Below the pieces are notes generated by a model. That model saw nothing but the letters and a program-made list of their open reading frames with translations. It did no database searches and had not been told where the DNA came from. From assembly GCA_002281475.1 (NCBI GenBank), contig NCGC01000025.1:1-32797 (forward strand): a stretch of 32,797 bases of DNA, in the 5' to 3' direction. The first letter of the stretch is position 1, and each line of letters starts with the position of its first letter. Of this stretch, positions 1 to 32,797 are shown one piece after another. This DNA is from Methylophilales bacterium 28-44-11 (lineage in GTDB: Bacteria > Pseudomonadota > Gammaproteobacteria > Burkholderiales > Methylophilaceae). Both the position numbers and the translations under genes were made by a program.

Positions 1-697
1 GTATTTTGAATCCCAAGTCTAAGGTTTGTTCTGCAATTCTTGCGTGATTGACGCATATAGTCACCTGTTTTAACCAAGGTGCATTCACTGCTAGCTCTAA
101 TAAATGGCGCATGGCTTCGGAGCTCGTTACGACGATGGCTTGTAATTGTTGCTTAGACCATGCATCGGTGAGTATGTCTATGTTTTTTTGCGGGTTAATC
201 CGTTGGTAGCATTCTGCAAAAGTGACATCGGCACCGCGCGATTTTAAAGTATCTGCCAGCACTTCACGCCCGCCCATACCACGTACTATCATGACTTTTT
301 TACCTAACATGTCATGCATTGGTGCTAAAGAAAGTAAAGACTCACTATCGAATCTATGCTCGGGAATTAATACATCTTTAACGCCAAATTCTTGTAGCTC
401 TTTGGCGGTGACAGGACCAATGGCGGCAAATTTTAAGTGATGTGGTAGCGTCTGTTTTAATAGCCGCGGCATGCCGTTTTGCACAGCGTTGCTACTAATA
501 AAAATCACCCATTCATAACTAGAGATGTCAGCAATCACGCCTTCAAATTGGCGGTAATCATCAAGCGGGACAATTTCTATCAATGGAAACGAAATTACAT
601 GACCACCCGCGTTTTCAATCAATTGCGTCAGTTTCTTGGCTTGATCGCTGGGTCTTGTGATTGCGATACCAATGCCTGCTAGGGCTGGCTGGACCAT
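1..697 (-). CDS. hemD: Uroporphyrinogen-III synthase, 3' end cut off by the window
   Basis: Cyclises and rearranges hydroxymethylbilane to uroporphyrinogen III in the haem/sirohaem/cobalamin pathway; cytosolic. The minus frame is open from an ATG at 697 to base 1 (232 codons) and reads MVQPALAGIGIAITRPSDQ at the start. The family's typical motifs follow: ITRP near residue 13, WVIFISSNAVQNG in the first domain, FAAIGPVTAKEL, and VTSSEAMRHLLE in the second domain. The family is usually about 250-260 residues, so only some 15-30 C-terminal residues lie outside the window. Its ATG overlaps the hemC stop by one base (TAATG), which indicates translational coupling and one hemC-hemD transcript. HemD sequences diverge strongly between species, so identity rests on these motifs plus the hemC neighbour; I am confident. 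Confidence 0.93.
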   Translation of the reverse strand, partial: MVQPALAGIGIAITRPSDQAKKLTQLIENAGGHVISFPLIEIVPLDDYRQFEGVIADISSYEWVIFISSNAVQNGMPRLLKQTLPHHLKFAAIGPVTAKELQEFGVKDVLIPEHRFDSESLLSLAPMHDMLGKKVMIVRGMGGREVLADTLKSRGADVTFAECYQRINPQKNIDILTDAWSKQQLQAIVVTSSEAMRHLLELAVNAPWLKQVTICVNHARIAEQTLDLGFKI

Positions 698-1635
698 TAT
701 TTGATGTGATCCAGTGCTGATAAAATCTTGTCCGCGCCCAAACTGACCAACTTGTTGGCTAAAGCTTTGCCAACTGCTTCTGCTTCGTTCAACTCACCTG
801 TGATATGTTCGCGTAGCATTTGCTGACCATCCACGCTTGCCACAAATCCAGTCATATGAATGTGGTCTCCCATACGTATAGCATAAGCGCCCAGTGGCAC
901 CGTACAACTACCTGCCAATGCACGGCTAAACCCACGCTCTGCTTCGACACATAACTGTGTATCTTGATGATTTAGCGGGGCTAAGATTTCAACCAAATCA
1001 GTCCTGCTAGCCTTGATTTCGATACCTAGTGCCCCCTGTCCGACGGCAGGAATACTGTCTTTTGGATTAATGAAACCACGAATACGATGACCAAGTGCCA
1101 AGCGAATTAAACCCGCAGCTGCCAAGATAATCGCGGCGTATTGGTTTTCATCTAACTTACGCAAACGTGTTTGCACATTGCCACGTAGGGATTCAATTTT
1201 AAGATGGGGAAAGCGCGCTTGAATTTGGCTCTGACGGCGCAGGCTGGAGGTGCCCACAATACTACCTAGTGGCAGCTCCTCTAGCGCGTTAAAGTGATTC
1301 GATACAAAAGCATCACGTGGATCCTCACGTTCACCCGTGGCTACCAAGGCAAAACCATCTGGCAAATTCATCGGCACATCTTTCATGCTATGTACGGCCA
1401 AATCAGCGCGACCGTCCGCCAATGCTTGCTCAAGTTCTTTCACAAACAACCCCTTGCCACCAATGCGTGCTAAGGGCGAATCCAGAATTTGGTCGCCAGT
1501 GGTGGTCATACCTAAGATTTGTACATCACATTGTGGATACAATGTCTGTAATTTGGCTTGAATATGTTTGGCTTGCCACATGGCAAGTGCGCTTTCGCGT
1601 GAGGCAATCACGAGTTTTTGTGGAGCATTTTTCAT
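697..1635 (-). CDS. hemC: Porphobilinogen deaminase (hydroxymethylbilane synthase)
   Basis: Joins four porphobilinogen molecules into hydroxymethylbilane, the substrate of HemD encoded directly downstream. The 312-residue protein has the usual family length. Visible landmarks are the N-terminal IASRESALAMWQA, ARIGGKGLFVKELE (56-69), the catalytic aspartate in HSMKDVP (D86), GTSSLRRQSQ (128-137), LRGNVQTRL, and AGSCTVPLGA, whose Cys244 carries the dipyrromethane cofactor. The ATG at 1635 puts the conserved N-terminal strand KLVIASRES at residues 7-15, as expected. First gene of a minus-strand hemC-hemD unit, divergent from the membrane protein gene at 1797. The 161-bp spacer should hold both promoters, but I see no strong consensus elements. 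Confidence 0.98.
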   Translation of the reverse strand: MKNAPQKLVIASRESALAMWQAKHIQAKLQTLYPQCDVQILGMTTTGDQILDSPLARIGGKGLFVKELEQALADGRADLAVHSMKDVPMNLPDGFALVATGEREDPRDAFVSNHFNALEELPLGSIVGTSSLRRQSQIQARFPHLKIESLRGNVQTRLRKLDENQYAAIILAAAGLIRLALGHRIRGFINPKDSIPAVGQGALGIEIKASRTDLVEILAPLNHQDTQLCVEAERGFSRALAGSCTVPLGAYAIRMGDHIHMTGFVASVDGQQMLREHITGELNEAEAVGKALANKLVSLGADKILSALDHIK

Positions 1636-1796
1636 AAATTAAATTTTATCACATGCGCGTACCAACAACCGTTTGGTTCAAGCACTGAAGTTGAGCAGTA
1701 GCATTTGATTTTGAGTTAAGCTAATGACTCAGTTATTATCCATAGTTCATAACCGATCAAACTTTAGTGATGTAATACCAACTATAGGAGGTTTCA

Positions 1797-2474
1797 ATGC
1801 AATATCAGATTGATATTTTTCTCGCGTCCCTAAATCAGTTTTGGCTACAACTGGTCAATTTTGTCCCACGCTTGCTTGCAGTATTGGTGATTTTATTTTT
1901 TGGATGGATTATTGCCAAGTTGGTGAGAACTGGAGTAAAGCGAGTGTTGGAATTGATGCAATTTGATCAATTTGCCCGTAAATCTGGCTTAGAAGCTTTT
2001 ATGAACAGTGGCAATATGCACGTGACATTGAGTGGCATTATTAGCCAGGTCGTGTATTGGTTAGTCATCCTTCTGTTTGTGATTACTGGGGCCAATGCGC
2101 TTGAGTTAACTGCTGTGGCTGATTTGTTACAACAATTGGCTGTTTATTTACCGCATATTATTGTGGCCATACTGATTCTAGTATTCGGGACTTTGTTAGC
2201 CCGGTTTATGAATCGCGTTGTGTTTGCCTGGCTACATAGCATCAAATTTCCGCAAGCGCTTGCCGTCAGTACATCTACAGAATATGGTATTCAAATATTG
2301 GCAGTGTTTGTGGCTTTAGAGCAATTGGGTATTGGCATGCAGCTGATTTATTCATTGTTTGTGATTGTATTTGGCGCAGTATTTTTAGCGCTTGCCATTG
2401 CTTTTGGCTTGGGTGGTAAAGAATGGGCGGCCAAAGTGATCACCGATTTACAAGACAAGAAAAATAAATATTGA
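1797..2474 (+). CDS. Conserved TM-helix (CmpX/MscS-related) membrane protein
   Basis: A 225-residue inner-membrane protein built mostly of hydrophobic helices, at about residues 22-45, 83-103, 113-135, 166-180 and 184-204. The repeated pattern of an amphipathic start, a hydrophobic helix ending FFGWIIAKLV or LVFGTLLARFM, then a basic loop, is typical of the conserved TM-helix family (PF05552) found in Pseudomonas CmpX and related to the pore region of MscS-type channels. The soluble beta-domain of true MscS is absent. The C-terminal LAIAFGLGGKEWAAK segment is also typical of this family. A strong ribosome site (AGGAGG, 1786-1791) precedes the ATG. Likely role is membrane-stress or envelope homeostasis; ion conduction is not shown. 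It converges on the response regulator gene with only six bases between stops. Confidence 0.85.
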   Translation: MQYQIDIFLASLNQFWLQLVNFVPRLLAVLVILFFGWIIAKLVRTGVKRVLELMQFDQFARKSGLEAFMNSGNMHVTLSGIISQVVYWLVILLFVITGANALELTAVADLLQQLAVYLPHIIVAILILVFGTLLARFMNRVVFAWLHSIKFPQALAVSTSTEYGIQILAVFVALEQLGIGMQLIYSLFVIVFGAVFLALAIAFGLGGKEWAAKVITDLQDKKNKY

Positions 2475-2480
2475 GCGTTT

Positions 2481-3227
2481 TTAAATTGTTTTAATAAGAT
2501 GTTGCTGCCGCCTGCTTACAGGGATTGTTTCAGGCACACCTTTTAAAATAGCGACCCATTGTTGCTCAATTTGTGCATCTTCATTCATGATAGTGCGTTT
2601 CTCAAAGCCAGCGATAAACGGTTTGGCGACCAAACAATTACGATGTAATCTGAGTAATCGGTCGCCAAATTCTATCTCTAGTTGTGTCAACGAATCTTCA
2701 AGCAAGTATTCACGCTCTGCCGTGCGCACTGTCACATATTTTTGTTCGGCTCTAAAGTACATCACCTCATTTAACGGTACTAGCACTACCCGCCCTCGTT
2801 CATGAATGCTTAAATGTGTACGCATTGCTTGCAGTGGTTTAAGTGATGCGATTTGCTCAGGTCGTAAAGCGCGCACTTTACTGAGTGCCGTTTCCAAACG
2901 CTCTTGGCGTATCGGTTTGAGTAAGTAATCAATCGCACTTAATTCAAAGGCTTTGATGGCATAGGCATCAAAAGCAGTAGTGAATATCAATTTTGGCGGT
3001 GTACTCAAAAGCTGTAAATGATGGGCAGCTTCAATGCCGTCCATAAGCGGCATACGGATATCCATTAGCACAACGTCAGGCGAATGTTGAACCACCAGCT
3101 CGACTGCCTCCTTACCGTTATGCGCCTCCGCCACAATTTGCACATGCGCAATATCGCTGATTAAATCACGCAACCGGTTGCGGGCGGGTGTCTCATCATC
3201 AGCAATCAATAGAGTTAGCATGTCCAT
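2481..3227 (-). CDS. LytTR-family response regulator (AlgR-like)
   Basis: Two-domain DNA-binding response regulator of 248 residues. The receiver domain (about 4-120) has the acidic pair in IADDE (D10, D11), the phospho-acceptor D56 in DVVLMDIRMP, a Thr in FTTAFDAYAIKAF and the conserved Lys in YLLKPI. The C-terminal part (about 135-240) is a LytTR domain, seen in FRAEQKYVTVRT and LLRLHRNCLVAK. AlgR-type proteins control virulence, alginate or type IV pilus genes in gammaproteobacteria; the target here is unknown. It lies six bases downstream of the histidine kinase gene on the same strand, so the two form a two-component operon. The ATG at 3227 could be replaced by the ATG two codons later. 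Confidence 0.93.
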   Translation of the reverse strand: MDMLTLLIADDETPARNRLRDLISDIAHVQIVAEAHNGKEAVELVVQHSPDVVLMDIRMPLMDGIEAAHHLQLLSTPPKLIFTTAFDAYAIKAFELSAIDYLLKPIRQERLETALSKVRALRPEQIASLKPLQAMRTHLSIHERGRVVLVPLNEVMYFRAEQKYVTVRTAEREYLLEDSLTQLEIEFGDRLLRLHRNCLVAKPFIAGFEKRTIMNEDAQIEQQWVAILKGVPETIPVSRRQQHLIKTI

Positions 3228-3233
3228 GGCGCG

Positions 3234-4220
3234 TTATTGGAGCGGTATACGAATGTTGACTGAATATTGATGGTCATGCACTTTGGACCTGAGAGAAGCC
3301 TCTAAATCAAAATGCAATAATAATCGTTCTTTAATATTTTTAAGCGCCATTTTATTGCCACTGTGACGGTCTTTGTCAGCGTGAAAGGGATTGCTGATGG
3401 TGATCGCTAATTCTTCATGTTTACGTGTGATATGGACGGTGATTTCACCCCCATCTGTTAATGGTTCTATCCCATGGTAGACCGCATTTTCTAACAGGGG
3501 CTGTAAAATAAGTGGGGGTATCATGGCATCAGGAGGCATTTGTTCGATATCCCAATGTACTTTTAAACGGTCCTCTAAACGTAATTTTTCTAATGCCAAA
3601 TACTGCCGACACAAGGCAATCTCTTGCGCCAAAGGGACTAATTCTCTGTTATCTGACATCAATACACGAAATAAATCTGCCATGTCTTCAAGCGCTGTTT
3701 CAGCCCGTTTAGGTTGGCTTCGAATTAACGATAACACAGCATTGATACTATTAAACAAAAAGTGCGGGCGGATGCGCGCCTGCAATGCCTGTAAGCGAGC
3801 TTCAGCAATGGCTGGCGAATAAGCGCGCTGCTGCAGATTGAAGTAATACAACACAATGGCGGTCACGATGCCACTCAGTAAACATGCGCGTGCAATATTC
3901 GGCAAAATGTCGGGTGAAAAATAAGGGCTAAGTGTAGTAAAGGCTAGGTAAGTAATGCCCATTTCAATGCCCACTATCACCAATAAACTGAGGCGATATT
4001 CTAAGCGGTTGAGCCAAGGATAGATGCCATAAAGGCATAGCAAGCTGACGATTAATATAGGTTGAACCGCAGTAGAAAGCTCGGTAAATCGCCTGAACAA
4101 TTGCGAGAATTGCTGGCTGTATAACACCGCCGTCATCAATGCAAATAGATTGACGATGAGGATAATGCGTAAATGAATACCAAAATTATGTAAATTTGGA
4201 AGGCGGCTATTTTTGCGCAC
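3234..4220 (-). CDS. Sensor histidine kinase, LytS/AlgZ (His_kinase) type
   Basis: Membrane sensor kinase of 328 residues for the adjacent LytTR regulator. Four or five hydrophobic segments lie between residues 15 and 128 with no large periplasmic domain. The cytoplasmic part starts with the His_kinase (PF06580) motif LQARIRPHFLFNSINAV with phospho-acceptor H153, then the N-box PPLILQPLLENAVYHG (N246 region) and a short G-box region, SGNKMALKNIKERL. Proteins of this type pair almost always with LytTR regulators, which fits the order here. The minus-strand ATG at 4220 is divergent from argH. The signal is unknown; by analogy with AlgZ/FimS it may sense a membrane-associated cue. Confidence 0.93.
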   Translation of the reverse strand: MRKNSRLPNLHNFGIHLRIILIVNLFALMTAVLYSQQFSQLFRRFTELSTAVQPILIVSLLCLYGIYPWLNRLEYRLSLLVIVGIEMGITYLAFTTLSPYFSPDILPNIARACLLSGIVTAIVLYYFNLQQRAYSPAIAEARLQALQARIRPHFLFNSINAVLSLIRSQPKRAETALEDMADLFRVLMSDNRELVPLAQEIALCRQYLALEKLRLEDRLKVHWDIEQMPPDAMIPPLILQPLLENAVYHGIEPLTDGGEITVHITRKHEELAITISNPFHADKDRHSGNKMALKNIKERLLLHFDLEASLRSKVHDHQYSVNIRIPLQ

Positions 4221-4350
4221 GGCATATAGTTAGTTATAATGATGCGATAAGTATATTATTATTAAAGAAAATTTTCATAAAAACTCATTGCTCTGCGTAA
4301 ATCGATGCCAGACATATGCGTTGTTGGTCCCCAATGTAAAAGGAATAGAA

Positions 4351-5766
4351 GTGCAGGCATCAGACGATAAAAAATCATCATCGCTCAACCAAAAGGCAGA
4401 AGCATGGTCCGGCCGTTTTAATGAGCCTGTGGCTGAGTTGGTTAAACGCTATACAGCCTCGGTCGATTTTGATAAACGATTGGCTTTCTTTGATATTCAA
4501 GGTTCGATTGCGCATGCACGTATGTTGGGTGCGCAAGGCATTATTGATATGCAAGATGTGGCTTCTATTGAACATGGTTTAGAAGAAATCCTGCAAGAAA
4601 TTGAGGCGGGGACTTTTACGTGGTTGCTTGATTTAGAAGATGTGCATCTGAATATTGAAAAGCGACTCACCGATAAAATCGGTGACGCAGGTAAGCGCTT
4701 ACATACTGGTAGAAGCAGGAACGATCAGGTGGCAACGGATGTACGTTTATGGTTGCGTGCCACTGTAGATGATGTGTTAAATGGGGTGAAAGCGTTACAG
4801 CTTTCCATTTTAGACTTGGCTGAACAACACGTAGACACCATCATGCCTGGATTTACACATTTGCAGGTGGCGCAACCTGTGACGTTTGGACATCACTTGA
4901 TGGCCTATTATGAAATGCTCAAGCGCGATGCAGAGCGCTTTGCTGATGCACGTAAGCGGATCAATCGTTTGCCATTGGGTGCTGCGGCATTAGCTGGCAC
5001 CAGCTATCCGATTGATCGTGAAATGGTGGCAAAGGCTTTGGGGTTTGATGGGGTATGTGCCAATTCTTTAGATGCCGTGTCTGATCGTGATTTTGCGATT
5101 GAATTTAGCGCTGCGGCTTCTGTGCTGATGATGCATTTGTCGCGCTTTTCAGAAGAGCTGATTTTATGGAGCTCACCAAGGTTTGCGTTTATCGATATTG
5201 CTGACCGCTTTTGTACAGGCTCTTCGATAATGCCACAGAAGAAAAACCCAGATGTGCCAGAGCTAGTGCGTGGTAAAACAGGGCGCGTCTATGGGCATTT
5301 GATGGGTCTGCTCACCTTAATGAAAGGCCAGCCATTGGCTTACAATAAGGACAATCAAGAAGACAAAGAGCCTTTGTTTGATGTGGCGGATACGTTGTTA
5401 GTAACATTGCAGATATATGCGGACATGATGCGTGGCGTGCGTGTAAACGCTGAAAATATGCGCCAAGCAGCTTTGGAGGGGTTTGCCACCGCCACCGATT
5501 TAGCGGATTATTTAGTGAAAAAAGGCATGCCGTTTAGAGATGCGCATGAAGTAGTCGCGCTAGCAGTAAAACACGGCGTGAATACCCAACAAGATTTGGC
5601 GCAAATGACCTTAGAAGAATTAAAAGGATTTAGCCAAATGATTTCAGAAGATGTATATTCTGTGTTGACGTTAGAAGGTTCAGTGGCTAGCCGTAACCAT
5701 GTGGGGGGGACTGCACCCACACAGGTGCGAAATGCCATACAACAAGCAAGGGCAACTTTCACATAA
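4351..5766 (+). CDS. argH: Argininosuccinate lyase, GTG start
   Basis: Catalyses the last step of arginine synthesis, splitting argininosuccinate into arginine and fumarate; a cytosolic homotetramer of the fumarase/aspartase superfamily. Landmarks (numbered from the GTG) are WSGRF (19-23), [14 protein letters not shown] (117-130), the conserved GFTHLQ (167-172), and the superfamily signature [12 protein letters not shown] (290-301) holding the catalytic serine loop. I chose the GTG at 4351 because an AAAAGGA ribosome site lies just upstream and the resulting 471 residues match the family. The open frame extends back to a TTG at 4288, but those extra residues look unlike ArgH. The membrane protein gene follows after 11 bases, probably co-transcribed. 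Confidence 0.96.
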
Positions 5767-5777
5767 AAAAGATAAGG

Positions 5778-6791
5778 TTGATGACAAGGGAATGGGCAGC
5801 GTTACACTGGCTAGTGTTGTGCTGTGTGTCTCCTTTTGCTTTTGCAAACCTGCCTGATTTACCCCTCGATACAGCATTGCTTAGTTTATCCTCCCCCGCA
5901 AATGCGTTGTCTGAGGAGACAACTACAGGATTAGACAACGCACTTTTGGTGCCTGAACAAGTGCCACAAAATCCACTATTACATGAAGATGTACAAATTC
6001 TTTGGCCGATGATGCCAAAAGAAACATTGGCTAAATTAGCCGACTCGTTTTATCCCAACAGCCCAATATTGGCGCAGCGATTTGTACAAAAAAGTATCAG
6101 GCTGAGCAAGGCGCTAGGCGTAGCGATTGACCCCAATACCCCTTTTCGGCACGCGCAGATCATTGCTATTCCTAATGAAAAAGAAGTCAGAGCACTTACG
6201 CATCGCATTAAAAAAATGGACGAGCTGGCTATTGAAGACGACCGTCAGCTACAGCTAAGTTATCAGTTGAAACAACCCCCGCATAGTGCCAATCAGCCAA
6301 CAAGCACAATCGACCATCGTGTTGAAGCAACAACGATATCAAACCCAATCAATATTCATCTTTTAGACATACGTGTACCAAAGATTGCATTACCCACTTT
6401 GCAACCCCCCAATTTGGCAAATTTCGGTGGTAGGCTCAAAGTGGTTTGGCATAATGCACAAACGCAAATGCATGGTTTTTGGGAGTCTGGTATGGAGACG
6501 GTGTTAGATTGGAATAGTGATTTAGTCAGTTTGAAATCACGTTTAAAAACGCAAGATGCGAGCGAAGTATTAGCGGACAGCACAGTTAACTATTCACTAA
6601 TGCTCGGTGTTCCATTATTGTTCGTACTGTTGATTTGGCGCTTACAAAAGCAATATATGCGTCGTAAGATTGCTTTGTTAAATACTATCCCTACTACGTT
6701 GGAAGAACCAGAATTAGGGGATGTTTCAGCAATGCCTTATTTAGAAAATCATCCCAGCCAAGACGCTTATTATGCTAGCTCGCCTCGCTAA
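5778..6791 (+). CDS. Membrane-anchored protein with FimV-like LysM-type segment
   Basis: Not assigned to a named gene. The 337-residue protein starts with a signal sequence (hydrophobic core 9-22, likely cut after AFA at 21-23), so the bulk is periplasmic. Residues about 73-133 resemble the degenerate LysM-like domain at the start of FimV proteins: ILWPMMPKETLAKLADSFYP, then an L/V-rich helix, ending HAQIIAIPNE. Residues 165-215 are low-complexity and proline-rich. A single membrane helix at about 272-288 is followed by basic residues (QKQYMRRK) and a cytoplasmic tail. FimV-type proteins bind peptidoglycan and act in polar assembly of type IV pili; a related job is inference. It follows argH by 11 bases. 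An ATG one codon later (5781) is an equally good start. Confidence 0.7.
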   Translation: MMTREWAALHWLVLCCVSPFAFANLPDLPLDTALLSLSSPANALSEETTTGLDNALLVPEQVPQNPLLHEDVQILWPMMPKETLAKLADSFYPNSPILAQRFVQKSIRLSKALGVAIDPNTPFRHAQIIAIPNEKEVRALTHRIKKMDELAIEDDRQLQLSYQLKQPPHSANQPTSTIDHRVEATTISNPINIHLLDIRVPKIALPTLQPPNLANFGGRLKVVWHNAQTQMHGFWESGMETVLDWNSDLVSLKSRLKTQDASEVLADSTVNYSLMLGVPLLFVLLIWRLQKQYMRRKIALLNTIPTTLEEPELGDVSAMPYLENHPSQDAYYASSPR

Positions 6792-6834
6792 GTACGTGAG
6801 GATTCAGACACAGACTTACCATTACTTTTTGCTG

Positions 6835-8049
6835 TTATTTGTCTTCTAAAAATATTTCCAATAAATTATTCAAAAATCGTCGTCCTTTTAAAGAGGGCTG
6901 TAGGTTAGATGCATTTTGCTCCAACAGTCCTTGCTGCATTGCAGTTTGCAGGTGTTTTTGGATGCTCACCAGCGGCAAGCCGGTGCGCTGTTGAAATAAT
7001 GCCTCATGAAAACCCGCATGCAATCTAAGCGCATTCATCATAAATTCAAAACCAAGTTCCTGTTGCGGAATGACCCACTCTTGGTCTATGGCTTGACCTT
7101 GTGATACAAACTCCATATAGCGTTTGGGGTGTTTGTGTCGGCTTTGACGCACTATTTTGTCATGAAAGCTTAATTTTGAATGCGCCCCTGCACCGATGCC
7201 TAAATAGTCGCCAAATGTCCAATAGTTTAAGTTATGTTTGCATTGCATGCCCGCTTTAGAAAAAGCAGATGTCTCATAATTAAGATACCCGTGTTGCGCT
7301 AAAAGTTGTTCAATCTCCTCTTGCATGGTGGCGCTGGTGTCATCGTCTGGCAAGCTGGGTGGCGTGCGATGAAATGGCGTATTTGGTTCCAGCGTTAAGT
7401 GGTAAAAAGACAAATGTGCAGGATTTAATTGGCAGGCAATTTCAGCATCGCGCAAAGCATCTGCTAGCGTTTGTCCTGGCAACGCATACATCACATCTAA
7501 ATTCACGCGATCGAACGTCTCAATCGCTAGTTCAGCCGCTTGATAAGCTTGTTCCGTATTGTGAATACGACCCAAAGCCTTTAAGTAACGATCATCAAAA
7601 CTTTGAATACCAAGTGACACCCGATTCACACCTGCCTGCTTGTAAGCTTGAAAATGTGCGATATCGACCGTGCCAGGGTTGGCTTCAAGCGTGATTTCAG
7701 CGCCGTATTCGAGCGGTGTGAGCATGCGCACATGGCTTAAAATTTTATCAATGGATTCGCCAGAAAATAAACTGGGCGTACCACCGCCAAAAAATATACT
7801 TTGAATTTTGCGGCCCCAAATCGATGGTGTGGCTTGTTCCAAATCTTGAATTAACGCATCGACATAAGCTGCTTCTGGAATCTCTTGTTTAGCCTCATGT
7901 GAATTAAAGTCACAATAAGGACACTTGCGAACACACCATGGAATATGGATGTACAGTGAAAGGGGTGGAGGATTTGTGAGGCCACTGAGTGTCACATTGC
8001 CCACTAGCGGCGCAGTACTCAAACTATTGACAGGGTAGATTGGAATCAT
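6835..8049 (-). CDS. hemW: HemW-type radical SAM haem chaperone (HemN-like)
   Basis: Radical-SAM family protein of 404 residues. YIHIPWCVRKCPYCDF holds the CxxxCxxC [4Fe-4S] motif (C39, C43, C46). IFFGGGTPSLF, EANPG, NRVSLGIQSF and a C-terminal HemN-type domain follow. HemW proteins resemble oxygen-independent coproporphyrinogen oxidase HemN but lack its activity and deliver haem to target enzymes. The sequence cannot fully separate the two, but the rph-rdgB neighbourhood is typical for HemW and unusual for HemN. About 20 residues precede the usual family start, so an internal start is possible. Last gene of the long minus-strand run, 94 bases after recQ. Confidence 0.92.
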   Translation of the reverse strand: MIPIYPVNSLSTAPLVGNVTLSGLTNPPPLSLYIHIPWCVRKCPYCDFNSHEAKQEIPEAAYVDALIQDLEQATPSIWGRKIQSIFFGGGTPSLFSGESIDKILSHVRMLTPLEYGAEITLEANPGTVDIAHFQAYKQAGVNRVSLGIQSFDDRYLKALGRIHNTEQAYQAAELAIETFDRVNLDVMYALPGQTLADALRDAEIACQLNPAHLSFYHLTLEPNTPFHRTPPSLPDDDTSATMQEEIEQLLAQHGYLNYETSAFSKAGMQCKHNLNYWTFGDYLGIGAGAHSKLSFHDKIVRQSRHKHPKRYMEFVSQGQAIDQEWVIPQQELGFEFMMNALRLHAGFHEALFQQRTGLPLVSIQKHLQTAMQQGLLEQNASNLQPSLKGRRFLNNLLEIFLEDK

Positions 8050-8106
8050 GCGAGCATTTTAACGGAATGTGTTAAATTTCACGCGTCGTTTTTATTGGCC
8101 ATCACC

Positions 8107-8126
8107 AAAAGGCGAAATTAGTCGCC
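8107..8126 (-). terminator. Weak hairpin plus T-run between recQ and hemW
   Basis: On the minus strand a five-base stem, GGCGA with TCGCC and a six-base loop, is followed directly by TTTT. It lies in the 94-base gap after the recQ stop. The stem is short and the T-run brief, so it could be an attenuating or partial terminator that lowers hemW expression from upstream promoters, or chance. Confidence 0.35.
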
Positions 8127-8143
8127 GCAACAAAACTTTTTTT

Positions 8144-9970
8144 TTAAGCCATTTCCTCCAGCACCTGCAAAAACGCATCTCCATATTTTTGCAATTTCGT
8201 TTGTCCTATCCCGCTAATTTGCCCCATTTCATTTAAGGCTCGGGGTTTGCGGTTATGGATTTCCAATAATGTGCTGTCGTGGAAAATCACATAAGGTGGC
8301 ACGCCTTGTTCTCTTGCCAGTTCTAATCGTTTGGCTTTGAGTGCTTGCCATAGCGGGTCATCGCTTGCGCCTGAAAATGCTTCTTTGGCGCGGGCGCTAC
8401 GTTCAGCTTTGCTAATGCGTTTTTCAGGTTCTACATCGCGGCGTAGCCAGACTTCTTGCTCGCCTTTTAATATTGGGCGTGCGAATTCAGTTAGTTTTAA
8501 GCCACCATAGGCAGCCATATCTGTTTCAAGCAATCCAGTGGAAATCAATTGGCGATACACACTGCTCCATTGTGCGAGATTGAGGGTCTTGCCAATGCCA
8601 AAGGTGCTGACTTTTTCATGTCCGAAGCGCTCAACTTGGGGGGTGACTTTGCCAGTGAGCACGTCGATTAAATGGCCGACGCCGAATCTTTGCCCGGTGC
8701 GGAATACACACGAGAGTGCCATTTGCGCGACTTGGGTAGCTTGCCAGGTTTCAACCGGATGCAGGCAGTTATCGCATTGCTCGCAGGCGCCAGGATGGCT
8801 TTCACCAAAGTAGCGCAAAATGGTTTGATGGCGACATGCGGTGGATTCGCAATAACCGAGTAAGGCATCTAGTTTTAAGCGCTCCAGTCGTTTCCGTTCT
8901 TCAGATGCTTCACCGCTATCAAGCATTTGACGCATGGAGACGACATCACCCATGCCGTAAACCATCCATGCATTCGCAGGTAGGCCATCACGGCCTGCAC
9001 GGCCAGTTTCCTGATAGTAGCCTTCCATACTTTTTGGCAGATCTAAATGCGCGACAAAGCGCACATTGGGTTTATCGATGCCCATACCAAATGCGATGGT
9101 CGCCACCATGATGATGCTCTCTTCACGCAGAAAGCGGCGCTGGTTGTGCTCACGTAATTGCGCAGGCAAACCGGCATGATAGGGCAATGCTGACCAACCT
9201 TTTTCGACCAGCCAAGCAGCTGTTTCTTCCACTTTTTTGCGTGACAGGCAATAAATAATGCCAGCGTCGTTGGGGTGTTCACGTTCCAGAAATGCTTGCA
9301 GTTGCTGACGGGCGGTATTTTTAATGCCAACATGGTAGCGGATATTGGGTCGATCAAAACTGGAAACAAATTGGCGTGCGTTTTCGAGATTGAGCTGACT
9401 TATAATCTCGGCGCGCGTAGGCGCATCAGCAGTGGCCGTGAGTGCGATGCGCGGCACATCGGGAAAACGGTCATGCAAAACAGTCAGCTGGCGATATTCT
9501 GGCCGGAAGTCATGTCCCCATTGCGATACACAATGCGCTTCATCAATGGCAAATATGGCAAGACCGACATGCTGTTGCACTTCGTCTAGCAAGCTTAAAA
9601 AACTGCCCACCATTAAGCGCTCGGGGGCGACATACAATAATTTAATTTCACCACTGATTACCTCGCGGGTAATGCGTGTATTGTCTTCTGTGCTTAAACT
9701 AGAATTTAAAAAAGCGGCGCTGACGCCAAGTTGCTGCAGGGCCTCAACTTGGTTTTGCATCAAAGCAATTAAGGGTGAGACAACGATTGCCAGCCCTTTA
9801 CGCGCAAGCGCTGGAATTTGGTAACACAGCGATTTACCGCCACCCGTGGGCATGAGTACCAGCGCATCGTGTCCTGCAATCACATGCTCGACAATGGCCT
9901 GCTGCTGATGGCGAAACTGGTTATAACCGAAAACCTGCTGGAGGATGTGTTGCGGCGAGAGGCTTGCCAT
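8144..9970 (-). CDS. recQ: ATP-dependent DNA helicase RecQ
   Basis: 3'-5' superfamily 2 helicase acting in recombination and repair of stalled forks. Its 608 residues match the E. coli length. Domains in order: helicase core with Walker A MPTGGGKS (40-47, K46), DEAH box (143-146) and motif [12 protein letters not shown] (320-329); RecQ-Ct zinc-binding part with cysteines C379, C396, C399 and C402; winged helix; and a C-terminal HRDC domain, seen in [11 protein letters not shown] and the closing [20 protein letters not shown]. All catalytic motifs are intact. It lies 25 bases downstream of the 71-codon gene and is probably in the same transcript as rph and rdgB. Confidence 0.98.
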
Positions 9971-9995
9971 GTTTTAGATGAGTCGTCCGACAAGC

Positions 9996-10211
9996 CTAGA
10001 TTTTATGGTAAGGATTGACTAGGCTTTCCACCAGCGCATGTAAGGCTTCACGCATTTGTGATTCGTTCACTTCCATCAGCAATCCATCTTCAAAAGCGTC
10101 TTGGGTGATCTGCTTGATCTCATCAAAGTTCTCCGTCATTACTTTCACTTTTTCGGTGCACGAAACTACTGTTCCGTCATCACGTACCCATTTTGGCCAA
10201 GGATTATTCAT
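9996..10211 (-). CDS. Small conserved-looking protein of unknown function (71 residues)
   Basis: I do not recognise a domain. The protein begins MNNPWPKWVRDDG, has one Cys (18), and continues as an acidic, probably helical segment (NFDEIKQITQDAFEDGLLME and onward), with no membrane helix or signal peptide. Reality is supported by its place in the operon: the start overlaps the last eight bases of rdgB, recQ follows after 25 bases, and the codon usage resembles the neighbours. The overlapping plus-strand frame of similar length is a shadow. A small cytosolic accessory protein is the most that can be said. Confidence 0.65.
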   Translation of the reverse strand: MNNPWPKWVRDDGTVVSCTEKVKVMTENFDEIKQITQDAFEDGLLMEVNESQMREALHALVESLVNPYHKI

Positions 10212-10812
10212 GGCTCAGCCTTTCTAACTTTTGTAACAGTTTCGCCATGGCATGTCCCCGATGGCTGATTCTGCTTTTGATGTCGAGTGATAACTCTGCC
10301 ACTGTTTTACCGGTTTTTGCATCCAAAAATAGTGGGTCATAGCCAAAACCATCTTGCCCCCGATATTCTTTTAAGATTTCACCTACCCATTGCCCTTCAG
10401 CAATCAAAGGCTCGGGGTCATTGGCATGGCGCACTAATACCATCACACAGTAAAAATGTGCAATGCGCTCGGTAGAATCACCCAACACTTCTAACAATTT
10501 CTGGTTATTTCTCTCGTCCGATTTTGGTTCGCCAGCATATCGTGCAGATAGCACCCCAGGGGCACCTTGCAAGCTGTCTACGCATAAGCCAGAATCATCT
10601 GCCAGAGCAGGTAGGCCGGTATGCTGACTGGCATGGCGCGCTTTGGCCAATGCATTTTCAATAAAAGTACAATAAGGTTCTGCGCACTCTGGTACATTGA
10701 GTTTGGATTGTGGAATGATCTCTAGCGCAAGCGGCGACAGCAAATGTTGAATCTCGCGCAACTTACCCGCATTGCCTGAAGCTATCACCAATTGATGAAA
10801 AGGCAGTGCCAT
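10204..10812 (-). CDS. rdgB: XTP/dITP pyrophosphatase (Ham1/RdgB family)
   Basis: Removes non-canonical purine nucleotides (dITP, XTP) by hydrolysis to the monophosphate, keeping them out of DNA and RNA. The 202-residue protein has the family motifs: ASGNAGKLREI (11-21), FIENALAKARHA (50-61), LADDSGLCVD with the acidic metal ligands D72/D73, GAPGVLSARYAG (83-94), GQDGFGYDPLF (152-162) and SHRGHA (183-188). The start overlaps the rph stop by one base and its end overlaps the 71-codon gene by eight, so it is inside a tightly coupled operon. Confidence 0.97.
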   Translation of the reverse strand: MALPFHQLVIASGNAGKLREIQHLLSPLALEIIPQSKLNVPECAEPYCTFIENALAKARHASQHTGLPALADDSGLCVDSLQGAPGVLSARYAGEPKSDERNNQKLLEVLGDSTERIAHFYCVMVLVRHANDPEPLIAEGQWVGEILKEYRGQDGFGYDPLFLDAKTGKTVAELSLDIKSRISHRGHAMAKLLQKLERLSHE

Positions 10813-11543
10813 TAAGGTGTACTCAAACTTGCCAATTGTTTGGCAGTAAGTGCTTGAATGCCTTGCACGGCGAGTTCAATCATGGCATTCATAGAATCGC
10901 GGCTAAAGGGCTCGCCTTCTGCAGTGCCTTGAATCTCAACAAAACCGCCAGACCCCGTCATGACCACATTCATGTCCGTGTCGCAGTCGGAGTCTTCAAT
11001 ATAGTCCAAATCTAATACGGGTGTACCGTTGTATACACCCACAGAAATGGCCGCCACCGTATCTTTAAGCGGAGACGTCGTCAGAACACCACGTGTTAGC
11101 AACACGTTTACCGCATCTTGTAAGGCTACGAATGCACCTGTGATGCTGGCCGTGCGCGTCCCGCCATCGGCTTGAATCACATCGCAATCAAAGTGGATAG
11201 TACGTTCACCTAATTTTTCTAAATCAATCACAGCACGTAAACTGCGACCAATCAGTCGTTGGATCTCTTGCGTGCGACCTGATTGCTTGCCCTTGGCTGC
11301 TTCCCGGTCCATACGGCTTCCAGTAGAGCGTGGCAACATGCCATATTCTGCCGTCACCCATCCTTGGTTTTTGCCTTTTAAAAAACCAGGTACTTTTTCT
11401 TCTACACTGGCCGTACAAATGACGTGCGTGTCCCCAAATTTAATGAGGACAGATCCTTCTGCATGTTTGGTGTAATGGCGAATAATTTCTACGGGTCTTA
11501 ATGCATTATTCGCACGTTGGCTTGGTCTCATGGTTTTGCTCAC
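10812..11543 (-). CDS. rph: Ribonuclease PH
   Basis: Phosphate-dependent 3'-5' exoribonuclease that trims tRNA 3' ends and degrades structured RNA; works as a hexamer. The 243 residues match the family. Visible motifs are [13 protein letters not shown] near the N-terminus, [14 protein letters not shown] (61-74), [17 protein letters not shown] (89-105) and [17 protein letters not shown] (118-134) with the active-site acidic and phosphate-binding residues. It is coupled to rdgB by a one-base overlap and starts three bases after the phosphatase stop. An ATG four codons in (11531) is a possible alternative start. Confidence 0.97.
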
Positions 11544-11546
11544 AAC

Positions 11547-12533
11547 TTAAAATGATTTGGGTCTGGTAAGGGCTGCTTGTATTTCAGCAATGGTTTTTTC
11601 AATCTCGTCATCGGTTAAATCGTCTGGTGCTGCATCCAATAATTTGGAGGGTTGCGTGGAGGGATTCATGATGGTGGTGGTTTGATCCAGTGGCATAGTA
11701 ATGGTCGATACCGCTTGAGGGTTGTGTTGGCGATCGCCCCATTGCAAGCCAATCGCACTCATGTTGTCACCGGTATGATCACTGTTTTTTTCAGAAGTGT
11801 CTAACAAGTGTGCAATGGTTTCGTCGATGACGCCAGACACTAAAATATTTTTGATTTCACGGTCATCAATCACATTCCAGATGCCATCAGTGCATAACAA
11901 AATAATGTCGCCATCCTGCAATTCATGACGGTCGGCTAGATCGATTTGCGGGATGTTATCGCCACCCAAACAATTGTAGATTTTATTGCGATAAGGATGT
12001 GTAGACATTTCTTCTTTGCTAATCAGGCCTTTGCGGTACATGGACTGCACAATCGAATGGTCTTCTGTTCTAAACAGCAAATGGCCGTCCCTAAAATGAT
12101 AAAGGCGTGAATCTCCCACATGCGCGCAATATAAAGTATTGCGTTGAATAATGGCTGCCACCACGGTGGTACGTGGTGATTCGATCAAATCATCCATTTG
12201 ACGCTTATTTTCAATCATGTCATGGATTTGCTGAATATGATCCGTTAAGAACTTAGCGGGACTTGGCAGCGTGGGTAATGCCAGTCGTTGGAAAGCCTCC
12301 GTCAACGTTTTCACTGCTAACTGTGCTGCAACTTCACCGTGGCGATGCAGTCGTTGGAAAGCCTCCGTCAACGTTTTCACTGCTAACTGTGCTGCAACTT
12401 CACCGTGGCGATGGCCACCCATGCCGTCTGCTAGTACCATCAGCAGCGCATCTTTGCTGTAGGAGTAAGCCAAGCGGTCTTGGTTATATGCACGAGGCCC
12501 TTGTCGGCTACTTTGATAAATCGTAAATTTCAT
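11547..12533 (-). CDS. PP2C-type Ser/Thr protein phosphatase with internal 22-residue duplication
   Basis: Metal-dependent protein phosphatase (PPM/PP2C) of 328 residues, probable partner of the kinase encoded just upstream. Metal-binding motifs are YNQDR (D19), VLADGMGGH (D36), LLCTDGIWN and HTGDNMSAI. CAHVGDSRLY is also present. A 35-40 residue tail after the catalytic domain is low-complexity and rich in Thr and Pro. Residues 41-62 are repeated exactly as 63-84, immediately after the DGMGG metal loop, so the first catalytic helix is doubled in frame. Its ATG overlaps the kinase stop by four bases (ATGA), so the two are translationally coupled. Whether the duplicated form folds and works is not known. 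Confidence 0.92.
   Translation of the reverse strand: MKFTIYQSSRQGPRAYNQDRLAYSYSKDALLMVLADGMGGHRHGEVAAQLAVKTLTEAFQRLHRHGEVAAQLAVKTLTEAFQRLALPTLPSPAKFLTDHIQQIHDMIENKRQMDDLIESPRTTVVAAIIQRNTLYCAHVGDSRLYHFRDGHLLFRTEDHSIVQSMYRKGLISKEEMSTHPYRNKIYNCLGGDNIPQIDLADRHELQDGDIILLCTDGIWNVIDDREIKNILVSGVIDETIAHLLDTSEKNSDHTGDNMSAIGLQWGDRQHNPQAVSTITMPLDQTTTIMNPSTQPSKLLDAAPDDLTDDEIEKTIAEIQAALTRPKSF
12282..12413. repeat. Exact 66-bp tandem duplication inside the PP2C gene
   Basis: Two identical 66-base units lie head to tail, 12282-12347 and 12348-12413, with no mismatch that I can find; the flanking bases differ. The unit is exactly 22 codons, so the frame is kept. Perfect identity points to a very recent event or to an assembly artefact. 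Confidence 0.95.
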
Positions 12534-13474
12534 AATGGCGTGTTCAATACTTTTTTAATTTTATTCACTAAACTACTTTTGGGACCATCTTGCGCTGGGC
12601 TGAGCATCATGATCTGCTTTTGCAATGAAAACACACTTTGAGGGCGTGCTAAATGGTCCAGTTTTAAGCATTCGTCAATTAACGTAAGCAATTCTTGTGA
12701 GTAAATATTATTACCCAACGATTTTGCCGGTTCTAAATTGTCTTTGGTCACCCTTAAATTAGCGGCTTGTGGCGTCGCACGATAAAGACATGCGTACATA
12801 CTCGCCCCTATGCTATAAATATCACTCCACGGCCCCAAGTGTTGACGCTCGTAATATTGCTCTGGCGGTGCAAAACCTGGGGTATAGCTTAATGGCACAT
12901 TCGATTTAGATTCCGCCAGTGTTTGCCTCGCTGAGCCAAAATCTAGCAACACCGGTGAACCGTCCAAGCGTATATAAATATTGGCGGGCTTAATATCAAG
13001 GTGCAACAATTTATGTGTGTGCACTTCACGCAATCCATTCAGCAACTCTGCAAACACGCGCCTTACAAAATTCTCTGAAATCGGATTTTCATGGGCTAGG
13101 ATATATTCTTGGAGCGATTTGCCTCGCTCATATTTCATCACCATATACACAGTATTGTTGGCTCTAAAAAAATTTAGTACGCGCACAATATTTTTGTGAT
13201 CAATCTTAGCCAAGGATAATCCCTCTTCAAAAAAGCTTTTTAAGCCTTGTTTGAATATGGCTAATTCACCATGGTCGTCTAACTGTACGGTCGCACCTTG
13301 ATTGCGTAATACCAAGCCTGTAGGCATGTATTCTTTAATGGCTACCACCTTTTTATTGGGGTCATGTGCCAAATATACAAAACTAAAACCACCAGAGCTC
13401 AGTACTTTGGTAATGGTGTAATCCTGCAATTTAAAGCCAATATCAAGCGCTTGATTTTTATTGGTAATGGCCAT
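12530..13474 (-). CDS. Hanks-type Ser/Thr protein kinase
   Basis: Eukaryotic-like cytosolic protein kinase of 314 residues. The glycine-rich loop is LSSGGFSFVY (25-34), the ATP-anchoring lysine K47 is in VAIKEYMP, the catalytic loop is HLDIKPAN (D160, N165), and the metal-binding DFGSA has D178. The activation-segment/P+1 region contains TPGFAPPEQY. HLD replaces the common HRD, which places it in the non-RD-like bacterial group. There is no membrane helix or external sensor domain, unlike PknB, so the kinase is probably soluble. Its stop overlaps the PP2C start, giving a kinase-phosphatase couple at the head of the rph-rdgB-recQ-hemW run. It is divergent from yicC (103-bp spacer). Confidence 0.94.
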   Translation of the reverse strand: MAITNKNQALDIGFKLQDYTITKVLSSGGFSFVYLAHDPNKKVVAIKEYMPTGLVLRNQGATVQLDDHGELAIFKQGLKSFFEEGLSLAKIDHKNIVRVLNFFRANNTVYMVMKYERGKSLQEYILAHENPISENFVRRVFAELLNGLREVHTHKLLHLDIKPANIYIRLDGSPVLLDFGSARQTLAESKSNVPLSYTPGFAPPEQYYERQHLGPWSDIYSIGASMYACLYRATPQAANLRVTKDNLEPAKSLGNNIYSQELLTLIDECLKLDHLARPQSVFSLQKQIMMLSPAQDGPKSSLVNKIKKVLNTPL

Positions 13475-13577
13475 TAAAAAGGGTGGTGTGCGTAAACCGT
13501 GATATGCATAAGTTTATTTTCTCATATTAACAGGTGCATTTGATACAATTGTTGTTGATTAGATACGAGTAACTCCT

Positions 13578-14441
13578 ATGATTTTAAGTATGACCGGCTA
13601 TGCTTCGCATGAGCTCACCACCCCAAACGGCGCATTGACAATAGAATTGCGCTCAGTCAATCATCGATATTTAGAGTTACAACTTAAATTAGACGATCAT
13701 CTTCGTGTGTTTGAAAACAACATCCGTGAGTTGATCCAAGCTAAGCTTGGTCGCGGAAAAGTCGATTGTCGCGTGTATCTGAAGCAAGAAAATTCAACTA
13801 CACAATTTGCGGCTATTAATCATCAAGCTATTCAGCAAATTGCTGACAGTGTCAAAGCAGCCTCGCAGTATTTTAGCGCTGTGCAAGCCATTGACGTGTT
13901 AGAAGTGTTGCGTATGCCTGGCGTCACAGAGACGCCAAAGGTCGATCATGAAGCGTTAGAGGCCATCATTAAAACGACCTTAAGCGCTGTATTGGATCAC
14001 TTAATTAGCGCGCGTCAGCGAGAGGGCGATAAGCTCAAAGCCATGATTTTAGAGCGCCTGACAGAAATCAATAGCTTAGTCGTGACTGTCAAACCCATGT
14101 TGCCACTATTGATTCAAGCGTATCAAGATAAATTAACAGCAAAATTAAAAGAAGCTATGCTAGCTGACGACGAACGCGTCAGGCAGGAGATCGTACTGTA
14201 CGCCCAACGGATTGATGTGGATGAAGAATTATCGCGCTTGGATGCGCATCTGCGTGAAGTCAGTCATATACTAACAAAAGGCGGTGCAGTGGGTAAAAAG
14301 TTGGATTTTCTGATGCAGGAAATGAACCGCGAAGCCAATACCTTAGGCGCCAAATCTGTGGCGATTGAAACGACGCAAATTTCAATGAAGCTTAAAGTAT
14401 TGATTGAACAAATGCGCGAGCAAATTCAGAATATTGAGTAA
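13578..14441 (+). CDS. yicC: YicC-family endoribonuclease
   Basis: The YicC family is a stress-related endoribonuclease that helps degrade certain small RNAs in E. coli. The 287 residues match family length. The N-terminal signature MILSMTGYASHE, the motif IELRSVNHRYLEL (22-34), and the C-terminal DUF1732-type segment with GKKLDFLMQEMNREANTLG and KSVAIETTQISMKLK are all present. A CTCCT stretch before the ATG and a short spacer divide it from the divergent kinase gene. Its stop codon is followed at once by an NtrC-like palindrome that belongs to the next operon. Confidence 0.95.
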   Translation: MILSMTGYASHELTTPNGALTIELRSVNHRYLELQLKLDDHLRVFENNIRELIQAKLGRGKVDCRVYLKQENSTTQFAAINHQAIQQIADSVKAASQYFSAVQAIDVLEVLRMPGVTETPKVDHEALEAIIKTTLSAVLDHLISARQREGDKLKAMILERLTEINSLVVTVKPMLPLLIQAYQDKLTAKLKEAMLADDERVRQEIVLYAQRIDVDEELSRLDAHLREVSHILTKGGAVGKKLDFLMQEMNREANTLGAKSVAIETTQISMKLKVLIEQMREQIQNIE

Positions 14442-14442
14442 A

Positions 14443-14459
14443 TGCATGCTTTTGGTGCG
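14443..14459. promoter_or_regulatory. NtrC-like binding site 1 (distal)
   Basis: The 17-base element TGCATGCTTTTGGTGCG fits the NtrC pattern TGCAC-N7-GTGCA with half-sites GCAT and GTGC seven bases apart (one deviation in the left arm). Its centre is about 143 bases upstream of the start point expected from the sigma-54 element at 14568. Confidence 0.5.
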
Positions 14460-14490
14460 TAAAGAAATATAATAAAACAAAGCGTAGAAA

Positions 14491-14507
14491 CGCACTTTAT
14501 TAGTGCA
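14491..14507. promoter_or_regulatory. NtrC-like binding site 2 (proximal)
   Basis: CGCACTTTATTAGTGCA contains the perfect inverted repeat GCAC-N7-GTGC expected for NtrC. The centre is about 95 bases upstream of the predicted start point. The two sites are 48 bases apart, broadly like the paired enhancer of glnA-type promoters. The binding protein is inferred from pattern only. Confidence 0.55.
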
Positions 14508-14567
14508 TATCGGCAAATTATAGACTTAGTTTATTTGTAACGCATTGATTTAGCTTATAAATTAAAT

Positions 14568-14583
14568 TGGTATACAGTTTGCT
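14568..14583 (+). promoter_or_regulatory. Predicted sigma-54 (-24/-12) promoter of the ATP-grasp operon
   Basis: TGGTATACAGTTTGCT matches the sigma-54 consensus TGGYRYR-N4-TTGCW, with GG and GC exactly ten bases apart. Transcription would start near 14594, leaving a leader of about 20 bases before the ATG at 14617. Two NtrC-like sites at enhancer distance support it. Confidence 0.6.
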
Positions 14584-14616
14584 TTTAATCCAGTTATTAA
14601 TAGAAAGATTAAAAGC

Positions 14617-16104
14617 ATGTCACACACCGTCGAAAAGTTCTTTGATGAAATGCAAGCCAATGTAGGCGATGTACGGAGTATCTACAAAGCGTATCAACAT
14701 TGGCTAAAAAATGTCCCTACGCAACAGCTAGCGGCAAAGCGCGCAGAAGCAGAATTGTTGTTTCGTCGGGTCGGCATTACTTTTAATGTGTACGGAGAGG
14801 CAGACGGTGCAGAGCGCTTAATCCCGTTCGATGTGATTCCACGCTTAATCTCAAGTCAAGAATGGGCACACCTGTCTGCTGGCGTGGTGCAACGCGTCCG
14901 CGCATTGAACATGTTCTTGCATGATATTTATCATAAACAAGACATTATCCAAGCGGGGATAGTGCCGTATACCATTTTAAGCAATCCACAATATCGCCCA
15001 GAGATGTTTGGTGTGGACGTGCCCAATCAAATTTACGCTCACATTGCTGGGGTGGATTTAGTGCGCACCAGCGAATCTCAATTTTATGTGTTAGAAGACA
15101 ATCTACGAACGCCATCTGGTGTGTCGTATATGTTGGAAAACCGCAAAATGATGATGCGCCTATTTCCAGACTTGTTTAGGCAATATGCAGTGGCACCAGT
15201 CGAGCATTATCCACAAGTATTACTGAACAATTTACGTTCAGTCGCGCAGTCTGGTGTACAAGACCCCACGGTAGTGTTGCTATCACCCGGCGCCTACAAC
15301 AGCGCTTATTTTGAGCACGCATTTTTGGCACAACAAATGGGGATCGAGCTGGTAGAAGGGCAAGATTTATTTGTACGCAATAATGCTGTGTTCATGCGAA
15401 CTACCCAAGGCCCAAGACGTGTCGATGTGATTTACCGCCGTATTGACGATGATTTTATCGACCCGCTGGTGTTCAAACCTGACTCAATGTTGGGTGTGCC
15501 AGGACTGTTATCTGTGTATCGCAATGGTGGTGTGACGCTGGCGAACGCCGTAGGCACAGGTGCGGCAGACGACAAAGCCACCTATATTTATGTCCCAGAA
15601 ATGATCAAGTTCTATTTAGGTGAAGAACCGATTTTGCAAAATGTACCGACTTATGAGTTGAGCAAAGAAGACGATTTAGCCTATGTACTCGATCATCTGG
15701 ATGAACTGGTGGTGAAGGAAGTGCAAGGCTCTGGAGGCTATGGCATGTTGGTTGGCCCAGCCGCCACTAAGCAAGAGCTGGCCGAATTTAAACTACGTAT
15801 TTTGTCTAGACCTTCAAGTTATATTGCACAACCAACGCTTGCACTGTCCACTTGTCCAACCTTGGTCGAGCAAGGCATTGCACCAAGACATGTGGATTTA
15901 AGACCATTTGTACTCTCGGGCAAATCGGTGAGTGTTGTGCCAGGGGGCTTATGCCGTGTTGCCTTAAAAGAAGGCTCATTGGTAGTAAATTCTTCACAAG
16001 GTGGCGGCACCAAAGATACTTGGGTATTAGAGCGAGATGATATCCAACCGCAAAAAACGTCACAAACCAACAAACAAGGTAAGAAAGAGGAAGTGGCATG
16101 TTAA
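14617..16104 (+). CDS. Circularly permuted ATP-grasp protein (amidoligase-like)
   Basis: A 495-residue cytosolic protein of the circularly permuted ATP-grasp family (formerly DUF404/DUF407). Diagnostic motifs are YVLEDNLRTPSGVSYMLENR (157-176), VDVIYRRIDDDFIDPL (269-284), GGVTLANAVGTGAADDK (304-320) and VVKEVQGSGGYGMLVGP (365-381, K367 likely binding ATP phosphate). ATP-grasp enzymes make carboxylate-amine bonds. Comparative genomics has proposed that this family forms peptide or isopeptide links together with its alpha-E and transglutaminase-like neighbours, but substrate and product are not established. The end overlaps the alpha-E gene by seven bases. The C-terminal 20 residues are Lys/Gln rich and probably disordered. 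Promoter elements suggest NtrC/sigma-54 control. Confidence 0.93.
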   Translation: MSHTVEKFFDEMQANVGDVRSIYKAYQHWLKNVPTQQLAAKRAEAELLFRRVGITFNVYGEADGAERLIPFDVIPRLISSQEWAHLSAGVVQRVRALNMFLHDIYHKQDIIQAGIVPYTILSNPQYRPEMFGVDVPNQIYAHIAGVDLVRTSESQFYVLEDNLRTPSGVSYMLENRKMMMRLFPDLFRQYAVAPVEHYPQVLLNNLRSVAQSGVQDPTVVLLSPGAYNSAYFEHAFLAQQMGIELVEGQDLFVRNNAVFMRTTQGPRRVDVIYRRIDDDFIDPLVFKPDSMLGVPGLLSVYRNGGVTLANAVGTGAADDKATYIYVPEMIKFYLGEEPILQNVPTYELSKEDDLAYVLDHLDELVVKEVQGSGGYGMLVGPAATKQELAEFKLRILSRPSSYIAQPTLALSTCPTLVEQGIAPRHVDLRPFVLSGKSVSVVPGGLCRVALKEGSLVVNSSQGGGTKDTWVLERDDIQPQKTSQTNKQGKKEEVAC

Positions 16105-17042
16105 GCCGTACAGCAGATCACCTATATTGGATGGCCCGTTACATTGAACGTGCAGAAAATGCTGCACGTGTGTTAGACGTGACGTATAACATGTCGCTGG
16201 TGCCCACGGCCACTGGCAGTGACACAGATTTGTGGGAAGCTGCAGTAGAGATCACTGGCAATAAAGAAGCCTTTGCGCGCGACTATGATACCGCCAATGC
16301 CAAAAGTGTTATTCAATACCTCACCATGGATAGCAACAACCCATCCAGTATTTACAGTGCCTTACGTAGCGCCCGTGAAAATGCGCGTGCAGTGCGGGTG
16401 ACCATGACCACGGAAACTTGGGAAAATATCAATGCATTATGGTTAGAGTTTGACCAGTTTTTGCGTAAAGATTTAACTGTTGAAGGATTGGGTGAGTTTT
16501 GTGATTGGGTGAAATCGCGCTCACATTTATTTCGGGGTGTATGTTTTGGCACCATGTTACGCGATGAAGCGTTTAGTTTTGTACGCTTAGGTACTTTTAT
16601 TGAACGTGCGGATAATACCGCCCGTTTGTTAAACATCAAATATGATTTTCTGATGCCAGCGCAATATGAAGCGGGCGGAGCAGTCGATTATTATGAGTGG
16701 AGTGCAGTGCTACGATCTGTTTCCGCTTTTCAGGCCTATCAAAAAATCTACAGTGACGCGATAGATCCAATTCGCGTTTCAGAGTTGTTGGTCTTGCGCC
16801 ATGATATGCCTCGGTCTTTACACGCTTGTTATGATGAGATTTTGCCCATTATCGAACAAGTGTCTGCCAACCGCCAAAGTGAAACCAAGCGTTTAGCAGG
16901 GGAGCTACACGCAAAATTACACTACGGAAAAATGCAGGACATCTTTCAACATGGCTTACATGACTTCTTAGAGAGCTTTATTCACTCAAATCATGTATTA
17001 GGTCAAGAAATTCAACGTAGTTTCTTGAGCGCAACCGTTTAA
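16098..17042 (+). CDS. Alpha-E domain protein (DUF403)
   Basis: All-helical protein of 314 residues with the family signature at the start, MLSRTADHLYWMARYIERAE, and the repeat-like second occurrence FVRLGTFIERADNTARLL (about 167-184). Both carry the conserved ER(A/D) acid-base pattern the family is named for. Function is unknown; the family is nearly always encoded next to circularly permuted ATP-grasp and transglutaminase-like genes, as here, and may act in the same peptide-modifying pathway. The start overlaps the ATP-grasp end by seven bases, and the transglutaminase gene follows after 22 bases. Confidence 0.93.
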   Translation: MLSRTADHLYWMARYIERAENAARVLDVTYNMSLVPTATGSDTDLWEAAVEITGNKEAFARDYDTANAKSVIQYLTMDSNNPSSIYSALRSARENARAVRVTMTTETWENINALWLEFDQFLRKDLTVEGLGEFCDWVKSRSHLFRGVCFGTMLRDEAFSFVRLGTFIERADNTARLLNIKYDFLMPAQYEAGGAVDYYEWSAVLRSVSAFQAYQKIYSDAIDPIRVSELLVLRHDMPRSLHACYDEILPIIEQVSANRQSETKRLAGELHAKLHYGKMQDIFQHGLHDFLESFIHSNHVLGQEIQRSFLSATV

Positions 17043-17064
17043 TAGGTGTAAAGTAGTCAGCATT

Positions 17065-17901
17065 ATGCGCCTCAATATTCAGCACCAAACACAATACGTC
17101 TACAGCGAGATGGTGACTTACACCATTCAGCAACTCCGTTTGACGCCACAAAATGGCTTTGGTCAGCATGTGCGTCGTTGGGACATTAAAGTAAACGGTC
17201 AATTGCATGAGTTTAATGACACGTACGGCAATATTGCACACACCATCGTGATTGATAACCCACATCAAGAGTTATACATCTCAGTATCGGGCGAGGTTGA
17301 GACTGGCGTAGGTGACTTAAATCAGCATCAAACGTTGCCCATGCCCATTTACCTGCGTGAAACCGAGCTGACGGAACCCAGTGAAGGGATTATCGCTTTT
17401 GCAAACCAATTTAAGCAGCAGCCAATTGAAGACATGATGTTGGCGTTACGTGACAAAATGGAATATATCAAAGGTGCCACTCAGGTTGATACCACTGCAA
17501 GCCAGGCATTTGCGCTGGAGCAAGGTGTTTGCCAAGATCATGCGCATGTGTTCATTTCTTGCTGTCGTACTTTGGGTTATCCCGCCCGCTATGTGAGCGG
17601 TTACTTATTCACAGAAGATGGCAGTTTAATGCAAACGCATGCATGGGTAGATGTGTGGCTAGACAATCGTTGGCAAAGTTTAGATATCTCCAATGGTAGC
17701 CGCACCAATGAAACACATATACGATTAGCCGTGGGATTGGATTACCGTGGCGCTAGCCCTGTGAGTGGCATGCGTATTGGTGGTGGCGAGGAGGGCATGG
17801 TATCTAGTGTCATTGTGAACCAACAAGGTGGTCCCAACTTGCAACAACAAAAAGTGAGTTCTTCTTCGATGCTACAACAAGCGCAGCAGGCTCAGCAATA
17901 G
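17065..17901 (+). CDS. Transglutaminase-like cysteine peptidase/transferase
   Basis: A 278-residue protein with an N-terminal beta-rich bacterial transglutaminase-like domain (about 1-80, beginning MRLNIQHQTQYVYSE) and a transglutaminase core. The predicted catalytic triad is C156 in EQGVCQDHAH, H192 in QTHAWVDVW and D207 in SLDISNG. Such proteins cleave or transfer peptide amide bonds; in this conserved trio it may process the ATP-grasp product or its degradation target, which is inference. There is no signal peptide, so it should be cytosolic. The tail after about residue 255 is Gln-rich and poorly conserved-looking. Last gene of the predicted NtrC/sigma-54 operon. Confidence 0.93.
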   Translation: MRLNIQHQTQYVYSEMVTYTIQQLRLTPQNGFGQHVRRWDIKVNGQLHEFNDTYGNIAHTIVIDNPHQELYISVSGEVETGVGDLNQHQTLPMPIYLRETELTEPSEGIIAFANQFKQQPIEDMMLALRDKMEYIKGATQVDTTASQAFALEQGVCQDHAHVFISCCRTLGYPARYVSGYLFTEDGSLMQTHAWVDVWLDNRWQSLDISNGSRTNETHIRLAVGLDYRGASPVSGMRIGGGEEGMVSSVIVNQQGGPNLQQQKVSSSSMLQQAQQAQQ

Positions 17902-18051
17902 CGTTATATTTCACAGGTTTTCAATGTTTTTTTGCATTTCGTAGACCAAGTAACACCTCGTTGTCCTGCCTTGACTTCATTCCGTCCCAGGTAAAACAAT
18001 CTTGCAACACAACTTGAAGATTTTTTAAGCGACTTTTAATTTAAGCGATTT

Positions 18052-18495
18052 TTAAATAGTTGAAATTTGCGTAAAGCTATTTAAAAACGCTTTTTGTATG
18101 GTTTTAATACGTGCTGGCTTAAGAAGTATTTCAGCAACATTAAGTTGTTTCAGTGTATCTATTTGGTTTGAAGTGACGTTGGGTACAATCACAATGATTG
18201 GAATATCCTTTTTTGAAGGGGTCATTTCATCTCTCACTAATTCGATTAAGTGAATCTCTTCAAACCAATTATCAAATCCGATAATGACCATATCAAATGG
18301 GTTTGCAAATAGCTTTATTTTTGCTTGCGCAATTTCAGAGGTCTCTACAATTTTCGCCAAGTTGGTTTCAGAGGCAAATAAGCCAAATGTTTTTCTTAAC
18401 ATATACTCGTTGTCATGCAAGAACACGGTTGGCATAGTGAATGAAGAGTGATTGTATTGGTATGACATGGAATGAATTCTTAAATTAGCTGTCAT
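18052..18495 (-). CDS. Receiver-like protein lacking the phospho-acceptor Asp
   Basis: A 147-residue protein with a predicted response-regulator receiver fold: VFLHDNEYMLRKTF, then PFDMVIIGFDNW, then DIPIIVIVPN and AEILLKPARI near the C-terminus. The conserved Lys at the fifth strand is present, but the residue expected to be the phospho-acceptor (after DMVII) is Gly, with an Asp two positions later, so normal phosphorylation is doubtful. There is no output domain. It overlaps the GAF gene by eleven bases and is probably co-translated. A start at the internal Met21 (18435) would remove a non-conserved leader. Likely a protein-interaction module in a signalling pathway. Confidence 0.75.
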   Translation of the reverse strand: MTANLRIHSMSYQYNHSSFTMPTVFLHDNEYMLRKTFGLFASETNLAKIVETSEIAQAKIKLFANPFDMVIIGFDNWFEEIHLIELVRDEMTPSKKDIPIIVIVPNVTSNQIDTLKQLNVAEILLKPARIKTIQKAFLNSFTQISTI

Positions 18496-18982
18496 TATTT
18501 TTGTTTAATAACTCCGCTACGACCATATTTCTTAGTGTGGAGAATATGGACAAGTCCAAGGCATCAAGCGTATTGGGTTTCTGATCGATTAAACATAATG
18601 TGCCCAAATTTTCGCCAGTGGGCAAAGTGAGAGGAGCACCAGCATAAAACCGAATATGGGGCGAGCTTAACACAAGCGGATTGTCAAAGAAACGCGCATC
18701 TTTTGTAGCGTCTTCCACCATCATGATGCTATCTTGCAAAATCGCGTGACTACAAAACGCAATGTCGCGTGAAGTGCTACAAACATCTAATCCTACCGTT
18801 GACTTAAACCACTGTCTGTCCTCATCTATTAAAGAAATCAGCACTATGGGTACATCAAATTCAAACCTCGCGAACTGCGTGATTCGATCAAATCTTTCTT
18901 CGGTGGAGGTGTCGAGAATAAGCAAGTCTCTTAAAGCTTGAAGTCTCTTGTCCTCGTTCTCTGGTTTGGGGGCACTAATCAT
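18485..18982 (-). CDS. Single GAF-domain protein
   Basis: A cytosolic 165-residue protein that is almost entirely one GAF domain: ERFDRITQFARFEFDVPIVLISLID (29-53, broken here as ERFDRITQFA and PIVLISLIDEDRQW), FKSTVGLD, RDIAFCSHAI (73-82), RFYAGAPL and LGTLCLIDQKP. The FCSHAI and GTLCLID blocks mark the sub-family often found fused to GGDEF domains, here free-standing. GAF domains bind small molecules or cofactors; the ligand is unknown. Overlap of its stop with the pseudo-receiver gene suggests they work as a pair. The 243-bp spacer upstream separates it from the HD-GYP gene on the same strand. Confidence 0.88.
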   Translation of the reverse strand: MISAPKPENEDKRLQALRDLLILDTSTEERFDRITQFARFEFDVPIVLISLIDEDRQWFKSTVGLDVCSTSRDIAFCSHAILQDSIMMVEDATKDARFFDNPLVLSSPHIRFYAGAPLTLPTGENLGTLCLIDQKPNTLDALDLSIFSTLRNMVVAELLNKNNDS

Positions 18983-19225
18983 TTAAATTCTTTTTCAATA
19001 GTTAAAAAAAGCACAAACCATGTATACACGCACATAGTTTATGTCACTGAAGTTCACAGCGTATATCAATCTATAATAATTCCTTCTTACCGCTACATTA
19101 AAATTCAGCCAACAATACTTATCATCTCATATTAAGAGAAAAAAATAGGCTATGTGTCAGATTGATCAGATAACATCATCATGCATTTCATCTTACATTT
19201 AACCTTCTTTTAAATAGTACTGTAG

Positions 19226-20488
19226 TCACGTCGTTTCCAAAGCTCGTACTTCACCTTTGATTTTCTGAATAATTCTTACAAGCTCATCGCTATTTTCGAT
19301 ATCCTCTTGTAGCATTCTTAAACTAATATCTCTAAACACATCCTTCATTTTCCATTCCACCTCGTTAATGGTGATAAAAAGCTCTTGATTAATATCTTCA
19401 TCGAGTTTAATTTGCTCCCACATCCCCAAATCAATACAGTCGGTCAGTCCTGAAGCATAAATAGTCTGACAAATACGCCTTAATCGTAAGATTAAATATT
19501 TAGACAGGCCCTTCATTTTTGGCTGAGTAACACACAGAGCCTTAAGCAGCTCTATGATTTCTTCAAGGTTTTTTAATTGGCCAAGTAGGCGCTCTAATAT
19601 GGGGTTGGTTACTTTTAAGTGTTCAACGTTGCGCACAGACGACAACAACTCGATCAGTGCGTTGAATGCATGTGATGGAAAATCATGGTTCACCAATTTC
19701 AACGTGGTGATTAAATTGCTGATGTCGTATTGCCGCCTGACCATCCCAGAAAACGCTTCGGCCACAATCAACACTTTGCCAATTTCACTCAAACTGTTTG
19801 CTAGCAAATGATTAGGATACCCCGAGCCATCGTTTCTTTCGTGATGTTCTAAAATGGCTTTAGCCACACTAGGTGCATACTCCATATGTTGACTCACCAC
19901 TGAGCTGCCGATGATGGGATGTGACATGATGCTTCGCCATTGCTCTACTGAGAGAGTTTTGGTGTTTGGTATCACGCAATATAGCTCTCCAATATCATGT
20001 AGAAGCGATGCAATGGTTAAATCATCAAGTTGAGTAGCATCAAAATTTAATTTTTTAGCGATGAGCCTCGACATAATCGTCATGAACAAAGTGTGCGCAA
20101 AGGCTTCTTTGCTATTTTTTTTCTTTACTGTAAGAAGTAAAGAGGCCAATGGTGCAAGCGTGATGTGTTTGAGTGCGTAAACATCGAGTTTTACCTCGGG
20201 GTTGAAATTTTGCAAAAAAGAATTTTCATTAATAAGCAATTCCGCTTCAGCATGAATTTCATCAGCAGTGAGAGAGGTATCAGAGGCGACGGACGTTTCT
20301 AGCGGTTTTTTTAGCGCTCGATTGATGAGTTTATCTTTAATGGAGGACGTAATTTTATACCCTTGGCCAAGTAGTTTGTTTCCATCTTGGTCATACACAT
20401 CTTCCGATAAATAAAATTCCTCAACTTCGGAAGCGGAAATGATGTTTTCAATAATATTGAGGTTTGTTTCTTTAGCTAAATTCGCCAT
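19226..20488 (-). CDS. HD-GYP-type phosphohydrolase domain protein
   Basis: A 420-residue soluble protein whose middle part (about 130-260) is an HD-GYP domain, the class that hydrolyses c-di-GMP. Metal-binding signatures are H132, HDIG (164-167), H190 in SHPIIGSSVV, H215/H216, and the GYP block NDGSGYP (219-225). The usual HDIGK lysine is Glu (E168), so activity could be changed. The first 110 residues have a short HD-GYP-associated segment (EEFYLSEDVYDQDG, then LLGQGYKIT). The last 150 residues are helical and not recognised. Divergent from nnrS across a 367-bp spacer. Confidence 0.85.
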   Translation of the reverse strand: MANLAKETNLNIIENIISASEVEEFYLSEDVYDQDGNKLLGQGYKITSSIKDKLINRALKKPLETSVASDTSLTADEIHAEAELLINENSFLQNFNPEVKLDVYALKHITLAPLASLLLTVKKKNSKEAFAHTLFMTIMSRLIAKKLNFDATQLDDLTIASLLHDIGELYCVIPNTKTLSVEQWRSIMSHPIIGSSVVSQHMEYAPSVAKAILEHHERNDGSGYPNHLLANSLSEIGKVLIVAEAFSGMVRRQYDISNLITTLKLVNHDFPSHAFNALIELLSSVRNVEHLKVTNPILERLLGQLKNLEEIIELLKALCVTQPKMKGLSKYLILRLRRICQTIYASGLTDCIDLGMWEQIKLDEDINQELFITINEVEWKMKDVFRDISLRMLQEDIENSDELVRIIQKIKGEVRALETT

Positions 20489-20855
20489 CGTCTTAGTATT
20501 TTGTTAAGCGTTATGCTATTAACGACAAATACTGAATATTAATTAGTCTACTAAATATATTTATTTTTTATATTCATTTGCTTACCAGTTACTAAGTTAT
20601 ACAGCGACAAAGCATGGTGGTTAATGTGTACGTTCCGATTGTTTAATTCATGCATATGCTTGCTATCAATTTCAACCTAAACAATCAAATTTTTTAGTAT
20701 GTTTCATTTAGCTACCAAGTAAACTCAACAATGACTTTTACCCCACTTGTTCTGATTCTGTCTAGAGTGATGTCGCTCAAAGATGGTAAGCTTGATTTCA
20801 GCAAGATTCCCACCAGCATACGCTGGCAACTTTCGACAAGCACAAAAGGGCAGAT
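20489..20855. other. Divergent intergenic region between HD-GYP and nnrS genes
   Basis: No gene is visible in these 367 bases. The half next to the HD-GYP gene is very AT-rich. Near the nnrS start lies the perfect hairpin CCAGC-ATAC-GCTGG (20813-20826). I see no convincing FNR, NsrR or sigma-54 element. Confidence 0.6.
20813..20826 (+). promoter_or_regulatory. Hairpin just upstream of nnrS
   Basis: A perfect five-base inverted repeat, CCAGC and GCTGG around ATAC, ends 29 bases before the ATG of nnrS. It could be an mRNA leader structure or an operator. No T-run follows, so it is not a terminator. Confidence 0.35.
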
Positions 20856-22055
20856 ATGCAAATTGCAATCAAACCAAGTAAGCAAGCCAATAAAAAATTA
20901 GCACTGTTTAATCTTGGATTTCGCCCTTTCTTTTTAGGCGCCTGTCTTTTTGCAATAATTTCCATTGCACTGTGGATGCTGGTTTATTTTTCCTACATGA
21001 CTATCCCCTTTGATAACATTTCACAGAGCCAATGGCATGCGCACGAAATGCTTTATGGCTACAGCATGGCAGTGGTGGCTGGTTTTTTACTCACTGCGGT
21101 AAAAAATTGGACCGGCCTTCCAACCGTTTTTGGCCCGCCATTAATGTTGCTTTTTTTACTTTGGTGTGTAGCGCGCTTGCTGTTTTTGTTTGGCTCTACA
21201 TTTTTGCCTTGGGTAGCAGCCACAGATTTGTTGTTTGGACTGATACTCATCATAAGTTTGACTCACCCCATAGTTAATGCAAAACAATGGAAGCAACTGG
21301 CAGTGATTAGCAAAGTCACATTGTTATGGTTGGGCAATATTGTGTTTTATCTTGGGTGTTTCGGCTTGCTCAACAACGGCATGCAATACGCCATCAACGG
21401 TGCTGTCTTGTTATTCATCAGTTTGATTCTGATGATGGGTCGACGCGTCATTCCGTTTTTTATTGAAAGAGGCACCGAGACTAAAGTAGTGCTCAAGCAA
21501 TATCAATGGCTAGATCTCAGTATATTAGCATTGTTCATCGCGTTATTTATCAATGCAATGTCACTCAACCATGCAGTAATCACCACGCTATTGGCTTGGT
21601 CTTTATTTGTTTTAAATGGATATCGATTAATCAATTGGCATACTTCTGGCATCTGGCGCGTGCCTTTATTGTGGAGCTTGTATGTTGCGGCTTGGTTAAT
21701 CAATCTAGGATTTTTCTTTTACGGTTTACCCAGTCAACAGGGCAACTTTTCTATTCTGACCTTGCACCTTTTTACGATGGGTGGCATCGGCTTAATGACG
21801 TTGAGTATGATGTCGCGCGTAGCATTGGGGCATACTGGTCGTGATATTAAAACGCCATCGCCATGGATAGGTTGGGCATTTGGTATGTTGATTGTAAGTG
21901 TGCTGTTTCGGGCGATAGTACCGATGTTCACAACGCAGTTTTATCAAAGTTGGGTGTTGACCGCTTCCATTTTATGGATGGTGAGTTTTGCAATATTTGC
22001 GAGTATTTACATCCCAATCCTGCTCAAGCCAAGAACAGACGGTGCTTTTGGCTAA
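20856..22055 (+). CDS. nnrS: NnrS family haem-copper membrane protein
   Basis: A 399-residue polytopic inner-membrane protein with about twelve hydrophobic helices. Family landmarks are the N-terminal LFNLGFRPFFLGACLFA (18-34), QWHAHEMLYGYSMAVVAGFLL (split across residues 60-80, with histidines that may bind haem), MGRRVIPFFIERG, LHLFTMGGIGLMTLSMMSRV and ALGHTGR. NnrS binds haem and copper and protects cells from nitric oxide, often under NO- or oxygen-responsive regulators; no such gene for denitrification is next to it. The ATG at 20856 follows a weak AAAGGG ribosome site. The frame and length agree with the family. Confidence 0.93.
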   Translation: MQIAIKPSKQANKKLALFNLGFRPFFLGACLFAIISIALWMLVYFSYMTIPFDNISQSQWHAHEMLYGYSMAVVAGFLLTAVKNWTGLPTVFGPPLMLLFLLWCVARLLFLFGSTFLPWVAATDLLFGLILIISLTHPIVNAKQWKQLAVISKVTLLWLGNIVFYLGCFGLLNNGMQYAINGAVLLFISLILMMGRRVIPFFIERGTETKVVLKQYQWLDLSILALFIALFINAMSLNHAVITTLLAWSLFVLNGYRLINWHTSGIWRVPLLWSLYVAAWLINLGFFFYGLPSQQGNFSILTLHLFTMGGIGLMTLSMMSRVALGHTGRDIKTPSPWIGWAFGMLIVSVLFRAIVPMFTTQFYQSWVLTASILWMVSFAIFASIYIPILLKPRTDGAFG

Positions 22056-22216
22056 GCTAATGTTGGGTTATTTGCTAATTTTGATTTGTCAGGCTTAAAG
22101 GTTTTAACTCGTGTGTGTAGCGATTGATTTTTCGCCAGCTGACTTACAAACGCATTTTCATTGACGATACACCTGTATATACTTGTGATTATTTCGTTCA
22201 AGCGCAGGAGTGCTTC

Positions 22217-22507
22217 GTGAAATATCGGTATAAGCAACGCATCGCTCAGTTATTGCTTTTATTTGCTTCACTCTTTAGTTTGGCTACTTCTGTTATTTTC
22301 TTTTTCTTATTTTTTCGAATGTATTGGCCATACCGCGCGCTTTTTGATACAGAGGGGCGGTATTTTGATATAGAAACGTTGGTGGTGTACCAAGAAGTTA
22401 GTGGAATATTGCTTCTACCAGCGTTAGGGCTAATGATCTTCGCAATGATTTTATTGAGCGTCTGGTATACACGGCGAAACCAAAATCGTAGTATTGAGGA
22501 CAGATAA
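22217..22507 (+). CDS. Small two-helix membrane protein, GTG start
   Basis: I do not recognise a family. From the GTG at 22217 the 96-residue protein has two membrane helices, about 12-35 (LLLLFASLFSLATSVIFFFL) and 63-83, with a short tyrosine-rich loop, WPYRALFDTEGRYFDIETL, between and basic ends (KYRYKQR, RRNQNRS). The GTG is preferred over the longer frame starting at 22124 because CAGGAG lies seven bases upstream and the extra leader is not membrane-like. It follows nnrS by 161 bases; a functional link is possible but unproven. Confidence 0.6.
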   Translation: MKYRYKQRIAQLLLLFASLFSLATSVIFFFLFFRMYWPYRALFDTEGRYFDIETLVVYQEVSGILLLPALGLMIFAMILLSVWYTRRNQNRSIEDR

Positions 22508-22617
22508 GACACAATATTCGCCAAATATCGTTTTCTCATACGTCAGCAGGTGCCTCTCGCATCGCCATCAATCGCAAGAAAGCTATATTCACTCAAGGAT
22601 AACTTTCACGACTATTA

Positions 22618-24426
22618 TCAGGCTTGCTGATCAGTAAAATACAATTGGTTGAGTTGATCGCTACTCAATGGACGATCGAACAAATATCCTTGGCCTTCTT
22701 GGCATTGTCGATTCACTAAAAACGCCAATTGTTCAGGGGTTTCAATGCCTTCTGCAATCACTTTGAGTTTTAAGCTGTGCGCCATACTAATAATGGCACT
22801 CACAATGATGCCATCATCCGCCACTGCTTTAATATCGTTTACAAATGAATGGTCAATTTTCAGTACATCAATTGGAAACTGCTGCAAATAGCTTAAGCTG
22901 GAATAGCCTGTGCCAAAGTCATCTACCACCAGTATTAAGCCCATAGACTTGAGTTGTTGCAAAATAATAGCGCTGGCTTCTGCATCGCGCATCAGTACGG
23001 TTTCTGTTACTTCTAGTTCAATCCAATCAGGATCTATACCAGTCTCTAATAAAGTTGCTTGCACATCTTCCACAAAGTTTTTATGCATAAACTCGGGTGC
23101 AGAAATATTCACCGCAACAGTCATTTTGGGCAAACCGCTGTCTTTCCAGCGTTTGGCTTGCTCACATGCTTCACGCAATACCCAACGGCCAATTGGAATA
23201 ATCAAGCCTGAGTCTTCAGACACGGATAAAAAACGCTCTGGATTGATTTCCCCCCATTCAGGATGTTGCCAGCGAATCAGTGCTTCCACCCCTGTGATCT
23301 GTAACGTGGTTAGATTAAATTTAGGTTGATACACCAAATGCAATTGATTTTCTTCTTGGGCAATACTTAAATAGACCTCAAGTTTTTGGCGCTCAATTAC
23401 CCGCGTATTCATCGCATTTTTAAAAAATTGAAAGTTGTTGCGACCTTTTTCTTTAGCATAATACATCGCTGTATCAGCGTTTTTAATCAAGGTTTCTGCG
23501 TCTAATCCATCGGTAGGAAACACGCTAATGCCTATACTGGTGGTCACTTGCAACTGGTGATTCGCCAATTTATGCGGAATAGTAAATGTTTCCAAAATTT
23601 TCTCGGCAGTCAACGCAGCATCTTCACCATTTTTGCTATCCGCTAACAAGATAATAAATTCGTCACCACCGGTGCGGCTGACAGTGTCACTGGCTCTCAC
23701 GCTAGCATTTAAACTTGCAGTCACTTGCTGTAATACTTGGTCACCGATGTCATGACCCAAAGAATCGTTAATGAATTTAAAATTATCTAAATCTAAAAAA
23801 AGCAGCGCAATTTGTGTGTCATTACGTCTCGCTGCTTCAATCGCATGCCCGATGCGGTCGTTTAGTAATACACGATTGGGTAAATTGGTCAGGAAATCAT
23901 GCTGGGCAAGATGCGCCATTTTAATGGCCATCGCTTTGGAGGTGCTGACATCATGAAACACGATGACTACACCTGTCAGTTTACCCTCTGCATTATGAAT
24001 AGGGGATGAAGAATCTTGAATCGCAACTTCACTGCCGTTGCGTTGGATTAATACAGTATCAGAAGCAAGCTCAACGGGTTTGTTCGTCTGCAACACAATT
24101 TCTACAGGATTTTGGCAAGCTTTGCGAGTCACGCCGTGGACGATATTAAAAATACGCCGTATCGGCTGGCCATAGGCTTCATCTTTAGACCAGCCCGTCA
24201 GTTGCTCAGCAGCATTGTTTAAATAATCAATATTGCCATGCATATCGGTGCACAAAATGGCATCGCTAATAGAGTTTAGTGCGATTTCTGCACGGGTTTT
24301 TTCTTTGTATGACAACACATCAATCACCATTGACAATGGTGAAGGCACGAGATGCAAGTAAGGAATAGCCGAAATCCTGTCTGGTTTCGACAGTACCTTT
24401 TCACTGGTTCTATTGATTATTTGCAT
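22618..24426 (-). CDS. PAS-GGDEF-EAL c-di-GMP signalling protein
   Basis: A 602-residue, apparently soluble protein with three domains: PAS (about 45-162), GGDEF (about 172-335) and EAL (about 345-595). The cyclase active site GGDEF (253-257) is intact, and RASD (244-247), five residues before it, is a product-inhibition site. In the EAL domain the EAL motif (381-383), NISAPEF, ELEVTET, DDFGTGYSSLSYL, LKIDHSFV and AEGIET are all present, so phosphodiesterase activity is likely too. Such dual proteins often favour one activity depending on the PAS signal. No membrane segment is seen. It is separated from the Crp/Fnr gene by a 485-bp spacer. Confidence 0.95.
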   Translation of the reverse strand: MQIINRTSEKVLSKPDRISAIPYLHLVPSPLSMVIDVLSYKEKTRAEIALNSISDAILCTDMHGNIDYLNNAAEQLTGWSKDEAYGQPIRRIFNIVHGVTRKACQNPVEIVLQTNKPVELASDTVLIQRNGSEVAIQDSSSPIHNAEGKLTGVVIVFHDVSTSKAMAIKMAHLAQHDFLTNLPNRVLLNDRIGHAIEAARRNDTQIALLFLDLDNFKFINDSLGHDIGDQVLQQVTASLNASVRASDTVSRTGGDEFIILLADSKNGEDAALTAEKILETFTIPHKLANHQLQVTTSIGISVFPTDGLDAETLIKNADTAMYYAKEKGRNNFQFFKNAMNTRVIERQKLEVYLSIAQEENQLHLVYQPKFNLTTLQITGVEALIRWQHPEWGEINPERFLSVSEDSGLIIPIGRWVLREACEQAKRWKDSGLPKMTVAVNISAPEFMHKNFVEDVQATLLETGIDPDWIELEVTETVLMRDAEASAIILQQLKSMGLILVVDDFGTGYSSLSYLQQFPIDVLKIDHSFVNDIKAVADDGIIVSAIISMAHSLKLKVIAEGIETPEQLAFLVNRQCQEGQGYLFDRPLSSDQLNQLYFTDQQA

Positions 24427-24911
24427 ACGCTAAAACTCAATTCTTGATTTCATGACTAATGATTGTGATTATCCTGAGTATTAAAAATACTTCTGTGCTC
24501 TAGCTAACACATTCGCATTAATATTTATCGCACAAAGTTATTTTGTGTAAAACGCAATGAATTAGGTTAGGTTTGCATTTTTTAGCACGTTGAATCAATA
24601 CAGCCTAATGAGTTACCCTTCAAATAAATCGTTATGATAGACGGAAGGGTGCGATAGAGACGGGAGCAAGTGTTTTCTTAAAGCCTACAGCCAATACATT
24701 TAATATATATTTACACAAATTTTTCAGAAAATAACTGAATGCGCGTACTAGGTCTGTACGCTCGTTTACATTCAAAATAAATATATTGATGTTTCGAGGT
24801 GAGCGCGACTTGGCATGCATGAGAAAAACGTTAAGTCGAAAATTAAATCGAGTTGACTGTAAAAACGTGTCTCAACTTAACGCTTAAAGAGATAGATTCA
24901 ATATTGTTTAT
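24427..24911. other. AT-rich intergenic region upstream of the GGDEF-EAL gene
   Basis: These 485 bases hold no convincing gene. A 62-codon minus-strand frame at 24632-24820 looks like chance: no ribosome site and no recognisable features. A possible transcription stop for the Crp/Fnr gene lies at 24822-24882. The rest probably holds the promoter of the GGDEF-EAL gene, but no clear consensus elements stand out. Confidence 0.55.
24822..24882 (-). terminator. Possible terminator after the Crp/Fnr gene
   Basis: On the minus strand, CGTTAAGT (24882-24875) pairs with ACTTAACG (24836-24829), followed directly by TTTTTCTC. The loop is long (38 bases), and an inner AGTTGA/TCAACT pair overlaps the outer stem, so two folds compete. 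It starts about 30 bases after the gene's stop. Confidence 0.4.
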
Positions 24912-25640
24912 TTATTTTTTAACCTTTGGAAGCAAACGCTCATATTCCTCTGTGACAGTTGCATAGCATTCACATACACGTTCTTCAAGTTTTTTGCGAT
25001 TTGCCAATGTGATGCACCCACGTGTACACGTAATCAGCCCCTCTTTTTGTAACTTGCTGGAGGTCTCACTCACGCTTTCTCTGCGAACACCCAACAATTT
25101 GGAAATTAATTCTTGTGTAATAAATACTTCGTTGTCGTGCATTCTATCAATCGTCATTAGCAGCCAGCGAGAAAATCGCTCATCAGTAGAGTGATGTTGA
25201 TTACATACCGCAGTTTGTGAGGTCTGTGCAATTAAAGCTTGAGTGTATAAAAGCGCAATGCGTTGAATTTGACCACCCAATGCAAATTCGCGTTTGAGGA
25301 TTTTTCTACTGAGTCTGAAAGCATAGCCTGGACATTGCACTTCTGTACTACTCGGCAAGCTTTCTCCGCCCATGTAGATGGAAATACCTATCATACCTTC
25401 ATTGCCAACGATTGCGATTTCACTCGACGAGCCATTTTCTAAATCATATATCAGCGAGACAATGCCACTGACCGGAAAGTGAACAAATTCAACATGATCA
25501 CCTGCTTCAGACAAAACCAGTCCTAGCGGTAGTTCTACAAGTTGGAGGTCTGGGAGAATGCGTTCAAAATCTGTTTTGTTGAGCGTCGCTAAGATGTTGT
25601 TATCTCTGGGGTTATGAGTAACTTGAATGGGTTCTGACAT
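24912..25640 (-). CDS. Crp/Fnr-family transcription regulator
   Basis: A 242-residue regulator with an N-terminal cyclic-nucleotide-binding fold (about 15-130, including LPLGLVLSEAGDHVEFVHFP) and a C-terminal winged helix (about 160-225) with the recognition segment LLGVRRESVSETSSKLQKEG. No Fnr-type N-terminal cysteine cluster is seen, so an oxygen-sensing iron-sulphur centre is unlikely, and the cAMP-binding Arg-Ser pair is not evident. I chose ATG 25640 because the usual family N-terminus (IQVTHNPRDNNILATL) begins there; the open frame continues back to 25787. The ligand is unknown. Confidence 0.87.
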   Translation of the reverse strand: MSEPIQVTHNPRDNNILATLNKTDFERILPDLQLVELPLGLVLSEAGDHVEFVHFPVSGIVSLIYDLENGSSSEIAIVGNEGMIGISIYMGGESLPSSTEVQCPGYAFRLSRKILKREFALGGQIQRIALLYTQALIAQTSQTAVCNQHHSTDERFSRWLLMTIDRMHDNEVFITQELISKLLGVRRESVSETSSKLQKEGLITCTRGCITLANRKKLEERVCECYATVTEEYERLLPKVKK

Positions 25641-25779
25641 GGCCGTGCTCTCAATCTCTACTTTGTTTAAATTCGGGTTGAATGACAAAGTAATAACGAC
25701 TAAAGTTGTCGAAAGGATATCGACAAATTTGCTTAAGTCAACAATTCGTTTTCGATAGATTTGTTTAAGCCTGGTGTTG

Positions 25780-25920
25780 GATGACAATTAAATGACATCA
25801 CAATCACTAGGAATGCTTTACTAAATCACCATATTCCGCGCATGTTGCTCAACAAAAATAAAAGAAAATAACATGCGTTTTTTTATTATTATTTTTTTTT
25901 ATTTTTTGTTGTTGTTTGCC
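25780..25920. other. Junction between bacterial and fungal-type DNA
   Basis: Within about 140 bases the sequence changes from AT-rich bacterial DNA to GC-rich DNA with eukaryotic gene structure. The border is a low-complexity tract (25875-25915), mostly T with ATT and GTT steps. No insertion sequence, integrase gene, attachment-site repeat or target duplication is visible. The exact joint cannot be fixed because the tract itself could come from either side. Confidence 0.85.
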
Positions 25921-26466
25921 CCTGCCGGTCGGTTTGCTCCTGGCCTCGCCTTCAGCCGCCTTCCAACACCAACACCATTACGCTGGCATCCGCTTCTCAG
26001 CATCCTGCAAGCAAAACTCCGCCTCGCAAGCTCGCCAGGTAGGCAGGGGAAGCCCGCAGCATGGAGAGCAGGCGGGCTTCTCTCGCTGCGGCTCCGGGTC
26101 GTGCGGCTCAGCAGCCACCACCGGCTGGGCGCCAGACTGGCCCGGCAACATTCACTGCTCCGCCGATGCCGACATCCTTTCGTCCCAACCCTATTCACTC
26201 AGAACAGCGTTACATAATCCAAACGCAGAAACAGGCTGCCTCGCCGGCGCGCGTTCGTCATCCAAATCTGCCCTTTCTCTCTCCCTCGCCCTCGCTGGAA
26301 ACCTGCCCTCATTCTCCTCCCTCCCCCCTCCAGGTCGTCAGGCGTGTCGTGATCTGCACCTCGACTCTGCTCGCAACTTGCCGGCATGTAAGGAAACCCC
26401 CCCTTCCCCACCTACCTCCTCCCCTCTTCCGACGCTGAATCCTGGCTCACGCATCCAACTCCCAGC
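25921..26466 (+). promoter_or_regulatory. CT-rich region upstream of the SNF2-like gene
   Basis: No supportable coding gene is seen in these 546 bases. Pyrimidine-rich runs (around 26274-26294 and 26310-26335) are typical of fungal promoters and leaders. The open frames on both strands here are low-complexity and lack recognisable domains. The leader of the downstream gene may contain an intron that I cannot define. Confidence 0.5.
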
Positions 26467-29400
26467 ATGCCTGGCGATCGGCCCCCGTCGATGGCGGGGA
26501 CTGCTTTTCCGACGTCATGGTCCCCCGCCGACCTGGGCGATGAAGCTGAGCCCACAACACGACTATCCGTGAAGTTCAACCAGAGGGACATTGCCGAGTA
26601 TGCCACCTTCACAATCCAGGAACGGCGGCGCCAACAGGACAAGTCGGCAAATTGGCCACCATCTCTGTTAGGCGCCAACGCCGTCCCTGTTTCAGTGCCC
26701 TTGGAGACCCTGGAGAAGACCCAGTCTACTCTTGACCTCCACGCAATGATGGGTCATTCGATATACATGGTGAAGCGGCGACGCCGGCTAGACGGCTCAA
26801 GGCGCGCGACGGGCCTCCCGTGGACATTCGACGTCGACGACGAGTTTCCCCTCACGCCCTATACGATAGCACAAATTATCGACTGCTATCACAAACAGGG
26901 GCCTGTCGATCATGGCAACGACGAGACCTGGGCAGCAGTCGAAGACTTTGTCGAGGAACTGAAGTTCGGCGGCCGCGGCGCCGCCCTGCACGCCCTGATG
27001 ACGACCCTTCGCAATGGCCGTGGCGCCAGCGCCTATGCGAATGCGCATCCTGAGGACTTCCATGGCATCGATGACCTGGTCATGCAAACGATGAAGCTGG
27101 ACATGGCGTCGGCAGCGACACCGCCACCGCCAGACGTCGGAAGAAGTGTGCGCCAAGTACGGCCTTGACCCGCGGCACTTGTCCCTGTACCCGAACCAGG
27201 GCGTGCAACCACTCACGCCACACCAAGTTGCGGACCTGGACATCCTCATGCACCGCGTCGAAGCAGGCCTCAGTATCATGCTGAGCAATGACAGTGGCCT
27301 CGGCAAGACTCGGGAGCTCTACGCTCTTGTCGTCCTGCACACCCGCCTTTTGGAGAAAAAGCGCACCTACGACAGCACTGTGGCGTTCAAGCCTTCCCTC
27401 ATCATCAGCACTGTTCCGAAGATCGAGCAGACAGCGCAGGAGTCGACACACTTCCCGGACATCACTCTCTTTGTGTACTACTGCGATTCTGGCCCGAGTG
27501 GCTCTGCTCAGAACACGCGTCACGTCGGAAACCTGAGTTCCATTTTGGAGAAGCTGGACCCCGCGGACCCCAAGACTGGCAGAACGGTCATTCTCACGAC
27601 CTACCAGACTCTGCAATTGACGGAAGTTTCGGTTTCTGAATCGCCGTTTGTCTTTCGCCAAAAGGTGCAACCTCAAGCATGTCGGCCGCAGGGACATGAT
27701 GCCACAAGCGAGGATGACGCCGACGAGAGAGCCGTCGCTCTTCGCTATGAAACGGATCAAGAGGTGTTGTGGCGATGCCAGAACACACCTCGCGTATCCA
27801 ACCCAAGAAGCGAATCCTTGCCCCGAGCGCTCAGCGGCACATATCCATGGCATTCGGTGATGTTTGTGGAAGCAGGAGACGTCCCTGAGTCGGACGGCAT
27901 TTCGACCAAGTACAGCCTGCGCAACCCAGGATTAAATAACCACCAGTTTGAATTCCTCATCGTCGACGAGGCCCACGTGGCGTGCCAGTTGAATGGCGCA
28001 TTCAACAACACGCTGAGGCTCTTCAACTGGGAAAAGTTGCTCTGGGTTACCGGAATGGTCCTCACGAGGAGCCTGCGGGAAATACTGAGCCCAACCTACC
28101 TGATGAGCCAAAAACTGGGCTTTACAGTATCAGACTGGCACACGCTAGGACTCGGTGACTTGCAGCTCCTCTTTCACCCGGCCTACGACCCTACCGCACT
28201 CACCAACGACATTGACGACCTTCGCTGTGGTGGGCTGCTCCATCCCAAGTCCCCCTTTATGGGCGAAATCGATGGACATGTTTGCAAGCGGCTGTGGGAC
28301 GAGCATGGTGTCCGGGCCTGGATGATCAATACTTACCTGATCAACGAGGTTGGAGAGGCACGAGGTTGGGGTTTCCAGGTCGGAGCCAACGTCATACGAC
28401 CACTTCTGGATATGCTGTCTCTGCGGCGGACATTCAACACACCAATCACCCTGCCCGCGGGCAAGACGGTATACCCTGCTCGGCAGTTGCCTCCCATGAC
28501 CGTGTTGACGGAGGAGGTAGCATTTTCCAAGGAAAGGGTCCCTGTAATGCGCAAGGTAGTGCGCACCCAGGGCAGTGTCATGGCCGAGAGCTTCTTGTCA
28601 TGTGGCGGCAGCGGCAGCCTCAGCTTGGCGGCCCATCGCATTGGCCAATACGTCGCGCATGATTACCGAGCGCTGCAGCTCATTATCCAGCAGGATTCTT
28701 GCCTCGACGTGTTCGGCCCCAATCTTGAGGAGTCAGCGCGGTTTCTTCGGCAGTTGCGCGCTGGCGTCGCCACGATGCCCTCCCATACGCACACTGGCGA
28801 GCGTTTGGACAACAACGACGAATCTCCGCCAGTCACGGACCCTGACAACCTCGAAGACATTCGAAAGCTAGTTGAGAACGCCCCATGTGGATTTGCCAGC
28901 TACTACGTCAACATCGCCAAGTTCGATTTTAGTTATCCTCCATTCATGGACAACGCGATATTGCTCGAATCGATGCTCTCGAGCAGTCCCGTTATGGCGC
29001 GAGCATGTCGCCTCATTGTCCGCCATGTCCTTGGCCGCAACGAGCGAGTCCTGATTGTCGTTGAAACGGACTTTTTGCAGGAGTGAGTTCGCCGCGCCGC
29101 CTTTCCCTGCGGTCTCAACGAAACAGTGTGTAACGATGTGCTAACACTACGGCCGCAGGCTCCTGATCACGGTGTGCGACGACCTCCTTAGCCTCCGAGT
29201 CAATACATGCCGTGCCAAGGATCGCGCACACGACACGTTAAAGCAGGTCAGGGAGTTCAATGACCCGGACAGCGGCTCGCAGGTTTTCATTGCCAATATG
29301 AGCATGCTTTCGACCGGCGTCAACCTCCACACATGCTGCCACCTGGGCATTACGGTATCGTTCGCGCAAAACGCCAACCTCATGCGGCAGGTGCATTATC

Positions 29401-30065
29401 TGCTCCATCGGCTCGGACAGACGAAGCCAGTAACTTGGCATGCCATCAAGGCCATTGATTCGTTCCACGATCACCAGGAGCTGCATTGCGTCGCAAAGCT
29501 CGCAAGCCAACTGGCCGCCGAGCTCGACCTGCAGACGGGATTCGGCGACGGCATCGAGGAGGTCATTGTTTTCGAGTGCATGCGGGCCTACTATCATCAC
29601 TCATTCAATCGGCTTGCCTGGGTGCTCTTGAAGCCCTCGGACCCGACGGGGTTCCGCTACTACGCGGACAACACGATCAAACTTGGTCATGCATTGTCCA
29701 TCATCGCCAAGATGGCGATTTCGACAGAGGGTAAGGAGCACCGGGCATATTTCTTGAGGGACATAGGAAGGTACCTCGTCCAGACGCTCACCGAGTGGGT
29801 CTCCGACAAGCCTGTCGAGGACTTGTACCGTAGGTCGCTCGCGACCGGTGCCGAGCTGTGGGACAACGAGGAGGCCGACAAAGAAATCGCCCAAGTCCTC
29901 GAGCAAGTGCGTGCCAGGTGTGAAGAGGATGAAGCGGAGGAGGAGGCGCGCCAGACGCACCTTGCGCTTCAGAAGGAGCGAACCCGGCAGCGCGATGCGT
30001 TCAAGGACCCCAACTTTGGTGACGACTGGGAGGTGGAGGATGACTTCTGGGCCACTGAGGAGTAG
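26467..30065 (+). CDS. Fungal SNF2-like ATPase/helicase protein, three-exon model
   Basis: Proposed exons 26467-27078, 27134-29082 and 29159-30065 give 1,155 residues. The ATPase core is recognisable but divergent: Walker A-like SNDSGLGKT (K262), DEAH-type LIVDEAHVACQ (482-485), and WVTGMVLTR where SNF2 proteins usually have TGTPLQN. In the last exon, FIANMSMLSTGVNLHTC and HRLGQTKPV match motifs V and VI of the SNF2 helicase C domain. SNF2 proteins move or remodel nucleosomes or DNA complexes using ATP; the changed motif III and long inserts make the activity here uncertain. The C-terminus is acidic and coiled-coil-like. The second splice is convincing; the first has a weak donor, and a one-base frameshift near 27130 would explain the data as well. 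Convergent with the oxidase gene. Confidence 0.75.
27079..27133 (+). other. Candidate 55-bp intron (weak donor) or frameshift site
   Basis: The reading frame changes here. A GT-AG segment, GTCATG to CGCCAG, of 55 bases restores the frame exactly (204 codons before, ACG TCG GAA after). The donor is non-consensus and no good branch site is visible. One extra C in the CCGCCACCGCC run would explain the shift as well. Confidence 0.4.
29083..29158 (+). other. Spliceosomal intron in the SNF2-like gene
   Basis: Donor GTGAGT, branch site TGCTAAC (29139-29145) and acceptor CCGCAG span 76 bases. Removal joins GA to G (a Glu codon) and keeps the frame from the ATPase lobe into the helicase C-terminal lobe. 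Confidence 0.9.
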
Positions 30066-30528
30066 ATTGCAGATATAAGAACAAAAAAAAAAAGCAAAAA
30101 ACAAATGTAGATGTAATCATCGACGCTTAACATGCCCGTCCTCCGTGCGTTCCCTGCTTCTCGCCTCTGGCAGGCCTGACTTTTCCAATGCTTCGCATCG
30201 TTTAATACCACCGCCAACATGAACACTGCCACATCGGAGGCGCGATCACTATGCCACGCTTGATGATTCCGCTGCTGGGCAGTCGACCATTGTCCCAACG
30301 TCAAAACGAAACGACCGCGAAAGAGGCATCTTGCAGTGCATCCATGCACGCAGCTTTACAGGGCCAACGAACGAGCTCTTGCGTATGTATCATAAAGGGA
30401 CTCGCCGTTTTGCGGCGTGCTTCATGCCAAGGTGGTTTCGCTTCGTGTTGGCCAAATCACGACGCACTCCTCGTGCTGTTGCCAAACCCCAAGCCACCCC
30501 CGGATGGCGCCAACGGCGAAGCCACGGC
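30066..30528. other. Spacer between convergent fungal genes
   Basis: These 463 bases follow the stop of the SNF2-like gene and the 3' end of the oxidase gene. An A-rich tract (30083-30107) just after the first stop may mark its 3' processing region. Several open frames exist on both strands but none has recognisable features; I see no gene. Confidence 0.55.
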
Positions 30529-32570
30529 CTACCTCTTCCTACAGAGCCGTCCATCCCCCGTTTCAACCCAGCGCTCATTGCCCACACATGGCGCGCACCA
30601 GAAAACGTCGGTCGGATCCACCGCTCTCTTGATCTTGAGCAGGCGCTCGTAGTTGCTGCCCCAGAACGTGTGCTGCCAGTCCTTCTCAAACGGCAGCGCC
30701 TGCGCCATGCCGAAGTGTCGCGTCAGCATATCTATCCACTGCGTCGTCGCTTTTCGGTGCGGCTCAACGTACCTCGTTTAGATAGGCGCCTGCCTTTGGC
30801 GTGAGAGCGCGCAGTGGCTCCATCGACGAGTCGAGAAGCTTGACGGTTTCCTGCTCCGCCGTCTTGTTGAAGGGCGGGAAGCCGGTTGCGGACACTAGGC
30901 ACATGCGCCGCGGTCAGAGAGAAAGTCAATGTCCCGGACGAAGCGGCACAAACGACTTACAGGCGTGGACGTAGGTGTTTCGCCAGGCTGGGTTGACGGA
31001 GTTGCCCCCTCGAGGCTTTGCGTTTTGCACGCCCTTTCCGCCGACCATGAAGAGCGACATGCCACCGCTCGGCAGGCTCGCCGCCTGGATCGCCTTGCCA
31101 AGCGCCTTTGGATCGCCCTTCAACGTCTTCCCGTCCACCAGCCTAGAGACGATGTAGGAGCTATTTCCCGCAAAGGCCTGGTCGTAGTTCTTGTCAAACC
31201 AGGCGCGGAACGTGGGGAACTCCTCCGAGATGAGGAACAGGAACGCCTGGCCGGGCCAGCGCTGCTTGATGGTGTCGTTGATGGGCTTGAAGATGTCTTC
31301 CAGGAAGCCAGGGCCCTTGTCCTGCACGAAGCCGAAGCCCATGACGCCGGCGATATCCGTTGGTGCTCCCGGCGCCGGAACCGGATTCTTCATGCCGAGG
31401 CTGGCGTAATTGTAGCCGGACAGGCCGCCCTTGTCCATCAAGTACGGAATCTGCGAAGACAGGTACGCTATGAGGTCAAGGAGGAAAGGGCTTTTTGGGT
31501 CCGTGATGCCCATCCAGGACAGGGAGGTGATTTTGGGCGGCGGGTGCGTCCACATGGTGACCTTGGTCATGACGCCAAAAGTGCTGCCGCCACCCTGCAA
31601 GCACAATGTCAGAATCAGCAGCATCTCACTTGGGGCACCTTGGGCCCAATAAAAAAAGGCGACTTACACCTCTGAGCGCCCAGAAAAGGTCGCTGTGTTG
31701 GTCCTCGTTCGCTACGAGAATTTGCCCCTGCGGTGTGACGACCTCGACCTGAATGACATTGTCCGCGGCGAGACCGTAACGCGGCGCAAGCGTCGAGTGC
31801 CCGCCGCCGGAGATGTATCCACCGACCGAGACGCTCTTTGCGCCGCCGCCAACGACGGTTTGGTTGTGCGCGTCGGCGGCGGTGTAGATGTCGTACATCT
31901 CTGTGCCCCCGCCGACAGTGACGGCGCTGCCCTTGAGCACCTTGCCCGAGCCGGCGAGTGCGAAGTTGCCCTCGTGGAACTCGATGCTGTTCATGTGGTG
32001 GACCCAGATGGACAGAGAGCCGGGGGCATTGGAGCGGCCGAGGTAGTCGTGGCCGGAGGACTTGACGACAAGTCGAACAGTGTGCTTGCGGGCTTCGCGT
32101 TGTATCAGTTAGCCTAGACCGAGAGCCGGACCTGCTCCGCTATGAATGCAAAACGCACCAAAGTCCACGGCGGCCTTTACATGCGACGCCGTCGTCGCGT
32201 TAACGACGTAGATCGGGTACCCCTTCCCGCTGCAGGGGTATTGGGCATTTGGCAGGCAAGTGTCGTTGGCAAACTGGTCCATCATCATGGACACCGGGTC
32301 CGCGGCGTGCCAGTCGTAGCTGCTCCAGCCCCTTTGCGCCGCGGGGCACTGCTCCGGGTTGTATGTCGGCTGGTCCGGGTGGCACACGGCGCCGGGTGGG
32401 GCCGGGGCGAGCAGGCGGCCCCCGACGGTGGAGTTGAGCGCGTTCCAGGCGCCGGGGGAGGGCCAGGCCCGTGAGCCGGGAGCCGCCTTGCAGCTGTTGG
32501 TGCCGGGGCAGCTTGCAGAGGCCGAGCCCAGGAGGCACGGGATGGACAGGACGAGCTGTTCGAGATGCAT
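30529..32570 (-). CDS. Secreted FAD-linked oxidase (isoamyl alcohol oxidase/BBE type), five exons
   Basis: Exons on the minus strand: 32570-32159, 32092-31668, 31594-30961, 30894-30773 and 30699-30529, giving 587 residues with every phase matched. The N-terminus is a likely signal peptide (hydrophobic core 5-15, cut near SASA at 16-19), so it should be secreted. An FAD-binding type 4 domain follows: VVKSSGHDYLGRS with H152, the expected covalent flavin site; GGYISGGGHSTLAPRYGL; LFWALRGGGGSTFGV. The C-terminal BBE segment has TFWGSNYERLLKIKRAVDP. The Cys used for a second flavin link in berberine-bridge enzymes is replaced around Y230, so mono-covalent attachment is likely. Fungal relatives oxidise alcohols, sugars or secondary metabolites; the substrate is unknown. 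A start at 32636 is possible but would bury the signal peptide. Confidence 0.85.
30700..30772 (-). other. Intron 4 of the FAD oxidase gene
   Basis: Donor GTACGT, branch-like GCTGAC and acceptor GCGCAG, 73 bases, phase 0. Removal joins GAYLNE to ALPFEKDWQ, restoring the BBE segment. Confidence 0.85.
30895..30960 (-). other. Intron 3 of the FAD oxidase gene
   Basis: Donor GTAAGT, acceptor GCCTAG, 66 bases, phase 1. Removal joins NTYVHA to LSATGFPPFNK. A CTGAC-type branch site is present (within CTCTCTGACC). Confidence 0.85.
31595..31667 (-). other. Intron 2 of the FAD oxidase gene
   Basis: Donor GTAAGT, branch TCTGACA, acceptor TTGCAG, 73 bases, phase 0. Removal creates the family motif ALRGGGGSTFGV. 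Confidence 0.92.
32093..32158 (-). other. Intron 1 of the FAD oxidase gene
   Basis: Donor GTGCGT, branch GGCTAAC, acceptor GCGAAG, 66 bases, phase 1. Removal joins AAVDF to ARKHTVRLVV, just before the flavin-binding SSGHDY motif. Confidence 0.88.
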
Positions 32571-32797
32571 TTTGGCGGGTGTCGCCTGTGCAGGTTCAAT
32601 CACAAAGTCGACGACAAGACACAATGTATGCAACACGCATCACCCGTACGCTCCTATATATATATAAATATACCAATGTAGCTACTAGCACCCGGGACGG
32701 CTTGTATCCAGCAGCGTGTAGGCGTGCCGGGCGACGGCTCAATGTTTTGGGGGAGGTGCGTCACCGTCTCTCGCGACATGATGCTGTAAAAGGTGCC
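32571..32797 (-). promoter_or_regulatory. Upstream region of the FAD oxidase gene with TATA tract
   Basis: An 18-base TA-rich run at 32655-32672 lies about 85-100 bases before the chosen ATG, a normal place for a fungal TATA box. Nothing else recognisable is seen to the window end. Confidence 0.55.

Follow-up and report, generated by a model that had tools for sequence, protein, structure and literature searches.

The DNA analyzed here, a stretch of 32,797 bp that makes up the whole of contig C176 of draft genome G000 (referred to below as the window), is in our view, with very high confidence, a chimeric contig created by the artificial joining of two genomes that were sequenced together. 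From position 1 to ~25,900 it consists of Methylophilaceae chromosome and from ~25,918 to 32,797 of DNA of fungal type (~6.9 kb), and the junction between the two is almost certainly an artifact of assembly or library construction rather than the product of natural gene transfer. An earlier note on this DNA had claimed a fusion of bacterial to fungal sequence, and this is confirmed by differences between the two halves in GC, GC3, family matches and introns. Its suggestion that a chimeric contig or a contaminated assembly is the likeliest explanation is likewise supported, as an interpretation, by the tests that were run. Each half extends to a contig end, the fungal segment being terminal because the contig stops at 32,797. 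The features on which the discussion rests are as follows.

1 to 25,642: Methylophilaceae chromosome segment (open reading frames; 11 distinct genes scanned with Pfam or NCBIfam)
20,856 to 22,055, + strand: nnrS (PF05940, 9.2e-106; 81% protein identity to the same-genus genome G016)
22,618 to 24,426, - strand: PAS-GGDEF-EAL cyclic-di-GMP signaling gene (Pfam)
24,912 to 25,642, - strand: Crp/Fnr-type regulator gene, the last bacterial gene before the joint (PF13545, 4.8e-13; PF00027, 7.5e-7)
25,850 to 25,911: imperfect hairpin with arms at 25,850-25,871 and 25,889-25,911, one mismatch and one gap
25,878 to 25,919: T/ATT/GTT tract, with the composition breakpoint at 25,917
25,920 to 26,466: GC-rich stretch preceding the SNF2-like gene, with no assigned gene
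26,467 to 30,065, + strand: SNF2-related gene (PF00176, 3.6e-7)
30,530 to 32,570, - strand: FAD oxidase gene of the VAO/BBE type (587 aa when spliced; lower end approximate)

The contrast in composition is pronounced. The comparison of GC on the two sides of the joint, which the earlier note had proposed as a check, gives 0.36-0.52 for 1-kb windows lying wholly to the left and 0.56-0.64 for those wholly to the right, with values of 0.415 and 0.520 for the two that straddle it. GC3 is 0.40-0.51 in the 16 bacterial genes tested versus 0.68-0.87 in the six right-hand reading frames tested. A change-point analysis with order-3 Markov models, trained on positions 1-25,000 and 26,501-32,797, places the breakpoint at 25,917, which falls inside the interval 25,780-25,920 to which the joint had been assigned. 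As expected of a chimeric contig, then, the halves differ in both composition and taxonomic affinity, and the change occurs at a single sharp breakpoint in a low-complexity stretch that comprises a T tract and a hairpin.

GC alone is not decisive, since the family also includes G032, whose GC is 0.573 in the stretch read, and the halves could not be told apart by the count of intron-like motifs (0.46 and 0.50 per kb on the two strands to the left, 0.29 and 0.87 to the right). The fungal reading of the right half is based instead on the oxidase and on the frames recovered by splicing. In all, five introns were identified, each 66-76 bp long and bounded by GT and AG, and their removal restores long frames in both right-hand genes, bearing out the claim that the GC-rich part carries fungal introns. 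Those of the oxidase gene lie at 32,158-32,093, 31,667-31,595, 30,960-30,895 and 30,772-30,700 (66, 73, 66 and 73 bp, respectively). A 34-bp version of the fourth was considered and rejected, as the 73-bp version yields a C terminus that aligns with MtVAO615. The product contains the FAD_binding_4 (PF01565, 5.1e-22) and BBE (PF08031, 1e-13) domains and aligns with MtVAO615, a solved structure in the PDB, across residues 24-585 of its 587 (E 2.3e-83). It therefore resembles the MtVAO615-type VAO/BBE oxidases (PDB entries 6f72, 6f73 and 6f74) in domain content and over almost its full length; it is nevertheless a divergent homologue, and the likeness is informative solely about what the right half is.

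The proposition that this half is instead GC-rich bacterial DNA of another species draws on the fact that GC values of 0.56-0.64 are common in bacteria, including the family member just mentioned, on the presence of SNF2-related domains in all 14 prokaryotic control genomes, on the occurrence of the oxidase superfamily in bacteria also (EncM, which we take to be of bacterial origin, is among the matches), and on the failure of the motif count to tell the halves apart. The five introns whose excision restores long frames count against it, as does the alignment with EncM, which, unlike that with MtVAO615, is partial and confined to residues 119-296, and we regard this proposition as having a next to negligible probability. 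Together with the form of the introns, the origin of MtVAO615, which we assume to be fungal, ties the right half to a filamentous ascomycete.

The SNF2-related gene consists of an open reading frame at 26,467-27,168 (233 codons), followed by a second part at 27,146-29,082, an intron at 29,083-29,158 and a last part at 29,159-30,065. The intron is 76 bp long, begins with GTGAGT, contains a CTAAC branch-like motif and ends in CAG. When the second and last parts are spliced, a stop-free frame of 947 codons results, the product of which matches PF00176 at 9.6e-7. The SNF2 family is widespread in prokaryotes, as the matches in 14 of 14 control genomes attest; within G000, the SNF2 model matches only C176. 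Comparison with solved structures gave just two weak matches, to a chromatin-remodeling ATPase (E 0.0078) and to ISWI (E 0.02). A search for close relatives confirmed none among 84,980 bacterial and archaeal species genomes (18 pattern matches) and none among viral contigs (one pattern match). A frame break without evident intron occurs near 27,130-27,150, reflecting either sequencing error or decay. It is the sole decay-like feature encountered; the earlier remark on the absence of decay was made of the bacterial side and does not extend to the fungal one.

These properties also bear on the idea that 6.9 kb or more of fungal DNA was acquired, and is now carried, by the bacterium. In its favor, C176 is grouped with the bacterial genome, and the fungal segment matches only itself in G000, with no further copy in the draft. 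Against it, both right-hand genes retain spliceosomal introns, so that a bacterium would not be expected to make the complete proteins from them, their GC3 is far from that of the host, and the SNF2-like protein has no confirmed relative in the bacterial and archaeal collection searched. A transfer from fungus to bacterium is, on this evidence, extremely improbable.

The left half reads as the bacterium's own chromosome, a conclusion that follows from the single copies of argH and hemC and from a gene order that is partly that of relatives. Ten of the 11 distinct bacterial genes scanned with Pfam or NCBIfam match a bacterial-type family, the families represented being hemC, argH, hemW, recQ, PP2C-phosphatase-like, Ser/Thr-kinase-like, HD-domain, nnrS, PAS-GGDEF-EAL and Crp/Fnr-type; the open reading frame at 14,617-16,104 has no NCBIfam match. 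NCBIfam cut-offs were passed by hemC, argH, hemW and recQ and not by the phosphatase-like or kinase-like gene. These last two lie side by side at 11,547-13,474, and the best NCBIfam match of the kinase-like gene, far under the cut-off, is the MAD6 defense kinase. From their family matches, hemC and argH encode hydroxymethylbilane synthase and argininosuccinate lyase, respectively. Each is present once in G000, in both cases on C176, although in a draft that is 88% complete a second copy could be missing.

Conservation of the neighborhood was followed from nnrS onward. The first five NnrS relatives listed share 71-80% identity and come from MAGs labeled Methylophilus or Methylotenera, and those of lower rank, among the best 80 of 343 relatives, come from other proteobacteria and beyond. 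By NnrS, G016 is the closest same-genus genome, and the order nnrS, small open reading frame, EAL gene is common to C176 and G016, the latter having ~4 kb more between the last two. This comparison was read with the window's own five loci set aside, along with any match whose end lay below 17,000. The pairing of the EAL gene with crp in the same orientation is found in G028 and G032, which belong to other genera of the family, and thus at two of the three family loci examined; in both, additional frames precede crp on its upstream side. At the third locus, that of G033, the crp-like gene lacks an EAL partner; the crp-like genes of G016 are located elsewhere or in the opposite orientation.

The Crp/Fnr-type gene that closes the bacterial half has relatives at no more than 53% identity. 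Its open frame reaches 25,787, but most close matches begin to align at residue 46-60, which suggests that the gene starts near 25,642. Paralogues that are 31-52% identical occur in G000 at C88:7641-8351, C88:5874-6512, C113:5364-6038 and C161:2058-2763, the match on C161 being split into two pieces that lie in different frames. Genes of this type lie close to each other in several relatives.

It might be argued that the contig is fungal and that a large Methylophilaceae fragment was transferred into a fungal chromosome, an alternative that the earlier note had already considered the less likely. The join is free of gaps in the contig, a recent event need not show decay, and exchange between bacteria and fungi is on record (PMC8862208). 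The restriction of argH and hemC within the draft to C176 weakens this alternative, as it makes the bacterial half look like the bacterium's own chromosome. The ~25.9 kb of bacterial genes moreover keep their bacterial GC3, and their order partly matches that of relatives. Neither the Pfam scan (four bacterial and six right-hand frames) nor the NCBIfam scan (10 bacterial genes) revealed a mobile-element family, in agreement with the previous statement that no mobile-element gene marks the joint. We therefore judge transfer in this direction to be exceedingly unlikely. Natural transfer in general would be indicated by amelioration or by a second resident copy of core genes, and what is observed is a distinct GC3 on each side and single copies of argH and hemC in an 88% complete draft. 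Transferred DNA would also be expected to have host sequence on either side; in C176 each half reaches a contig end, so that only its inner flank is visible. Taking both directions together, a real and recent integration, in which a Methylophilaceae segment of at least ~25.9 kb was united with the chromosome of a filamentous fungus at a T tract able to form a hairpin, is very unlikely.

The joint itself has a distinctive structure. Between 25,878 and 25,917, 33 of 40 bases are T, and no other 40-mer of the window, whichever strand is read, is as rich in T. No second copy of the tract was detected in G000 with a pattern consisting of its 23-base core and allowing up to 3 mismatches, for which the reversed control pattern matched twice. 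The tract forms the right arm of the imperfect hairpin, and fungal composition starts just past this arm. The alignment score of the arms was reached by one of 2000 shuffled pairs, and the DNA fold has a predicted energy of -12.7 kcal/mol (z -2.87), with one of 200 shuffles equally stable; as the region was chosen after the fact and is of low complexity, these statistics are only suggestive. A search for repeats over 25,600-26,100 returned two direct-repeat families, both to the left of the joint, and 13 inverted pairs, the hairpin among them. A 10-nt perfect inverted pair (25,772-25,781 and 25,962-25,971) spans the joint, as do some shorter or less perfect pairs. There is no tRNA in the window.

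How the artificial join came about can be pictured as follows. The left part is chromosome from the draft's Methylophilaceae bacterium and runs out in non-coding DNA that contains a T-rich hairpin; the right part comes from the nucleus of a filamentous fungus that was presumably present in the same sample. The assembler most likely crossed from one genome to the other via the low-complexity T/ATT tract, or a chimera formed there during amplification or library preparation, and the hybrid may then have stayed with the bacterium because ~79% of the contig is bacterial. Chimeric contigs are treated as one kind of contamination in PMC8862208, and joins in assembly graphs at stretches common to two species are described in PMC8171044. 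C176 resembles the inter-species chimeric contigs of these two accounts in that unrelated genomes abut, with no gap, in sequence of low complexity and each half is self-consistent. It differs from those of PMC8171044, where the stretches are common to similar species, in that the partners here come from different domains. A stretch that joins two genomes would be expected in both of them; in the bacterial draft, the pattern search detected the tract only at the joint. Chimeras formed during amplification prime at complementary stretches of 2-21 nt, according to PMC1855051, and the joint of C176 similarly adjoins complementary stretches that are able to pair. In that paper, however, more than 85% of the MDA rearrangements are inverted sequences, unlike the join seen here, and self-priming by hairpins is excluded as a major route. 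Both routes, a walk across low-complexity sequence in the graph and a chimera arising in amplification, are compatible with the joint.

The remainder of the draft was surveyed for further fungal DNA. G000 comprises 2,241,812 bases in 234 contigs, with a completeness of 88.13% and a contamination score of 0.42%, and, from its fragmentation and the MAG labels of its relatives, we infer that it is a metagenome bin. Forty-three of the other 233 contigs were sampled, 40 of them over no more than their initial 3,000 bases. Twenty-nine were readable, with a GC of 0.385-0.472, and for 16 of these the far end was measured as well, giving 0.393-0.460. The other 14 are all shorter than 3,000 bases and appear as N. 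No further fungus-like contig was present among the 29 readable contigs sampled. Such isolation of the fungal piece would follow if contigs made up wholly of fungal DNA had been excluded from the draft and one that is four-fifths bacterial had been retained. CheckM contamination scores rest on prokaryotic markers (PMC8862208), and this limit would apply to the 0.42% figure of G000.

The finding serves only as a warning, in that a bacterial draft with a contamination score of 0.42% includes genuine chromosome to which ~6.9 kb of fungal sequence is fused. Automated annotation could call bacterial SNF2 and FAD oxidase genes from C176, or an inter-domain transfer, and we recommend splitting the contig near 25,917. 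The finding is of use as a flag of quality and not as a statement about biology.
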